A stretch of 64,000 bases of DNA, taken from assembly GCF_030345095.1 (NCBI RefSeq), contig NZ_CP128360.1:496001-560000 (forward strand), written 5' to 3'. A program made the translations under genes and the position numbers. Origin of the DNA: Solwaraspora sp. WMMA2056 (lineage in GTDB: Bacteria; Actinomycetota; Actinomycetes; Mycobacteriales; Micromonosporaceae). Below, in pieces: positions 1 to 64,000 of the stretch (within the stretch, counting starts at the first letter, position 1; every line of letters starts with the position of its first letter). The notes beneath the pieces were generated by a model that saw nothing but the letters and a program-made list of their open reading frames with translations, was not told the DNA's origin and did not search any database.

Positions 1-738
1 CGCCTGCGGCCGAGGCCGATCAGCCGGCAACGTCACCTGCTCCGGCAAACCCGCCAACCGCCCACGCCAATACGCCAACTGACGCCCGAACACACTGCCC
101 GGATCAGCCTCCTCACCAAGCAACCGCCGCTGCCACAACGTGTAATCCGCGTACTGCACCGGCAACGGCGACCACGACGGACCACGACCCACCCGACGAT
201 CCGCATACGCCGTCGCCAAATCCCGCGCCAACGGCCCCAACGACGCACCATCAGCCGCGATGTGATGCAACACCAGCATCAACACCCACTCACCCGGACC
301 AGCCACGAACAACCACGCCCGCACCGGAATCTCCCGAGCCAAGTCGAACTCGTACCGAGCCGCCTGCCGCAACGCACCCGGCAACTCACCCGCAGACACC
401 TCACGCACCGGCAACCCGACATCCACCGCGTCCAACACCCGCTGACACGGCACACCATCCACCTCCGCGAACACCGTCCGCAGAGCCTCATGCCGGCCCA
501 CCACATCACCCAACGCAGCCCGCAACGCGCCCACATCCAACGAGCCCGAAAGCCGCAACGCCAACGGCGAGTTATACGTCGCCGACAACCCCTCCAACTT
601 GTGCAAGAACCACAAACGCTGCTGAGCAAACGACAACGGCAACACCTCCGGCCGCACCACCGGCTCCAGCGCCCGCTGCACCCGACCCTGCTCCTCGCCC
701 AACACCACCGCCAACTCGGCCGGCGACGGCGCGGCGAA
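1..738 (-). repeat. NRPS C5 segment matching 6211-6948 without visible difference
   Basis: This block encodes the front part of condensation domain C5 and the T4-C5 linker. Read line by line, I found no difference from 6211-6948 at a constant offset of 6210. The match stops at 738 and may extend past the left edge. Immediately beyond it, 769-840 and the equivalent T-domain stretch near 7010-7050 are again very similar. Confidence 0.9.
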
Positions 739-3700
739 CAGCGCGCGCGGCGGCAGCTCGCAGCGGAACGCCTTGCGGATCCGAATGATCAGCCGGGTGG
801 CCAACAGCGAATGCCCGCCCAGATCGAAGAAGCTGTCGTCCGGGTCCACCTGCGGCACGTCGAGCACTTGCGCGAACAGGACGCATAGCAGCTCCTCCTG
901 CGGCGTACGCGGTGCGCGCCCCCGGCCGCCGGCCTGCTCGGGGTCCGGCAGCGCCCGCTGGTCGACCTTCCCGTGCGAGGTGCGGGGAATCTCGTCGAGG
1001 AGGACGACCGCCGATGGAACCATGTGCTCCGGCAGCTCGTCCTGCAGGTACGCGCGCAGCACTCCGTCGCGGACCGCCCGCCCGGAGGCCGGAACGGCGT
1101 ACGCGAGAAGCTGGTCCAGCCGGACGATGACGGCGGCCTGGGCAACCGCAGGATGGCGCAGCAGCACGGACGCCACCTCGCCGGGCTCCACCCGGAAGCC
1201 GCGGATCTTCACCTGCTCGTCGGAGCGGCCGAGGTACTCCAGGTCCCCGTCGGCGTTCCAGCGGACCATGTCGCCGGTGCGGTACATCCGCGTGCCGGCG
1301 GGCCCGTAGGGATCGGCCAGGAACCGGGTCGCGGTTAGACCGGCACGGCCCCGATAACCCCGGGCCAGGCCCTCGCCGACGATGTACAGCTCGCCCGGGA
1401 CCCCGGACGCCACCGGTTGAAGCGCGTCATCCAGCACGTAGAGCCGGGTGTTCAGCACCGGACGGCCGATCGGCGCCGGGCCGGGTGAAAGCTCCGCGCT
1501 GATCGATGCGCAGACGGTCGACTCGGTCGGGCCGTACGCGTTGAACATCCGGCGTCCGGGCGACCACCGCGCGGTCAGTTCGGGCGGGCACGCCTCCCCG
1601 GCGACCACCAGGGTGCCGAGGTCGGGCAGCCGGTCGGCCGGCACCGTCGCCAGCACGGTCGGCGGCAGCGTGAGGTGGGTGATGCGCTGCTCGTGCAGGA
1701 CGGCCGCCAGGTCCTCCCCGGCCAGCCGGTCGGCCTCGGGCACCACCAGAACGGCGCCGGCGCCGAGGGCCATCACCAGCTCCCACACCGTGGCGTCGAA
1801 GCCGAGCGCGGCGAACTGCAGCACCCGCGAGCCCTCGCCCGCCCCGAGTCGCTGCTGCGTCGCGGCCATGCTCGCGAGCCCGCGGTGGGTCACCACGACA
1901 CCCTTGGGCTGCCCCGTCGAACCCGACGTATAGATCACATACGCGGCAGCGTCCACCGGCAACGGACACACCGGGTCATGCTCCGGCTGCCCGTCGAAGA
2001 CATCCCCCTCACCGATCACCAACGCCGGAGCAGCATCCCGCAACAAATACTCCACCCGAGCCCGCGGATAACCCGGATCCACCGGCAGATACGCCGCACC
2101 CGCCTTCACGACCCCCAACACCGTCGCGACCTGCACCGCGCCGCGCGGCAGCACCACAGCCACCACATCCTCGACACCCACACCGCGCTCGATCAACGAC
2201 CAGGCAACCCGATTCGCGTACGCATTCAGCTGCGCATACGACCAGCTCAGCTCCCCCTCGACAACCGCCACCGCATCCGGCGTGGCCGCCACCCGACGCT
2301 CGAACAACTCCGCCAGCGTCACCGCCGCCACCGGACCCGACGCCGCCCCCCACCGCTGCAACAACCGATCCCGCTCATCGACCCCCAGCAGCTGCACCCC
2401 ACTCAACCGCGACCCCGGCGCCACCACCATCGCCCGCAACACCCGCACCCACCGAGCCGCGAACGCCTCGATCGTCGCCCGGTCATACAGATCAGTGGAG
2501 AACTCGACGAGACCAGTGAGACCGGCCAGGCTGCCGTCCCGCGCCGAGGCCTCGACGATGTTGATCGACAGGTCCACCCGAGAGACGCCCGTGTCGACCG
2601 ACATGCCGGAGGCGGTGACGCCCGGCAGGCTGACATTCTGCTCGGCGGTGTTCTGCAGTCCGAAGAGGATCTGCACCAGCGGGTGGTGGGCTGCCGAGCG
2701 GTGCGGGTTGAGCCGTTCCACCAGGTATTCGAAGGGCATGTGCTGGTGGGCGTACGCGGCCAGAGAGGTCTCCCGCACCCGGGTGAGCAGCTCGCTCAGG
2801 GTCGGATCGCCGGCGGTGTCGGTGCGCAGCACCAGCATGTTCACGAACAGACCGATCAGGTTTTCGAGACGGTCGTCGGTGCGCCCGGCGATGGGCGAGC
2901 CGATCGCGATGTCGGTTCCGGCCCCGAGCCGGGTGAGCAGGCCGGCCAGGGCCGCCTGAAGAACCATGAACAGGGTGGTGCCAGTCTCCCTGGCCAGGCG
3001 GACGAGCTCGGCGTGCTCCTTGGCGTCGAGGTCAAAGGTGACCGTCTCGCCGCGGTAGCTGGCGACCGCCGGGCGTGGCCGGTCGGTCGGCAGCGTTACC
3101 TGGTCGGGCAGATCCGCCAACTGCTCCAGCCAGTAGGAGACCTGCCGGCTGGACACACTGTCCGGGTCGTCGTTGGCGCCCAGGTGCTCACGTTGCCAGA
3201 GCGTGTAGTCGGCGTACTGCACGGGCAGCGGCTGCCACGACGGCGCGTGTCCCGCCCGCCGGCTGGTGTATGCGGAGGTCAGGTCGGACACGAGCACCTG
3301 CAGCGACCACCCGTCGGCGACGACGTGGTGCAGCACCAGCATCAACACCCACTCGCCCGGACCGGCCGCGAACAGCCACGCCCGCAGTGGGATCTCCCGT
3401 GCCAGGTCGAACTCGTACCGAGCCGCCTCGCGCAACGCGCCCGGCAGCTTCGACTGGGGCACCTCACGAATGGTCAGTTCGACCTCGGCGGAGTCCAGGA
3501 TCCGCTGGTACGGGTTCCCTGCCCGCTCGGCGAAGACCGTCCGCAGCGCCTCGTGCCGGACGACGACGTCCGCCAGCCCCAACCGCAGCGCGTCCACGTC
3601 CAGATCGCCGGAGAGCTTGATCGCCAGCGGCGAGTTGTACGTCGCCGACGGCCCCTCCAGCTTGTGCAGGAACCACAAACGCTGCTGCGCGAACGACAGC

Positions 3701-6700
3701 GGCAGCGCCTCGGGCCGTGGCACCGGCTGCAACCGGGCCGGCACCGGGCCGGCATCGAGGAGCTGAGCGGCCAGTTGCCGCGGGGTCGGAGCGTTGAAGA
3801 ACGTCCGCATCGACACGTCGACGCCGAGCGTGCCGCGCACCCGCGAGATCAACCGGGTCACCAGCAGCGAGTGTCCGCCCAGGTCGAAGAAGTTATCGTC
3901 GGCGCCGATCTGCTCGATCCCCAGGACGTCGGCGAACACGGATCGCAGGATCTCCTCCTGCGGCGTGCCCGGCGTCCGGTTGCCCACAGCCGAGGTGACG
4001 AACCGCGGCTCGGGCAGCGCATTGCGATCCAGCTTGCCGTTGGCGTTGACCGGAAACTTGTCGAGCACTACGACCGCGGCCGGCACGAGGTAATCGGGCA
4101 GCTCGGCGCGCAGCTCGGCGCGCAGGCGATCGGCGTCGGCGGGTTCCGCACCGGCCGTCACATAGGCGTACAGCGCCTGGAATCCGTGCTGATCGCGTCG
4201 GGCGACCACGACGGCCTGCGCAACGCTCGGCCGCCGCACCAGCGCGGCCTCGATCTCGCCTGGCTCCACCCGGAAGCCACGGATCTTGAGCTGGTGGTCG
4301 GACCGGCCGAAGTACTCGAGCTCGCCGTCGGCGTTCCACCGCACCACGTCACCGGTCCGGTACGCCCGGGCGCCCGCGGGGCCGAACGGGTCGGCCACGA
4401 ACCGCGACGCCGTCAGGGCCGGGCGACCGAGATATCCCCGGGCCACTCCGATACCACCGATGTACAGCTCGCCGCGCGCGCCTGGCGGGACCGGGCGCAG
4501 GTTCGCGTCGAGCACATACACCCGGGTACCCGGCAGCGGAGCGCCGATCGGGTGGGCGCCGTCGGACATCGGGCGGCTGATCGACGCCGCCACCGTGGTC
4601 TCCGTCGGGCCGTAGAGGTTCGTCATCCGCCGGCCCGCCGACCAGCGCCGGACCAGATCCGCCGAACACGCCTCCCCGCCGACCACCAGACTCCGCAGCC
4701 CGGCCAGTCGTCCGGGGGCCTCATCCGGCAGCGTCGCCAGCACCGACGGCGGCACGAAGGCGTGCGACACGCCCGCGTCCGCAAGCAGCTCCGCCAGCTC
4801 CTCGCCGGCCAGCCGGCCGGGCTCGGGCATCACCAGCACGGCCCCCGCGTGGAACGCGGCAAGGAACTCGAAGACGGATACGTCGAAGCTCGGCGAGGTG
4901 AGCTGCAGGACCCGGCTATCCCGGTCGACGGCCGCCCGCTCGCAGCCGCTGACTGCCAGCGCCGCCAGACCGCGGTGGGTCACGATCGTGCCCTTGGGCC
5001 GGCCCGTCGAGCCGGAGGTGTAGATGACGTAGGCGGCGTGTTCGAGCCGCACGGCGACGCCGACCGGGTCGGTCACCGGCGCCTCCCGCAGCGCAGCGGC
5101 CACGGCGGGGTCGTCGATCGCTATGGCGCCGGCTGCCCCCTCCGCATGGGCGGTGTCGGTGAGCAGCATCTTCGGCCGGGCGTCCACGATGAGGTACCCG
5201 ATCCGTTCCGCCGGGTACGCCGGGTCGATCGGCAGGAACGCGGCACCGGCCTTGCCGATCGCGAGCACGGCAGCGAGCTGCATCGTGCTACGCGGCATCA
5301 GCACACCGACGATGTCCTCGGGTCCGACACCACGGTCGATCAGGTATGCGGCCAGCCGGTTCGCGTTCTCGTTCAGTTCCGCGTACGTCCAGCTGAGCTG
5401 CCCCTCGACCACAGCGGTCGCGTCCGGGACAGCGGCGGCTGTGGCCTCGAAGACGGCAGGCCACACCCGTGGGTCGGGAACCGCCGCGTTCCGCCCGGAC
5501 AGGGCGAGAACCGTCGCGTTCTCCTCGCCGGAGAGCAAATCGACGGCGTTGATCCGGCGGCTCGGGTCCGCGACGGCCGCCTGCAGCATGCGCACGAACC
5601 GTGCGGCGAACGACTCGACGGTGCTCGCGTCGTACAGGTCGGTGGCGTATTCGATTGCGGCGCGGATGCCCTGCGGCGCACCGTCCGCGCCGAACGTCTC
5701 GGTGACGTTGAGGGTGAGGTCCACCCGGGACACGCCGGTGCCGATCTCCTCCGGCTCGGCACGCAGGCCGGGCAGGTGGAAACCGGTGTCCGGGTTGTTC
5801 TGAAACGCCAGCAGCACCTGGAACAACGGATTATGCGCGGTACTGCGATGCGGATTGAGCTTCTCCACCAAAAACTCGAACGGCACATCCTGATGCGCAT
5901 ACGCCTCCAACGACGTATCCCGCACCCGCTCCAACAACTCACCAAAACCCGGATTCCCGGACGTGTCAGCCCGCAACACCAACGTGTTCACGAAAAACCC
6001 AACCAGATCGTCCAACGCATCATCGCTACGACCAGCAATCGGACTACCGATCGGCACATCCTCACCCGCACCCAGCCGCGTCAGCACCGCCGCCAACGCC
6101 GCCTGCAACACCATGAACAACGTCGCCCCCGACGCCCGGGCAAGCCGCAACAGATCCGCGTGCAACCCCGCATCCAACCGGAACATCCACACGTCACCGG
6201 CATACGACGCCGCCTGCGGCCGAGGCCGATCAGCCGGCAACGTCACCTGCTCCGGCAAACCCGCCAACCGCCCACGCCAATACGCCAACTGACGCCCGAA
6301 CACACTGCCCGGATCAGCCTCCTCACCAAGCAACCGCCGCTGCCACAACGTGTAATCCGCGTACTGCACCGGCAACGGCGACCACGACGGACCACGACCC
6401 ACCCGACGATCCGCATACGCCGTCGCCAAATCCCGCGCCAACGGCCCCAACGACGCACCATCAGCCGCGATGTGATGCAACACCAGCATCAACACCCACT
6501 CACCCGGACCAGCCACGAACAACCACGCCCGCACCGGAATCTCCCGAGCCAAGTCGAACTCGTACCGAGCCGCCTGCCGCAACGCACCCGGCAACTCACC
6601 CGCAGACACCTCACGCACCGGCAACCCGACATCCACCGCGTCCAACACCCGCTGACACGGCACACCATCCACCTCCGCGAACACCGTCCGCAGAGCCTCA

Positions 6701-9700
6701 TGCCGGCCCACCACATCACCCAACGCAGCCCGCAACGCGCCCACATCCAACGAGCCCGAAAGCCGCAACGCCAACGGCGAGTTATACGTCGCCGACAACC
6801 CCTCCAACTTGTGCAAGAACCACAAACGCTGCTGAGCAAACGACAACGGCAACACCTCCGGCCGCACCACCGGCTCCAGCGCCCGCTGCACCCGACCCTG
6901 CTCCTCGCCCAACACCACCGCCAACTCGGCCGGCGACGGCGCGGCGAAGATCTGTTGCAGAAGCGCCTCGACGCCAAGCACCGAGCGGATCCGGCTGGTC
7001 AGTCTGGTGGCCAACAGCGAATGCCCGCCCAGATCGAAGAAGCTGTCGTCGACGCCGACCCGCTCCAGGCCCAAGATGTCGGCGTACAGCTCGCAGAGGA
7101 TCTGCTCCAGTGGGGTTCGCGGGTGGCGTCCGCGCGAGAGCACCACCTCCGGGTCCGGCAGCGCCCGGCGGTCGATCTTCCCGTTCGGAGTGACCGGGAT
7201 CCGCTCGATCTGGGTAATCGTGGCCGGGACCATGTAGTCCGGCAGCAACCTCTGCACCGTCGAGCGCAACTCCGACACCAGCTCGCCGGCCGTACGGGCG
7301 ACCGCAGGGACGTTGGCCGGCTCGACGCCGTCGGCCGGGCGGTACACGTCGGCCAGGGGTTCCGCCTCGGCGGCGTCGATCAGCACGACGTCGTACGTGT
7401 TCCAGCGGTTCGGCGACCACGTCGGCACCGCCCGCATGCCGCGCTGGACCGCCCACCGGCGCACCGCCTCGGGTTCAAGCTCCGGGCCGGCCGACGGGGG
7501 CACCGCGTCCATGCCGTCCAGCAACCGCACCGCGGCCACCCCGCCGGCCAGCCGCGGGTTCGGGATGCCGGTCACCCGCGCCGGGCCGGTCACCACGTCC
7601 AGGTCGATGGTGTCTCGGCCCCACACCAGCACGGGCAGCGTCGCGAGCCGCCGCGCCGGGGCGGTGTGCAGGACGACCTCGTACCGGTAGCCGGTCAGCT
7701 CGTTCGACGCCTGCCCGGTCTTGAGCGTCACCTCGACACCGGTAATGGCCGGGTGGTCGATCGAGGTGAAGAACTCGGGGGCCAGCAGCAGCTCCTTCTC
7801 CACCGCCATGGCGTGCTCGACCGCCGCGCGCCGCCCCTCGGTGCCACGGAAGTCGTGCACCGCCGCGTGGAACACCCGCAGCAGGCCGTAGTGCCGGACG
7901 TCGCCGACGATGACCCGGCCGCCGTCGGCGAGCAGGTCCACGACCTGGACGAGCACGTCGCGCAGGTAGTCAGCGCTCGGGAAGTACTGCACCACCGAGT
8001 TGATGACGACCGTGTCGAAGTAGCGGCGGGGCAGGCCGGAAACGTCGTGCGCCGGCTGGCAGGACAGCCGCACGTCGTTCCACCCGCGGGCGTCCGCGAA
8101 CGCGCGCAGCCGGTCGATCGAGACCTCAGACAGGTCCGTGCCCCAGTATTCGTCGACGGCGTCGGCCAACGGGGCCATCAGCAGGCCGGAGCCCGAGCCG
8201 ATCTCCAGCACCCGGCCGCGCCCGAAGCGCCGCACCGCGTCGACCGCGGACCGCTGCCACTCCCGCATCTCCTCGATCGGGATCGGGCCGCCGGTGAACG
8301 AGCTGGTCCAGCCGATGAAGTCGTTGCCCGCGTCACCGGAGAAACCGGCGTAGACCTGGTCGTAGATGTCGTTCCACTCGGACAGCTGATCATCGAAGCC
8401 GGCCGGCGACGCCGCCGCCAGCACCACGTACGCCGCCAGGGAGACCGACCCCGAGCGGTCTCGGCGGGGCACCACCACGGCTCTATCGACCGACGGCTGG
8501 CTCGCGAGGACGTGTTCGACCTCGCCGGGCTCGACCCGGAAGCCGCGGACCTTCACCTGCTCGTCGGAGCGCCCCAGGTACTCCAGCTCGCCGTCCGTGT
8601 TCCATCGGACGACGTCGCCGGTCCGGTATATCCGTGACCCCGGCTCGCCGTACGGGTTCGCAACGAACCGCGACGCGGTCAGCCCACCCCGGCGCAGGTA
8701 GCCCCGAGCCAGGCCGGCCCCACCGATGTACAACTCGCCGGGCACCCCGGGAGCCGCCGGCCGGAGCGTCTCGTCCAGTACGTACAGCTCAGCGTCGATG
8801 ACCGGCCGGCCGATCGGGGCGCGCGCCTCGGCCAGCGGGAAGGTGTGTGAGGCGGCGACCGTGCACTCGGTCGGGCCGTACGCGTTGACGAAGTCCCGCC
8901 CCGGCAGCCACAGCCGGACCAGTTCGGGCGGGCAGGACTCTGCGCCGACGCTGAGTATCCGGAACTCGGGAAGCCGTCCGGCAGCCTCTGCCGGAATAGT
9001 GCTCAACGCCGATGGCGGGATGTGCGCGTGGGTGATCCGCCGCTCCGCGAGCGCCTGAGCCAGTTCCTCGCCGGCCAGCCGGTGCTGGCTGGCGATGACC
9101 AGCCGGGCCCCGGAGCTGAACGCCCATACCATCTCCAGCACCGAGGCGTCCACACTGGGCGACGACAGCTGCAGCACCCGGTCGTTCGGTCCCGCGGCAC
9201 ACCGCTCCCGCAGAGTCTCGGCGAAGGCCGCAAGGCCGCGGTGGGTCACCACGACGCCCTTGGGCTGCCCGGTCGAGCCGGAGGTGTAGATGACGTACGC
9301 CGGGCTGTCGACGTTCGAGGGCCGTCCCCGGTCGGCGTCCGCCGGATCGTCGCCCCGGCCGGTACCCCAGTCGTCGATCATGACCAGCTCACAGGGCAGG
9401 TCGGCGGGCAGGTTCTCGGCACCAGCACGGGAGGTCAGCACCAGCCGTGGGTCCGAGTCGATGATCACGTGCCGGTTGCGACGATCCGGGAAGACCAGGT
9501 CCACCGGCACATACGCGGCACCTGCCTTGAGCACCCCGAGCAGGGACGCCACCAGGCGCGCGGACCTCGGCATGGCGACGGCGACGAGGTCCTCCGGGCC
9601 GATGCCCCGATCGATCAGCCGGCCCGCGACGTGGTTGGCGTACCGGTTCACCTCGCGGTACGTCCACACATCGCTGCCGTCACTCACGGCGATCGCGTCC

Positions 9701-12700
9701 GGCGTGGCAGCCACCTGCCGGGCGAACATGTCGCCGAGGGTCACCGGCGGGACGTCCCGTTCGTACCGCCGCCACCCGGCCAGCCGGGACTCGTCGCCGG
9801 GAGTGGTGACGTCGAGCGTGTCGACCCTGCGGCTCGGATCCGCCATCACCTGGCGGATCAATTGGATCCAGCGCTCGACGACAGCCTCCGCCGTCGCGCG
9901 GTCGTAGAGGTCAGCGGCGTACTCCGCGGTGCCGCTGATTCCGTCCCTGTGCTCGGTGACGCTCAGCGAGAGGTCGAACCGGGCGGTCCCGGTCGGGATC
10001 TGCTCCGCGCGTACCCGCAGGCCGGGCAGGTCGAACGGAACAGAGGTGTTGTTCTGCAGGACCAGGGCGACCTGGAACAGCGACTGACGGCCGGCGACCC
10101 GATCCGGGTTGAGGCTCTCGACCAGCTGCTCGAACGGGATGTCCTGGTGGCCGTACGCCTCAATGCTGGTGTCACGCACCTGATGCAGCAGTTCGGTGAA
10201 CGGCGGCGAGCCGGCGGTGTCGGTGCGGAGCACCAGCATGTTGACGAAGAGCCCGACCAGATCGTCGAGTGCGGGCTCGGACCGTCCGGCGACGCCGGCA
10301 CCGATGGCGACGTCCGTGCCGGCGCCGAGCCGGGTAAGCAGCGCGGCCACGGTGGCCTGCAGGACCATGTAGACGGTGACGCCGTTGCGGCGGGCGAGCT
10401 CCGTTATGCCGGCGTGCAGCTCGGCGTCCATGGTGATCGGGACGACGCCGCCGCGGTAGGTGGCGACGGCCGGGCGAGGCCGGTCGCCCGGCACGGTGAT
10501 CTCGTGTGGGAGGTCGGCGAGCTGCTCACGCCAGTACCGCAGTTGCTCGGTCAGCGGGCTTGCCTGCTCCTCCTCGCCACCGAGCATCGTGCGCTGCCAG
10601 AGCGTGTAATCGGCGTACTGGACCGGGAGCGGTGGCCACTGCGGTACGACCCCGTTGAGCCGGGCCGAGTAGGCGGTGACCAGGTCCCGGGCCAGGGGCG
10701 CGCCGGACCAGCCGTCGCCGGCGATGTGGTGGATGACCAGCACCAGTACGGACTCGTCCGGGCTGACGGTGAGCAGTTCGGCGCGGACCGGGATCTGCCG
10801 GGCCAGCTCGAACTCGTGCCGTGCCGACCGACGCACTTCCTCGTCCACCTGCGCCGCGCCGATCGGACGGACGGGCAGGGCCGGGCGCACCTCCCCCGGG
10901 TCCAGGATCTGCTGGTACGGCTGACCGTCGACCTCGTGGATGAGGGTGCGCAGCGGCTCGTGGCGGCCGATGACGTCGGTGAGGGCCGCAGCCAGCGCGC
11001 CGGTGTCGACCTTCCCGGTCAGGTGCAGGGCGAGCGGCATGTTGTAGGTCGCCGACGGCCCTTCAAGGCGGTGCAGGAACCAGAGCCGCTGCTGCGCGAA
11101 GGAGAGCGGGATCCGCTCGGGCCGAGGCAGGCGGGTCAGCTCCGGGCGGGCCGGGCCGGCCTCCTGCCGTTGCAGGTACGACGCCAGGGCGGCCGGGGTG
11201 GACTTCTCGAATAAGTCCTTCATGCGCACCTCGAGGCCGAGGGTGCCGCGGATCCGGCCGATCAACCGGCCGGCTAGCAGCGAGTGCCCACCGAGGTCGA
11301 AGAAGTCGTCGTCGAACCCCACCTGCGGCAGTTCGAGGATCTCGGCGAACACAACCCGGAGCATGTCCTCGACCGGGCTGCGCGCAGTCCGGTCGAGTCC
11401 GGCCGGGGTGTACTCCGGGTCGGGCAGGGCGTCACGGTCGACCTTGCCGTTCGGGGTCAGCGGCAGGCTGTCGAGCAGCACGACATTGGCCGGGACCAGG
11501 TACGACGGCAGCGTGCCGCGCAGGTCGTCGCGCAGGTCGTCGCGCAGGTCCGCCGCGCCGATGGCGGCCGCGGCCGGAACGACGTAGGCGACGAGCTGTC
11601 GTTCACCGCGGGCGTTCGGCCGTACGGTGACGGCCGCGTGCACGACGTCGGTCCGGCGCTGCAGCACCGCCTCGAGCTCGCCGGGCTCCACCCGGGCACC
11701 CCGGATCTTGACCTGGTCGTCGGCGCGGCGCAGGAACTCCAGCTGCCCGTCGGGGCGGATCAGGCCGACATCGCTGGTGCGGTACATCCGCGACCCGGGC
11801 TGCCCGTACGGATCGGCGAGGAACCGGGACGCGGTCAGGCCCGGCCGGCGTAGATAGCCCCGGGCCACGTTGGTGCCCGCGACGTACAACTCGCCGGCCG
11901 TTCCCGGGACGACCTGCGCCAGCGTGTCATCCAGGACGTAGACGCGGGTGCCGTCGATGGCCCTGCCGATCGGGGCGTCCGGGCCGTTCAGCGGCGTGGT
12001 GAGGGTGGCGGCCACAGTGGTCTCGGTCGCGCCGTACCCGTTGATCAGCCGGCGGCCCGCCGACCACCGCCGCACCAGCTCGGGCGGGCAGGTCTCCCCG
12101 CCGATGTGCACCGTGGTCAGGTCGGGAAGCTGATTCTCGGCGTCCGGCGGGAGCGAGGCCAGCACCGGAACTGGCAGCGTGACGTGCGTGATCCGCTGCT
12201 CCCGCAGCACCCGGAGCAGGTCATCGCCGGAGAGCTGGTCGGCCTGGCTGACGACCAGGGTGCCGCCGGTGGCCACCGCGGTGAGCAGCTCCCAGATGGC
12301 CACGTCGAAGCCGAGCGACGCCAGTTGCAGCACCCGCGGGGTGTCGCCAGGGGCGTACTGGCCGCTGACCGTGCGGGCAAGGTTGACCATGCTGCCGTGC
12401 GTGACGCCGACGCCCTTCGGCGTCCCGGTGGAGCCGGACGTGTAGATGACGTACGCCAGGCTGTCGGAGGTGAGCGGCACCCTCGGATTGTCTTCCGGTT
12501 GCCCGGCCCAGGCGGCGGCGTCGCCGTCGAGGATCAGGCTGGGCGTGGCGTCGGCCAGCAGGTAGTTGATGCGCTCGGCCGGCAGGACCGGATCGAGCGG
12601 CAGATAGACGGCGCCCGACTTGAGCGTGCCGAGCAGCGCGGCGACCTGGTCGATGCCGCAGTCGAGGGCGACACCCACCGTCTGCTCCGGCCCGACACCG

Positions 12701-12858
12701 CGCCCGATCAGCCACCACGCGATGCGGTTGGCGGCCGAGTTCAGCTCCTGGTACGACCACACGCGGTCGCCGTCGGTGATCACCGGCACGTCGGGGTGCG
12801 CCTCGACCACCGATTCGTACAACCGGACGATGGTGGCCGCTACGTCAGCAGAGCTCAT
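1..12858 (-). CDS. Nonribosomal peptide synthetase, A-T/C-A-nMT-T/C-A-T/C-A-T/C..., 3' end outside window
   Basis: The frame is open from an ATG at 12858, preceded by GGAAG, to the window edge (4286 codons seen). Domains read by eye: A1 about residues 10-490; T1 with Ser526 in DLGGHSLL; C2 with HHIAGDG near 710; A2 about 1010-1480; an N-methyltransferase with LEIGSGSG near 1550 inserted before the end of A2; T2 Ser1947; C3 with HHIAADG at 2128; A3; T3 Ser2997; C4 with HHVVADG at 3177; A4; T4 Ser4017; C5 with HHIAADG at 4198, cut by the edge. A4 gives the ten-residue code DAWTVAAVCK, a phenylalanine signature. A1 (D V W T H G G V A), A2 (D A L H S G A V A) and A3 (D V F F V G L V A) match no code I know. 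The C domains look like the LCL type and no epimerase is seen. A1 without a C domain indicates chain initiation. The peptide has at least five residues, with residue 2 N-methylated. The gene follows a hydroxylase by 40 bp and is probably in its operon. Confidence 0.97.
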   Translation of the reverse strand, partial: MSSADVAATIVRLYESVVEAHPDVPVITDGDRVWSYQELNSAANRIAWWLIGRGVGPEQTVGVALDCGIDQVAALLGTLKSGAVYLPLDPVLPAERINYLLADATPSLILDGDAAAWAGQPEDNPRVPLTSDSLAYVIYTSGSTGTPKGVGVTHGSMVNLARTVSGQYAPGDTPRVLQLASLGFDVAIWELLTAVATGGTLVVSQADQLSGDDLLRVLREQRITHVTLPVPVLASLPPDAENQLPDLTTVHIGGETCPPELVRRWSAGRRLINGYGATETTVAATLTTPLNGPDAPIGRAIDGTRVYVLDDTLAQVVPGTAGELYVAGTNVARGYLRRPGLTASRFLADPYGQPGSRMYRTSDVGLIRPDGQLEFLRRADDQVKIRGARVEPGELEAVLQRRTDVVHAAVTVRPNARGERQLVAYVVPAAAAIGAADLRDDLRDDLRGTLPSYLVPANVVLLDSLPLTPNGKVDRDALPDPEYTPAGLDRTARSPVEDMLRVVFAEILELPQVGFDDDFFDLGGHSLLAGRLIGRIRGTLGLEVRMKDLFEKSTPAALASYLQRQEAGPARPELTRLPRPERIPLSFAQQRLWFLHRLEGPSATYNMPLALHLTGKVDTGALAAALTDVIGRHEPLRTLIHEVDGQPYQQILDPGEVRPALPVRPIGAAQVDEEVRRSARHEFELARQIPVRAELLTVSPDESVLVLVIHHIAGDGWSGAPLARDLVTAYSARLNGVVPQWPPLPVQYADYTLWQRTMLGGEEEQASPLTEQLRYWREQLADLPHEITVPGDRPRPAVATYRGGVVPITMDAELHAGITELARRNGVTVYMVLQATVAALLTRLGAGTDVAIGAGVAGRSEPALDDLVGLFVNMLVLRTDTAGSPPFTELLHQVRDTSIEAYGHQDIPFEQLVESLNPDRVAGRQSLFQVALVLQNNTSVPFDLPGLRVRAEQIPTGTARFDLSLSVTEHRDGISGTAEYAADLYDRATAEAVVERWIQLIRQVMADPSRRVDTLDVTTPGDESRLAGWRRYERDVPPVTLGDMFARQVAATPDAIAVSDGSDVWTYREVNRYANHVAGRLIDRGIGPEDLVAVAMPRSARLVASLLGVLKAGAAYVPVDLVFPDRRNRHVIIDSDPRLVLTSRAGAENLPADLPCELVMIDDWGTGRGDDPADADRGRPSNVDSPAYVIYTSGSTGQPKGVVVTHRGLAAFAETLRERCAAGPNDRVLQLSSPSVDASVLEMVWAFSSGARLVIASQHRLAGEELAQALAERRITHAHIPPSALSTIPAEAAGRLPEFRILSVGAESCPPELVRLWLPGRDFVNAYGPTECTVAASHTFPLAEARAPIGRPVIDAELYVLDETLRPAAPGVPGELYIGGAGLARGYLRRGGLTASRFVANPYGEPGSRIYRTGDVVRWNTDGELEYLGRSDEQVKVRGFRVEPGEVEHVLASQPSVDRAVVVPRRDRSGSVSLAAYVVLAAASPAGFDDQLSEWNDIYDQVYAGFSGDAGNDFIGWTSSFTGGPIPIEEMREWQRSAVDAVRRFGRGRVLEIGSGSGLLMAPLADAVDEYWGTDLSEVSIDRLRAFADARGWNDVRLSCQPAHDVSGLPRRYFDTVVINSVVQYFPSADYLRDVLVQVVDLLADGGRVIVGDVRHYGLLRVFHAAVHDFRGTEGRRAAVEHAMAVEKELLLAPEFFTSIDHPAITGVEVTLKTGQASNELTGYRYEVVLHTAPARRLATLPVLVWGRDTIDLDVVTGPARVTGIPNPRLAGGVAAVRLLDGMDAVPPSAGPELEPEAVRRWAVQRGMRAVPTWSPNRWNTYDVVLIDAAEAEPLADVYRPADGVEPANVPAVARTAGELVSELRSTVQRLLPDYMVPATITQIERIPVTPNGKIDRRALPDPEVVLSRGRHPRTPLEQILCELYADILGLERVGVDDSFFDLGGHSLLATRLTSRIRSVLGVEALLQQIFAAPSPAELAVVLGEEQGRVQRALEPVVRPEVLPLSFAQQRLWFLHKLEGLSATYNSPLALRLSGSLDVGALRAALGDVVGRHEALRTVFAEVDGVPCQRVLDAVDVGLPVREVSAGELPGALRQAARYEFDLAREIPVRAWLFVAGPGEWVLMLVLHHIAADGASLGPLARDLATAYADRRVGRGPSWSPLPVQYADYTLWQRRLLGEEADPGSVFGRQLAYWRGRLAGLPEQVTLPADRPRPQAASYAGDVWMFRLDAGLHADLLRLARASGATLFMVLQAALAAVLTRLGAGEDVPIGSPIAGRSDDALDDLVGFFVNTLVLRADTSGNPGFGELLERVRDTSLEAYAHQDVPFEFLVEKLNPHRSTAHNPLFQVLLAFQNNPDTGFHLPGLRAEPEEIGTGVSRVDLTLNVTETFGADGAPQGIRAAIEYATDLYDASTVESFAARFVRMLQAAVADPSRRINAVDLLSGEENATVLALSGRNAAVPDPRVWPAVFEATAAAVPDATAVVEGQLSWTYAELNENANRLAAYLIDRGVGPEDIVGVLMPRSTMQLAAVLAIGKAGAAFLPIDPAYPAERIGYLIVDARPKMLLTDTAHAEGAAGAIAIDDPAVAAALREAPVTDPVGVAVRLEHAAYVIYTSGSTGRPKGTIVTHRGLAALAVSGCERAAVDRDSRVLQLTSPSFDVSVFEFLAAFHAGAVLVMPEPGRLAGEELAELLADAGVSHAFVPPSVLATLPDEAPGRLAGLRSLVVGGEACSADLVRRWSAGRRMTNLYGPTETTVAASISRPMSDGAHPIGAPLPGTRVYVLDANLRPVPPGARGELYIGGIGVARGYLGRPALTASRFVADPFGPAGARAYRTGDVVRWNADGELEYFGRSDHQLKIRGFRVEPGEIEAALVRRPSVAQAVVVARRDQHGFQALYAYVTAGAEPADADRLRAELRAELPDYLVPAAVVVLDKFPVNANGKLDRNALPEPRFVTSAVGNRTPGTPQEEILRSVFADVLGIEQIGADDNFFDLGGHSLLVTRLISRVRGTLGVDVSMRTFFNAPTPRQLAAQLLDAGPVPARLQPVPRPEALPLSFAQQRLWFLHKLEGPSATYNSPLAIKLSGDLDVDALRLGLADVVVRHEALRTVFAERAGNPYQRILDSAEVELTIREVPQSKLPGALREAARYEFDLAREIPLRAWLFAAGPGEWVLMLVLHHVVADGWSLQVLVSDLTSAYTSRRAGHAPSWQPLPVQYADYTLWQREHLGANDDPDSVSSRQVSYWLEQLADLPDQVTLPTDRPRPAVASYRGETVTFDLDAKEHAELVRLARETGTTLFMVLQAALAGLLTRLGAGTDIAIGSPIAGRTDDRLENLIGLFVNMLVLRTDTAGDPTLSELLTRVRETSLAAYAHQHMPFEYLVERLNPHRSAAHHPLVQILFGLQNTAEQNVSLPGVTASGMSVDTGVSRVDLSINIVEASARDGSLAGLTGLVEFSTDLYDRATIEAFAARWVRVLRAMVVAPGSRLSGVQLLGVDERDRLLQRWGAASGPVAAVTLAELFERRVAATPDAVAVVEGELSWSYAQLNAYANRVAWSLIERGVGVEDVVAVVLPRGAVQVATVLGVVKAGAAYLPVDPGYPRARVEYLLRDAAPALVIGEGDVFDGQPEHDPVCPLPVDAAAYVIYTSGSTGQPKGVVVTHRGLASMAATQQRLGAGEGSRVLQFAALGFDATVWELVMALGAGAVLVVPEADRLAGEDLAAVLHEQRITHLTLPPTVLATVPADRLPDLGTLVVAGEACPPELTARWSPGRRMFNAYGPTESTVCASISAELSPGPAPIGRPVLNTRLYVLDDALQPVASGVPGELYIVGEGLARGYRGRAGLTATRFLADPYGPAGTRMYRTGDMVRWNADGDLEYLGRSDEQVKIRGFRVEPGEVASVLLRHPAVAQAAVIVRLDQLLAYAVPASGRAVRDGVLRAYLQDELPEHMVPSAVVLLDEIPRTSHGKVDQRALPDPEQAGGRGRAPRTPQEELLCVLFAQVLDVPQVDPDDSFFDLGGHSLLATRLIIRIRKAFRCELPPRALFAAPSPAELAVVLGEEQGRVQRALEPVVRPEVLPLSFAQQRLWFLHKLEGLSATYNSPLALRLSGSLDVGALRAALGDVVGRHEALRTVFAEVDGVPCQRVLDAVDVGLPVREVSAGELPGALRQAARYEFDLAREIPVRAWLFVAGPGEWVLMLVLHHIAADGASLGPLARDLATAYADRRVGRGPSWSPLPVQYADYTLWQRRLLGEEADPGSVFGRQLAYWRGRLAGLPEQVTLPADRPRPQA
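6211..6948 (-). repeat. NRPS C3 segment matching 1-738 without visible difference
   Basis: This is the second copy of the duplicated condensation-domain block, encoding the front of C3. It lies inside a longer segment (about 5820-6948) whose codons often end in G or T where the neighbouring NRPS sequence prefers C or G. This suggests gene conversion or recombination between modules. Confidence 0.9.
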
Positions 12859-12898
12859 GCTCACTTCCATCGGTTCGTCGGGGCGCCGGAAAGGTCGG

Positions 12899-13693
12899 TC
12901 AGTGGCGGTCGAGGGGACCCCTGTCGACCACGAGCGGGGTGGCGTCGCGGCCGGCCAGGTGCTCCGCGCGCGGGGCGCCGACCGGGCGCGGCGCGTCCGA
13001 CACCGGGTTGTAGGTGAGGATCAGCAGGCGGCGGGCGAACGGCGAGATGTTGGTGCCGGACCCGTGAACGATCTGCGAGCTGAACAGCAGCACCCCGCCG
13101 CGCGTGCCCTTCGGGCTGACCATCTCGTGCTGCTTGACCAGGTCGGCCAGCTCGGCCGGGGTCAGCGAGTACTCGTCCGGGTCGATGTGGCCGGATTCGT
13201 GGCCCTCGGTGGACCCTGGGCGTTCCAGCGTTCCCAGCCGGTGCGAGCCACGCAGGAAGATCACTGGGCCGTTGAACTCGGTGACGTCGTCGAGGAAGAT
13301 CGCCACGTTCACCTGGGAGGGGGCCGGCATGTTGTCGACGTCCCGCCAGACGATGTAGTCCTGGTGCCACGCCCACCGCTCGCCGCCGAACGCCTGCTTT
13401 GAATTGATTTTCATCTGGTGGACATAGAGGTCCTCCCCTGCGATCTGCTGAGCAGGGCCAAGTAGCCGCTCGCTGCGCACCAACCGCGCGAACACCGGGT
13501 GACGGGCGTGCGAGGCATAGATCGAGCGCAGGGTTACGCCGTCGTCCTCGGTGATGCGATGTGGGCCCGGCACACGCTGGTCCTCGCTCAGCGCGATACA
13601 CACGGTCTCGGTCTCGTCGCTGGAGAACACGTCATTCAGCAGCAGGTATCCGTCGTTGTGGTAGGTCGCGAGCTGTTCCTTGGTGAGTTTCAT
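12899..13693 (-). CDS. PhyH/EctD-type Fe(II)/2-oxoglutarate dioxygenase, probable amino-acid hydroxylase
   Basis: This 264-residue protein belongs to the phytanoyl-CoA dioxygenase family. It shows the iron ligands H-x-D in WHQDYIVW, a distal His in QIVHGSGTN and a following Arg (FARRLL) for 2-oxoglutarate binding. The WHQDY..W context resembles ectoine hydroxylase and free amino-acid hydroxylases. I chose the ATG at 13693, preceded by AGAGAGAG; an in-frame start at 13747 would add 18 poorly conserved residues. It sits 40 bp upstream of the NRPS and downstream of a P450 in the same direction. I infer that it hydroxylates a free building block or an NRPS-bound residue; the substrate cannot be read from the sequence. 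Confidence 0.88.
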   Translation of the reverse strand: MKLTKEQLATYHNDGYLLLNDVFSSDETETVCIALSEDQRVPGPHRITEDDGVTLRSIYASHARHPVFARLVRSERLLGPAQQIAGEDLYVHQMKINSKQAFGGERWAWHQDYIVWRDVDNMPAPSQVNVAIFLDDVTEFNGPVIFLRGSHRLGTLERPGSTEGHESGHIDPDEYSLTPAELADLVKQHEMVSPKGTRGGVLLFSSQIVHGSGTNISPFARRLLILTYNPVSDAPRPVGAPRAEHLAGRDATPLVVDRGPLDRH

Positions 13694-13771
13694 AGCTCTC
13701 TCTGCGTGGATTCGGTCAGCAGGATGTGCTGACAGCGATCGCGTCATGTGCGGCGATCGAAGGTGGCCGGA

Positions 13772-14980
13772 TCAGCGATGCCGGAAGGCGATTCGCAGGG
13801 AACGCGGCCCGGCGACCGCGGGGGTGTCGTAGTAGTCGACAGGAGCGCTTGTCACCTCGAACCGGCTGAAACGGTCGAGCATCGCCTCGATCGCAATCCC
13901 CAGTTCCGCACGAGCCAACGGCGCGCCCAGGCAGTAGTGGATGCCGTGGCCGAACCCTAGGTGCTTGCGGGCGTCACGGTGGAGGTCGAACCGGTCAGGG
14001 TCGGTGAAGTGCTGCTCGTCGCGGTTGCCGGAGATGAACGACAGCGCCACGAATTGGCCTGCCGGCAGCCGCTCGGTGCCCACCGTGACCGCGCGGGTGG
14101 TCACCCGAGTGTTGCTGACGATGACCGGCCGGTATCGCAGGGTCTCCTCGATGAGATTCGGAATCAGCCTGCGGTCGACTCGCACCTCGGCGGCCGCGCC
14201 GGGGTACTCATCGAGGGTCAGGACGATATTCGCCAGCAGCAGCGTGGTGGTCACGTGCCCGGCAAGTAGGAGAAGGTTGGCGAAGTTCACCACCTCGTCC
14301 TCGGTGAGCCGCTCCCCGTCGATCTCCGCCCGGCTCAGCCGGCTGATCAGGTCGTCCCTGGGGTTCGCCCGGCGCCGCCGGCAGTGCGCCCGCAGGTAGG
14401 ACAGCAGCTCCTTCTGGGTGTCGGCGACACTCTTGCGAACTGTCTGGTCAGTCAGGCCAGCCTTGTCGAACGAGAGCATGCGCCGGGCCCATTCGCCGAA
14501 CAGCGCCCGGTCCGCCGCCGGCAGACCGAGCAGCTCGCCGATCACCTGGACGGGCAGCGGATCGGACAGGTCGGCGACCACGTCCATCTCACCGCGGTCG
14601 GCCACGGCACCGACCAGTTCATCGGCGATCGCGGTGATCCGGGGCCGCAGCGCGGCGACCGCGCGAGCGGTGAAGGAACGGCTAACCAGGTCTCGTACGA
14701 GGCGGTGCCGGGGCGGGTCCATCGCGGTGAGGTTGCCGGCGGTCAGAGCTCCAGTACTCATCTCGCCGGGCAGATGCCGCCACAGCTCCGAGGAGAAGGC
14801 GGCCGGGTCGGCAGTGGCCTGCGTGATGTCGCGGTATCGGTAGAGCGTCCACAGCCGAGAGAGCGGATCCTGATGAACCGGGTGGTGCCGCCGCATCTCA
14901 CCTAGCCACCGGTGCAGCGAGCGTCCCCCGTCCAGGGAGTACGTAGGTGCCGCATCCATATCGGAATGCCGAAGGTCCAT
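13772..14980 (-). CDS. Cytochrome P450 (first of the NRPS cluster)
   Basis: This is a soluble bacterial P450 of 402 residues, the usual length. It has the K-helix ExxR in EETLRYR, the heme loop FGHGIHYCLG with Cys350 as thiolate ligand, and the I-helix sequence LLLAGHVTTT. The I-helix position usually held by Glu or Asp is Val here, a variant I believe occurs in some macrolide and peptide tailoring P450s. The gene lies between the LuxR regulator and the dioxygenase, all leftward, so it probably belongs to the NRPS transcription unit. The expected role is oxidation of the peptide or a carrier-bound residue. No dedicated ferredoxin is beside it; the nearest one in the window is at 39301-39495. 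Confidence 0.93.
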   Translation of the reverse strand: MDLRHSDMDAAPTYSLDGGRSLHRWLGEMRRHHPVHQDPLSRLWTLYRYRDITQATADPAAFSSELWRHLPGEMSTGALTAGNLTAMDPPRHRLVRDLVSRSFTARAVAALRPRITAIADELVGAVADRGEMDVVADLSDPLPVQVIGELLGLPAADRALFGEWARRMLSFDKAGLTDQTVRKSVADTQKELLSYLRAHCRRRRANPRDDLISRLSRAEIDGERLTEDEVVNFANLLLLAGHVTTTLLLANIVLTLDEYPGAAAEVRVDRRLIPNLIEETLRYRPVIVSNTRVTTRAVTVGTERLPAGQFVALSFISGNRDEQHFTDPDRFDLHRDARKHLGFGHGIHYCLGAPLARAELGIAIEAMLDRFSRFEVTSAPVDYYDTPAVAGPRSLRIAFRHR

Positions 14981-15090
14981 ACAACTCGCGCCGCCCCGTC
15001 ATCGTGTCGCCAAAAGGTCCGTGGCAATCCTTGCGAGGACGGGTCGCTCACCGCACTAGGGGCGCACCCCAGCAAGCCCCCAGGGTAATC

Positions 15091-17721
15091 TCATGCAGAC
15101 TCTGCGTAGTCCAGGGTTCTCGCCACGAGCACGGGTGAGAGCGCACTGCGGGACTTGATGCCGAGCTTCCGATACGCCTGGGTCAGATGCCACTCGACAG
15201 TTTTCACCGTGACGAACAGTTCCTGGGCTATTTTCTCGTTCTGCATGCCCTCCGCAGCGAGCTCGGCCACCCGCTGCTGCTGGGGGGTCAGTACTGCATG
15301 AGGTCGACGGCCCACCGGGCCGGTCTCGATCGAACGCAGTTCGTCGACAGCTCGGCGGTTCAGGACGTGCGCACCGTGGATGGCGGCCGTCTGGGCAGCC
15401 TGCCTCAGCTGCTCCCGCGCCGCCGCGCCCTTGCCTACGCGACGCAGAACGATACCGTACGTCAGCTGGGTTCTAGCCCTTTCCATCCGCCCCGGGAAGT
15501 CCTCCATCAGGCCGGCCGCCTCCCGCATTAGAGGCAGTGCAGCCGGCCCTGGGGTCAGCAACCCCAGGGTCCGCAGCGCGGCGGCGAGCGGCGCGGCCGC
15601 GCCGCTCAAGCGGGCACCGGCCAGTTCCTCTCGTGCCATGGCGAGCGCCTCCTCAGTACGCCCGAGGCGGTGAAGCGCGGTGACCGCAGATGACCAGCCC
15701 ACCCATGCCCCTGGGGTGAATCCTAGGCCGACGGCGACTTGGCGGCCCCGGAGCAAGTCATTGAGGCCCTCGTCGAGCTGATCCTGAGCGATCCGCAGGC
15801 GGCCGCGGGAGCGTAGTAGCGGAAGGATCGCGATGGTGCCCGCCATGCCATCGTCCATCAGGCCGGCCTTCTCGATTGTCGCGGCAGCCGCGTCCAACGC
15901 ACCCTGCGAGATCAGTGCCTCGGCCCGGACTGCCGCAGCGAAGGCCCGGACCATTCGGGCCGGGCGCTGACCGTCGGTGCCGGAGAGCACCTGAAGGGCG
16001 AGGTCAGCGGCACCCGCGATGTCGCCCAGCTGATAGTCAACCGCAGCCCGCAGGCACAGGTCGAGCCCGGCGAGCGTGGTACTGGCCTGGATCGCCGTGC
16101 TCCTCAGGGTCAGCACCGCCTGCCGTGCCTCGGCCAATCGGTCGAATTGCGCGAGCAGCGCGACCGCCACCAGACCAGCGCTCCACCCGACGCTGTCGCC
16201 GGCCGGGATTCCAGGCCGGTAGAGCAGGTCGGCGGTGAGCGATCCGATGTGTTCAGCTGGGGCTCCCCGTACGACCTCCTCGAGCAGCGCCTTGTCTGCG
16301 AGGTGCGGCCGTCCGAGCCTCTCCAGCAGCTCCCGTCCACGATCCCGGGTCGCCAGGGAGAGCTGCGCAATCCACACCGCTGTCGCCTCAAGACGTGCGC
16401 CGAGGGCAGGATCACGCACCCCGGCGATCGCCGCCTCCAAGGTCGCGACCGCCTGGTCAAACTGGCAATCGAGGGTGAGAGTCCGGGCGGACTCCAGCGC
16501 CACCACCGCGCGCTCCCCGACGCTCTCACCCCACACGGGTCGAAGCTGTCTGGAGGCCGGGCGGATCCGCGACCGCGCATCTCCTAGTTCCTTGGCTGCT
16601 GGGAGAACCACAGCGGTTGAAACGTTGGCCAACTGCTCGGCGACCGCCTCGGAGGAAGCACCGGTCTCAGCCAGCACCTGCGCGGCGCGGGCGTGCAAGC
16701 GGCCGCGCAGGAATGCCGGAATCCCTGCATACACCGCGCTACGCAACATGGGCTGCGCGAAGCTAAGAGCCGCGCCGTCCTTGATCACCTCTGACTCGAC
16801 CAGCGCGGTCACCGCGTCGTCAACCTCGGCCTCGGGCCGGTCCGCGGTTCGGGATACGACCACCGGGTCCTCGGCCACGCCCAATACCGCGACGGCGCGG
16901 GCGACGGCTAGCGAGGACCGTGGGAGGCCCTGCAAGCGCCGAAACACCTGGCGCATCACCCGGACCGGTGGTCGCCGAGACAGGCCAGACAGCGCCTCCT
17001 CTGGTGATCCCAACCGGCCGGTAGCGACCTCTGCCAGCACCTCTTGCAGCAGCCAAGGGATGCCGCCGGTGGCGGCGAAGCAAGCAGCGGCGAACTCCGG
17101 CGAACTCGCCGCCCCTAGAGACGCCGACACCAAGCGGTGGGTGGCCGCTTCGCTGAGCGGGGCGAGCCGAAGGATCGTCGTCTCCAGCAAGACGCTCACG
17201 CTGCCCAGCCAGTCAGCAACTGGGCCCCGGTCAGCCGGATCGAGGGCGACGGCGAGCAACACCGGGGAGCGGTCGACGCGGACGCCCAAGTAGCTCAGAA
17301 ACCGCAGCGACGGCACGTCCACCCAGTGGGCATCGTCCACCACAACGACCAGACGCCGGTCGCCCGCGAGTTCCAGCAGTTCTCTTCGCAGCTGGCTGAG
17401 TACGCTCGGCCAGGCGGTCCTCTGAGCATCTTCCGCGTTGCGGACGGAGACGGCCAGCTCCAGCAGTTGGGCAACGGCCCCGAACGGCATGTCGCTCTCG
17501 AACTCGTTCCCCCGTGCGTACAGCACACAGAAGTCCTCCTCGGACGCCCGCTGATGCAGCAATTTGAGGAGGCTGGACCGGCCTAACCCGGCGGCCCCCT
17601 CGATGACCAGGACTCCACCGTGACCAGCACTAAGCCGTCGCAAGTTGTGTTCAACCTGCCAAATCTCGACGTCCCGCCCAACAAGAGTGATGGGCCTTTT
17701 TTCAGATAGAGAAAGCACCAT
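15091..17721 (-). CDS. LAL-family LuxR transcriptional regulator
   Basis: This 876-residue regulator has an N-terminal AAA-like ATPase and a C-terminal LuxR helix-turn-helix. Walker A is EGAAGLGRSSLL near residues 41-52, Walker B is RLVVVVDDAHWVD, and the DNA-binding end contains LTPQQQRVAELAAEGMQNEK and KTVEWHLTQAYRKLGI. Length and order fit the LAL (MalT-like) family. Codon 46, inside Walker A, is a TTA leucine codon (17584-17586 on the plus strand), so translation should need the rare bldA-type tRNA. It precedes the P450, dioxygenase and NRPS genes in the same direction and is the likely activator of that unit. Confidence 0.93.
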   Translation of the reverse strand: MVLSLSEKRPITLVGRDVEIWQVEHNLRRLSAGHGGVLVIEGAAGLGRSSLLKLLHQRASEEDFCVLYARGNEFESDMPFGAVAQLLELAVSVRNAEDAQRTAWPSVLSQLRRELLELAGDRRLVVVVDDAHWVDVPSLRFLSYLGVRVDRSPVLLAVALDPADRGPVADWLGSVSVLLETTILRLAPLSEAATHRLVSASLGAASSPEFAAACFAATGGIPWLLQEVLAEVATGRLGSPEEALSGLSRRPPVRVMRQVFRRLQGLPRSSLAVARAVAVLGVAEDPVVVSRTADRPEAEVDDAVTALVESEVIKDGAALSFAQPMLRSAVYAGIPAFLRGRLHARAAQVLAETGASSEAVAEQLANVSTAVVLPAAKELGDARSRIRPASRQLRPVWGESVGERAVVALESARTLTLDCQFDQAVATLEAAIAGVRDPALGARLEATAVWIAQLSLATRDRGRELLERLGRPHLADKALLEEVVRGAPAEHIGSLTADLLYRPGIPAGDSVGWSAGLVAVALLAQFDRLAEARQAVLTLRSTAIQASTTLAGLDLCLRAAVDYQLGDIAGAADLALQVLSGTDGQRPARMVRAFAAAVRAEALISQGALDAAAATIEKAGLMDDGMAGTIAILPLLRSRGRLRIAQDQLDEGLNDLLRGRQVAVGLGFTPGAWVGWSSAVTALHRLGRTEEALAMAREELAGARLSGAAAPLAAALRTLGLLTPGPAALPLMREAAGLMEDFPGRMERARTQLTYGIVLRRVGKGAAAREQLRQAAQTAAIHGAHVLNRRAVDELRSIETGPVGRRPHAVLTPQQQRVAELAAEGMQNEKIAQELFVTVKTVEWHLTQAYRKLGIKSRSALSPVLVARTLDYAESA

Positions 17722-18027
17722 GGCGGAAGCGCCCCCGCAACGCTATAGAAGGACACCTTGAGTGTCGCCTCCAGGTGAAGTCAATAGACTTGATTCTATA
17801 CTAGACAACACTACGGGTCAGTGAGATATGTGAACTTAATCACTCCATCCCGCCTGGTCGGACAGTTGTGCTGACCCGGCGGTCCGTTAGAATTATCCCG
17901 TAGGGCTACACGACCCTGACCGCCAGCAGCGCACACGGTGCCAGTAGCTACGGGCACCGACGCCGCCGAAGCAGTCCTCCGAAGTGCGCAGGGAATGCAA
18001 TCTGATTCCCAAGACCCGAGGATACAA
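17722..18027. promoter_or_regulatory. Divergent promoter region between the LuxR and P450 genes
   Basis: This 306-bp interval separates the leftward LuxR gene from the rightward P450. The stretch at about 17775-17845 is clearly richer in A+T than its surroundings and includes TCTATACTAGAC, a likely promoter core. GAGGA at 18018-18022 is the ribosome binding site for the ATG at 18028. The same frame stays open from a GTG at 17938, so a longer P450 N-terminus is possible but poorly supported. Confidence 0.5.
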
Positions 18028-19290
18028 ATGGGCAATATTCGCAGGAATACGGCCAAAAATCGCACCTACCAGAATGCCGCGCCGTCGATTTCTACCGATC
18101 CACTCGCGGCCTACGAACACCTGCGCGAACAGGGCCCCGCCTGCCCGATTCGGTCCGTCGAAGGATCATTGATGTGGATCGTCGCGCGATATGACGGCGT
18201 CCGTTCCGTACTCGGCGACGCACGTTTCGCGAACAACCCCGCATCAGTTCCCGGCGAACACGCCCCCCTGCTGCAAGTCAACGCCATGCGGCGACTCGGC
18301 CTCGATGAGGAGCTGATCCCTTACCTGACGGACACCTTGCTTGACAGCGACGGCAAGGACCACAGCCGGCTGCGCCGCTTGGTGACACCATCGTTCTCGG
18401 CGCGCAGAGTCAAGGAACTGGGCCCACGAATCGAGCGCATCACCGACGACCTGATCGACGCCCTACCGGAGCAAGGCACCGCCGGCGTGACCGACCTTCT
18501 GGAGCACTTCGCGTATCCGCTGCCAATCCACGTCATTGGCGAGTTGGTCGGGGTGCCGGCTGTCGACCGGCCGGCGTGGCTGCGCTGGACCCATGACCTC
18601 TCGTTCAACCAGCAGGCACTGGGCCAGACACTGCGACCGCTCGTCGACTACACGTACGACCTGGTCCGGCGCCGCTGTGCCGAGCCCGGCGAGGATGTGA
18701 TCAGTGACCTTATCCAGGCCCGAAACGCCGACGGCGACCGCCTTTCCGAGCGCGAGCTGGTCACTATGGTGCTCAGCCTGGTCATCGCGGGGCACGATAC
18801 CACCGCCAACTTCATCGCCAACAGTATCTGGGCGCTGCTGACCCACCCGGATCAGCTTGCCCTGCTGCGGTCCGACCCGGGGCTGATGCCACAGGCCGTA
18901 CAGGAGCTGCTGCGCTGGTGCGGGCCAGTGTTGGTGTCCCGGATGCGATACGCCACCGAGGACGTCGACCTCGGTTGGGGCACGTTTCAGGCCGGCGACG
19001 CCGTTACGGTGGCACTCAGTGGCGGCAACTACGATCCGCGTGCGTTCGAGGACCCTGGAATACTGGACATCGCCCGGCAGCACGACGTCCGAGGTGAGGC
19101 GCACGTCTCGTTCGGCGCTGGCCCGCATTACTGCCTCGGTGCCACGCTTGCCCGACGAGAGGCCGAGATTGCGCTGAGCCGGCTGCTGGACCGCCACCCC
19201 GCCTTGGCTCTTGCCGTGCCTGCTGAGCAACTCCAGTGGCACGCAGTGTCCGGCATGCGGAAGCTCGCCGAGTTGCCGGTGCGGCTTTAG
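18028..19290 (+). CDS. Cytochrome P450 (second)
   Basis: The protein has 420 residues from the ATG at 18028. It carries the I-helix AGHDTT with the normal acid-alcohol pair, ExxR in QELLRW, and heme loop FGAGPHYCLG with Cys369. It is transcribed away from the LuxR gene and converges on the small helix-turn-helix gene, overlapping its stop by two bases. Sequence and context fit a tailoring oxygenase of the peptide cluster; the position oxidised is unknown. The N-terminal 25 residues are charged and low in hydrophobics, so the protein is cytosolic. Confidence 0.93.
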   Translation: MGNIRRNTAKNRTYQNAAPSISTDPLAAYEHLREQGPACPIRSVEGSLMWIVARYDGVRSVLGDARFANNPASVPGEHAPLLQVNAMRRLGLDEELIPYLTDTLLDSDGKDHSRLRRLVTPSFSARRVKELGPRIERITDDLIDALPEQGTAGVTDLLEHFAYPLPIHVIGELVGVPAVDRPAWLRWTHDLSFNQQALGQTLRPLVDYTYDLVRRRCAEPGEDVISDLIQARNADGDRLSERELVTMVLSLVIAGHDTTANFIANSIWALLTHPDQLALLRSDPGLMPQAVQELLRWCGPVLVSRMRYATEDVDLGWGTFQAGDAVTVALSGGNYDPRAFEDPGILDIARQHDVRGEAHVSFGAGPHYCLGATLARREAEIALSRLLDRHPALALAVPAEQLQWHAVSGMRKLAELPVRL

Positions 19291-19778
19291 TCGAGGCCGC
19301 CCGAGACTGGACGCTTGAGATCTTTGCCCAGACCTCGCCACCGCTCATGCTCAACTTCGTCGATGTGGCGCAGGGCCCAGTTGTCAAGATCGCGGGCGTA
19401 GACCTCCGGGGCGTACGCCGCCTGCGGTATCACGAGCTGCGGCAGTTCCTCACCGGGTTCCTGCCGCAGCGGCTGGGCGAGCCCGGCGCTCCAGCGTTGC
19501 TCGTCGGGGAGCCAGCGCTCGGCGACCGACTCGGTGCGGATGCCTACCAGGACTGCGATTTCCGACCAACTGGCGCCTCGGGCGCGGGCGTTCAGCACGG
19601 CTGCAGTAACCAGCTTGTCGGCCTGCGAGCGAACCCGGAGTGCCTCCATCAGCAGCTCAGCGGGTGGGCGCTGCCCGTCGTCGAGGGTCGGAACGAGCCT
19701 TAAGGCGTCGTCGACTACGTCCCGCGCCCGGTCTGCGAGGACGAGCCGGGCCAGAGCGGGCTGTGTGTACTCGGGCAC
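19287..19778 (-). CDS. Small helix-turn-helix protein of unknown role
   Basis: This 163-residue protein has a helix-turn-helix-like segment ARGASWSEIAVLVGIRTES around residues 65-85, then an acidic, Trp-containing C-terminal region. The ASWSEI...GI pattern recurs in the protein at 30029-30325 (GASWTQIGLTMSISKQAA), so the two share a motif. It starts 9 bp after the thioesterase stop, so it may be the last gene of the P450-FkbM-thioesterase unit. I do not recognise a named family; a DNA-binding accessory protein is the most that can be said. Confidence 0.7.
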   Translation of the reverse strand: MPEYTQPALARLVLADRARDVVDDALRLVPTLDDGQRPPAELLMEALRVRSQADKLVTAAVLNARARGASWSEIAVLVGIRTESVAERWLPDEQRWSAGLAQPLRQEPGEELPQLVIPQAAYAPEVYARDLDNWALRHIDEVEHERWRGLGKDLKRPVSGGLD

Positions 19779-19787
19779 GGCTCGATG

Positions 19788-20516
19788 CTACCCGCCCAGA
19801 CGATCTGGGCTGGTCCGCATGCAGTCGGCAGCCACCTCCCGGCATACCTCAGCTGGCCTGCCATGCAGGAAGAAGTGGTTGCCGGGAAAGATCCGCACCC
19901 GGGCCTTCCGGGCGAACGCCTGCCAGCCGCCGAGCGCCTCGATCGGGACCGAGGCGTCGGATGCACCGCCGTACACCGAGACCGGCAATGTCAACGGCCC
20001 GTCGAAGGCCGGTTCGTAGCGCTCGATCAGGTTGAGGTCGTTCCGTAGATGTTCGAGTAGCTGTGGCCGGAAATCCGGATTCATGAGAATGTCATCGGGC
20101 GTGCCGCCTAGCCGCGTTACGTACTGGACCATCGCAGCCTCGGGGGCGGCTAGCACGCCAGCCGGGAAGTCGCGTGGGTAGCCAGGCGGAGCTGCAGCGC
20201 AGAGGACGACAAGTTCGGGCGCGGGGCCAGTGATCCGCCGGATAGTCTCCGCCGCGATCAACGCCCCGAGGCTGTGCCCCAGCAGCACCCAGGGCTCGGC
20301 AATGCCTTGCAGCTCCGCGGCTAGCGCGTCGGCCCGGGACTCGATACTGGACCGGCCGGGTTCATCCTCCCAGTGGACAGCTCGGACCGCCAGGCCCGCT
20401 GCTGCAGCGCCCCGGACCCAGGCCCGGAACGCCACCACGCTGCCACCAGCATGCGGGATGCATACAAGCGTGCGAGCCGCCGAGCCGCCGAGCGTCACCA
20501 GGGTCGCCGCCGTCAC
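19788..20516 (-). CDS. Type II thioesterase (editing hydrolase)
   Basis: This 242-residue alpha/beta hydrolase matches external type II thioesterases of NRPS and PKS clusters. The nucleophile elbow is GHSLG with Ser82, the acid is probably the Asp in GGASD, and the His is in GNHFFLHG. HAGGS near the N-terminus is typical of the oxyanion region. The usual role is to clear misprimed or stalled acyl groups from carrier domains. Its GTG start overlaps the FkbM stop (GTGA at 20513-20516), indicating translational coupling. It is the only thioesterase in view; the terminating TE domain of the NRPS would lie left of the window. Confidence 0.92.
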   Translation of the reverse strand: MTAATLVTLGGSAARTLVCIPHAGGSVVAFRAWVRGAAAAGLAVRAVHWEDEPGRSSIESRADALAAELQGIAEPWVLLGHSLGALIAAETIRRITGPAPELVVLCAAAPPGYPRDFPAGVLAAPEAAMVQYVTRLGGTPDDILMNPDFRPQLLEHLRNDLNLIERYEPAFDGPLTLPVSVYGGASDASVPIEALGGWQAFARKARVRIFPGNHFFLHGRPAEVCREVAADCMRTSPDRLGG

Positions 20517-21298
20517 GACCGGTCTCCGTACACCTCGTACAGCTCAGTTCCGCCCAGGCTCGGATCCTGCCGAGTCTCCACAGACATACCCGCCGCCGCT
20601 AGCAGGTCGCAGAACTCGGCAAGGCGTCCTTGTTCGTCGTGCACTTCGGCGACGACGGCGTCGATCCGAGGCCAGTCGGCCGCCTCGATGCCACGCAGGA
20701 CGTCCAGTTCGGCGCGTTCCACGTCGACCTTCAGCAACGCTACGCGCTCGACGCCGTATTCGCGGAACAGGCCGGAGACCGTTGTGACCGGAACCTCGAT
20801 GGTTCGGCCTTCGTGTAGCCCTCCGATGAGCAGGTCGATTGACTCTTCGTCCACACTGCCGTTGCGCATAAAGGTTCGGGTGAGGGCGTCGTCCGCCTGC
20901 CGGTCGGCATACAGGCTGGAGTTGCCTGGCGCGTCGGGGTAGTAGGTCAGTGGTTGCGCGCCGGCGGTGGCGGCGACTGCGGTACGCACCGCTACACCGC
21001 CAAGGACATACTGGCCGAGATTGGCGAGTAGGCACTCGAACGTGTCGGGCACCGGTTCGGCCGCAATGATCCGTACATCCGGATTCGCAGCGGCGACAGC
21101 GATCGACACCAGTCCGACGTTCGCTCCGATGTCGAACATCACGCCGTCCGGGCGCAGCTGTCGCGCGGCGCGCCGGTAGAAGCCGTCGCCGCTGACTTCA
21201 CGCCACATCAGCGAGGCCTCGCCTGGCCGTGTGCACCACACCAGACGGCCGTCGGGCAGCCGCAGTTGGCGGCGTCCAACGGTGGGTAAGCCGGTCAT
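20513..21298 (-). CDS. FkbM-family SAM-dependent methyltransferase
   Basis: This 261-residue methyltransferase has the SAM-binding motif MFDIGANVGLVS and the FkbM-like downstream motif LLKVDVERAELDVLRG. FkbM proteins usually O-methylate hydroxyl groups. I chose the ATG at 21298, whose ATGA overlaps the P450 stop; an upstream in-frame TTG at 21304 is possible. The three-gene run P450, FkbM and thioesterase overlaps by single codons, so it is one operon. I infer that it methylates a hydroxyl installed by one of the oxygenases. Confidence 0.9.
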   Translation of the reverse strand: MTGLPTVGRRQLRLPDGRLVWCTRPGEASLMWREVSGDGFYRRAARQLRPDGVMFDIGANVGLVSIAVAAANPDVRIIAAEPVPDTFECLLANLGQYVLGGVAVRTAVAATAGAQPLTYYPDAPGNSSLYADRQADDALTRTFMRNGSVDEESIDLLIGGLHEGRTIEVPVTTVSGLFREYGVERVALLKVDVERAELDVLRGIEAADWPRIDAVVAEVHDEQGRLAEFCDLLAAAGMSVETRQDPSLGGTELYEVYGDRS

Positions 21299-22515
21299 CG
21301 CCAACGCTCCGTTCTGGTTACAAGCCGTACGACGACCGAGTCGTAACCCCAGATCAGTATCGATCGCGTACGCTGGGGAGCTCCGACCAACTCGGCGCCA
21401 CCTACCCGACGCAGCAATTCCTCGAATAGAACCGTGAGTTCGGTCCTGGCCAGGGCCGACCCAAGACAGTAATGCGCTCCGGTCGAGAAAGCGACGTGCG
21501 GGTTGGGACTCCGGGTGATGTCAAAACGATCCGGGTTCACGAACACCCGGGGGTCGCGGTTGCCTGCCGACAACCACAGCGCAACCGGATCCCCGGGATC
21601 TAGCGCGTGCTCCCCGATCCGGGTCGGCGTGACGGCGGTCCGCAAGACGTGCATCGCTGGGCTGGCGAACCGTAGAATCTCCTGGACCGCGCCGGGCAGC
21701 AGCCCGGGGTCATCGCGTAGCATTGCCCACTGATCGGGGTTGTCGAGCATGGCCAGGAACCCCCCGACCGTGGCATGCCGGGTCGTCTCATTGCCGCCGG
21801 AGATCAGGCCGTCGCAGTTGAGAATTATCTCCTCGTCGGTCAACTCGGTGCCGTCGATGACCCCGTTTACCAACGCGGTGACCACGTCATCGCGAGGCTC
21901 TCGGCGGCGGCGACGAATCAGATCCTCGTAGTACGACAGGATGTCGGCGTGCGCCTCCGCCATCGCAAGCTCGTCGGCCCCGTCCGAGCCAAACGCCACC
22001 ATGGTCCGGTCCAGCATGAAGTCCCAGTCCTCCGGCGGCACACCTAGCATGTCGCAGATGACCGAGAGCGGCAGCCGTGCGGCTACATTCGTGAAGTCGC
22101 ACTCGCCTTCCTCGATCGCCCGGTCGACGATGTCTACGGCCGTGGCACGCATGTTGTGTTCGACGCGGGCCACCATGCGCGGCGTGAAGACCGAATTCAT
22201 GATCTGCCGGATCCGCCCGTGCCGTGGCGGATCTGTGATGATCAGCATCTTGCCGGCCGCGAGCGAGGTAGCGGCCGGATTCTGGTCGAGCCGCATTCCC
22301 CCTTCAGAGGAGAACCCCTTCGAATCCTTGAGCACCCGGGAGATCAGCGTGTGCGAGACCACGGCGTGGAAACGGCGGCCCTCGAATACGCCTTCGTGAA
22401 CCGGTCCCGCCGCGTGCATGCGCCGCCACAGGTCTTCTGGATTCCCCTGCTGGTACAGCTCGGGATCGCACAGTTCGCTGGCGTACGTGGTGGAGTCAGA
22501 CTGGCCAAGAGGCAT
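21295..22515 (-). CDS. Cytochrome P450 (third), possible carrier-bound amino-acid beta-hydroxylase
   Basis: This 406-residue P450 has the I-helix LISGGNETTRHA, ExxR in EILRFA, and heme loop FSTGAHYCLG with Cys350, where the usual FG is FS. The GGNETTRHA version resembles, from memory, P450s that beta-hydroxylate amino acids held on peptidyl carrier proteins; this is recall, not a search result. It is the first gene of a leftward operon with FkbM and thioesterase and is divergent from the SARP gene, so both may share the control region 22516-22692. Confidence 0.92.
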   Translation of the reverse strand: MPLGQSDSTTYASELCDPELYQQGNPEDLWRRMHAAGPVHEGVFEGRRFHAVVSHTLISRVLKDSKGFSSEGGMRLDQNPAATSLAAGKMLIITDPPRHGRIRQIMNSVFTPRMVARVEHNMRATAVDIVDRAIEEGECDFTNVAARLPLSVICDMLGVPPEDWDFMLDRTMVAFGSDGADELAMAEAHADILSYYEDLIRRRRREPRDDVVTALVNGVIDGTELTDEEIILNCDGLISGGNETTRHATVGGFLAMLDNPDQWAMLRDDPGLLPGAVQEILRFASPAMHVLRTAVTPTRIGEHALDPGDPVALWLSAGNRDPRVFVNPDRFDITRSPNPHVAFSTGAHYCLGSALARTELTVLFEELLRRVGGAELVGAPQRTRSILIWGYDSVVVRLVTRTERWR

Positions 22516-22692
22516 ACGAATTGATCTCCTAGACCGAAGTGAGCCACCTCATGATGTCCCCTGCGCTTCCCTAGCACACCCCCAGAGTTTCCCTATATGG
22601 TGCCGCGCTTCCCTGGGGTGTACCCGGGTGTACCCGGAGCAACCCCGGTCGTGCCGCGCGCGACCAGTCGGCATTGATGGCAAACTTGCACC
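22516..22692. promoter_or_regulatory. Divergent control region with two sets of direct repeats
   Basis: Between the leftward P450 and the rightward SARP gene there are three TTCCCT hexamers at 22567-22572, 22589-22594 and 22609-22614, spaced 22 and 20 bp, about two helical turns. SARP proteins bind direct repeats with helical phasing, so these are candidate SARP sites. Next to them is a tandem pair of the decamer GGGTGTACCC at 22616-22625 and 22626-22635, a candidate operator for another regulator. Confidence 0.55.
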
Positions 22693-25600
22693 ATGCGCGT
22701 CGGCATACTCGGTCCGCTGCTGGTGACCGCTGGTGAGGTGGACGTGCGAATCGGTGGCGCTCGGCTGCGCGCGCTGTTGATCCGGCTCGCGCTGGAGCCG
22801 AGTCGGGTGGTGTCGACCGAGTCCCTGACCCGGTCGCTGTGGCCGAATACCCGGCTCACCGACAGCACACACGCTCTGCAGGCACTCGTCTCGCGGCTGC
22901 GCCAGACGCTGCCCGAGCCTGGCCTGCTAGAGCGCACTCAAGGTGGATACCGGCTGCGGCTACCCCCGACCTCGGTCGACGTCACGCACTTCGAGCAACT
23001 GCGGCAGGAGGGTCAGCGCCGACTCCGCGAGGGCGACGCGGCGCGCTCCGGCCGGGTACTCCGGGAGGCGCTCACCCTGTGGCGCGGGGAGCCTCTGGTC
23101 GATGTACAGGACATGCCGTTCGCGACCCAGGAGGTCACCCGGCTCACAGAACTACGACTTACCGCGCTCGAGGACCGCATCGCGGCGGATCTGGCATGCG
23201 GGGCAACGGACCTGGTCGCGGAACTCGAAGCGCTGACGGCCAGTTATCCGTTACGGGAGCGGTTATACGCGCTGCTGGTCCGTGCGCTACACGCTGACGG
23301 CCGTCAGTCCGAGGCGCTACGCAGGTACGCAGGCTACCGGCGCCTTCTAGCCGACCAGATCGGCAGTGACCCGGGGCCCGAACTGCGTGCGGCCCATCTG
23401 GCAGTCCTGCGCGACGACCGAGACACGGACGGAAACAGAAGCAACCTCGGTGCGCCCCTGACGTCCTTCGTCGGCCGGACCGAAGAACGACGCCGGATCC
23501 ACGGCCAGTTGCGGGAGCGACGTCTGGTGACGTTGGTTGGAACCGGCGGTGTAGGCAAGACCCGCCTGGCGACTACGATTGCGGCGGAGTTGGCTGACCG
23601 GACGCCGGACGGAGTCTGGCTGATCTCGCTTGCCACGGCCACCGTCGCCAGCGACGTACCTCAAATATTGATCAATATCTTGGGTGTACGGCAGGCCGAC
23701 CGACCTGTCGAACCTGTTCGCGCGCTGGTCGCCGCACTAGGCTCGTCCGAGACCCTGCTGATTATGGACAATTGCGAGCATGTCATCGCCGAGGCGGCCA
23801 GGGTTGTCGAGAGACTGCTGGTCGGCTGTCCGAGACTGCGGGTCATCGCGACCAGCCGAGAACCGCTGATGATCCCTGGTGAGACCCTCAGCCCGGTGCC
23901 GCCGCTACCGGTACCCCCGACGGGTGCACCGGTCGCTCAGGCGATGGAGTTCCCGTCGGTGCAGCTACTCGTCGAGCGAGCCAGGGCGGCTTCCCCCACG
24001 TTCTCGGTGACCGAAGAGAACATCGGGCACATCGTAGAGACCTGCCGAAGGCTGGACGGCCTGCCGCTCGCCATCGAGCTGGCCGGCGCCCGGCTACGGT
24101 CCATGTCGATCCAACATCTGGCCACCCGCCTCGACGACCGTTTCCGCTTGCTCACCGGCGGCAGCCGGACTGCCCTGTCCCGGCACCAGACGCTGCACGC
24201 TGCGGTGACCTGGAGTTGGGACCTGTTGAACGAGCCCGAACGGCGGGCCCTGCGGAACGTGTCGATCTTCCCGGGATCTTTCGACGCCGCTGCTGCTGAG
24301 TCACTCGGGGTGGCTCCGGAACTGCTCGACGTCCTGTTCGACCGATCCCTGATCGCGCTCGCAGACTGTCCCGAACCTCGGTATGTCGTTTTGGAGACGA
24401 TCCGGGAGTACGCCTTCCAGCGGCTGGAGGAGGCCGGCGAGGTGCTGCGGTTACGGCGCGATCATGCGACGCACTTCCTAGCGCTGGCTGAGCGAGCGGC
24501 ACCGCACCTGCGCGGACCGGAACAGCATTTGTGGATGCTGCGTCTGAACGCTGAGAGCGGAAACCTACTCGCAGCCTTACGCTTCGCGACCGACTTCGGC
24601 GATGCGGACACGTCAGTCCGGATTGCCGCCGCCCTTTGGTACGCCTGGGTGATCAACAGCGAACACACCGAGGCGACAGAGCGGCTGCGCCGCGCCTTGA
24701 GTGTGCCCGGCCTGGTGCAGACCGATCGCAGCCGTACGGCTGCGATCGGTCTGCTTTTCAGTAGTGTTCTCGGCGGCGACCACGACGCGATGCGGGATGC
24801 CCGGCACTGGGCAATTGATAGCGGCATGCTGAAGCCGGACGAGCCCTTGGCCGCAGCGCTGCTGGCGCTCACCTCCGACGACCCTGGCCCGGCGTCCGCC
24901 TCGGACCGCCCGGAGACCGACTCCTGGGAGTACGCCCTTCTCTGGTGGATCCGGTCGTTCCTCAGCGCGAAACGGGGGGAACCCGCCGACGTGTGCGACG
25001 CGCTGACCCGCGCCGAGGACGGGTTCCGCCGGGCCGGGGACCGCTGGGCGCTCGCTATGTGTCTGCTCAGCATGAGCGACGCCCGGCTGATGGTCGGCGA
25101 CCTGAATGCCAGCCAGCGCGCGCTTGAGGAGTCGACGGAACTGGCGCACGGCCTGGGCAGCAACGGCCAGCAACGACTTTGGCTAGCGGTCGTACGGCTG
25201 CGAACCGCCGATGTGCGGGGCGCACGCGCCGAGCTGTTGAGCATCGTGGAGGCACCGCCCAACCGTTACGCGTCCACCGCCCGGATATTCCTGGCCGACC
25301 TATGCCGCCAGGAGGGCGACCTCGACGCCGCCGCCCGCCAGTTGCGGCACGCTGCCAACGACCGCGAAGCCCAGCAGGATCTAGTGTTCCGTTCGCTGTA
25401 CCGGCTTTCCGCCGGCCACCTGGCCGTTGCCTGCGGCGACCTGCACACCGCAGCGCGGGACCTGCGTGAGGGCCTAGACCTCATCGCGGCGATGCCGCAC
25501 GTTCCGATGGGTGCGACGGTCGGCGCCGGCGTCGCGGCCCTGCTGTTGAATGCCGGCTCGCCGGCGGCGGCCGCCGAGGTGCTCGGTGCCAGTCGAGCGC

Positions 25601-25824
25601 TCACCGGTACGGCCGACGCCGACGTCCTGCTACTCGAGCGCCGGCTGGGCGAGCAGCTCGACACGAGGGGCTACCAGGACGCATGCAGCCTGGAACCCGT
25701 CGCGGCCCTGGCCCTCATCCAACGAAGCCTCGCCGACACCATCATTCCCGACGCTGGTAGGCAAACACGGCCAACGGGCAGAAGATCACCAGTAGGACAG
25801 CCGACCAAATCAAGGTCTGGCTGA
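22693..25824 (+). CDS. SARP/AfsR-type pathway regulator (BTAD-NB-ARC-TPR)
   Basis: This 1043-residue regulator starts with an OmpR-like DNA-binding fold (MRVGILGPLLVTAGEVDVRI) and a bacterial transcriptional activation domain to about residue 240. An NB-ARC ATPase follows with Walker A GTGGVGKT near residue 282 and Walker B LLIMDNCEHV, then a long helical TPR-like region. This is the large AfsR-like class of SARP. Four TTA codons are in frame (codons 187, 191, 587 and 629), so translation should depend on a bldA-type tRNA. A 36-bp palindrome lies inside the gene. Its 3' end overlaps the convergent exporter permease gene by 83 bp. Confidence 0.93.
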   Translation: MRVGILGPLLVTAGEVDVRIGGARLRALLIRLALEPSRVVSTESLTRSLWPNTRLTDSTHALQALVSRLRQTLPEPGLLERTQGGYRLRLPPTSVDVTHFEQLRQEGQRRLREGDAARSGRVLREALTLWRGEPLVDVQDMPFATQEVTRLTELRLTALEDRIAADLACGATDLVAELEALTASYPLRERLYALLVRALHADGRQSEALRRYAGYRRLLADQIGSDPGPELRAAHLAVLRDDRDTDGNRSNLGAPLTSFVGRTEERRRIHGQLRERRLVTLVGTGGVGKTRLATTIAAELADRTPDGVWLISLATATVASDVPQILINILGVRQADRPVEPVRALVAALGSSETLLIMDNCEHVIAEAARVVERLLVGCPRLRVIATSREPLMIPGETLSPVPPLPVPPTGAPVAQAMEFPSVQLLVERARAASPTFSVTEENIGHIVETCRRLDGLPLAIELAGARLRSMSIQHLATRLDDRFRLLTGGSRTALSRHQTLHAAVTWSWDLLNEPERRALRNVSIFPGSFDAAAAESLGVAPELLDVLFDRSLIALADCPEPRYVVLETIREYAFQRLEEAGEVLRLRRDHATHFLALAERAAPHLRGPEQHLWMLRLNAESGNLLAALRFATDFGDADTSVRIAAALWYAWVINSEHTEATERLRRALSVPGLVQTDRSRTAAIGLLFSSVLGGDHDAMRDARHWAIDSGMLKPDEPLAAALLALTSDDPGPASASDRPETDSWEYALLWWIRSFLSAKRGEPADVCDALTRAEDGFRRAGDRWALAMCLLSMSDARLMVGDLNASQRALEESTELAHGLGSNGQQRLWLAVVRLRTADVRGARAELLSIVEAPPNRYASTARIFLADLCRQEGDLDAAARQLRHAANDREAQQDLVFRSLYRLSAGHLAVACGDLHTAARDLREGLDLIAAMPHVPMGATVGAGVAALLLNAGSPAAAAEVLGASRALTGTADADVLLLERRLGEQLDTRGYQDACSLEPVAALALIQRSLADTIIPDAGRQTRPTGRRSPVGQPTKSRSG
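24718..24753. repeat. 36-bp perfect palindrome inside the SARP gene
   Basis: The left arm CAGACCGATCGCAGCCGT is followed directly by its exact reverse complement, with no loop. It lies in coding sequence (LVQTDRSRTAAIGLL) in the helical region. A perfect 36-bp palindrome is very unlikely by chance, so it may be an operator, a recombination site or an mRNA hairpin. Confidence 0.95.
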
Positions 25825-26533
25825 CCGCTTCACCGGCACCACCTCCGTTGAGCAGCGCGCGGCAGGCGTCCATGGCGTGCGTGACGGGATTGACGTTCGC
25901 CCACGCCCTAAGCCATCCCGGCAGGGTGTCGGTGGGCGCCGACAGGCTCGTCCCGAGCACGAGCGGCAGGAATGCTACGAACGAAAAGCCGAGCACCGCG
26001 CCCTCGTCCCGGACGAGTACGCCCAAGAAGACCGTCACCCAGCTAAGGCAGAACCCGAACGCGACGGCCAGCAGCACGGCCGCCAGCGTCGACAGTAGAT
26101 CGGTCTGCACCCGGAAGCCGAGTGCGTATCCGATGCCGAACAGGATAATCACCGCGATCACGTACCGGATCACATCGGCCGCCACGCTTCCAAGCAGCGG
26201 CGCCGCGCGGCCGATGGGCAGGCTCCGGAAGCGGTCGAAGATGCCCTTTTTCACGTCGATGTTGAGGTTCAGCCCGGTGGCCAGCATCCCGGAGAGGCTG
26301 GTGGTCATCACCAAAATCCCAGGGAACAGATACTGCAGGTAACTGTCGGTGGACCCAGACACCGCCCCCCCGAACAGGTACAGGAACAGGACCAGGAAGA
26401 TCACCGGGGTCATCACCCCGTTGACCAGATAGCCGGGATTACGCCTAGTCTTCACGAGGCTTCGCTTGGCCAGTACGGCGCTGTGCCGCAGCAGCCCGAG
26501 CGGCCGAGGCCGATAGGTTTCGGTGGTGGTCAT
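25742..26533 (-). CDS. ABC-2 type exporter permease (DrrB-like)
   Basis: This 263-residue membrane protein has about six hydrophobic segments, including GVMTPVIFLVLFLYLFGG and YVIAVIILFGIGYALGF, plus the ABC-2 signature region with FDRFRSLPIGRAAPLLG. It is the partner of the ATPase gene just upstream, which it overlaps by 4 bp. Together they resemble DrrAB antibiotic exporters and probably export the peptide or give self-resistance. Its 3' end overlaps the SARP gene on the other strand. Confidence 0.92.
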   Translation of the reverse strand: MTTTETYRPRPLGLLRHSAVLAKRSLVKTRRNPGYLVNGVMTPVIFLVLFLYLFGGAVSGSTDSYLQYLFPGILVMTTSLSGMLATGLNLNIDVKKGIFDRFRSLPIGRAAPLLGSVAADVIRYVIAVIILFGIGYALGFRVQTDLLSTLAAVLLAVAFGFCLSWVTVFLGVLVRDEGAVLGFSFVAFLPLVLGTSLSAPTDTLPGWLRAWANVNPVTHAMDACRALLNGGGAGEAVSQTLIWSAVLLVIFCPLAVFAYQRRE

Positions 26534-27474
26534 CGCCGCACCTCCGCGGATCGGCCGGTCAGGGTGAAAAAGACCTCGTCGAGGCTGGGCAGGCGCAGCG
26601 AGAACTCCGCTAGCCGTACGCCTTCGGCAGCAAGGCGCTGAACTACCTCGGGGAGGACTCGGTCATCGTCTACTGGCACAGTGACAACGCCACGGTCGAC
26701 CGGTTCGGCGCGCCGCCCGGCGACCTGCTCCAGCACCCCCACAACCAGGTCCGTATGCCGCGGATCGACCGGCCGCACAACGATCGCCTGTCCGCCCACG
26801 ATTCGTTTGAGGTCAGCAGGCGTTCCGTCGGCGATAGCCCGTCCGTCGTCGATCACGTAGATGTAGTCAGCCAACGCGTCCGCCTCCTCCAGGTACTGCG
26901 TCGTCAGCAGCACGGTCGCACCATCGGCCGTCATGCTGCGCACCAGCCGCCACAGATCCTCACGGCGGCCAGGGTCGAGCCCGGTGGTGGGCTCGTCGAG
27001 AAAGACGATGTGCGGTCGCCCTACCAGGCTCACCGCGAGGTCGAGGCGACGTCGCATGCCTCCGGACAACGCAGAGGCCCGCTGCTTCCCAGACTCATGC
27101 AAGTCGAACTGCCGCAGCAGTTCGTCGGCGCGGAACCTGGCTTCCGCCTTGCGCATGTCAAGCAACTGCCCGACCATCACGAGGTTCTCGAAAGCGGTCA
27201 GTTCCTCATCGACGGTGGCATACTGGCCGGTCAGTCCGATCAGGCGCCGTACCCGGGACGCCTGGGTCACGACATCCAGACCGCTGACGACCGCGCGGCC
27301 CTCATCTGGCCGCAGCAGGGTCGCCAGGATACGGATGGCTGTGGTCTTGCCGGCACCGTTGGGCCCGAGCACACCCAGGACCTTTCCAGCGGGTGCAGCA
27401 AGGTCGAGCCCACTGAGCGCGGTCTTCTTGCCGAAGCGTTTGACCAGACCCTCGGTCTGGAATGCGTAGTCCAT
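26530..27474 (-). CDS. ABC exporter ATP-binding protein (DrrA-like)
   Basis: This 314-residue ATPase has Walker A GPNGAGKTT, signature LSGGMRRR, Walker B IVFLDEPTTGLD and a DrrA-type C-terminal extension ending in SLDEVFFTLTG. I chose the ATG at 27474 (MDYAFQTEGLVKRFG); a GTG at 27501 would add nine residues. It is coupled to the permease gene by a 4-bp overlap. It should power export of the cluster product across the cytoplasmic membrane. Confidence 0.93.
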   Translation of the reverse strand: MDYAFQTEGLVKRFGKKTALSGLDLAAPAGKVLGVLGPNGAGKTTAIRILATLLRPDEGRAVVSGLDVVTQASRVRRLIGLTGQYATVDEELTAFENLVMVGQLLDMRKAEARFRADELLRQFDLHESGKQRASALSGGMRRRLDLAVSLVGRPHIVFLDEPTTGLDPGRREDLWRLVRSMTADGATVLLTTQYLEEADALADYIYVIDDGRAIADGTPADLKRIVGGQAIVVRPVDPRHTDLVVGVLEQVAGRRAEPVDRGVVTVPVDDDRVLPEVVQRLAAEGVRLAEFSLRLPSLDEVFFTLTGRSAEVRR

Positions 27475-27539
27475 GGTTAAAGGCTGCCGCAGGCGGATCA
27501 CAGACCACGCACAGAACGCTCACACCGACTACGGCCGGC

Positions 27540-28142
27540 TCAGGGCCGTACGGTCGCCCTGAATCCGGTCCAGCGCAGATCACCCGCCAGGTGACTCTGA
27601 TCGTTGAACATCACCAGGGTGGGTGACAGCCCGACCCGGTACTCGATCACGGTGAGGCCTGTGTTCGCGCTATCCAGGCCGAGCCACTGGGTGGGCGGGG
27701 CCTCTAGCGCGTCGCGCACCAGCCACGCTATCGGGTACGCGTGCGTGACGAGCACCTCGTGGGAGTCCGCCCCGGTGCGCTCGGGAGCCTTGGTGAACCT
27801 CGCCACCAAGGCCTCTGCGGTCCGCCGACCCGCCGCGGCCTCAGCCTCGTCAAAGCCGTCGAAGAAGCCGGCCCACGCGTGGGGCATCTCGTCCGCGTTC
27901 GGAACGTACGGCACATGGTCGATGAGCTCGGCAGCATCGGCCACCGGCACGTCCGGCAGGTGTTTCGCCAGTTCGCGCGCGGTCGCGGCGGCGCGCGGCA
28001 GCATCGAATGCCACACCGCGTCGATCGGCAACTCGGCGAGCCGCCGGCCGAGAAGATCGGCCTGTTTGTACCCCACGTCGGTGAGCTCACCGAATGCGTC
28101 AGCCGCGCCGTGTCGTGCCAAGTAGAGGTATCGAGTAGCCAT
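27540..28142 (-). CDS. Histidine phosphatase family protein
   Basis: This 200-residue protein belongs to the phosphoglycerate-mutase-like branch. It has the catalytic LARHGAAD near residue 8, an Arg in MLPRAAATAREL, and a second catalytic His in VLVTHAYPIAW. The substrate cannot be inferred. It is followed leftward by the exporter genes and preceded, after 9 bp, by a regulator gene in the same direction. It is probably not part of peptide assembly. Confidence 0.87.
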   Translation of the reverse strand: MATRYLYLARHGAADAFGELTDVGYKQADLLGRRLAELPIDAVWHSMLPRAAATARELAKHLPDVPVADAAELIDHVPYVPNADEMPHAWAGFFDGFDEAEAAAGRRTAEALVARFTKAPERTGADSHEVLVTHAYPIAWLVRDALEAPPTQWLGLDSANTGLTVIEYRVGLSPTLVMFNDQSHLAGDLRWTGFRATVRP

Positions 28143-28151
28143 AGGGGGAAC

Positions 28152-28796
28152 CTATCGCGTTCTCGGCTCGGCACCGCGGGGGATTCCGAGTGTCGACAGA
28201 AGATCCTCGTGTAGCTCCATCCACACAGCGTGACACGACGCGACTCCGACCCCGGCCACCCACTGTCGCTCCCCCGCACGGGCACGGGTCAGTGCTGCGT
28301 CGAACCGGTCGTCGTAGCCGCCGAACCTAGCCAGCACGCCGGCGAGCCCGCCGACCAGCCGGGTCAGATCCCCGCTGGTCGCCCTGAGCTCGTCCAGCAC
28401 CCGTTCATCCCACTGCGGGTCGCTGTGATCGTTTGACGCCAACCGGTCGGTCTCGGTAGGCCGCAACTGCCAGTCGGTGCAGGCCCGGACCACCCGTCCG
28501 TTGAGAATCTCAAACTCCTTGTGTACCCGTTCGACGACCTCTCGGGCACCAGCCTGATCAAGTTCCTCGGCGAGTTTCCTGGTGTCCTCGTCACGGCCAA
28601 GCTCGGTGAGCGTCCACCCGCTCGTGGCTCCGAACTCGACGTACGTCACCCACCCGTAGGCTTCGAAGTCCCGCAGCAACTCGGAGGCTGCGTCCTGGTC
28701 GATGCCAGTCCGTCGGGAGACCGCCGCGTCACTGGTCACCCCGGTCACCCGTACAGTGTGCAGGACAGACAGATCCGGTGATGAGGCATGTGTCAT
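28152..28796 (-). CDS. Winged-helix transcriptional regulator
   Basis: This 214-residue protein has an N-terminal winged helix-turn-helix (VTSDAAVSRRTGIDQDAASE, then YGWVTYVEFG) and a helical C-terminal part with several Trp residues. I chose ATG 28796 over ATG 28808, which would add four residues. It is divergent from the phosphotransferase gene at 28912, with 115 bp between them. I recall such regulators beside short PEP-synthase-like enzymes, so it may control that gene. Confidence 0.75.
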   Translation of the reverse strand: MTHASSPDLSVLHTVRVTGVTSDAAVSRRTGIDQDAASELLRDFEAYGWVTYVEFGATSGWTLTELGRDEDTRKLAEELDQAGAREVVERVHKEFEILNGRVVRACTDWQLRPTETDRLASNDHSDPQWDERVLDELRATSGDLTRLVGGLAGVLARFGGYDDRFDAALTRARAGERQWVAGVGVASCHAVWMELHEDLLSTLGIPRGAEPRTR

Positions 28797-28911
28797 GCCA
28801 GTGAGCATCCAGCCTCACGCACAGGTCGTCAACGTGGCACACGCAATCCATACAAAGTCGCATCAATTCCCCCAATGGTTCCCTGTAGGATGCACGGGAG
28901 TCTGAGGGGAG

Positions 28912-30048
28912 ATGGTGTTGCTGATCAACTTGGCCGACGCCGAAGCAGCGACGTCCGGCGGCAAAGCCGCCGTGCTGGCCCGGCTCCTGCAAGCGGGATT
29001 GCCGATCCCACCCGGTTTCGTGATACCGACCTCCGCGTACGAGCAGGCAGACGGCGATATCTCGGCCGATCTGGTCGACGAGATCACTCAGGCGCTGCTC
29101 CAGATCGGCGACGGTTACCTTGCCGTACGCTCGTCGGCGACCAGCGAAGACACTGCCCACGCGACCGCTGCTGGCCAGCACGACACCTTCCTGGGCGTAC
29201 GCGGCCCCGATGAGGTGGCCGACGCGGTACGCAGGTGCTGGGCTTCGCTGTGGTCTGAGCGCGCAGTGGCGTACCGGCGCCGGCAGGGGAACGCTCAGTC
29301 GCCGACAATCGCCGTACTTGTGCAACGACTAGTGGACGCAGACGTCGCCGGGGTGATGTTCACCGGCGACGACACCCGGCTGGAGGCATCCTGGGGATTG
29401 GGCGAGAGTGTCGTCAGCGGCCACGTCACACCGGACTCGTGGGTGGTCTCCGGCGGGGCCGTCACCCACCGGGCGCTCGGCACGAAGAAGACCCGGATCG
29501 ATCGCACCGTTACCCGCGAGGTGGAACCGGCCGACCGAGATCGCCTCTGCCTCACCGACGACGAGGTCACCCGACTCGTACAACTCGGTCGGCAGATAGC
29601 CGATCTACTGGGCGGCCCGCAGGACATCGAGTGGGCGATCTCCGGCTCCCGGATCTGGATCCTTCAGTCACGCCCGGTGACCAGCGCTCTGCCCGCCGCG
29701 CACACGGTCGCCGTTAAGGAGAGTAAGGCCCTCAGAGGTACGCCCGGAAGTCCAGGTCTCGCCACAGGACCGACGCGTGTAGTACGCGGCCCCGCCGATT
29801 TCCCCCGCGTCCGGCCCGGCGACATACTCGTCTGTCGCACCACCGATCCGGCATGGACACCGCTGTTCGGCGTCGTCGCCGCAGTCGTCACCGAAACCGG
29901 CGGCCTCCTTTCCCACGCCGCAATCGTGGCCCGCGAGCAGGGTCTACCGGCCGTCCTGGCGATCCCGGACGTGACGACAGCTCTGCACGACGGCGCGCAC
30001 GTCGAGGTGGACGGGAGCACCGGCAGGGTCACACGCCTTGGTTGCTGA
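28912..30048 (+). CDS. Short PEP-synthase/rifampin-phosphotransferase-like enzyme
   Basis: This 378-residue protein combines an N-terminal ATP-grasp domain (LAVRSSATSEDTA, GVMFTGD, WGLGESVVSG, DIEWAI) with a C-terminal swivelling phosphohistidine domain (ETGGLLSHAAIVAREQGLPAV, catalytic His). PEP synthase and rifampin phosphotransferase are about twice as long; the substrate-binding middle or C-terminal domain is absent here. It may phosphorylate a small molecule or work with a partner. The start is uncertain: ATG 28912 lies very close to GAGGGG, so GTG 28915 or TTG 28918 may be used. Confidence 0.8.
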   Translation: MVLLINLADAEAATSGGKAAVLARLLQAGLPIPPGFVIPTSAYEQADGDISADLVDEITQALLQIGDGYLAVRSSATSEDTAHATAAGQHDTFLGVRGPDEVADAVRRCWASLWSERAVAYRRRQGNAQSPTIAVLVQRLVDADVAGVMFTGDDTRLEASWGLGESVVSGHVTPDSWVVSGGAVTHRALGTKKTRIDRTVTREVEPADRDRLCLTDDEVTRLVQLGRQIADLLGGPQDIEWAISGSRIWILQSRPVTSALPAAHTVAVKESKALRGTPGSPGLATGPTRVVRGPADFPRVRPGDILVCRTTDPAWTPLFGVVAAVVTETGGLLSHAAIVAREQGLPAVLAIPDVTTALHDGAHVEVDGSTGRVTRLGC

Positions 30049-30325
30049 TCCGAGGGTTGTCGGCGTCTCGGGCTGAGAACCGTTTCTGGGCCGCCTGCTT
30101 GCTGATGCTCATGGTGAGCCCGATCTGCGTCCATGAGGCGCCAGATCCGCGCGCCTGCTCGACGAACTGTTGAACCAGTTTTCGGGCGCAGGCTTCGAGG
30201 TCTCCTGATACCTGGACCGCAGTAGCGAGGCGCTGTAGCGGATCCTCGCCGCCCTCCTGGATCCTCTCGATCAAGTAGTCAAACTGAATCGCGCTACTCA
30301 CGTCAGGGCACATATCGTCAACCAT
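30029..30325 (-). CDS. Small helix-turn-helix protein
   Basis: This 98-residue protein has the motif GASWTQIGLTMSISKQAAQK near its C-terminus, a helix-turn-helix seen in many short actinobacterial proteins and shared with the protein at 19287-19778. I chose the ATG at 30325 over an upstream TTG at 30349. Its 3' end overlaps the phosphotransferase gene by 20 bp on the other strand. The function is unknown. Confidence 0.7.
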   Translation of the reverse strand: MVDDMCPDVSSAIQFDYLIERIQEGGEDPLQRLATAVQVSGDLEACARKLVQQFVEQARGSGASWTQIGLTMSISKQAAQKRFSARDADNPRISNQGV

Positions 30326-30349
30326 AGGTTGGCTCGGGATCAACCTCAA

Positions 30350-30762
30350 CTGGGCTGGTTGCGAATGCCAAGAATCTCATCCCTGCTGGTCAGGCAGGGT
30401 GTGGGGTTGTACCTGCCGGAAATGTCATCCGGGCAGGTCAGGCACGTCGGCCGCGCGGCCTCCTCGGCGTGGCGGCAGGGTGGGTACGGTCCCAGCCGTC
30501 GGACCATGCACCCGGCCACCGGCAGCGGCGAGCGTGGTGCTCCATGGGTGCTCGAACGTCGGGGGACAGGCACGGACACCCCGGGACCCAGCCGGAGTTC
30601 GCGGCTTCCACGAGCAGCCGACTTCGTTCACGGATGTCGATGGCGAGGCCCCGCATGGCCGGGACCTGGGCGGACACACCAGGATCGGGCCGGACTGAGC
30701 TGGTTGCCGTCGGACCATTTCAGGGCTAGAGTCGAAGTAGGATATACTTGCTTGTCTGCTTT
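30350..30762. other. Gap with possible frameshifted small gene on the minus strand
   Basis: No intact gene is convincing here. On the minus strand one frame (30438-30677) reads as a plausible small protein with RSRLLVEAANSGWVPGCPCL, and another (30346-30579) continues with CLTCPDDISGRYNPTPCL. Both pieces have Cys pairs of a zinc-ribbon kind but lie in different frames. This could be one gene broken by a frameshift, of the sort found on actinomycete integrative elements, which would fit the tRNA fragment that follows. The assignment is speculative. Confidence 0.3.
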
Positions 30763-30807
30763 GGACTACGGATCAGAAGGTTAGGGGTTCGAGTCCCTTC
30801 GGGCGCG
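30763..30807 (+). tRNA. 3' fragment of a tRNA-Arg(ACG) gene, probable att site
   Basis: The sequence contains the 3' side of an anticodon arm (CTACGGATCAG, anticodon ACG), a T arm with loop TTCGAGT and a 3' acceptor strand CGGGCGC with a following G. The matching 5' half (GCGCCCG...) is not upstream; instead unrelated AT-rich sequence precedes. This is the expected scar where an element has integrated into a tRNA 3' end and left a partial copy at its distal border. The element would lie to the left. Confidence 0.75.
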
Positions 30808-31234
30808 CAAGATCAACAGGGGTCTGACCTGCCGAAACGGCAGTCAGGCCCCTTCGCTTTTCCATCCCTTGTGGTCGGTTGGGTGCTCGGCGGGTGCTCG
30901 TACGACGAGCATCCCTCACGTCCCGGCCAGTCCGGCGGTAGCCCGTCCTGTACCGATGGGTTTTGATCATGGTTGCCCGCGTCGGGCCGAAAGTCCAAAT
31001 AGTGGGATGTCATTCCGCGAGTGCGTCGCCGCTCTCCGTGGCCAACCTTCGGGTAACGACGTCGCGCGGGTGTCGAGCAGTCCCGACACGAATTTTCGAC
31101 ATCGCGGCTCGGACACGGCTCCGAGTTCGATTCGGTCACCTCCCACGTAGGCGATGTGCCTGCCGCCCGGGAGAATCTGAGCCAGCTGCCTCCGCGCCCC
31201 TGTCGGTGATTCTGGTCGGATTCCAGTTCGCCCC
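30808..31234. other. Non-coding interval before the CRISPR array
   Basis: I see no supportable gene in these 427 bp. The sequence lies on the trailer side of the CRISPR array, judging by the degenerate terminal repeat at 31235. Confidence 0.5.
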
Positions 31235-32811
31235 GGACCGCCCCCACGTGCGTGGGGAGGACGAAGCCGCCGCGCTCGACGAAGCTGCCCGCGCCGTCTC
31301 AGCGCGTCGTCGACACTACGGAGCACCCCCACGTGCGTGGGGAGGACTCCGCCGGCGAGGTGAACCGGAACGTGTCCAACGGAGCACCCCCACGTGCGTG
31401 GGGAGGACACCCGGGCGGTGCCGGCGAGGACGTCGACGTGCGGAGCACCCCCACGTGCGTGGGGAGGACGATCACTCTGCCTTCTGCACTGGGCTGCATG
31501 GCGGAGCACCCCCACGTGCGTGGGGAGGACGTGACAGCATTCCCGTACAGCCGGGTGATGTCCGGAGCACCCCCACGTGCGTGGGGAGGACCGGATCTCA
31601 CAGTGTTCGCCACCACGCAAGACCGGAGCACCCCCACGTGCGTGGGGAGGACGGCGAGGAGCTGCCCGCCGGCGGCAGCGTCACCGGAGCACCCCCACGT
31701 GCGTGGGGAGGACGGCGTGCACGTCGCGTGGTCTCCGTGGCCGTGCGGAGCACCCCCACGTGCGTGGGGAGGACGCGAAGACAGGGGTGATGCACGGCGT
31801 ACATCACGGAGCACCCCCACGTGCGTGGGGAGGACCGAAAGACGAACCTGCCCACAACCCCGCACGCCGGAGCACCCCCACGTGCGTGGGGAGGACTCGA
31901 ATCAGCCTCCGTCGCCGCCAAGGCGTTCCGGAGCACCCCCACGTGCGTGGGGAGGACCTGATCGCCTGGGCGGTCACCGTGGCCGCGCACGGAGCACCCC
32001 CACGTGCGTGGGGAGGACGTGAACGGGCTGATCACCGGCAACACGGCGCACGGAGCACCCCCACGTGCGTGGGGAGGACAGCAGCCGCACGGCCCAGTCG
32101 ATGCGCCGGTACGGAGCACCCCCACGTGCGTGGGGAGGACGAGGCCGAGGCTGCGGCGGAGGAGGTCGAGACCGGAGCACCCCCACGTGCGTGGGGAGGA
32201 CACGTCGCCGACCCCGTCCACATCCCACACCGACGGAGCACCCCCACGTGCGTGGGGAGGACTCGCAGCCGAGCCGGCGCGCCGTGGCGTGCGTCGGAGC
32301 ACCCCCACGTGCGTGGGGAGGACTACCAACGCAGGTCGGCTCCGAAACGATGGGGCGGAGCACCCCCACGTGCGTGGGGAGGACGCCTTGCGTGCCTTGC
32401 GGCCCTTCACTGCCTCCGGAGCACCCCCACGTGCGTGGGGAGGACCTGCCGAGAGACGCCGCCCAGCAGTTCGGCGACGGAGCACCCCCACGTGCGTGGG
32501 GAGGACGTGTCCAGCTCGCGGGCGAGGCCCTTCAGTGCCGGAGCACCCCCACGTGCGTGGGGAGGACCGAGGCCGGCGGTGACGATCTGACGGTCGCCAC
32601 GGAGCACCCCCACGTGCGTGGGGAGGACGATGTGCCTGGTGCGGGGGTTCCTTGTTGGCTAGGAGCACCCCCACGTGCGTGGGGAGGACCCGTGGGCGAC
32701 GGCGTACGCAACCCAGTCGGCCGGAGCACCCCCACGTGCGTGGGGAGGACTTGATCAGCCTGCGGATCGCGGCCACGTCCTGCGGAGCACCCCCACGTGC
32801 GTGGGGAGGAC
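31235..32811 (-). CRISPR. Type I-E CRISPR array, 26 repeats, no cas genes in window
   Basis: A 28-bp repeat (29 with a nearly constant preceding C) recurs every 61 bp from 31320 to 32784, giving 25 near-identical copies plus a degenerate one at 31235. The stem arms are CCCCACG and CGTGGGG. Read on the minus strand the repeat ends in GTGCTCCG, matching the eight-base handle position of E. coli type I-E repeats, so transcription should run leftward with the leader on the right. The repeat at 31235 differs at two bases and is followed by a 57-nt spacer, as expected of a trailer end. The other spacers are 32-33 nt and all differ. The array stops next to an IS256-type element. Confidence 0.97.
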
Positions 32812-32843
32812 AGGGATTCGCCGATGCGCTGGTCGAGTGGAAC

Positions 32844-32850
32844 CGAGCAC
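32844..32850 (-). CRISPR. Possible remnant of the next repeat, cut by the IS256 element
   Basis: At almost the expected spacing after the last full repeat, GAGCAC (32845-32850) matches the start of the next repeat and runs straight into the insertion sequence end at 32851. Spacing is one base short and only six bases match, so this is suggestive only. Confidence 0.45.
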
Positions 32851-32901
32851 GGGTCTGTAAGAACAACGGTGTAACTCCTGACAAGCAAGGAGACACCTCT
32901 G

Positions 32902-33764
32902 ATGACGGTCATCACGGACACAGCGGATACTTCCGCAGTGCCTGAGAACGAGACGACGAAGCGGTCCCGGAAGCCGGCCACGGCGGCGAGTATGGACCCG
33001 GCCCTGGTCAACCAACTGGTCGCCCAGGCCCGTGAGCAGGGCCTGCAACTGTCCGGTGAGGGCGGGCTGCTGCAGCAGCTGACGAAGATCGTGTTGGAGT
33101 CCGCCCTGGAAGGCGAGATCACCGACCATCTCGGCTACGACCGGCACGACCCGGCGGGCGACGGTAGCGGGAACTCCCGCAACGGGACCCGGACGAAGAC
33201 CGTGCTGACCGATGTCGGACCGGTGCAGGTCAGCGTGCCCCGGGACCGGGCGGGTTCGTTCGAGCCGACGATCGTGCGTAAGCGCCAACGCCGCCTGTCC
33301 GGTGTGGAGGACCTGGTGCTGTCGCTGTCGGCGAAGGGCCTGACCACCGGTGAGATCAGCGCCCACCTCGCCGAGGTGTACGGGGCGGAGGTGTCCCGCC
33401 AGACGATCTCCACGATCACCGACAAGGTCCTCGACGGGATGGCCGAGTGGCAGAACCGGCCGCTCGATCCCGTCTATCCGGTGATCTTCCTGGACGCGAT
33501 CCACGTCAAGATCAGGGACGGTAAGGTCGCGAACCGGCCGATCTACGTCGCGCTCGCGGTGACCGTCGACGGCCACCGGGACATCCTCGGGCTGTGGGCC
33601 GGTGACGGCGGTGAGGGCGCCAAGTTCTGGCTCCAGGTACTCACCGAGCTGCGTAACCGTGGTGTCGAGGACGTGTGCATGGTGGTGTGTGACGGGTTGA
33701 AGGGTCTGCCCGAGGCGATCGGGCAGACCTGGCCCCTGGCGGTGACCCAGACGTGTGTCGTGCA
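32902..33764 (+). pseudogene. IS256-family transposase, 5' part
   Basis: This starts at an ATG preceded by AAGGAG and encodes the first 287 or so residues of a mutator-type transposase. It includes the first catalytic Asp in VIFLDAIHVK and the second in MVVCDGLKG. The frame is cut after TCVVH by the RIT element. Joining 33764 to 38646 restores VVHLLRASF and a 438-residue protein, the family's normal length. Confidence 0.92.
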
Positions 33765-33795
33765 TTACTCCGAGGTCGCGGTTATGCCGATGCCG
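33765..33795 (+). repeat. Left terminal inverted repeat of the RIT element
   Basis: These 31 bases, starting TTACTCCGAGG and ending GATGCCG, are the exact reverse complement of 38583-38613. A further ATCGGCATAAT copy lies about 50 bp inward, forming a subterminal repeat. Confidence 0.95.
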
Positions 33796-33847
33796 GGTGC
33801 TCCGGCGCTGTTCAGTGGCGGTGCTCGTGGTCGTCGGATCGGCATAA

Positions 33848-34825
33848 TCACAGGGCTTCGAGGAAGGCGAGCAGGCGGTCGGGCGTGCGGTAGCGGCCGG
33901 GTTGTGTGCCGGTCGGAGTTGTTCGGTCGAGGGCTCGCTGCTTGAGTTCCATGTCCGCACGTAGGTAGATCTGAGTCGTGGCGACGCTTTCGTGGCCGAG
34001 CCAGAGCGCGATGACGGTGATGTCGACGCCGGCGTGCAGCAGGCGCATGGCGGCGGTGTGCCGCAGGACGTGTGGGGTGATGGTTCTTGCGGTCAGTCGG
34101 GGGCATCGCGCGACGTAGACGGCGAGCCGTTGGGCGAGTGCGTCGTGGCTGAGTGCGCCGCTGCGGTTGGTCGGGAACAACACGTCGTCGGGTTCGCCGC
34201 CGCGTTCGGCCATCCAGGTTCGGAGCAGGTTGACGGTGTCGGTGGTCAGGGGGGTGGCGCGCCGCTTGCGGCCCTTGCCAAGGCAGCTGACATGGGGTCC
34301 TGCGCCGAGATGGGTGTCCCGGCGACGCAGCGCGGTCAGTTCGCCGGCGCGAAGCCCTGTCTGGACGGCCAGGTGCAGCATGGTGTGGTCGCGGCGGCCG
34401 GTGCGGGTGGCGCGGTCGGGCTGGTCGAGCAGTTCGTTGGTTTCCTCGTCGGTGAGGAACTCGATGACGCGGTGATCGCCTCGTTTGGCGGGGATGGCCA
34501 ACACTCGGGTGATGTCGTCGCTGTGCTCGGGGTGGTGCAGCGCGGCGAAGGCGAACAGGGAGTGGATCGCGGCGAGGCGGGCGTTGCGGCTGCGGACGCT
34601 GTTGGCCCGCTGTCGTTCCAGGTGATCCAGGAACGCGGCGACTGTGGTCGCGTCCAGGTCGGCGAAGTCCAGCTTGGACAAGGACTTGGCGGTCCTGGTG
34701 CTGGCGAACTGCAGCAGCATGCGGATGGCGTCGCGGTAGGCGGCGACGGTGTGCGGACTGGCCTGCCGCTGCGCGATCAGTCGGTTGGTGAAGAAGGCCT
34801 GCACCGTGGTCGCGACGGCGGTCAT
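33848..34825 (-). CDS. RIT tyrosine recombinase, third gene
   Basis: This 325-residue tyrosine recombinase has an N-terminal SAM-like DNA-binding domain (SPHTVAAYRDAIRMLLQFA) and a catalytic domain. The residues are Arg in TGLRAGELTAL, His-x-x-Arg in TPHVLRHTAAM, His in LWLGHESV, and the nucleophile Tyr in TTQIYLRAD. Its ATG at 34825 lies in an ATGA that would overlap the second gene's natural stop. In RIT elements all three proteins are thought to act together in integration. Confidence 0.93.
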   Translation of the reverse strand: MTAVATTVQAFFTNRLIAQRQASPHTVAAYRDAIRMLLQFASTRTAKSLSKLDFADLDATTVAAFLDHLERQRANSVRSRNARLAAIHSLFAFAALHHPEHSDDITRVLAIPAKRGDHRVIEFLTDEETNELLDQPDRATRTGRRDHTMLHLAVQTGLRAGELTALRRRDTHLGAGPHVSCLGKGRKRRATPLTTDTVNLLRTWMAERGGEPDDVLFPTNRSGALSHDALAQRLAVYVARCPRLTARTITPHVLRHTAAMRLLHAGVDITVIALWLGHESVATTQIYLRADMELKQRALDRTTPTGTQPGRYRTPDRLLAFLEAL

Positions 34826-35750
34826 GGCCGTGGTCCTGACGCCGATCGCAGCCTTGGGCGGCCTCGGCCATCAGCTCGGGCGCGGCGTGGAGGTACCAGT
34901 ACGTGTTCTTCGGCGACACGTGCCCCAGGTAGGTCGACAGCAGAGGTAGCCGGGTGTCGATGTCGGCGCCGTCGCGATACCAGCCCAGCAGGGTGCGGAC
35001 CGCGAACGTGTGGCGTAGGTCGTGCGGCCGGGGACGGTATGACGGCGAGCGTGGGGCCAGCCCGGCCCGGCGGGCGAGCCGGGCGAAGGTCACGCCGACG
35101 TTGAAGACGAGCAGGCGGGTGCCTGCCTGCGACACAAGCAGGGCGGGGCTGACCGGGGTGGGGAACCACGCGTGGCGGATCGCGCGGTAGGCGGTCAGCG
35201 CGGCGACGGTGCTGTCGTGCAGCGGCAGCAGGCGCTGCTTGCCGAACTTGGCGTGCCGCACCACCAGGACACCGGCGTCGGCGTCGAGGTCGCTGTCATC
35301 GGCGGCCAGCGCCTCGCCCAGACGCATGCCGGTGACCGCGAGCAGCCCGATGAGCGTGCGCATAGTAGCGGTGCGCAGCGGTGTCTTCAGCGACTCGGTC
35401 TGCTGTAACAGGGCGGCCAGGTCGGCGTCGGAGTAGAGGTAAGGCACCGCCCGGCGTCCCCGGCTTGGCAGGAGTCCGGGCGGGACGACCGGCACCGTCG
35501 GGTCCAGGGTGTGCAGGTAGGCGGCGAAGCTGCGCACCACGGACAGCCGCATTCCCAGCCAGCCCGGGCTGGCCGGCTCCGGCAGCTTCGCCCAGGCCAA
35601 CGCATCATCGACGGTGAACGCGGTGCGGCCGAGGTCGTCGAGATAGTCGAGGAACTGCACGATCAGCTTCTCATCGCGGCGTAGCCCATAGCCCAGCCCG
35701 CGCCGCAGCTTCAGGTAGTCGGCCAGCGCGGCCCGCAGATCGGTGGTCAT
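34822..35750 (-). CDS. RIT tyrosine recombinase, second gene (3' end needs a frameshift)
   Basis: The gene starts at ATG 35750 in an ATGA overlap with the first recombinase stop. Catalytic residues are intact: Arg in TGMRLGEALA, RPHDLRHTFAV, His in YLGHVSP, and Tyr in KNTYWYLHAA. After ELMAEAA the frame does not stop at the ATGA of the third gene; it stays open to 33765, adding an Arg/His/Pro-rich tail of about 350 residues. A one-base backward slip at GCCGCCCAAGG would restore PRLRSASGPRP and stop at 34822. The end given here assumes that natural stop. Confidence 0.85.
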
Positions 35751-36952
35751 CGAGTCACCTCCTGCGGCCAAGGCATCGCCAGGCTGCGCAGCGCCGCGAT
35801 GTCGACCTTGGCGTAGATGGCCGTGGTCAACACGCTGCGGTGACGCAGCACCTGGCCGATCTCGGTCAGCGGCGCCCCCGCGGCCAGCATCGCGGTCGCC
35901 GCGCTGTGCCGCAGCCGATGGGCGTAAACAGTGCCCAGCCCGGCGCGGTGCCCGGCCGCGTTGACCACCTGCGTCACGCCGATGCTGGTCAGTCCACGAC
36001 GCGGGGCCTTCACCCGGACGAACACGCACCGGTCCAGCGCGCCCGCAGGCCGACCCGCTTCGAGATAGTCGACCAAGGCCTGCCCGACGTCGACCGGCAG
36101 CGGCAGGCGGTCACGGTGGCCGCCCTTGCCGCGCACCACGACCTCGCCCTGCCTCCAGTCCAGATCGTCGAGCTGCAGCCCCGCGACCTCACCGGCCCGC
36201 AGGCCCATACGCGCCAACATGGTCAGGATCGCCCGGTCCCGCAGCCCGTTCACGCTGTGCGTGTCGCACGACGCGAGCAGTGCCGTGACCTGCTCTGCGG
36301 GTAGCCCTTTGGGCAGACCCGACGCGCGGTGCGCGACCTTCGGCACGGACACCGACAGATCGGTGTCGGCGACGCCGTCGAGGAACCAGAACCGCAGCAG
36401 CGCCCGCAACGCCGACGCGCGACCCTGAACGGTCTTGGGCGCCAACGAACGGGTCAACCCGGACAGGTACGCCGTCACCGTCCGCGCCGACAGCCTCGCC
36501 GCGTCAACGCCGTCGCCGACCATCACCGTGGACACGAACGGTCGCACAGACACGACGTAGAACTCGGCGACGTCAGGCTTCACCCCGCGTTCCGCCAGCA
36601 AGTACGCCCGGAACCGCTCCACCAGCGCATCGCCAGCCGACACAGCGGCAGGCGGCTCGGCCGGCGCCGCCTGCACGTCACGCAGGTACGACAGCAACGG
36701 GTCCAGTGACCGGGATGAACGGCAGGCACGGTAGCCGGCCGCCGCACGAGCCGCGACGTAACGACGCGCCACCTGCCCCGTCAACCCCGCCGCACCCAGC
36801 CCTTCACCCGCCAGCCACCGGCTCAGGTGCGCCACCAGCGTCATCCAGTTACGCCGCGTCGCCAAGGTGTAGCCGCGCTGCTCAAGATGCGCGGCGTACC
36901 CCGCCGCGTGCGACTCCAAAGGCCCGACCACCCGGGCTCCCAGAAGATCCAT
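35747..36952 (-). CDS. RIT tyrosine recombinase, first gene
   Basis: This 401-residue recombinase has Arg in MGLRAGEVAGL, the HRLRH box (YAHRLRHSAATA), His in VLRHRSVLT and Tyr in TTAIYAKVD. I chose ATG 36952, nine bases after GGAGGGG; upstream GTG and TTG codons up to 36970 are in frame. It is the longest of the trio, as usual. It is the first gene of a three-gene overlapping operon reading toward the left end of the element. Confidence 0.93.
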   Translation of the reverse strand: MDLLGARVVGPLESHAAGYAAHLEQRGYTLATRRNWMTLVAHLSRWLAGEGLGAAGLTGQVARRYVAARAAAGYRACRSSRSLDPLLSYLRDVQAAPAEPPAAVSAGDALVERFRAYLLAERGVKPDVAEFYVVSVRPFVSTVMVGDGVDAARLSARTVTAYLSGLTRSLAPKTVQGRASALRALLRFWFLDGVADTDLSVSVPKVAHRASGLPKGLPAEQVTALLASCDTHSVNGLRDRAILTMLARMGLRAGEVAGLQLDDLDWRQGEVVVRGKGGHRDRLPLPVDVGQALVDYLEAGRPAGALDRCVFVRVKAPRRGLTSIGVTQVVNAAGHRAGLGTVYAHRLRHSAATAMLAAGAPLTEIGQVLRHRSVLTTAIYAKVDIAALRSLAMPWPQEVTR

Positions 36953-37004
36953 CACCACCAACCCCTCCAATCAAAGGAGAGGCCAGCGTCAACCCGCCGC
37001 GATT

Positions 37005-38525
37005 GTGACTGGATAGGTGCGTGGGACCTTGGAATACCGCAAGCGCGCGAGGTGGGTCAGGCGGTTGTGGGGATCCAGGGGCTGCCGGCGGCGGCTCGGG
37101 TGAGTGCGTCGAGCATGTTGATGCCGTGTCGGGTGGCGGTGGCGGTGTAGCTGCGGATCGCGGCGAAGTGTTCGGCTCCGGTCATGGTGCGCATGCTGCC
37201 GGAGACCTTGATCCGGAGTTTCGGCATGCGGATGGTCCGCTCGGCCGGGTTGTTGTCGAACGGCACGGCCGGGTCGGTGACGAAGCGTAGGTAGTCGGCG
37301 CGTCGGTCCCGTAGTCGCACGAACAGGGCGTGGTACTTGCGGTGCAGCTTGTCGGTGCGGGTGGCGGTGGCTGCGGCGCCGAGCACGACGGCCGAGCGCA
37401 GCAGGTGGGTCTGTTCGGCGAGGTCGGCCGGGTCGGGTTCGCAGCCGTCGGCGCGGGCCGTGACCGTCAGGCGGTTCAGGTGCCGCAGGGCGTCGATGGC
37501 CTGGCCGGCGAGGTCGGCGACCTGCCCGGTGGCGGTGTCGACCACGTAGACCAGTTCGCGTAGGACGTGGGCGTTGCACAGGGCGTGGACCGCGTCGGTG
37601 TAGGTGTCGTACGGGGCCCACGCGTCGTGCACGGCGGTGCCGGTGTATCCGGGTAGCACGCCGGCGTCGTCCATTGCGGCGGTGCCGCGTCGGCGGTGCA
37701 CGGTGAGGAGCACGTCGGTGGGTGTGGAGGCGGAGTGCGGCCAGGCGAGGCGGCCGTCGACGCGTATGCCGGTCTCGTCGAAGTGCGCGACCGGGGCGTG
37801 GCGGACGCGGTCACGGATGACGGGGAGCACCGTGTCGATGACGCCGAGGGCGGTGCGGGTGACCCAGGCGGTGATGGTGGCTGGCGCGACGGGCAGGCCG
37901 AACAGGTCACGGATCGCGTCGGCGGTGCGGCCGATGGACAGGAACTGTCCGTGGAGCAGGTAGACGCCGATCGCGGCGATCCGTGGTCCGTAGGCGGCGG
38001 GCGCGGTGGCCCCGGCGGGTGTCGCGGCGGTGGTGTGGTGCCCGCACGGGCAGGCGACGGTGACGATCTGGTGCTCGGTCACCACGACCCGGGGCTGGGG
38101 GATGTCGAACACCTGCCGGCGGGTGACCGTCACCTCGGCGGGGTCGGTCAGGCCGTCACCGCAGCCGCCACAGATGTCCGGCACGTGCCGGACGACCACG
38201 TCCGGATCGGCCACCTGGGACAGGGTGGTGCCCTCGCCCCCGGCCGGGCGGCCCGGCCGGCGACCCGAACGGCCCCGCAGCGACTTCGGCGCCGGTTTGG
38301 CCAGCCCGTCGCTCGACGGCGGTTTCGACGAGTTGCTCGACGACTGCTTCAACCGGGCCTCAAGCTCAGCGATCCGCGTCAGCGCCTGCTCCAGCCGTGC
38401 GGCCAGCCCGGCGTTCAACGCCAGCAGCTCGTCATACGACGGCGGCGGATCGGCGGGCACGGCTGGTCAACCTACCAGCATCCACAGCAGACAGCACCAC
38501 CGGGATCAGGAACCTATCCAGTCAC
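37005..38525 (-). mobile_element. IS66-family element nested in the RIT element
   Basis: The terminal inverted repeats start GTGACTGGATAGGT at 37005-37018 and end with its exact complement at 38512-38525. The flanks are the 8-bp direct repeat CCGCGATT at 36997-37004 and 38526-38533, the duplication length typical of IS66. The 1521-bp element carries only tnpC; the accessory tnpA and tnpB genes of larger IS66 elements are absent. Confidence 0.95.
37057..38460 (-). CDS. IS66-family transposase TnpC
   Basis: This 467-residue transposase has an N-terminal coiled coil (LNAGLAARLEQALTRIAELE), the IS66 zinc-finger-like segment (CGGCGDGL...CPCGHH), and DDE residues in AHFDETGIRV, VHDAWAPYDTY and FDNNPAERTIR. 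It appears intact. It fills nearly all of its element. Confidence 0.95.
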   Translation of the reverse strand: MPADPPPSYDELLALNAGLAARLEQALTRIAELEARLKQSSSNSSKPPSSDGLAKPAPKSLRGRSGRRPGRPAGGEGTTLSQVADPDVVVRHVPDICGGCGDGLTDPAEVTVTRRQVFDIPQPRVVVTEHQIVTVACPCGHHTTAATPAGATAPAAYGPRIAAIGVYLLHGQFLSIGRTADAIRDLFGLPVAPATITAWVTRTALGVIDTVLPVIRDRVRHAPVAHFDETGIRVDGRLAWPHSASTPTDVLLTVHRRRGTAAMDDAGVLPGYTGTAVHDAWAPYDTYTDAVHALCNAHVLRELVYVVDTATGQVADLAGQAIDALRHLNRLTVTARADGCEPDPADLAEQTHLLRSAVVLGAAATATRTDKLHRKYHALFVRLRDRRADYLRFVTDPAVPFDNNPAERTIRMPKLRIKVSGSMRTMTGAEHFAAIRSYTATATRHGINMLDALTRAAAGSPWIPTTA

Positions 38526-38582
38526 CCGCGATTATGCCGACAACACCAGAACGGACCTGAACAGCCGCACCGGCATACGCCG

Positions 38583-38613
38583 CGGCATCGGCATAACCGC
38601 GACCTCGGAGTAA
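38583..38613 (-). repeat. Right terminal inverted repeat of the RIT element
   Basis: This is the exact reverse complement of 33765-33795. It is followed without a gap by a 32-bp palindrome that carries the same core. Confidence 0.95.
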
Positions 38614-38645
38614 TGCACGTTATGCCGATATCGGCATAACGTGCA
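38614..38645. repeat. 32-bp perfect palindrome at the RIT right border
   Basis: The left half TGCACGTTATGCCGAT is followed by its exact complement. The outer five bases on each side match the target (TGCAC/GTGCA), and the inner 22 bases are two head-to-head copies of the terminal-repeat core GTTATGCCGAT. It looks like a recombination footprint or the preferred attachment site. Confidence 0.93.
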
Positions 38646-39099
38646 CCTGCTGCGGGCGTCGTTCCGGTACGCGGCCCGTCAGCACTGGGACGCGATCGCG
38701 AAGGCGTTGCGGCCGGTCTACACCGCAGCGACCGAGCAGGCCGCGCAGCAGCGGTTCCTGGAGTTCGCCGAGGTGTGGGGCGACCGGTACCCGGCGATCG
38801 TCAGGCTGTGGACCAACTCGTGGGCGGAGTTCGCGCCGTTCCTGGCCTTCGACGCCGAGATCCGCACGATCGTGTGTTCCACCAACGCAATCGAGAGCGT
38901 CAACGCCCGCATCCGCAAGGCGGTCCGCGCCCGTGGCCACTTCCCGAACGAACAGGCCGCGCTCAAGTGCGTGTACCTGGCGGTGATGTCCCTGGACCCC
39001 ACAGGCACCGGACGCAAACGCTGGGCCATCCGCTGGAAGGCCGCCCTGAACGCCTTCGAGATCGCCTTCGACGGCCGACTCCGTACCGGACGCAAGTAG
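38646..39099 (+). pseudogene. IS256-family transposase, 3' part
   Basis: This continues the interrupted transposase in frame (LLRASFRYAARQHW) and contains the catalytic Glu in STNAIESVNARIRKAV. It ends at TAG 39099, 38 bp before the right terminal repeat. The nested insertion alone appears to have inactivated the gene. Confidence 0.92.
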
Positions 39100-39137
39100 C
39101 TATTTCACCTCAGTTACACCGAAAACTTGACAGAGCC

Positions 39138-39275
39138 GATGGTGGCTGTCCCGGCCGGTGCAGGTCCGCCAGGCGGCGGACGTGGTGCACCGAGATGCCG
39201 TCGGTGTCGCGGCAGATCTCGCATCGGTTCGCCAGCAGCCGGGTGACCAGCTCCTTGTGGCGGACGATGCCCGGG
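39138..39275 (-). pseudogene. Group II intron maturase fragment (HNH domain)
   Basis: On the minus strand the frame reads HKELVTRLLANRCEICRDTD then GISVHHVRRLADLHRPGQ. This is the C-terminal HNH endonuclease signature of group II intron-encoded reverse transcriptases: CxxC followed by HHVRxLADL. The fragment runs into the IS256 right end, and no reverse transcriptase domain is present in the window. It is a remnant of a retroelement destroyed by rearrangement. Confidence 0.75.
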
Positions 39276-39300
39276 ACCGGGACGCAAGTGAGGGCGACCG

Positions 39301-39495
39301 CTACTCCAGCAACTCGATCGCAGAGACGGGGCAGCAGTCGGCAGCAGCCGCCGCCGCGGCCCACTTCTCGGCGCTCGGGCTGAGGTCCCGCGGCAGTACC
39401 AGCATCGTGTCGGGGTCCTGGTCGAAGACCGTCGGCGCGATCGCCGCACACATTCCGGAGCCGATGCACCTGTCGGTGTGCAGGCGAATCTTCAC
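39301..39495 (-). CDS. 3Fe-4S type ferredoxin, partner of the adjacent P450
   Basis: This 64-residue ferredoxin begins at a GTG (VKIRLHTDRCIGSGMC). The cysteines Cys10, Cys16 and the DCCPVSAI pair fit a 3Fe-4S cluster of the type that feeds actinomycete P450s. Its GTG overlaps the P450 stop as GTGA (39492-39495), so the two are coupled. It may also serve the NRPS-cluster P450s, which have no ferredoxin of their own nearby. Confidence 0.93.
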   Translation of the reverse strand: MKIRLHTDRCIGSGMCAAIAPTVFDQDPDTMLVLPRDLSPSAEKWAAAAAAADCCPVSAIELLE

Positions 39496-40754
39496 CGCGA
39501 TGGTTCCTCGACCGGCGCTGACGAGCGGGGCAGCACCGCGTCCCAGCTCACGAGAACCTCGGTGGGGCCTCGTACCGCCGAATGGGTCCGGAAGGGGGTC
39601 TCCTCGATCGGCCGGGCCAACCGTAGCGACGGCACCCGCCGAGGCAACGTCCGGAGCATCGTGGAGAGTTCCATGCGGGCGATCTGTCGACCGACGCACG
39701 CGTGCGCCCCGTAGCCGAAGCCGACGTGCGCGCCAGGCTGTCGAGCTATGTCGAAGAGATCCGCGTCCGGGTGCAGATCGGTGTCCCGATTCGCGGACTG
39801 CACGGCGGCGACCACCAGGTCTCCCGCCGCGATCTTCTCCCCCCCGAGTTCGGTGTCCTCGGTGGCCTGCCGCAGCAGCCCGATCGCCACGCCGAGATAG
39901 CGGACGATCTCGTCCGCCGCAGTGTCGGCCAGCGCGGGTTCGGCGACCAGCCGGTCCCAGTCATCCCGCCGGTCGAGGAGCGCGAGCAGGCCGTGACTCA
40001 GCAGACTGGCTGTGGTGTCGAAGCCGGCGATGAGGAGGGCACTGTTCATGCCCACCAGCTCGTCGTCACTCAACGGCCGATCGGTCTCCGCGCTGTGCAG
40101 GATCATCCGGCTCAGCACGTCGTCCCCGGGGTTCGCCCGGCGCTCCCTGATCTGGGCGTAAAGATATCCGTACAGCGGGCCGAGCGCGCGGCGCGCGTCC
40201 TCGATCTTGACGTCGTACCGGAAGACGGCAGCGGCAGCCTCGTGCAAGAGGTGCCGCTCCTCCGGAGGGACCCCGATCAGTTCGGCGATGACCGCGCTGG
40301 TGACCCAGTTCGAGAAATGGGTGTGCAGGTCGACCGGAGGGGCCACCTCGACAAACCGGTCGACGGCCTCCTCGACTACCTCGTCGATGAAGGGCTGAAG
40401 TTCGGCCAACCGGCGGGCGTGCGAGACCTGCGGTGCCAGGCTGCGACGCATCCGGATGTGCTCAGGGCCGTCAAGTCGCGAGAATTGCTGCTTCATCGGC
40501 GCATCGTGGCGAAACGCCGGGAGAATGTGCGCCACAGGAGAGGGTCGCGAGCTGAATCGGCGACCGTCACCCAGCACCTCTCGCACGTCCGCATAACGGC
40601 TGACGAGCCACGCGTTGACTCCGGTGGGGCAACTGACCTGAACGACCGGCTGTTCGCGCCTCAGGCGCGCGTACTCCGGATGCGGGTGGAAAGGAAACTT
40701 TCCCTCGTCAGGCAATGGCATTGGAGGCAACTGAGCAGGCGCAGCATCAACCAT
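39492..40754 (-). CDS. Cytochrome P450 (fourth) with coupled ferredoxin
   Basis: This 420-residue P450 has the I-helix IAGFDTT, ExxR in DEIVRY, and heme loop FGYGAHACVG with Cys353. It is the first gene of a P450-ferredoxin pair. Upstream, 109 bp separate it from the IS5 left end at 40864. It probably belongs to the partly destroyed locus to its right (transporters and prenyl synthase). The substrate is unknown. Confidence 0.93.
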   Translation of the reverse strand: MVDAAPAQLPPMPLPDEGKFPFHPHPEYARLRREQPVVQVSCPTGVNAWLVSRYADVREVLGDGRRFSSRPSPVAHILPAFRHDAPMKQQFSRLDGPEHIRMRRSLAPQVSHARRLAELQPFIDEVVEEAVDRFVEVAPPVDLHTHFSNWVTSAVIAELIGVPPEERHLLHEAAAAVFRYDVKIEDARRALGPLYGYLYAQIRERRANPGDDVLSRMILHSAETDRPLSDDELVGMNSALLIAGFDTTASLLSHGLLALLDRRDDWDRLVAEPALADTAADEIVRYLGVAIGLLRQATEDTELGGEKIAAGDLVVAAVQSANRDTDLHPDADLFDIARQPGAHVGFGYGAHACVGRQIARMELSTMLRTLPRRVPSLRLARPIEETPFRTHSAVRGPTEVLVSWDAVLPRSSAPVEEPSR

Positions 40755-40863
40755 ATCTTCCCCCGTGGGCTCATGGCGAACACGTCAACCCTGCCTGCTG
40801 ATCTCGCTGCAGTCAATGGCTTGTTCGACGCTGGCCGATACACCAGAGGTGGCGACGTGTTTT

Positions 40864-41748
40864 GAGGCTTATTCAGCAGGGCCTCGATAGCCCACAGTGG
40901 ACCCCCTGATAAATGAGACGGCCCGCCCTCCCATAGGATGGAGTTACCACACAACAACCAAAGAAAAGCGGACCGCCGAACATGTATCATACCACCGGCT
41001 TCACGACCGATCAGATCCGCGACCTCTGCGTGCTGGTCCGCGCCGAATGCCGGAACCTGGGCATGGAACCGTGGCCACCGATCCTCGGCCTCTACCGCGC
41101 CCTCGTGGTCACGTTGACCTACATGCGGCGCAACCGCGTCCAAGCGGAGATCGCCGAGGCGCACGGCGTCTCCCAGTCGACGATCTCACGGGCGGTCACC
41201 GCCATCACCCCGGTCCTCGACCGCGTGCTGGCGGGGTTCGTGCCGACCGCCGACGAGCTCGACCCGACCGTCCAGTACATCGTCGACGGCACCCTGTTCC
41301 CCTGCTGGTCATGGCGCACGGACCGCTGTCTGTACTCCGGCAAGCACAAGACCACGGGCATGAGCGTCCAGGTCGCCTGCACCCTCGACGGCGCGCTCGT
41401 CTGGGTCTCCGATCCCGTCACCGGCAACCACCACGACTCGTACGCGATCAACGACACCGGTGTTCTCGTCAGCCTGAATCCTGCAGGCTGGATCGGCGAC
41501 AAGGGATACGTCGGCAACGGCATGATCACCCCGTACAAGAAGCCCAAGGGCGGCGAGCTCACAGAGTGGCAGAAGGAATACAACAGGCAGGTCAACAAGA
41601 TCCGCTGGGTCGTCGAACAGGTCATCGCGAATCTGAAGACCTGGAGAATCCTGCACACCGACTACCGCAGACCGCTCGCGACCTTCACAGAAACGATCTC
41701 CTGTGCCATCGGGCTGCACTTCTACAGGATCGCCTGTGAATAGACCTC
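40864..41748 (+). mobile_element. IS5-family element
   Basis: The proposed ends are GAGGCTTATTC at 40864 and its imperfect complement GTGAATAGACCTC ending at 41748, where the transposase stop TAG is part of the terminal repeat. TTT flanks both ends, consistent with a 3-bp target duplication. Size is 885 bp. Confidence 0.7.
40982..41743 (+). CDS. IS5-family transposase
   Basis: This 253-residue transposase has an N-terminal helix-turn-helix (QAEIAEAHGVSQSTISRAVT) and a DDE_4-type domain with Asp in VDGTLFPCW, a second acidic region HHDSYAINDTG and Glu in VVEQVIANLKTW. It appears intact. Confidence 0.92.
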   Translation: MYHTTGFTTDQIRDLCVLVRAECRNLGMEPWPPILGLYRALVVTLTYMRRNRVQAEIAEAHGVSQSTISRAVTAITPVLDRVLAGFVPTADELDPTVQYIVDGTLFPCWSWRTDRCLYSGKHKTTGMSVQVACTLDGALVWVSDPVTGNHHDSYAINDTGVLVSLNPAGWIGDKGYVGNGMITPYKKPKGGELTEWQKEYNRQVNKIRWVVEQVIANLKTWRILHTDYRRPLATFTETISCAIGLHFYRIACE

Positions 41749-42032
41749 TTTCTTCTCGAACCCGGCGAGCCAACCGGCCGGGCCGGCCACACAGGGCACC
41801 CAAAGCACTCGCCCTCCGTAGTTGAAGGATCACTTAAAGTCAGCATGCGGATACCGCGCACCGCCCAGACTTGACTCGAGGGCATAAACTGTATCGGTCT
41901 TCCGGACAGGCTGCTGTGGTACGACCGGGCGTGGATACCGCCCGATCCGCAGTTTCCGACGTGCAACCACCGAGTGAAGGGACCTCATGCACCAGCGAAC
42001 TTGGCCGAACGAACAGGCTGGTAGTCCCGGGT
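41749..42032. other. Upstream region of the ABC transporter pair
   Basis: This 284-bp stretch follows the IS5 right end. The frame of the ABC ATPase is open upstream to 41871, but the sequence there is not family-like. A leftover promoter may be present; I see no clear motif. Confidence 0.4.
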
Positions 42033-42710
42033 ATGGGCACCATCCCAGACCGGGGGGGCGCGAATCTCTATTCCGCCGCCGCCAGCCGGCCCGCTCGCCA
42101 ACTCCGGCTACGCGCGACGAATGTGTCGAAGAATTTTGGTCGACGCCAGGTGCTGCGTGATGTGTGCCTGGAATTGCACGCTGGCGAGGTCGTCGCCGTC
42201 ATCGGAGCCAATGGGGCGGGGAAGTCGACTTTCCTCAAGATATGCGCTGGACTCATCTCGCCGAGCAGTGGAGAGGTCCTGGTGGACGGGTCGATTGGCT
42301 ACTGTCCGCAAACCGGGGGCACGTTCGACTTCCTCCGCCCGGCGGAGCACTTCGTGCTCTTTGGGCGGGCCCGCGGCCTGAAAAGGAAGGCGGCGCTCAC
42401 CCGAGGGCGGGAGATCGCCGGGTTGCTCGACTGGCGACCGGACGACAGGACACAGAGTCGCCACCTGTCCGGCGGCAATAGGCAGAAGCTGAACGTCATC
42501 CTCTCGGTTCTCGGCGGACACGACGTGTTGCTCCTGGACGAGCCCTACCAGGGTTTCGACAAGGGCTCGTACACCGACTTCTGGGACGTCGTCTGGCGGC
42601 TGCGGGGAGCGGGTCACGCGGTGATGGTGATCACCCACATGCTGAACGATCTCGACAAGGCAGACCAGGTACTCGATCTCACCCCCGCGGACGCCAGGGG
42701 GGCCCGGTGA
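42033..42710 (+). CDS. ABC transporter ATP-binding protein
   Basis: This ATPase of about 225 residues (from ATG 42033) has Walker A GANGAGKST, Q-loop YCPQTGG, signature LSGGNRQK and Walker B VLLLDEPYQGFD. An upstream ATG at 41871 is in frame but would add 54 unlike residues. Its stop overlaps the permease start by 4 bp. It is probably an exporter; the substrate is unknown. Confidence 0.9.
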   Translation: MGTIPDRGGANLYSAAASRPARQLRLRATNVSKNFGRRQVLRDVCLELHAGEVVAVIGANGAGKSTFLKICAGLISPSSGEVLVDGSIGYCPQTGGTFDFLRPAEHFVLFGRARGLKRKAALTRGREIAGLLDWRPDDRTQSRHLSGGNRQKLNVILSVLGGHDVLLLDEPYQGFDKGSYTDFWDVVWRLRGAGHAVMVITHMLNDLDKADQVLDLTPADARGAR

Positions 42711-43405
42711 TGATGGCGCCCACCGTTGCCGAGATGGTGCTGCGGGACCTGGCCCGCCGACGGACCGTCCTGGGGCTGCTGTTCGTGCTGCCACTCGCCT
42801 TCTACGCGGCGCGCCACGACCAGACGGGGCAGGCAGTTCGGTTCGCCGGGCTCGGGCTCGCCTGGGGCGCGAGCACTGCGGGCCTCTTCTCCGCGAACGC
42901 GACCAAGTCCATCGAACCGCGCCTCCGCCTCGTCGGCTATACCTCGTTCCAGTTGTTCGTGGGTCGACTGGTCGCGCTCCTGCTGGTCTCCTGGAGCATC
43001 GCCGCCGCGTACTTCGTGATCATCTACATCGACCTCGACGTGGCCCGACCGGGCGCGGTCGCGGCTCTGCTGTTCCTCACCGTCCTGGTCGCGGTGCCGC
43101 TGGGCATGCTGATCGGTGCCGTCGTACCCCGCGACCTGGAGGGCACCCTGCTGCTCATCGCCCTGGTCGGCATCCAGATGGTGATCGATCCCGCGTCCGA
43201 CTCCTCGCGCTACCTGCCGTTCTGGTCCGCCCGGGAGTTGGCGACGTACGCTGTCGACCCGGTGGGCGACGACTACCTGAGCAGGGGGCTCCAACACGGG
43301 GCACTTGTCGGCTCGGCGCTCATCGTGGCCACCGCGGCGCTGACAGCGGTGCGGCTCCGCCGCCGAAAGCACCTTCGGGTGCTGAGGTCCTCCGCGACTG
43401 CCTGA
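42707..43405 (+). CDS. ABC-2 type permease
   Basis: This 232-residue protein has about six membrane segments, such as LVALLLVSWSIAAAYFVII and AVAALLFLTVLVAVPLGML. It starts at GTG 42707 (or ATG 42710), overlapping the ATPase stop. It ends 27 bp before a strong hairpin and so closes a two-gene transporter operon. Confidence 0.88.
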   Translation: MMMAPTVAEMVLRDLARRRTVLGLLFVLPLAFYAARHDQTGQAVRFAGLGLAWGASTAGLFSANATKSIEPRLRLVGYTSFQLFVGRLVALLLVSWSIAAAYFVIIYIDLDVARPGAVAALLFLTVLVAVPLGMLIGAVVPRDLEGTLLLIALVGIQMVIDPASDSSRYLPFWSARELATYAVDPVGDDYLSRGLQHGALVGSALIVATAALTAVRLRRRKHLRVLRSSATA

Positions 43406-43431
43406 TCAGGACAGAGTCACCGGCTGCGCGG

Positions 43432-43467
43432 GCCCGCACCCCACCAACCAACGGTGGCGGTGCGGGC
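43432..43467 (+). terminator. Hairpin terminator after the ABC permease
   Basis: GCCCGCACCCCACC pairs with GGTGGCGGTGCGGGC with one bulged C and a seven-base loop. It lies 27 bp after the permease stop and lacks a clear T run, as is usual in high-GC actinomycetes. Confidence 0.7.
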
Positions 43468-43524
43468 TTGCACGTCCGGGACCTGCGCTAGTCGCAACGC
43501 CGCTCGGTTAGGGCGGGTGGATGG

Positions 43525-44838
43525 TTAGCAAGTGTTTGTGATGATATCGATGGCCATGGTGGCTTTGTAGCTGCGTCGGTCTACGTTGGGTCCGCAGGCT
43601 TGGTACTTGGAGTTCGAGCGTTTGATCATGCGGGTCTTCACCCGGATCCGACGCTCAGGTAGCAGGTGGGCCAGGACCGCGCGACCGATTGCGCCGACCA
43701 GGTCGATGACGGTGTCGGCGAGGACGCCGGCGGCGTGGGTGACCTGGTCGCGGGCGGTGTTCAGGGCGGTGGTGAAGCTGGCCCGGTCAGGGCTGGTGCC
43801 GGGCCGGCTGTCGGTGGCGTCGGTCATGGCGGTACGCAGGATCTGGTAGACGACCAGCAGGGCGTAGACCTCCTGGTCGATGCCGTCGGGAGTACGCGCG
43901 CGCAGGACCCGGCCGCCGAGGATGCTGGATTTGATCTCCAGGTAGGCTGTTTCGACCTCCCACCGGCGGTGGTACAGCTTTATCAATTCGCTGGCCGGGT
44001 GGGTGCGTGGGTCGAGCAGGGTGGTGATCAGCCGGTAGCCGCCCGTACGGACGCCGTCGATGGTCTGGACGCTGATCTCAGCGTCGACGACCCGCACCCG
44101 TACCGTGCCGATGGTCGACAGCCAGGATCCGTCGTGGTACCGGCGGATCACCGGCAGGCGGCGGCCGTTCTTGCAGCGGATCAGCAGGTCGGCCCTGGTG
44201 GCGGCGAGTGTCTGGATGAGGCACCACCGCACCGACCAGCAGCACCCCCGCCGCGACCAGCACCGCACCGGCGGCCACCAGCACCGACCGCCCGACCCGC
44301 CACCGCCGCCACACCGCCGCCGCCAGGTCGGCGGCGGCATAGTTACGGTCGGCCAACAGCAGCATCCCGGCGGCCAGGCTCCGGGCCAGGGAGCGGGCCT
44401 GGTCGAGTTCGCTGGTGCCGAGTGGAGCGAACACGGCGTCGATGATCGAGCGGGTGCCGCAGGTCAGCAGGACACTCAGCCGTAGTGCCGGGTAGCCCGC
44501 GCCGCCGTGGTTACCCCGTTGTTTGCGGTAACGGACCCGGACCGCCTCGGCGTCGGCGACCGACATCGTGGTCCCGTCGATCGCGGTCACCAGCAGGCCC
44601 CGCCACCGCACGGCGTGCGTCGCCGTGGTGACCGCCGGGCCGCGCAGCAGATCGAACAAGGCCCGCAACGGCGTCGACCCGAGCCGCTGACGCGCCTCCC
44701 GTAACGTGCCTGAGGCCGGCTCGGTCAGATCCAGCCCGGTCAGACCGGCAGTCAGTTTCTGCCACACCTGCCCGTAGCCGAGTTCGGCGAACAAGCAGCC
44801 TGCCAGGACGAGGTAGACCACGACCCGGGCCGGGAGTA
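43525..44838 (-). pseudogene. IS4-family transposase, 3' part, frameshifted
   Basis: Two minus-strand frames are needed. 44078-44838 encodes VVYLVLAGCLFAELGYGQVW, AIDGTTMSVAD and LLLADRNY. 43525-44230 encodes LAATRADLLIRCKNGRRLPV and HRRWEVETAYLEIKSS (catalytic Glu). Between them, about 44230-44335, a Val/Leu/Ala-rich GC-repetitive stretch breaks the frame. The 5' end is cut at 44838 by an IS3 copy. Confidence 0.85.
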
Positions 44839-44881
44839 TGAGGGGCCTCGCGTTTTCCGGACAGTGGTTCGGCCGGTTCTT

Positions 44882-45766
44882 TCACGCCGCGATTTGAAGG
44901 TTCTCGAACTCTGCGTGGACTTCCCGGGGAGGTCGGTAGCCCACCGCTGAATGCAGACGCTGACGATTGTACCAGAATTCGATGTAGGCAGTAACGTCCC
45001 GGCGTGCCGCCTCACGAGTGGGATACTTCACACGCGACACGCGTTCGTTCTTCAGCGCACCGAAGAACGATTCCGCCATCGCATTGTCGAAACAAGTTCC
45101 GGTCCGGCCAGCAGATCGCCGCAACCTCAGATCCCGCAGCGTTCTGCCGTAGTCGTCCGACATGTAGTTGCTGCCCCGGTCCGAATGAAAGATGGCGTTC
45201 TTCCTGAGTTCGCGATTCCGGGCGGCGTTACGGATGGCGCGGGATATCAACGGCGTCTGGTAGTGGTCGTCCATCGCGTATCCGATGACTTCCTTCGTGC
45301 AGCAGTCGATGACGGTCGCCAGATACAGCCACCCCTCGCCGGTCGGGATGTACGTGATGTCGCCGACGAGCTTCTCGCCAGGCGCGTCGGCGGTGAACTC
45401 CCGGCCGACGAGGTCAGGCACCGTGCCGGACGACGACTGGGTGAGACCCCACCGCCTCGGGCGGGGCTGGCACGGCACGAGCCCGAGCTCGCGCATCAGC
45501 TGGCGGACGAGTTCCGGCCCGGCGGACACGCCCTGGCGCCGCAGTTGCGCGTGGACACGTCGATGCCCGTAGGTGCCGTCGGACGCGGCGAACACCTCCT
45601 CGATGGCCGATCGAAGGTGGGCGCGGCGGGTGGCGGTCGCGGAGTCGGGGCGGGTTCGCCATTCGTAGTATCCGGACCTGGACACGCCGAGTTGTTCGCA
45701 CATGAAGTCGACGGGGTAGGCGTACTTCGCGGTGTCGAGTCGCATCGTCTCGATGAACTCGTACAA
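44882..45766 (-). CDS. IS3-family transposase OrfB (copy 1)
   Basis: This 294-residue integrase-like protein has an HTH_21 region (RAHLRSAIEEVFAASDGTYG) and an rve domain with Asp in VGDITYIP, Asp in FHSDRGSNY and Glu in AMAESFFGALKNE. It is probably made as an OrfAB fusion by minus-one slippage at A6G in OrfA (45804-45810): the minus-one frame is open from there into OrfB. Confidence 0.95.
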   Translation of the reverse strand: MYEFIETMRLDTAKYAYPVDFMCEQLGVSRSGYYEWRTRPDSATATRRAHLRSAIEEVFAASDGTYGHRRVHAQLRRQGVSAGPELVRQLMRELGLVPCQPRPRRWGLTQSSSGTVPDLVGREFTADAPGEKLVGDITYIPTGEGWLYLATVIDCCTKEVIGYAMDDHYQTPLISRAIRNAARNRELRKNAIFHSDRGSNYMSDDYGRTLRDLRLRRSAGRTGTCFDNAMAESFFGALKNERVSRVKYPTREAARRDVTAYIEFWYNRQRLHSAVGYRPPREVHAEFENLQIAA

Positions 45767-45771
45767 GCTCG

Positions 45772-46065
45772 TTACCGAGGGTCCTTCGCGAAGTACGCCG
45801 CGGCTTTTTTCAGGAAGCTGTTCTCCATTTCGAGTTCCCGGTTGCGACGTTCGAGTTCCTTCAGTCGAGCGCGCTCGTCGACGCCGATCGGTGGGCTGTC
45901 CTGGGCGCCGCTGTTTTCCCGCCGGTACTGGCGGACCCAGGAACGGAGCGTCTCCGGGTGAACGTCGATCTCCCGGGCAACCTGCGACACTGGCTTGTTC
46001 GACTGTAGAACGAGTTGCACTGCTTCTTCACGGAACTCTGGGGTGTATGAGCTTATGCGTGCCAT
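45772..46065 (-). CDS. IS3-family OrfA (copy 1)
   Basis: This 97-residue protein has a helix-turn-helix (SNKPVSQVAREIDVHPETLR) and a leucine-zipper-like coil (RLKELERRNRELEMENSFLK). It ends 5 bp before the OrfB ATG. The AAAAAAG run near its end is a classical IS3 slip site. Confidence 0.94.
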   Translation of the reverse strand: MARISSYTPEFREEAVQLVLQSNKPVSQVAREIDVHPETLRSWVRQYRRENSGAQDSPPIGVDERARLKELERRNRELEMENSFLKKAAAYFAKDPR

Positions 46066-46138
46066 CGCGCTTCTTCCCTCGACTTTCCTTACAGGGTAAC
46101 CTTATTGGCTCCCTGTCCGGAATCCTCGGGGCACCTCA

Positions 46139-46280
46139 GTAGCCGGATCCGCTGCTGGGTACGACGGGTCGCGGCGAGGACCTCATCGACCATCTCGAAG
46201 GGCAGGAACTGGGTCAACTCACCCAGATGACCCGGCGCGAACACACCTGCGGCTACCCGCACCCGTCCGAGGAATGGCAA
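46139..46280 (-). pseudogene. IS4-family transposase, 5' part
   Basis: The segment encodes FAPGHLGELTQFLPFEMVDE and RTQQRIRLL, the IS4 N-terminal domain. Removing the IS3 copy and one GTA repeat joins it in frame to the 3' part as RIRLLPARVVVYLVLAGC. A TTG at 46280 is the likely start. Confidence 0.85.
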
Positions 46281-46291
46281 TCTGATCGACC

Positions 46292-46356
46292 AAAGCGGAG
46301 TTCCTGGTCTCGAGGCTGTCTTGGAGTGACTCACCTCGTTACAGGAACTCCGCTTT
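46292..46356. repeat. 15-bp inverted repeat with 35-bp loop
   Basis: AAAGCGGAGTTCCTG at 46292-46306 is the exact reverse complement of 46342-46356. It lies just beyond the IS4 transposase start, so it may be an element end, or a terminator for the leftward transporter genes. Confidence 0.7.
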
Positions 46357-46418
46357 CCCATGCCCGACCGACACACCCTTGACCGCCGCCGCAACGGCTT
46401 AACCGAGCTGCGTTGGCG

Positions 46419-47021
46419 CTAGTCGCCCGTCAGGTCACGACCGATGGTGAGGCTCGCCACGACGAAGGCCACGCCGGCCCACACGGCGGCGATCAGGAAG
46501 CCACGGCTGTCGCCCGCTCCGGCGCTGATGATCGACGTGAATGGCAGAGGCAGCTTCAGCCTGCCGATCAGACCCTCGACAAAGATGAACCAGCCCGCGC
46601 TTCCGAGCAGGAGCCACGTCGAGCGGCGAACGATGGAGGCGCACGAGGCAGCCAGAATCGCCACGATCGGCACCACCGTCAGCAGCTCCGTATACGGCGC
46701 CGAATCACCCTTGACCAGTACGACGAGGCCACTGATCGCGACGAAGGCGGTGGCTACGACGATGGCCGCCATCAGCTGCCCACCGAGCACCACCGTCCGC
46801 CTGGGTTGCGAGAGGTAGAGCAGGAAGGCCGTGCGGTGCTGATAGTGCTGCGCCACGATCATCGCGGCGAAGCCGAAGGCGCCCATGCCGGCCAGCAGCG
46901 CCCAGGCGTCGATGTTCACCGCGCCGAGGAGCAGGCCCAGCAGGGTGAGCACGGTCAGCGAGATCGAACTGGACCGGATCGTCGCGGTTCGGTAGAGGTC
47001 GCTACGGAGGATGGAGATCAT
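46419..47021 (-). CDS. ABC-2 type permease (second transporter)
   Basis: This 200-residue protein has about six hydrophobic segments, including SLTVLTLLGLLLGAVNI and AAIVVATAFVAISGLVVLV. It starts at ATG 47021, overlapping the ATPase stop as ATGA. With the ATPase it forms a transporter of unknown substrate, next to the broken prenyl synthase. Confidence 0.87.
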   Translation of the reverse strand: MISILRSDLYRTATIRSSSISLTVLTLLGLLLGAVNIDAWALLAGMGAFGFAAMIVAQHYQHRTAFLLYLSQPRRTVVLGGQLMAAIVVATAFVAISGLVVLVKGDSAPYTELLTVVPIVAILAASCASIVRRSTWLLLGSAGWFIFVEGLIGRLKLPLPFTSIISAGAGDSRGFLIAAVWAGVAFVVASLTIGRDLTGD

Positions 47022-47896
47022 CGGCTGCCCGCCATAGTGAGGAAGATCTGCTCCAGATCCGGTGTGTCGACTGTCAGTTCGTGCAGCGGCACCCGCGCCT
47101 GGAAGGCGATCTCGCCGGCGTCCTCGGACGTCAGCCCCATCACCTCCAAGACGTCGCCGTTCCGTGTCACCTGCCCCCCGGCGCTCTCCAAAACGTGCCA
47201 CAATCGCCGCTGGTCGCGGCTGCGGATCCGCAGCCGGGAGGCCACGTTGTCGTAGAGGCTCGCGAGCGGCGCCTCGCAGGTGACCCGCCCCTTGACGATG
47301 ACCACGACGTCGTCGATGAGATGGGCCAACTCAGCAAGCAGGTGGCTCGAAAGAAGGACCGTTCCGCCCCGGTTGGCATGGTTGCGCAGCAGCCCGCGCA
47401 TCCACGCCACGCCCTCCGGGTCGAGGCCGTTCGCCGGCTCGTCCAGCACGAGGACCGGTGGGTCACACAGCAGCGCGCTGGCGACCGCCAGCCGCTGCCG
47501 CATGCCCAGCGAGTACTGGCCGGTGCGCTGATCGGCCGCATGCGTTAGGTCGACGTCGCCGAGCAGTGTGTCGACGCGCGACCGGCTGGCACCCACGATG
47601 ATCGCTTGTGAGGCGAGATGCGCTCGGCCGGACTGACCGGGGTGGCTAATCCCCTGTTCGAGGACGGCACCCACCTCCCTCGATGGGTGCTTCAGGTCGC
47701 GGAACCGCCGGTGGTTGATGCGTGCCTCACCCGAGGTCGGACGCGCTAACCCGAGCAGCATCCGGAGGGTCGTCGTCTTCCCGGAGCCGTTGAGCCCGAG
47801 GAAACCGGTGACGCGACCGGGTCGCGCCTCGAAGCTGACCCTGTCCACCGCGCGTACGCGGCCATAAGACTTCGTCAATCCGATTGCTTGAATCAT
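47018..47896 (-). CDS. ABC transporter ATP-binding protein (second transporter)
   Basis: This 292-residue ATPase has Walker A GLNGSGKTT, signature YSLGMRQRL and Walker B VLVLDEPANGLD. It resembles ATPases of the bacitracin/lantibiotic self-protection type (BcrA-like). It starts 25 bp after the prenyl synthase stop, in the same direction, so the three genes were probably one operon before the insertions. Confidence 0.9.
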   Translation of the reverse strand: MIQAIGLTKSYGRVRAVDRVSFEARPGRVTGFLGLNGSGKTTTLRMLLGLARPTSGEARINHRRFRDLKHPSREVGAVLEQGISHPGQSGRAHLASQAIIVGASRSRVDTLLGDVDLTHAADQRTGQYSLGMRQRLAVASALLCDPPVLVLDEPANGLDPEGVAWMRGLLRNHANRGGTVLLSSHLLAELAHLIDDVVVIVKGRVTCEAPLASLYDNVASRLRIRSRDQRRLWHVLESAGGQVTRNGDVLEVMGLTSEDAGEIAFQARVPLHELTVDTPDLEQIFLTMAGSR

Positions 47897-47921
47897 TGCT
47901 GTTGAAGACCTTCGTGAGGGG

Positions 47922-48440
47922 TCAATGGGTCCGTCGGCTCAACTCGCAGGCCATCTGCCCCAATACCTCCCTACAGCCGTCAGCGGCGCTCATTTCTCTC
48001 AACGCCGCAACGGCCTGCTCGGTGCGGCGATCAATCATCTCTTCTACACGACGCAGCCCTCCGGTATCCATGATGATCTCACGAAGCCGCTTGGCGCCCG
48101 CGTCGTCGAGGTCGGGATTGCCGTGCAGATCTTCGATGACCTGCGCCTGCGCGGCGGAGGCGGACTGCCGGACCAGCGCCATCAGAACAGTCGCCTTGCC
48201 GTCCCGAAGGTCGGTCAGCGCGGACTTCCCGGTCACCGCGTCGTCACCGAACACGCCGAGAACGTCATTGCGCAGTTGGAAGGCCTCACCGACAGCGATG
48301 CCGTAGCGGGACAGGACCTCCATTTCGGCGGCGCTCGCACCGGCCAGCGCAGCACCGATCTGCAACGGCCGCTCCACTGTATACTTGGCAGACTTGAGCA
48401 ACAAAATCTTGAAGCATCCGTCTAGTACGGCAGCCGCCAT
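47922..48440 (-). pseudogene. Polyprenyl diphosphate synthase, 3' part
   Basis: The fragment encodes KSAKYTVERPLQIGAALAGA and the second aspartate-rich region LRNDVLGVFGD, where the first Asp of a typical DDxxD is Asn. It is separated from its 5' part (50954-51525) by an IS701-type transposase and an IS3 copy. The two parts together make about 362 residues, near the full family length, so little coding sequence was lost. Confidence 0.9.
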
Positions 48441-48443
48441 TTG

Positions 48444-49653
48444 CTAGTTGACCAGGGCGTATTCGCGGTTGAGGCGGGTGCGTTGGTGGAACCAGCGGGC
48501 GCGGGCCTGGTGTCGTCGTCGCCAGGTCAGCCAGTTGAGGGCGTGGTCGGGTGGTTGTGGGTGGTGGAGGACGTCGGCGAGAAGCCGTCCGATCTCGGGC
48601 ACGGTCAGTGGGATCAGTCCGGGCTCGGCCGGTGGCGGCTGGTCGGGTGTGGCCGGTGGGGGTGCCTGGCTGTCGGTGCGGTGGCGTAACCGCGCGGCGG
48701 TGACCGCGCAGACGGCGAGAGCGGCCATGACCAGTACGGTGTGCCGGGCGATCGCGTCGTGGAGGCGGGCCTGGCACTGGTCCAGGCCGAAGTGGTCCTT
48801 GCCGAACTCGAAGCATTCCTCGACCGGCCACCGCAGCCCGGCGGCGCGGACCAGCCGCGACACGACCACCGGTTGCCCCTCGGGCACGAAGCAGTAGTGG
48901 AACGCCAGTTCGCCGGTGGCCAGGTGACGGCGCACGAGGAGGTGGTGGCGGGGTGAGGCGGTGGCGATCCATGCCCACGCGTACCAGCGGTGTCCCTTCG
49001 ACCCGGCACCGGCCGAGCGGACCTGCCAGCCACGACCGCGCCTGCCGGCGAGTTCCGTAACGGCTTGCGCGCAGGTCAGCCTGTCACCGGACGGCGTCTG
49101 GATCACGCACGTCGAGGCGACCCGCAGCACGTACGCCTGCCCACGGGCTTCGAGGAACTCCCTCAGTTCGGTGCAGCCGCCGTACACCTCGTCACCGCAG
49201 ATCACGTCGAAGGTCAGCTCGTCGGCGTAGGCGTGGGTGCACAGGTCGATCGCGAGTTGGCCCTTCGTGCGGAACTGCGTGTCCGTCGGCAGCCCTGTCC
49301 GCGCGGCGGTGTCCGGGTCGGTGATCTGCTCGGCGGGGATCCACCGCCGGGCTGCGACCAGGGCGTGCCCGGTCCGTTCCCGCACATAGGCCAGGTGGAC
49401 CGTGTTGATGCCGTTGGCGACCCGACCGGCGCAGCCCATGTACTGCCGTTTCACCCCGGCCGTCGCCGTGCCCTGCTTCGGGTGCCCGGTCTCGTCCAAC
49501 GCCCCGACCGCCAGCCCACGCCGCCGCCGACGGCCGGCAGCGGTGTCCAACCCGGCCGCCGCGTACCGCCGTACCTGGCTCGCCATACCCTCGGTGTCCC
49601 ACACCGCCCTGTTCAACAACCGCTGGGTCCGGTCCGGCGTGGCATCCCCGACA
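48444..49653 (-). pseudogene. IS701-family transposase, 5' truncated
   Basis: The frame encodes GLAVGALDETGHPKQGTATA, FDVICGDEVYGG and the C-terminal VEECFEFGKDHFGLDQCQAR, characteristic of IS701 transposases. Its 5' end is cut by IS3 copy 2 at 49653, so roughly the first 60 residues are missing. The frame continues into IS3 sequence as a false N-terminus. Confidence 0.87.
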
Positions 49654-49696
49654 TGAGGGGCCTCGCGTTTTCCGGACAGTGGTTCGGCCGGTTCTT

Positions 49697-50581
49697 TCAC
49701 GCCGCGATTTGAAGGTTCTCGAACTCTGCGTGGACTTCCCGGGGAGGTCGGTAGCCCACCGCTGAATGCAGACGCTGACGATTGTACCAGAATTCGATGT
49801 AGGCAGTAACGTCCCGGCGTGCCGCCTCACGAGTGGGATACTTCACACGCGACACGCGTTCGTTCTTCAGCGCACCGAAGAACGATTCCGCCATCGCATT
49901 GTCGAAACAAGTTCCGGTCCGGCCAGCAGATCGCCGCAACCTCAGATCCCGCAGCGTTCTGCCGTAGTCGTCCGACATGTAGTTGCTGCCCCGGTCCGAA
50001 TGAAAGATGGCGTTCTTCCTGAGTTCGCGATTCCGGGCGGCGTTACGGATGGCGCGGGATATCAACGGCGTCTGGTAGTGGTCGTCCATCGCGTATCCGA
50101 TGACTTCCTTCGTGCAGCAGTCGATGACGGTCGCCAGATACAGCCACCCCTCGCCGGTCGGGATGTACGTGATGTCGCCGACGAGCTTCTCGCCAGGCGC
50201 GTCGGCGGTGAACTCCCGGCCGACGAGGTCAGGCACCGTGCCGGACGACGACTGGGTGAGACCCCACCGCCTCGGGCGGGGCTGGCACGGCACGAGCCCG
50301 AGCTCGCGCATCAGCTGGCGGACGAGTTCCGGCCCGGCGGACACGCCCTGGCGCCGCAGTTGCGCGTGGACACGTCGATGCCCGTAGGTGCCGTCGGACG
50401 CGGCGAACACCTCCTCGATGGCCGATCGAAGGTGGGCGCGGCGGGTGGCGGTCGCGGAGTCGGGGCGGGTTCGCCATTCGTAGTATCCGGACCTGGACAC
50501 GCCGAGTTGTTCGCACATGAAGTCGACGGGGTAGGCGTACTTCGCGGTGTCGAGTCGCATCGTCTCGATGAACTCGTACAA
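49697..50581 (-). CDS. IS3-family transposase OrfB (copy 2)
   Basis: Identical in protein sequence to copy 1 (294 residues), with the same DDE residues. Expression is again expected as an OrfAB fusion. Confidence 0.95.
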   Translation of the reverse strand: MYEFIETMRLDTAKYAYPVDFMCEQLGVSRSGYYEWRTRPDSATATRRAHLRSAIEEVFAASDGTYGHRRVHAQLRRQGVSAGPELVRQLMRELGLVPCQPRPRRWGLTQSSSGTVPDLVGREFTADAPGEKLVGDITYIPTGEGWLYLATVIDCCTKEVIGYAMDDHYQTPLISRAIRNAARNRELRKNAIFHSDRGSNYMSDDYGRTLRDLRLRRSAGRTGTCFDNAMAESFFGALKNERVSRVKYPTREAARRDVTAYIEFWYNRQRLHSAVGYRPPREVHAEFENLQIAA

Positions 50582-50586
50582 GCTCG

Positions 50587-50880
50587 TTACCGAGGGTCCT
50601 TCGCGAAGTACGCCGCGGCTTTTTTCAGGAAGCTGTTCTCCATTTCGAGTTCCCGGTTGCGACGTTCGAGTTCCTTCAGTCGAGCGCGCTCGTCGACGCC
50701 GATCGGTGGGCTGTCCTGGGCGCCGCTGTTTTCCCGCCGGTACTGGCGGACCCAGGAACGGAGCGTCTCCGGGTGAACGTCGATCTCCCGGGCAACCTGC
50801 GACACTGGCTTGTTCGACTGTAGAACGAGTTGCACTGCTTCTTCACGGAACTCTGGGGTGTATGAGCTTATGCGTGCCAT
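50587..50880 (-). CDS. IS3-family OrfA (copy 2)
   Basis: Identical in protein sequence to copy 1 (97 residues), including the A6G slip site. Confidence 0.94.
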   Translation of the reverse strand: MARISSYTPEFREEAVQLVLQSNKPVSQVAREIDVHPETLRSWVRQYRRENSGAQDSPPIGVDERARLKELERRNRELEMENSFLKKAAAYFAKDPR

Positions 50881-50953
50881 CGCGCTTCTTCCCTCGACTT
50901 TCCTTACAGGGTAACCTTATTGGCTCCCTGTCCGGAATCCTCGGGGCACCTCA

Positions 50954-51525
50954 ACCCCACCCCTGAGGTCCAGGTATTGCCCCCTCAACACCTCCGACCG
51001 CATGCGGTGGTAGTAGGGCAGGGCCCGTTGCACGTCGTCGGCGGGCAACCCGCAGGAGAGGAAGATCTCGTCGGCCCACACCAGACAGAGATTACCCCAG
51101 ATGATCGCCGCGCTGTCGGCGCTCCGACCGGCGTCACCACGCCAGCCGCGACGCCGGTGACGATCGGCGAGGCTGACATGTAGCGCGGGCATCCCCCGGC
51201 GGACATCGCTGCAGTCCATCACGTCGTCCTGGATCAGCGCGAAGGCGTGGAACAACTCGAGCGCCGCTGCCACCCGGGCGATTCCCGGCAGGTCCCTACC
51301 GCCGTGGATGGACCAGCCGAGATGACACATGAACGGTCGTGTTCGCTTGCCCGAGTTCATCGTCAGCCGCCTCACCAGGGACACGTCATGCACCCAGTCC
51401 GGGTCGCTGTCGGCGTCCCGGACGGCGGCGAACGTGTCGTTGAGCACGTCGTCCACATCCTGACGCGCCACGCTCATGCTCCGCGCCATCGATACTGCGG
51501 TGATCACCTCGTCGATGTTCGTCAT
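50954..51525 (-). pseudogene. Polyprenyl diphosphate synthase, 5' part
   Basis: The fragment runs from ATG 51525 to RGQYLDLRGGV, where IS3 copy 2 interrupts it. It contains GKRTRPFMCHLGWS and the first aspartate-rich motif LIQDDVMD. The remaining coding sequence lies at 47922-48440. The enzyme would have made a geranyl- to geranylgeranyl-type diphosphate; chain length cannot be decided. Confidence 0.9.
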
Positions 51526-51571
51526 GGGTCCCTAATGAGTTCTGGGAGTGAGCCATCCGGCAAACTCCTGG

Positions 51572-51780
51572 TGGGTAGGTAGCCGCCAGCCGGTGAGCAC
51601 TCCGGGTTCCTGGACGTCGAGTCCTGACGAAAGATCGTGCCCCGGCTGGTCGGTGTGGAGAGTTGATCGCTGATGGGATGTCGTGCCCGCCCGGTCGCGG
51701 CGTGAGCACTGCTTCATTAGGTCGCTGATGGTTCTCCTCCTGGCTACCAGCGGTGATCGACTCAATAGGCGGGAGAGACG
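51572..51780 (+). ncRNA. Candidate IS110 bridge RNA region
   Basis: IS110 elements are known to encode a structured bridge RNA in the non-coding end before the transposase. Here CCAGCCGG (51586-51593) pairs with CCGGCTGG (51642-51649) around a 48-base internal region, and a second stem-like stretch GCTG...CAGC follows near 51724-51751. The second loop contains CTCCTGG at 51737-51743, the same heptamer found at both junctions, as expected for a guide. The fold was not computed. Confidence 0.5.
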
Positions 51781-53013
51781 TTGCTGTTCATAGGAGATGA
51801 CTGGGCGGAGGACCACCACGACGTCGAGCTCATGGACGCCTCCGGCCGCAGGCTGGCCAAGGCGAGGCTGCCCGAGGGCATCGCCGGCATCACCAGGCTC
51901 CACGCGATGATCGGCACGGCGCTCGGCGACGACATCGACGCCGACGCTGCTGCTGCTCAGGTAAAGATCGGTATCGAGACCGATCGGGGCCCGTGGGTGC
52001 AGGCGCTGGTCGCCGCCGGGTACACGGTGTACCCGGTCAACCCGTTGCAGGCGGCCCGCTACCGGGAACGTCTGGCGGTGTCCCGGGCCAAGAGCGACGC
52101 CGCCGACGCGCACATGCTGGCCGACATGGTGCACACCGACTCGCACCAACTGAGCCCGATGGCCGGAGACTCGGCGGACGCCGAGGCGGTCAAGGTCGTC
52201 ACCCGGATGCACAAGACGCTGATCTGGGAACGCACCCGTGCTGTGCAGCGGCTGCGGCACGCGCTGCGGGAGTACTTCCCTGCGGCGTTGGAGGCGTTCG
52301 AGGACCTCGACGCCGCTGACACCCTGCAACTCCTCGCGAAGGCCCCTGATCCGGCCAGCGCCGCCCGGCTGAGTATCAGCCAGATCAGCGCCGCTCTCAA
52401 ACGGGCCCGGCGCCGTGACGTCGCGGCCAAGGCCGCGTCGATCCAGGCGGTGCTGCGTGCCGAGCACCTCGGCCAGCCGGCCGTGGTCACCACCGCCTAC
52501 GCCGCGTCGGTGCGCGCCCTGGTCGCCCTGCTGGTCACTCTCAACGAGCAGGTCAAGGCCCTGCAAGGGCAGGTGGAGGACCATTTTGGCCGGCACCCGG
52601 ACGCTGAGATCATCCTGTCCCAGCCCGGACTGGGTGCCGTCCTCGGCGCCCGGGTGCTCGCCGAGTTCGGTGACGACCACGACCGCTACGCCACCGCGAA
52701 GGCCCGGAAGAACTACGCCGCGACCAGCCCGATCACCCGCGCGTCCGGGAAGAAGAGGACCGTCGCGGCCCGGTTCGTCCACAACGACCGGCTCATCGAC
52801 GCCCTGATGACCCAGGCGTTCTCCGCGTTGAAGGCCTCGCCGGGTGCCCGCGCCTACTACGACCGGCAACGTGCCCGCGGCGCCAGCTACAACGCCGCGC
52901 TGCGCCAACTCGCCAACCGGCTCGTCGGCACCCTGCACGGATGCCTGAAGACCGGCACCGTCTACGACGAGGCGACCGCGTGGTCGCATCACCTCAGCAA
53001 GGCTGCTGCTTGA
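51781..53013 (+). CDS. IS110-family DEDD transposase
   Basis: This 410-residue recombinase starts at a TTG and has the RuvC-like DEDD domain: FIGDDWAEDHH, IGIETDRGP, SRAKSDAADAHMLAD. The C-terminal serine-containing Tnp_20 domain follows (LSQPGLGAVLGARVLAEFGD, YAATSPITRASGKK). It appears intact. Confidence 0.95.
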   Translation: MLFIGDDWAEDHHDVELMDASGRRLAKARLPEGIAGITRLHAMIGTALGDDIDADAAAAQVKIGIETDRGPWVQALVAAGYTVYPVNPLQAARYRERLAVSRAKSDAADAHMLADMVHTDSHQLSPMAGDSADAEAVKVVTRMHKTLIWERTRAVQRLRHALREYFPAALEAFEDLDAADTLQLLAKAPDPASAARLSISQISAALKRARRRDVAAKAASIQAVLRAEHLGQPAVVTTAYAASVRALVALLVTLNEQVKALQGQVEDHFGRHPDAEIILSQPGLGAVLGARVLAEFGDDHDRYATAKARKNYAATSPITRASGKKRTVAARFVHNDRLIDALMTQAFSALKASPGARAYYDRQRARGASYNAALRQLANRLVGTLHGCLKTGTVYDEATAWSHHLSKAAA

Positions 53014-53028
53014 CATTCAAGCTCCTGG

Positions 53029-54428
53029 GATGTCTTTCGGCATGGATCCCGGCTCGCCGCGCGGCGGCGACGCCGCCGATCGAGGCGCTGCGCGAGAGCG
53101 CGGCGGAACCCCGGGGCGTAAGCCCGGCGCGGACGGCGAGCGGGCTCGTGCTCGCCGCGGTGGCGATCGCTGGAGGAGCTGTAGCTGTCGTGCGCTCGAA
53201 CGCGACGTGGGTCATGCTCGTCGCTGTCATCGTCCCGGCGCTCGTGCTGTGCGGCCCGGCGATCGTGACCGCCGCATCGCGAGGGAGCGCTCGGGTGGCA
53301 CGCCGCGTCGCAGGTGTGGGTGGCTCGATCGCAGCGGGCAACCTGGCTGCGAGCCCTCGTCGATCGGCGTCGACGGCGCTCGCGCTCATGCTCGGCACCG
53401 CGATGGTGACGATGTTCGCGGTCTTCGCGAGTTCACTGACGAGCGCGGTCGGGACGGACGTTCGGGACGGACTGCAGGCAGACCTGGTGGTCACGTCGGC
53501 GACCGCCGACTTCCCGACGATCGACCCGACCCTGGCCGGCCGGATCACAGAGCTGCCCGACGTCGACGCAGTCGCCGCGCTGTCCGTCACCGAAGGGATC
53601 GTGGCAGGCAAAGCCGAGGCGGTCGGCGGCATCGACCCGACGACACTGCCCACCATGTTCGACCTCGACCCGATCGCCGGCGACCTCGCCGACCTGAGCG
53701 CGGGGGGCGTGGCCGTGGTCGGCGACGACCCGACGCTGCTCGGCGACACCCTCGCGATCGAGTTCGAACGCTCGACACTCGAGGCGCCGATCGTCGCCGT
53801 GGTCGCGAGAAGCACCGGCGGTTTCGAAGCCCCTTTGTACTTCGTCGACCGTCAGACACTCGACACCCTGGTCGGCCGCCTGCTCGACGCTCGGTTGTTC
53901 GTCGGCCTCGCCGACGGAGCGGTCGCAGACGCCGACGAGGACGTGAGGGCGCTGGTCCGAGCCACGCCTGGGGCATTCTTCGAGACTCGGGCGGAACACG
54001 TCGCCAACAGCGGGAGCGGAATCGCCGCGTTCCGCAACTTCATCGACGGGATGCTCCTCCTCGCCGGCTTCATCGCGCTCCTCGGAGTCGCCAACACCAC
54101 GGCGCTCGCGATCGATGAACGCTCCGGAGAGCTCGGGCTGCTGCGAGCCGTCGGCGCGACTCGCCGCGAGCTGCGTCGGATCGTGCGGCTCGAGGTGGCG
54201 CTCCTGTCGTTCGTGGCAGCATCGATCGGTATCGCCGTCGCAGTCGGTCTCGGCTGGGCGCTGATCGACGTCGCCGGTGGTACGGAGATCCCGTCCGTCG
54301 TCGTACCGTGGCCCCGCCTCGCGGCAACGCTCGTCGTCGCGGTCGCAGCCGGCGTCGCCGCTGCGGCGTGGCCCGCGTTCCGGGTCTCCCGGGTACCCGT
54401 GCTCGAGCTGGCGGGCCGGAACCACTGA
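53029..54428 (+). pseudogene. FtsX/MacB-type ABC permease, 5' truncated
   Basis: The remaining 465 or so residues contain the end of a first FtsX domain (AWIPARRAAATPPIEALRES), membrane segments, an extracellular domain and a complete second FtsX domain (GFIALLGVANTTALAIDERS, GELGLLRAVGATRRELRR). The usual length is about 800-850 residues, so the N-terminal half is gone, replaced by the IS110 element. No matching ATPase gene is nearby. Confidence 0.85.
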
Positions 54429-54540
54429 TGCGCAGGTCCCGGCACCTGGACCGGGCTAGGGATCAGAAGGTCGCACCAATCGACAACCGACTCGTTGGTG
54501 AGATGGCCTCGATACTCGCTGGCTGCGGTCGGCGTAGTGG

Positions 54541-55035
54541 TCAGCCCTGGTGGCGGGGCCTGCTCTTGAGCCGACGGCTGAACTCCCGGGCGATCTCCCG
54601 GTTCGCCTCCCGTTCGGCGATGGCCTGTCGCTTGTCGAAACTACGCCGGCCCTTCGCAAGGCCGAGTTCGACCTTCGCCCAACCGTTCTCGAAATACAAC
54701 GACAGCGGTACGAGTGTCAGGCCACCCTCCCGGAGGCGCTCCAGGATTCGATCGATCTCCACCCGACGCAGCAGCAACTTCCGGGTACGCCGGGGCTGAT
54801 GGTTCGTCCAACTCCCGAAGCCGTACTCGGCGATGTGCAGCCCGTACAGCATGATCTCCCGGTCCCTCTCCTGCGCGAAGGCGTCCACCAGCGACACCCG
54901 ACCGGCACGCAACGACTTCACCTCGGTGCCGACCAGGACCACCCCAGCCTCGTAGGTGCGCAGGATCTGGTAGTCGTGCCGTGCCCTCTTGTTCGTGGCC
55001 ACCAGCAGGTGACTGCTCTCGCCGGACCTACCCAT
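54541..55035 (-). CDS. smpB: SsrA-binding protein SmpB
   Basis: This 164-residue protein has all the SmpB hallmarks: [54 protein letters not shown] and the basic tail [15 protein letters not shown]. It binds tmRNA and directs trans-translation on stalled ribosomes. I chose ATG 55035, 11 bases after GAGG; GTG 55047 and ATG 55044 are alternatives. It marks the return to core chromosome. No tmRNA gene was recognised beside it. Confidence 0.95.
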
Positions 55036-55152
55036 GGAAACCATCACCTCGCTGCTTTACCTCACCCACCAGGGTATCGGGGGCGCGGTGTGCAGCGGGG
55101 CCGACGCAGGAATCCGAACCCGGTACGCATCGAATGTCGTACCCGGCGGGCA

Positions 55153-55571
55153 CCATGACCGCATGGCTGCCCGCGCCCTGCCGGCGGCCGCCGCGCGCAG
55201 CGTCGCGCAGGCACGCGCAGGCACGAGCCGACGCGGGGCGGATCGCCGAGGTCACCGCCGGCTGGGCGGGCCGGTTGGAGCAGACGCGACAGCGCAGCGC
55301 CCGCGAGCACGCCAGCGACCTGCGGGTGCTGACCGACGCCCTCACGGAGGTCTGGGCCGAGCTTGAGCGGCGGATCCCGTCGGCCAGCGACCCGGCGCTG
55401 GCACGGCTGCGGGCCGCACATGTACCTGCCGCGGCGCTGACCGCGCTGACGGAGTCGTTGGGCAGTCCGGTCTGTCCTACAAATGCCACCGGCCCCAGAA
55501 ATGGTGCACCCGGCCGAAGGGCCGGTAAGACGCCCCTACCCGGTCCTCTTGAGTCGAGACATACCGGGTAG
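55153..55571 (+). CDS. Hypothetical protein, possibly decayed
   Basis: The frame contains a helical, Glu/Arg-rich section (DAGRIAEVTAGWAGRLEQTR, LTDALTEVWAELERRI) that looks like real protein. After TESLGSPV it becomes non-protein-like, where it overlaps an AraC-type remnant on the other strand. It is probably a small coiled protein whose 3' end was altered. No function can be assigned. Confidence 0.35.
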
Positions 55572-55790
55572 AGGTCTGGTCGTAGCGATTGCGGAAGGCA
55601 CGGATGAAGTTGCTGCTGTCGGCGAACTGCCAACGGGCGGCAACCTCGGAAGCCGGCTAGCCGGCAGTCAAGGCTCTGCGTGCCTCCTCCGGGCGGCGGC
55701 GAACAATCTCGTCGCCAGCTGTGCCGCCGACACGCCGCAACAACTGGTCGACCAGGTCAGGACCTGGATGCGGCGAAAGGCCGAAGCGAC
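55477..55790 (-). pseudogene. AraC-family regulator remnant
   Basis: On the minus strand one frame reads RRRPEEARRALTAG, a TAG stop (55657-55659), then PASEVAARWQFADSSNFIRA and FRNRY. The second part is the second helix-turn-helix of AraC/XylS regulators. No N-terminal domain is present. It is a dead fragment. Confidence 0.55.
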
Positions 55791-56121
55791 GGCCCCGCCT
55801 ATTTGATCGATCCCTTGCGGAGTCGGTACGAGAACCGGCAAATCCCAGCTCACCGCGTAGGTTCCCGGGCAGCCCGGTCACGTGACGCTTGTCTGCCGGC
55901 GCGCTCCTCCCGGCAGTGCCGCAAGTACCCAGAGCCCAGTCGTCACCAAGAGTTCATCTTCCCGCACCGGTCGGCGGATCGACCATCACCGGTCGGCTCT
56001 GAGCTGCGGATTCGCCCGTTCGGGGCGGACTGCGGCCGCCACTGCCGACCACTGCCCGCGACTACCATCGGGGCGCGGCTGCGCCGTACCCGGGCCGGCC
56101 ACGGGCGGAGGAGGAGCACGG
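55791..56121. other. Upstream region of the type VII locus
   Basis: I see no gene in this 331-bp stretch. GGAGGAGG at about 56107-56114 is the ribosome binding site for the TTG start at 56122, so the promoter of the type VII genes probably lies here. Confidence 0.4.
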
Positions 56122-57444
56122 TTGAACACGCCGTCCTTCAACGAGCTCGGCCGTTTCCTGGACACCAACCGACAGACGCTGCTGACCGTACTCACCGTGC
56201 TGGAGCTGTTGATCCTGCTGGTGGTGCTGCTGCGGTGGTTCGACCGCCGATACGGCCTGCGGGGCACCGGACGGCGCATCCGGCGCGGCGTCGTCGGCGC
56301 AGCGCGGGAGCTGGCGGCACCGATCGTCGGGTTCGTCCGGCTCCGGCGAGGAATGCGGGTGGTCGCCGGGAGCTTCGCCGGCTCGGGGCCGGTGCCGGCA
56401 GCCCGCGCCTGGATCGCATCGGCTCGATCGGCGCTGGCCGAACGGGACGATTTCTGGCCGTACCTTGTGCTGTCGGGCCATGGGGAGCTCAGCGTGCGAC
56501 TCGCGGGCGCGGACGCGGACGCGGACGTGCCGTCTCCGGCGCCGGGATCCCCGTGGCAGGTCACCGCGCCGCGTCAGTGGCGGGCCCGCGGCCAACTGCC
56601 CCCAGGTTCCGCACCGACCGCCAGCGACGCACTGCCGATCGCCGTAGGGGTAAAGGACAGGACGATGGTCCTGCTGGATTTCGCCCGCTCCCCCGGCATC
56701 GTGTCGGTGCACGGTGCCCCGGCACCGGCGCAGCGACTGGTCTCCGCGTTGGGCCTCCAGTTGGCCGCGCTGACCGGCGGGCACGGCGTCCACCGCCTGA
56801 TCGTCGCGGCGGAAACCGGCGACGGCTCCGGGGCGTTCGGCGTCGACCGGATGTCACTGTCCGCAGCCGTGACAGATCTCGCGACCCGTACGGCACCGAG
56901 CGGGCGTACCGTCCTGGTCTGCCGGCGGCCCGATCCGCAGACGGCGGCGCGGCTCGCCAGCCTGGTCGCCGGTGATCCCGGGCTGCTGGTCCTGGTCGCC
57001 GGCTACCTGCCCGGATCGCGGTGGCGGTTGCGGGTCGACCTGGTCGGTCGGGTGACCGCACCGGAGTTGCTGCTCGACGTAGACTCCGTACCGCTTGTCC
57101 GGTGCCTGCTGCCCCGCCGCCGGGCCGCGCCCGCCGCGCCACCGGCACCGGCATGGGCCGAGGAGGAGTTCCCCAGGCCCGCCGCCCTCGCCGCAGCGTC
57201 CTCCGCGCCAGCAGAACCGGCCATGCCCGAGCGCCCCCGGCCATCCGTCCCGGCGGGGGCCACTCCGCCGGCCGCCCATCCACCGCCCGGACCGTCGGTT
57301 CCGCCCACCGCGAACGACGACCTGATCGAACAGGCGCACGACGGGCAACGGCCGACGGCCTACTCCGGCGTCGAATCTGGCGGCCGGGCCGCAGACCCTG
57401 CCAGCCGGGCCGCAGGCCCTGTCAGCCGAACCGGGGACCGATAG
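56122..57444 (+). CDS. Type VII secretion-associated membrane protein, unassigned
   Basis: This 440-residue protein starts at TTG 56122 behind a strong GGAGGAGG. A single membrane segment (LLTVLTVLELLILLVVLLRW) lies near residues 20-40, followed by a cytosolic alpha/beta domain and a Pro/Ala-rich tail. Its stop overlaps the GTG of the EssC-like ATPase by one base, so they are co-translated. The position suggests a core or accessory component of that apparatus. I do not recognise a named Ecc family. Confidence 0.75.
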   Translation: MNTPSFNELGRFLDTNRQTLLTVLTVLELLILLVVLLRWFDRRYGLRGTGRRIRRGVVGAARELAAPIVGFVRLRRGMRVVAGSFAGSGPVPAARAWIASARSALAERDDFWPYLVLSGHGELSVRLAGADADADVPSPAPGSPWQVTAPRQWRARGQLPPGSAPTASDALPIAVGVKDRTMVLLDFARSPGIVSVHGAPAPAQRLVSALGLQLAALTGGHGVHRLIVAAETGDGSGAFGVDRMSLSAAVTDLATRTAPSGRTVLVCRRPDPQTAARLASLVAGDPGLLVLVAGYLPGSRWRLRVDLVGRVTAPELLLDVDSVPLVRCLLPRRRAAPAAPPAPAWAEEEFPRPAALAAASSAPAEPAMPERPRPSVPAGATPPAAHPPPGPSVPPTANDDLIEQAHDGQRPTAYSGVESGGRAADPASRAAGPVSRTGDR

Positions 57445-60400
57445 TGCGCCTGCTGCTGACCGTCGTATCCGGCGGTGCCCACCGGGACATCGCCGTGGAC
57501 GTCGAGGCGGACACCCCGGTGGGTGCGCTCATCGAGCGGGACGGCTCCCCGGGCGACTGGTACCTCGACGGGGCACGGCTGGACCCTGGCTGGACGGTGG
57601 GTCGGGCCGGGCTGGTCGCCGGGGTCCGGCTGGGCGACGGTGCGCCGGTGCCCGGCGGCGAAGTCCGGTATCTGCCGGGCGACCCCCGGACCCACTGGCT
57701 GGAGGTGCACGGCGTCGGCGGCCCGAGCGCCGGACGGATCTGGCCGGTCGGCCTGGGCTGCCACGACATCGGCTCGGCACCCGGGTCCGCGATCGATCCG
57801 GGCGGCGAGGGAGTGCCCGCGCACGCCGCGCGACTCACCATCGACGAACAGGGTCGCGCCTGGATCGCCACCGGCGGCGCCGAGGTACGTCTGGCGGTGC
57901 CGCAGCCTCCGGCCCAGACCGAGGCGATGCCCACGCCCGGGTACCCCACCAGCCATCCTGAGCAGCGCGGGTCGGACCTTCGGGGCGAACAGCGGCGGGC
58001 GCACGCGGACGAACCCGACGACGCGGAACGCAGACGTGACGGGTCCCGCCGCTGGCCGCCCGGTGTGGACCTGGCCGTGGGCGGCAGCCTGCTACGGCTG
58101 GTCTCGCGCCCGACCCCGGACGCCGCGGTGACACCGGCCGTGGACGTGCCGATGCTGGACTTCAACCGGCCGCCACGGATCGTGCCGCCGCTGCTCTTCG
58201 CTCGGCGACGGCTGCCCAGCCCGCCGGTCAAGCCGAACAGCCGCCCGATCCCGCTGCTGATGATCCTCGCCCCGATGGTGATGGGTCTGGCGTTCGTCTT
58301 CCTCTTCCGGTCGTACTTCTTCCTGCTGATCATGGCGCTCAGTCCGGTGCTGGCACTGGCGAACTGGTACACCGACCGGCGCAGCGGCCGCAAGCGGTAC
58401 CGCCGGGATCTCGCCGAGTACCTGCGCAAGCGGACCCGGATGATGCGGGAGCTGACGGCGGCGGTCGCCGAGGAGCGGTTGGCCCGGTGCGAGTCGTCGC
58501 CCGACCCGGCGACCGTCCTGCACACCGCCGTCGGCCCCGGCCGGCGGCTGTGGGAACGACGCCGCCGCGACCCCGACCACCTCGTGCTACGGGTCGGCAC
58601 GCTGGACCAGCCGTCACTGATCGAGGTGGACGACCCGGCCCGCCCCGACACGGACCGCCAGCTGCGCTGGACCGTGCCGGACGCGCCGGTCACCGTGGAC
58701 CTGGTCGACCGCAAGGTGATCGGCCTGGCGGGCGCGGCGGAGACGACGTACGCGACGGCACGCTGGCTCGTCCTCCAGGCCGCCACCCTGCACAGCCCAC
58801 GTGACCTGCGGATCCACGTACTGACCGAGCAGGCTGGCGAGGAGCGGTGGAGCTGGGTGCGCTGGCTGCCGCACACCCGCCCGGCCGAGGACGGCGTCCC
58901 GACCGGCCGGCCCTACACGTTGGTCGGCAACGATCCGGAGACCGTGGCGAACCGGGTGGCCGAGCTGGTGTCCCTGGTGACCGCGCGCATCAAGGCGCGG
59001 GGTTCGCAGCTCGGCCAGGTCCTGTTCAGCGAGCCGGACGTGCTGCTGGTCGTCGACGGCGCGCGTCGGCTGCGCGACGTGCCCGGCATGGTGCAGGTGC
59101 TCACCGACGGGCCGACGGTGCAGGTCTTCGCGATCTGCATCGACGCCGAGGAGCGGCTGCTGCCGGAGGAGTGCACCGCGGTGCTCCGGGCGGACGCGGA
59201 CGGGTTGACGGTTCGGCAGACCGGCGTGCCCGAGGCCACCGGAGTCCGCCCGGACATCATCACCGCCGGGTGGTGCGAGCGGGTGGCCCGGGCGTTGGCC
59301 CCGCTGCGGGATGTCACCCCGGACGAGACAGCCGGGTTGCCCGACCGCAGTCGACTGCTGGACCTGCTCGACGCCGACCCGCCGGACGCTGGCGACCTGG
59401 CCGAGCGCTGGTCCCGACAGCCCGCCTCCACGAGCTTCGTGATCGGTAGTGGCTTCGACGGAACGGTCGCGCTCGACCTGGTCCGCGACGGGCCGCACGC
59501 GCTGGTCGCCGGCACCACCGGTGCCGGCAAGTCCGAGCTGTTGCAGTCCATGGTGGTCTCCCTGGCGACGGTGAACCGACCGGACGAGCTGACCTTCGTA
59601 CTGGTCGACTACAAGGGCGGCAGCGCGTTCCACAGTTGCGTACGGCTGCCGCACACCCTCGGCATGGTCACCGATCTGGACAACGCGTTGGTGGTCCGGG
59701 CACTGGAGTCGCTCGGTGCCGAGTTGCGCCGCCGCGAGGAGATCCTGGCCGGGGCCGCCGCCAAGGACCTCGTGCAGTACCGGACGATGCGCGGCCGCGA
59801 CCCGTCGCTGCCGGCGGTGCCCCGGCTGGTGCTGGTCATCGACGAGTTCGCCACTCTCGTCCGCGAGGTGCCGGACTTCATCCCCGGGCTGGTCAGCATC
59901 GCCCAGCGGGGCCGGTCGCTGGGCATCCATCTGATCCTGGCCACCCAACGCCCGGCTGGTGTGGTGACCGCCGACATCCGCGCCAACACCAACCTGCGCA
60001 TCGCGCTGCGGGTCACCGATCCGATGGAGAGCGCGGACGTCATCGACGTACCGGACGCCGCGATGATCCCGGTGGCCACCCCGGGGCGGGCGCTCGCCCG
60101 GCTCGCCCACCGGTCCACCCTGCCCTTCCAGACCGGGTACGTCGGCGGGGTGTACCCGGGTGCCGGCCCGGACACGTCGGAGTCCCGGCCGGCCCCACCG
60201 GTGTACGGCACGGAGCTGCCCTGGCCGCGGCTGGGTCGGGCGCTGCCGCCGCCGGTGGAGCAGACGCGTGACGGTGCAGGGCCGGACGAGTTGGCCGCCA
60301 CCGACCTGGACGTGCTGGTCGACACGATCGACGCCGCGGCTCGCGAGGTGGGCTGCGAGCAGCAGCCGAGCCCGTGGCTGCCGCCGCTGCCACCGGTCGT

Positions 60401-61973
60401 GCTGCTGGACGACCTCACCCTCCCGCAGTCGCGTACCGGTCCTGGTCTGCCGCCGGTGCCGTACGCGCTGACCGACCTGCCGTTGCGGCAGAGCCAGCCG
60501 GTGCTGGCCTGTGATCTCTCCACGCTCGGACATCTCTACGTGCTGGGTGCCTCCCGTTCGGGACGGTCACAGTTGCTGCGTACGCTGGCCGCGTCGCTGG
60601 CCCGGTCGGTGTCCTGCGCCGACCTGCATCTGTACGCCGTCGACGCGGCCGGTGGGTCGATGGTGGTGCTGTCGGAGTTTCCGCACTGCGGTGCGGTGGT
60701 GCCCCGCGCCGACCTGGAACGCCTGGAACGCCTGCTGGGCCGGCTGCAGGGCGAGCTGGCCCGCCGACACGAGTTGCTGGCTCAGCACTCGTGCGCCGGG
60801 CTCGACGAGTTGCGGGCGGCGCTGCCGCCGACGCAGCGTCCGGCGCACCTGATGCTGCTCGTCGACGGTTGGGACTCGCTGGCCGCCGTCCTCAACGACC
60901 ACGACGGTGGACGGCTGATGGACCAGTTCCTCGGCCTGCTGCGGGAGGGGCCGGCCGCTGGCCTGCACATCGTGATGTCCTCGGAGCGATCGCTGTTGAC
61001 CGGCCGGGTGGCGAACCTCAACGACCACCGGATCATGCTGCGGATGACCGACCGCACCGACTACTCGGCGATCGGCGTCAACCATCGTCGGGTGCCGGAG
61101 GTGGTGCCGCCCGGACGGGGCTGGCACTCCGTGGACCAGGCGGAGATCCAGATCGCCCTGCTGGACCCGGATCCGTCCGGTCCGGCGCAGGTCGAGGCGA
61201 TGCGCCGGATCGCGGCTCGGGCCCTCGCCCGCGACAGTGCCGTGCCGGCGCCGCGCCGGCCGTTCCCGGTGGCCGGGCTGCCCGCCGCGGTCACCTTCGC
61301 CGAGGCGTTCGCACAGGTCCCGGCGCAACAGCGGCATCCGTTGCGCGCGCTGCTCGGTATCGGCGGCGATGCCGCCGCGCCCTGTTACGTGGACTTCGCT
61401 GGCCGGCAGGCCACCTTCCTCGTCGCCGGTCCGCCCGGCTCCGGCCGCAGCAACACGCTGGCCACGCTCGCGGTGTCACTACTGGCCGGGGGTACCGGAC
61501 TGGTGATCCTGACGCCCCGGGAGTCGGTGTTGCGCCGGTTGGCGGTGCATGCCCGGGTGCGGGCGATCGAGGGGGCAGCCCCGGACCCGGCACAGGTGAC
61601 CGCCGCGCTGGAGGAGCTGGGCGGCCCGTTGGTGGTGCTGGTCGACGATGTCGACCTGCTGGGGTTCGCCAATCCGCTGGAGGCGGTGCTGCGTCAGGTG
61701 GTGGGCACCGGTCGGGACCGCGGTTTCGGCCTCGGCTACGCGGGGACGGCCGAGACCCTGACCCAGTCGTTGGGCGGTTGGATCGCCGAGGCCCGACGTT
61801 CCCGGCAGGGTGTGCTGCTCGCACCGCAGTCGGCGTTAGAGGGTGACCTGGTCGGAGCGAGGGTGCCGCCAGGGCTGCTGCGGTCGGGCAGCCGACCGGG
61901 TCGCGGCTATGTGCCGGACCCGGTGACCGGTGCACTGGGCGCGGTGACGATCCCACACACCGTTCTGCGCTGA
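57444..61973 (+). CDS. Type VII secretion FtsK/SpoIIIE ATPase, EssC/EccC type
   Basis: This 1509-residue protein starts at GTG 57444. It has an N-terminal FHA-like region (residues 1-220), two adjacent membrane segments near 275-310 (LLMILAPMVMGLAFVFLFRS, FFLLIMALSPVLALANW), and three ATPase modules. Walker A sites are GTTGAGKSE, the degenerate GASRSGRSQ and GPPGSGRSN; the first has Walker B LVLVIDEFATL. FHA domains fused to the ATPase recall Firmicutes EssC more than mycobacterial EccC. It should drive export of the WXG100 proteins encoded convergently downstream. Confidence 0.93.
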   Translation: MRLLLTVVSGGAHRDIAVDVEADTPVGALIERDGSPGDWYLDGARLDPGWTVGRAGLVAGVRLGDGAPVPGGEVRYLPGDPRTHWLEVHGVGGPSAGRIWPVGLGCHDIGSAPGSAIDPGGEGVPAHAARLTIDEQGRAWIATGGAEVRLAVPQPPAQTEAMPTPGYPTSHPEQRGSDLRGEQRRAHADEPDDAERRRDGSRRWPPGVDLAVGGSLLRLVSRPTPDAAVTPAVDVPMLDFNRPPRIVPPLLFARRRLPSPPVKPNSRPIPLLMILAPMVMGLAFVFLFRSYFFLLIMALSPVLALANWYTDRRSGRKRYRRDLAEYLRKRTRMMRELTAAVAEERLARCESSPDPATVLHTAVGPGRRLWERRRRDPDHLVLRVGTLDQPSLIEVDDPARPDTDRQLRWTVPDAPVTVDLVDRKVIGLAGAAETTYATARWLVLQAATLHSPRDLRIHVLTEQAGEERWSWVRWLPHTRPAEDGVPTGRPYTLVGNDPETVANRVAELVSLVTARIKARGSQLGQVLFSEPDVLLVVDGARRLRDVPGMVQVLTDGPTVQVFAICIDAEERLLPEECTAVLRADADGLTVRQTGVPEATGVRPDIITAGWCERVARALAPLRDVTPDETAGLPDRSRLLDLLDADPPDAGDLAERWSRQPASTSFVIGSGFDGTVALDLVRDGPHALVAGTTGAGKSELLQSMVVSLATVNRPDELTFVLVDYKGGSAFHSCVRLPHTLGMVTDLDNALVVRALESLGAELRRREEILAGAAAKDLVQYRTMRGRDPSLPAVPRLVLVIDEFATLVREVPDFIPGLVSIAQRGRSLGIHLILATQRPAGVVTADIRANTNLRIALRVTDPMESADVIDVPDAAMIPVATPGRALARLAHRSTLPFQTGYVGGVYPGAGPDTSESRPAPPVYGTELPWPRLGRALPPPVEQTRDGAGPDELAATDLDVLVDTIDAAAREVGCEQQPSPWLPPLPPVVLLDDLTLPQSRTGPGLPPVPYALTDLPLRQSQPVLACDLSTLGHLYVLGASRSGRSQLLRTLAASLARSVSCADLHLYAVDAAGGSMVVLSEFPHCGAVVPRADLERLERLLGRLQGELARRHELLAQHSCAGLDELRAALPPTQRPAHLMLLVDGWDSLAAVLNDHDGGRLMDQFLGLLREGPAAGLHIVMSSERSLLTGRVANLNDHRIMLRMTDRTDYSAIGVNHRRVPEVVPPGRGWHSVDQAEIQIALLDPDPSGPAQVEAMRRIAARALARDSAVPAPRRPFPVAGLPAAVTFAEAFAQVPAQQRHPLRALLGIGGDAAAPCYVDFAGRQATFLVAGPPGSGRSNTLATLAVSLLAGGTGLVILTPRESVLRRLAVHARVRAIEGAAPDPAQVTAALEELGGPLVVLVDDVDLLGFANPLEAVLRQVVGTGRDRGFGLGYAGTAETLTQSLGGWIAEARRSRQGVLLAPQSALEGDLVGARVPPGLLRSGSRPGRGYVPDPVTGALGAVTIPHTVLR

Positions 61974-61987
61974 CCCGGACGCGCGGC

Positions 61988-62060
61988 GCGGCCGCCGGTC
62001 CAGGCGCGGCCGCCGGTCCAGGCGTGGCCGCCGGCCCAGACGCGGGTCGCCGGCCCAGAC
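61988..62060. repeat. Four tandem copies of an 18-19 bp GC-rich unit
   Basis: The unit GCGGCCGCCGGTCCAGGC is repeated at 61988, 62006, 62024 and 62042 with increasing divergence. It starts 15 bp after the ATPase stop. It may be slippage-generated filler or part of the termination region. Confidence 0.85.
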
Positions 62061-62063
62061 GAG

Positions 62064-62101
62064 GCGCGGCCCGGCTGCCGTCACCGGCGACCGGGCCGCG
62101 C
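62064..62101. terminator. Bidirectional hairpin terminator
   Basis: GCGCGGCCCGG (62064-62074) pairs perfectly with CCGGGCCGCGC (62091-62101) around a 16-base loop. It lies between the convergent ATPase and WXG100 genes and can stop transcription from both sides. Confidence 0.8.
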
Positions 62102-62131
62102 GCGAGACACCTGCCGCGCAGGTCGAGAGGG

Positions 62132-62437
62132 TCAGCTCGCGGGTGGCGGCTGGGACAGCGTCTGGTCCATGTCGCTCAGGTTCTTCGCGATCATCGAGAA
62201 GCTCGACGCGAAGGTCTCCAGGTTGCTGACAGCCTTGGTCAGTGAGTTGGTGAACTCGGTGTACTGCGTGCTCATCACCGGGCTGGACTGCTGTAGCCAC
62301 AGGCCGCCCTGGCTGGTCAGCAACTCACTGACGCTGGTCTGCAGGTTCGTCAGTACGCTGGCGATCTCCGCGCCCTCGGTGGTCAGCCGCCCGGCGACGG
62401 TGTTGACCAGGGCGTAGTCGACGTTTACTTCTGGCAT
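62132..62437 (-). CDS. WXG100-family secreted protein
   Basis: This 101-residue helical-hairpin protein has the central GGLWLQ turn in place of the classical WxG. The N-terminus VDYALVNTVAGRLTTEGAEI and the C-terminal helix fit the family. It is similar to its neighbour at 62460-62765, suggesting a duplicated pair that may form a dimer. The expected route is the EssC-like system encoded opposite. Confidence 0.88.
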   Translation of the reverse strand: MPEVNVDYALVNTVAGRLTTEGAEIASVLTNLQTSVSELLTSQGGLWLQQSSPVMSTQYTEFTNSLTKAVSNLETFASSFSMIAKNLSDMDQTLSQPPPAS

Positions 62438-62459
62438 CGGATGCCTCCGGTTGGCTGGT

Positions 62460-62765
62460 TCAGCTGGCGCTGCTGGAGGTGGCGATCTGCTCGTCCATCG
62501 TGCTGAGCTGAACGGTGATGTTGTGGAACTGCTGGGCGAAGGACCGGATACTCTCGATCGCTGCGGTCAGCTCGGTGTTGAAGGTCTGGTACTGCCCGCT
62601 GAGGGTGGGGCTCGACTTCTGCAGCCACAGGCCACCGTCGCTGGTGAGCAGCTGGGACACCGCGGCGAGCAGGTTCTCCAGGCGCGGTACGGTCTGCGTC
62701 ACGGCGGAGTTGAGCTGGTCGTTGACCGACTGCACCTTGCTGAAGTCGACGGTGATGTTCGGCAT
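62460..62765 (-). CDS. WXG100-family secreted protein
   Basis: This 101-residue paralogue of the downstream gene shares SDGGLWLQKSSPTLSGQY at the turn. The two genes are 22 bp apart, with the same length and orientation. It is probably exported with its partner. Confidence 0.88.
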   Translation of the reverse strand: MPNITVDFSKVQSVNDQLNSAVTQTVPRLENLLAAVSQLLTSDGGLWLQKSSPTLSGQYQTFNTELTAAIESIRSFAQQFHNITVQLSTMDEQIATSSSAS

Positions 62766-62789
62766 GGCATTGCTCCAAAGGTGACTGGG

Positions 62790-63803
62790 TCAGATGGTGA
62801 CAGTGGTGTAGGGGACGTAGTCGTCCTCGGATGACTCCTCGGAGACGAGCGTCCACTCCCCGGTGTTCGGATTGCCGGTGTACGTCTTGGTGCCTTCCGA
62901 ATCCACGACTGTCTTGGTGCCGGTGTCCGGTCCGGTCACCACGATGTCGGTCGTGGTGGTCTCGCCTTCGTGGTCGACGGTCACCTGATGCGATCCGCCG
63001 TCGGCCTTCGGGGTGACCGTGCTGGTGGTGGTGCCCTCGCTGGTGGTGGAGGTCACCACGAACGAACCGTCGTCGTTGGTCTTCTTCTCGATCTTCTCCT
63101 CCGCGCCGTCGGAGTGGGTGATGGTGGAGGTGTAGTCGACGACGTCGGTCTTCCCGTCGCCGTCGGTGTCGCGGTAGGTGAACTGGGTCGTCTCGGTGTA
63201 GGTCAGCCCGTCGCCGGAGGTGACCGTGGTCGTCTCGGAGACGACGTTGCCGTCGTCGTCCAGGACCGCCGTCGTCTGGTTGCTGCCCACCGGCGAGGTG
63301 CCGTCGATGGAGGTGGGCGGGTCCCCTGGCTCCGGCACCGGATCGCCACTCCACACCGGCACTGAACCGTCGACCAGGTTTCCGTCCTCGTCGTAGTACT
63401 GGAAGGTGATCTCCCGGTCCTTCAGGTCGAGGTAGCGCTCGTACGCGGCGGTGTCGGACTGCCAGCCACTGATGCTGGACCGCAGCCGGTCCAGGTTCAC
63501 CTTGCCGGCCACGTCGGCGTCCAGGTCGAAGTAGGCCTTGGCGGTGCTGTCGAAGGTGTTCGCCAGCTCGTCGAGCAGCTCCATCGAGTCCTTGAACGGG
63601 GTATGGCAGGCGGAGAAGAATGCGCTCAGCGTCCCGTACAGGGTCGAATTGCCGACCTGGCTGGAGTCGACGACGGTCCCGTCGGCGGTGACCACTGCCC
63701 GGCGCGAGCCGGTCTCCACGTCGAACTGGATCTTGCTTTTCAGCTCACGCAGGCTGCCCGCGAGGCTGTGCAGCAGCGCGTAGTCGAGCACCAGGTCAGC
63801 CAC
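62790..63803 (-). CDS. WXG-like protein with acidic Thr-rich repeat tail, candidate type VII substrate
   Basis: This 337-residue protein has an N-terminal helical part like WXG proteins (LDYALLHSLAGSLRELKSKI; LLDELANTFDSTAKAYFDLD). Its long tail is Asp/Thr/Gly-rich, with short beta-strand repeats and a DTDGDGKTD segment resembling a calcium-binding loop. No enzymatic motif is seen. The start is GTG 63803, behind GGAGGAAGGGG. As the first of three small secreted-type genes, it is likely a surface or secreted partner of the WXG100 pair. Confidence 0.75.
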   Translation of the reverse strand: MADLVLDYALLHSLAGSLRELKSKIQFDVETGSRRAVVTADGTVVDSSQVGNSTLYGTLSAFFSACHTPFKDSMELLDELANTFDSTAKAYFDLDADVAGKVNLDRLRSSISGWQSDTAAYERYLDLKDREITFQYYDEDGNLVDGSVPVWSGDPVPEPGDPPTSIDGTSPVGSNQTTAVLDDDGNVVSETTTVTSGDGLTYTETTQFTYRDTDGDGKTDVVDYTSTITHSDGAEEKIEKKTNDDGSFVVTSTTSEGTTTSTVTPKADGGSHQVTVDHEGETTTTDIVVTGPDTGTKTVVDSEGTKTYTGNPNTGEWTLVSEESSEDDYVPYTTVTI

Positions 63804-63879
63804 CCTGCGCCCCTTCCTCCGGCTCGTCGGCGTACGCCGTCTGTGTGGTTCGACGCGGCCGGGGCCGCCAGCGGTTCAC
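63796..63879 (-). CDS. Possible 27-residue peptide gene
   Basis: A GTG at 63879 follows GGAGG by six bases and opens a 27-codon frame (MNRWRPRPRRTT...) that overlaps the next start. Strong spacing and overlap suggest translational coupling, but the frame may simply be the end of a longer gene. Confidence 0.3.
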   Translation of the reverse strand: MNRWRPRPRRTTQTAYADEPEEGAQGG

Positions 63880-64000
63880 TGTGAACCTCCACGCGGGTGC
63901 GCCACGTCGAACATGACGACGGCGTCCGGGGCAGCGGGAGGGTCCGGTGGGGGTACGGCCTGGTGACTGGTCACCGCTCACGCTGTCGGGTGACCCCACA
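63876..64000 (-). other. Window-edge sequence, incomplete gene likely
   Basis: One minus-strand frame is open to the window edge (Pro/Arg-rich). Another holds a 32-codon frame from GTG 63974 ending at 63876. I cannot tell which, if any, is coding. Confidence 0.25.

Follow-up and report, generated by a model that had tools for sequence, protein, structure and literature searches.

A RIT element nested in an IS256-family element and interrupted by IS66 in Solwaraspora sp. WMMA2056: a 20-bp palindrome hints at how RIT elements move

The 64,000-nucleotide stretch of the Solwaraspora sp. WMMA2056 genome analysed here (the window) harbours a three-level nest of mobile genetic elements: an IS256-family element (32851–39137, + strand) is interrupted by a RIT element, which is itself interrupted by an IS66-family element (37005–38525, − strand). 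RIT (recombinase in trio) is an already known kind of element, characterized in passages of two earlier reports by three overlapping tyrosine recombinase genes (ritA-B-C), a length of about 3.5 kb and ~30-bp terminal inverted repeats (PMC3414803; PMC2864759). The advance lies in its anatomy and its homing to conserved motifs, and a 20-bp palindrome beside one RIT terminus hints at the mode of movement. We lean slightly towards regarding RIT as a tyrosine-recombinase transposon whose mobile unit comprises the gene body plus this palindrome and moves via a circle with two crossover sites.

The IS256 transposase is split into a first part (32902–33762, + strand; PF00872 positions 7–255, 3.1e-86) and a second part (38641–39096, + strand; positions 255–372, 3.2e-32), which match the Mutator/IS256 DDE transposase family and score 259 and 107.4 bits, respectively, against NF033543 (cut-off 150). 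Joined in frame, the 287 and 152 codons share one valine codon and yield the 438-residue protein proposed in a preliminary description of this DNA; the RIT insertion point coincides with the conserved (C)VVH codons. The empty site is represented by L012, an IS256 remnant of the same genome: its left 26 bp are identical, the core CGTGCA is present once, and the right 84 bp contain 2 mismatches. The ends of the IS256 element are imperfect inverted repeats, the left one adjoining a CRISPR array. Members of the IS256 family generate target duplications of 8–9 bp. An exact scan detected no 8- or 9-bp repeat at the element ends; since the left end falls on a CRISPR repeat and no resumption of the array follows in the genome, a deletion flanking IS256 is a possible cause of the missing duplication.

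The RIT body (33765–38613, − strand) is bounded by perfect 31-bp terminal inverted repeats, as described before, each with two TTATGCCGA-like boxes; together with a 6-bp core they form a perfect 37-bp inverted repeat (33759–33795/38583–38619). Assignment to RIT is based on these ~30-bp repeats, the end palindrome and three adjacent, overlapping tyrosine recombinase genes on one strand, whose presence within 33848–36970 (− strand) was confirmed: ritA (35747–36970, − strand; 407 aa; PF00589 2.5e-28), ritB (33765–35750, − strand; open reading frame with PF00589 2.3e-21 on 34824–35750) and ritC (33848–34825, − strand; 325 aa; PF00589 7.4e-31, supported by alignment). The ritB reading frame opens with an ATG at 35750 and shares 4 bases with the end of ritA. 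The catalytic domain of RitB lies within 34824–35750, and the frame stays open beyond the usual end as far as the stop codon 33765–33767. Frame comparison with the RIT copy of a congener (G079) revealed a change near the 3' end of ritB; the usual ritB/ritC overlap is present in the congener, and the ritB frame of the window no longer ends there. Because of this altered frame and the position of IS66 between ritA and its terminus, the RIT of the window may be dead. No second RIT was found in its genome, which encodes four other recombinases at 29–32 % identity.

The inserted IS66-family element comprises 1521 bp with identical 14-bp ends. It carries an IS66 transposase (37057–38460; NF033517 4.7e-81, 272.8 bits at a cut-off of 180) and is flanked on both sides by the 8-bp target duplication CCGCGATT (36997–37004 and 38526–38533), in agreement with the preliminary description. 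Accessory genes of the IS66 family are tnpA/tnpB. The corresponding empty site is provided by the congener, whose RIT is 99.4 % identical to that of the window, lacks IS66 and contains CCGCGATT once at the same point. The identities and the nesting proposed earlier were thus borne out by the profile matches (PF00872/NF033543, three PF00589 genes, NF033517), by the IS256 remnant without RIT and by the RIT without IS66. Three further features had escaped the preliminary description: the palindrome with its 6-bp cores, the ritB frame change and the lack of an exact IS256 duplication.

The perfect 20-bp palindrome (38620–38639), taken as part of the RIT, is located between an inner core c2 (TGCACG, the reverse complement of CGTGCA; 38614–38619) and the right target core c3 (CGTGCA; 38640–38645), with the left target core c1 (CGTGCA; 33759–33764) at the opposite end of the element. 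The core c1 is the one that occurs once in L012, and the window palindrome plus its two cores constitute a 32-bp perfect palindrome. The target core is present once at empty sites both in the own genome and in the congener, and the empty sites L012 and L167 are devoid of the palindrome. Since the same 20 bp occur in the window and in the congener despite different IS256 copies and opposite orientation of the rit genes, the palindrome travels with the RIT.

Among RIT loci from genomes with enough flanking sequence, the palindrome recurs in 57 of 62, 6 bp outside one terminus. The offset of 6 in 56 of 56 loci of this set is partly circular, because the palindrome was picked partly by its likeness to the terminal box at this offset; 26 further matches were left out of the end analysis. 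Loci L064, L085, L099 and L126 lack it. In an independent plasmid set, where offsets of 2–11 were allowed and tied ones assigned to 6, only four of eight RITs possess the palindrome; it is absent from L181, L182 and L183 and degraded in L180. Comparison of c1 and c2 across 54 loci showed positions 5 and 6 to be equal in 53 loci each, position 1 in 39 and position 4 in 42. All three cores are equal in 19 loci, only c1 and c2 in 10, only c2 and c3 in five, and all three differ in 10.

Of the 56 targets, 37 are mobile-element genes (named families: IS256, IS21, IS701, IS66, serine recombinases, group II intron maturases and tyrosine recombinases), with weak calls retained for three IS256 targets, L098 (from its motif; NCBIfam E 0.086), L108 (solely from reading the sequence) and L038 (from its resemblance to the copy in the window), for L093 (slightly below the Pfam cut-off) and, below curated cut-offs, L111 (istA), L129 (tyrosine recombinase) and L041 (maturase). 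The Pfam scan, which left out L089 and L096, assigned no family to the flank pieces tried of L065, L078, L087, L092, L101, L132, L050 and L118; NCBIfam yielded nothing for L065, L092 and L101, and for L118 weak nuclease matches far below cut-off. By eye only, L101 appears IS110-like and L050 DEAH-ATPase-like. Within each target family, insertion points from different phyla coincide in protein position (IS256 profile position 255, IstB position 160). The earlier view that RITs are rarely seen with an exact target finds no support, as 33 of the 56 palindrome-bearing loci (six of them in one genome) occupy a target site that recurs at one or more other loci. In all 33, the palindrome lies on a constant side relative to the target, with the rit genes in either orientation. 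These patterns suggest that RIT-type elements repeatedly home in on the same conserved motifs within other mobile genes.

Spread of RIT in Kibdelosporangium philippinense is, to judge by sequence identity, recent: the 3368-bp body displays no mismatch across four copies, which include both gene orientations, at target flanks that differ by 9–12 % in some pairs. A 5796-bp RIT with an IS21-type insert is letter-identical at two different targets of this organism. At loci L069 and L074, target flanks agree letter for letter over about 1.6–1.7 kb, with the genes in opposite orientation. Since flanks are mosaic (L072 is close to L068 on one side and matches L073 exactly on the other), homologous recombination or gene conversion among copies is also at work and may explain some of the identity. 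What is directly supported is the anatomy, the empty sites, the recurrence of targets, the rule on palindrome side and gene orientation, and this spread.

As for the mechanism, we infer the circle, its crossover points and the roles of the three Rit enzymes. These recombinases would generate a circular form of the unit, by excision or by copying, with the palindrome placed between both termini. Two inverted crossover sites, each composed of box, 6-bp core and palindrome half, would result, either of which could recombine with a target core beside a conserved motif sequence. The left half of the target would always join a gene-body end and the right half a palindrome half, so that the target would set the side of the palindrome and leave gene orientation free. 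The two core bases beside the element end would nearly always match, with the other four free to differ, and the inner core would retain the sequence of an earlier site. Two palindrome-less RITs (L126, L182) are each enclosed by a pair of homologous flank pieces in inverted orientation, which would be expected if both cores could recombine. Three loci with palindromes at both ends (L081, L108, L121) have no simple explanation under the proposed model. A search with one pattern and 3 mismatches, which divergent boxes would escape, detected no circle-type or tandem junction in 32 RIT-bearing genomes. Taken further, RITs could be motif-homing hyperparasites that read conserved, often catalytic codons of mobile genes as attachment site and move via a two-site circle around the palindrome, a reading to which we give not quite even chances; each insertion would therefore hold a 6-bp record of an earlier target.

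The freedom of orientation could also arise from a single insertion orientation and subsequent in-place flipping by recombination between left and inner core, with no two-site circle. The two sites, inverted and some 3.3 kb apart, have the same sequence in 29 of the 54 loci (the 19 with all cores equal plus the 10 with c1 and c2 equal), and the pair L069/L074 conforms to such a flip. By itself, however, flipping accounts neither for inner cores unlike both outer cores, as in the congener (GGTGCA, GATCCA, CGTGCA), nor for elements between two target pieces, and as a replacement for the circle we rate it unlikely; the two models are compatible and can both hold. A more doubtful proposal is that the palindrome lets the end form a hairpin or cruciform structure and that movement takes place via folded single-stranded DNA, as with integron cassettes. 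In many loci, termini, inner core and palindrome form perfect inverted repeats, and the 32-bp palindrome of the window would suit such folding, but inner and outer core are equal and thus able to pair in only 24 of 54 loci (19 plus the five with only c2 and c3 equal).

That the palindrome existed beforehand, as a sequence or mini-element used by RITs as target, is scarcely credible, even though it lies outside the terminal repeats with cores on both sides. A pattern search retrieved the exact palindrome from 9 of 354 genomes of the family (reversed-pattern control: 0). One case is at a contig end; in the eight readable ones a RIT-type terminus adjoins the palindrome by eye, leaving no solo palindrome, and the empty sites L012 and L167 argue likewise. 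In three of the eight (L170, L171, L172), rit genes were not found within 1.5 kb of the terminus, as a mini-element might predict. Finally, IS256, RIT and IS66 might have moved as one composite unit, in which case nesting would reveal no order. Insert-carrying elements may indeed move whole, as exemplified by the 5796-bp RIT, but the nearly identical RIT of the congener is free of IS66 and lies in another IS256 copy and in the other orientation, and the triple unit is disfavoured as very improbable. The order of events claimed earlier is only partly fixed: RIT entered IS256 and IS66 entered RIT, but since two different targets in Kibdelosporangium hold letter-identical copies of a RIT with an insert, IS66 was possibly inside the RIT before the latter jumped, and both could have moved together as one unit. 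In the sequences searched, the whole 4.8-kb unit including IS66 was not found elsewhere, the sole close copy found being that of the congener.

RITs inside IS66 tnpA, a Tn6049-related transposase and radC, as well as an "overlapping palindromic sequence" at RIT ends, are mentioned in sections of previous reports (PMC3414803; PMC2864759, on C. metallidurans CH34). Van Houdt et al. 2012 noted that the repeats and palindrome do not match usual binding sites, gave no core anatomy and considered a set of three enzymes acting on four strands difficult to understand (PMC3414803). According to parts of a 2023 research paper, RIT transposition had to its authors' knowledge not been reproduced in the laboratory, and its Table 1 marks RIT target specificity, empty site and movement as untested (PMC10214605). 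These papers leave the mode of movement and the reason for three recombinases unsettled (PMC3414803; PMC10214605, in part). Sections of PMC3414803 and PMC2864759 contain no 6-bp cores, one-sided and target-fixed palindrome, orientation freedom or same-position targeting; Ricker et al. 2013 may cover part of this. The anatomy yields exact predictions of circle junction, crossover bases and target sites. Insertion at conserved transposon codons would explain the ability of RITs to locate targets in distant bacteria and points to sites that tools for targeted integration could use.

Inteins and homing introns likewise insert at conserved codons, in other genes. CTnDOT and Tn916 share with RIT a short overlap, only partial target homology and coupling sequences brought from the last site, but employ one integrase with directionality factors and are not known to have an inverted double core. 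GInts and Tn554 differ from RIT in their gene sets, and we know of no RIT-type palindrome in them. They resemble RIT in several tyrosine recombinase genes per module and in target specificity, as stated in part of PMC10214605. In the strand-biased circularizing integrative elements (SE) treated there, the end motifs C and C' meet across one spacer in the circle and, unlike in RIT, a 20-bp palindrome with two cores is not described in the sections concerned; several recombination proteins, a 6-bp crossover spacer and site-specific insertion are shared with RIT, and, as in the model proposed here, the 6 bp of the circle and those of the target end up at different ends (PMC10214605, in part).

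An IS256-family element occupies positions 32851-39137 of the window, in a genome of 7.0 Mb that forms one contig. Its transposase lies in two parts (32902-33762, PF00872 positions 7-255; 38641-39096, positions 255-372), separated by an element that is bounded by a 37-bp perfect inverted repeat (33759-33795 and 38583-38619) and carries three tyrosine recombinase genes, each matching PF00589 in a profile scan. This RIT element is in turn split by an IS66 element (37005-38525; IS66 transposase NF033517, 272.8 bits) flanked on both sides by CCGCGATT. Rightward from the right repeat, the inner core TGCACG, the palindrome TTATGCCGATATCGGCATAA and the outer core CGTGCA are followed by IS256 sequence. 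Upstream of the nest, a CRISPR array (31235-32850; 26 repeats of 28 bp, period mostly 61 bp) breaks off about seven bases into the next repeat, where IS256 starts; since the array is truncated and no repeat of this kind was found elsewhere in the genome, its end may have been lost in the IS256 event. Ferredoxin-like and cytochrome P450 genes (39301-40754, minus strand) adjoin the right end of IS256.

An uninterrupted target site was detected in the same genome in an IS256 remnant (L012), which contains the core CGTGCA once and compares to the window's target with 26 identical bp on the left and 2 mismatches in 84 bp on the right. In a congener genome (G079), a RIT 99.4 % identical to that of the window over 3246 bp sits at the corresponding codons of a different IS256 copy, with its genes in the opposite orientation, lacks IS66 and displays a single CCGCGATT at the corresponding point; an IS256 paralogue of that genome, with 88 % identity across the query, is likewise an empty site with the core CGTGCA. 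The ritB gene of the congener has the usual end overlapping ritC, and that of the window (33765-35750, minus strand) reads through for about 350 residues beyond it, its frame being altered near the 3' end, so the window's RIT copy may be inactive. The clear order of events proposed earlier is borne out only in part: the empty sites for IS256 and IS66 show that the RIT entered IS256 and that IS66 entered the RIT, but as a RIT with a nested insert is letter-identical at two targets in Kibdelosporangium philippinense, IS66 may have entered the window's RIT either before or after it jumped.

The palindrome was surveyed in 96 loci comprising 79 named loci (drawn from the 80 best among at least 559 confirmed relatives), 16 stretches from a family search and the window; 26 further matches lie outside this set. 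Removal of three loci without flank for the scan and of three duplicates left 90, of which 18 were left out for lack of an inverted repeat reaching 24 of 26 within the scanned zones, even though a box-type palindrome is visible in five of them (L039, L058, L079, L091, L125). Nine of the remaining 72 had too little flank and one (L106) ended at a contig edge. Among the resulting 62 loci, 57 possess the palindrome, i.e. 56 plus L121 with one at both ends; it is absent at L064, L085, L099 and L126, and the repeat of L109 is probably not a RIT end. Both-end palindromes also occur within the 56 at L081 and L108 (the latter starting at a contig end), and these three cases are beyond what the simple model explains. 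Palindrome and terminal box are spaced 6 bp apart in 56/56 loci, a partly circular result because similarity at the 6-bp offset was used to select the palindrome. For an independent test, 10 hits were taken from a list of 60 on plasmids, out of 357 matching records overall, demanding repeat ends of at least 21 of 24 and leaving the offset free from 2 to 11 with ties set to 6. Under these settings, eight of the ten have repeat ends, and four of the eight (L179, L184, L185, L187) carry a 10-of-10 palindrome, always at 6 bp; in L180 a degraded palindrome is visible by eye, and none was found at offsets 2-11 in L181, L182 and L183. A RIT-type terminus with palindrome was also observed in genome G001 at 3506142 on contig C1 (L171), with a ritC gene some 14 kb away at 3520065, possibly representing a RIT that carries cargo or has a large insert nested in it; at L170 and L172 such a terminus occurs, and within 1.5 kb of it no rit genes were found.

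Of the 56 loci, 23 have the palindrome next to the ritA end and 33 next to the ritC end. In eight same-target-site classes (33 loci, six being copies within one K. philippinense genome), which together with target strands were assigned by the author from translations and scans and not blind, the palindrome keeps to one side of the target gene throughout, and its side relative to the rit genes varies (ritA in 10 loci, ritC in 23), both being present in five classes; L067, L081, L089, L108 and L115 (other site, two palindromes or masked flank) were left out. Targets, assigned from Pfam or NCBIfam scans of flank pieces and junction reading, were obtained for 46 of the 56 loci (all except L050, L065, L078, L087, L089, L092, L096, L101, L118 and L132). 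Mobile-element genes account for 37, with weak calls (L038, L041, L093, L098, L108, L111, L129) included among the assignments: IS256 (11; in L115 at a different motif, PF00872 position 230), serine recombinase (7; six in one genome, two of these scanned), IstB (5), DDE_5/IS701-like (4), group II intron reverse transcriptase (3), IS66 and IS5-like (2 each), and rve transposase, IS21 istA and tyrosine recombinase (one each). The other nine are DUF3489 (4) and RadC, N6 methylase, histidine-kinase ATPase, MarC and AAA_22 (one each). Junctions recur at PF00872 position 255 in six IS256 loci including the window (256 in L093), position 160 in 5/5 IstB loci, position 91 in three DDE_5 loci (L123 being consistent) and position 154 in both IS66 targets. 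When target class is mapped on a RitC tree with 45 loci (11 pooled as "other"), 17 changes are required, compared with a mean of 29.5 after shuffling, and 0 of 200 shuffles gave so low a number; target choice is inherited, yet it switches.

The mechanism considered is a Rit circle with two inverted 6-bp crossover sites around the 20-bp palindrome. The palindrome-less L126 and L182 (Aromatoleum aromaticum plasmid 2) each lie between inverted homologous flank pieces (38 % over 239 aa in L126; 71 % over 230 aa in L182, where the pieces carry a tyrosine recombinase annotation) that stop at the junction in the same frame, as second-core recombination with another target copy would produce. The underlying run covered 83 entries, including three duplicates, passing over those with less than 150 bp flank on a side, and also flagged L081 through its two palindromes. 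A search of 32 genomes revealed no circle junction. Six RIT copies with flanks are present in K. philippinense. Across four of them (L068, L072, L073, L074), which include both gene orientations, the 3368-bp body has 0 mismatches, and the target flanks differ by 0-21 mismatches in about 1.6-1.7 kb for some pairs and by about 9-12 % for others. The flanks are mosaic, since L072 closely resembles L068 on one side and matches L073 exactly on the other, which indicates that recombination between copies has also happened; this slightly lowers the confidence in the circle with two inverted crossover sites, which is favoured with moderate confidence.

L069 and L076 contain letter-identical copies of a 5796-bp RIT version with a 2.4-kb IS21-type insert (identified by eye from translation) and a 6-bp duplication. 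The targets of these two, both serine recombinases (from scans of L068 and L076, and for L069 by similarity to L068), lose their match no more than about 50 bp away from the junction. RITs carrying nested inserts may, judging from this identity, move as a unit; gene conversion between copies could alternatively have generated it. Seven matches to this target were obtained in K. philippinense: the three inspected (L163, L164, L165) all have a RIT end and palindrome, and the coordinates of the remaining four agree with L069 and L072-L074.

The 6-bp cores at the left end, between right repeat and palindrome (inner) and beyond the palindrome (outer) were compared in the 54 loci where all of them are complete. 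All three are equal in 19 and all different in 10; only left and outer match in 10, only left and inner in 10, and only inner and outer in 5. The two element-adjacent bases each match in 53/54 between left and inner, in 52/54 between left and outer, and in 52 and 51 of 54 between inner and outer, positions 1 and 4 being the most variable. By analogy with CTnDOT, such a pattern would be the expected trace of strand exchange with limited homology.
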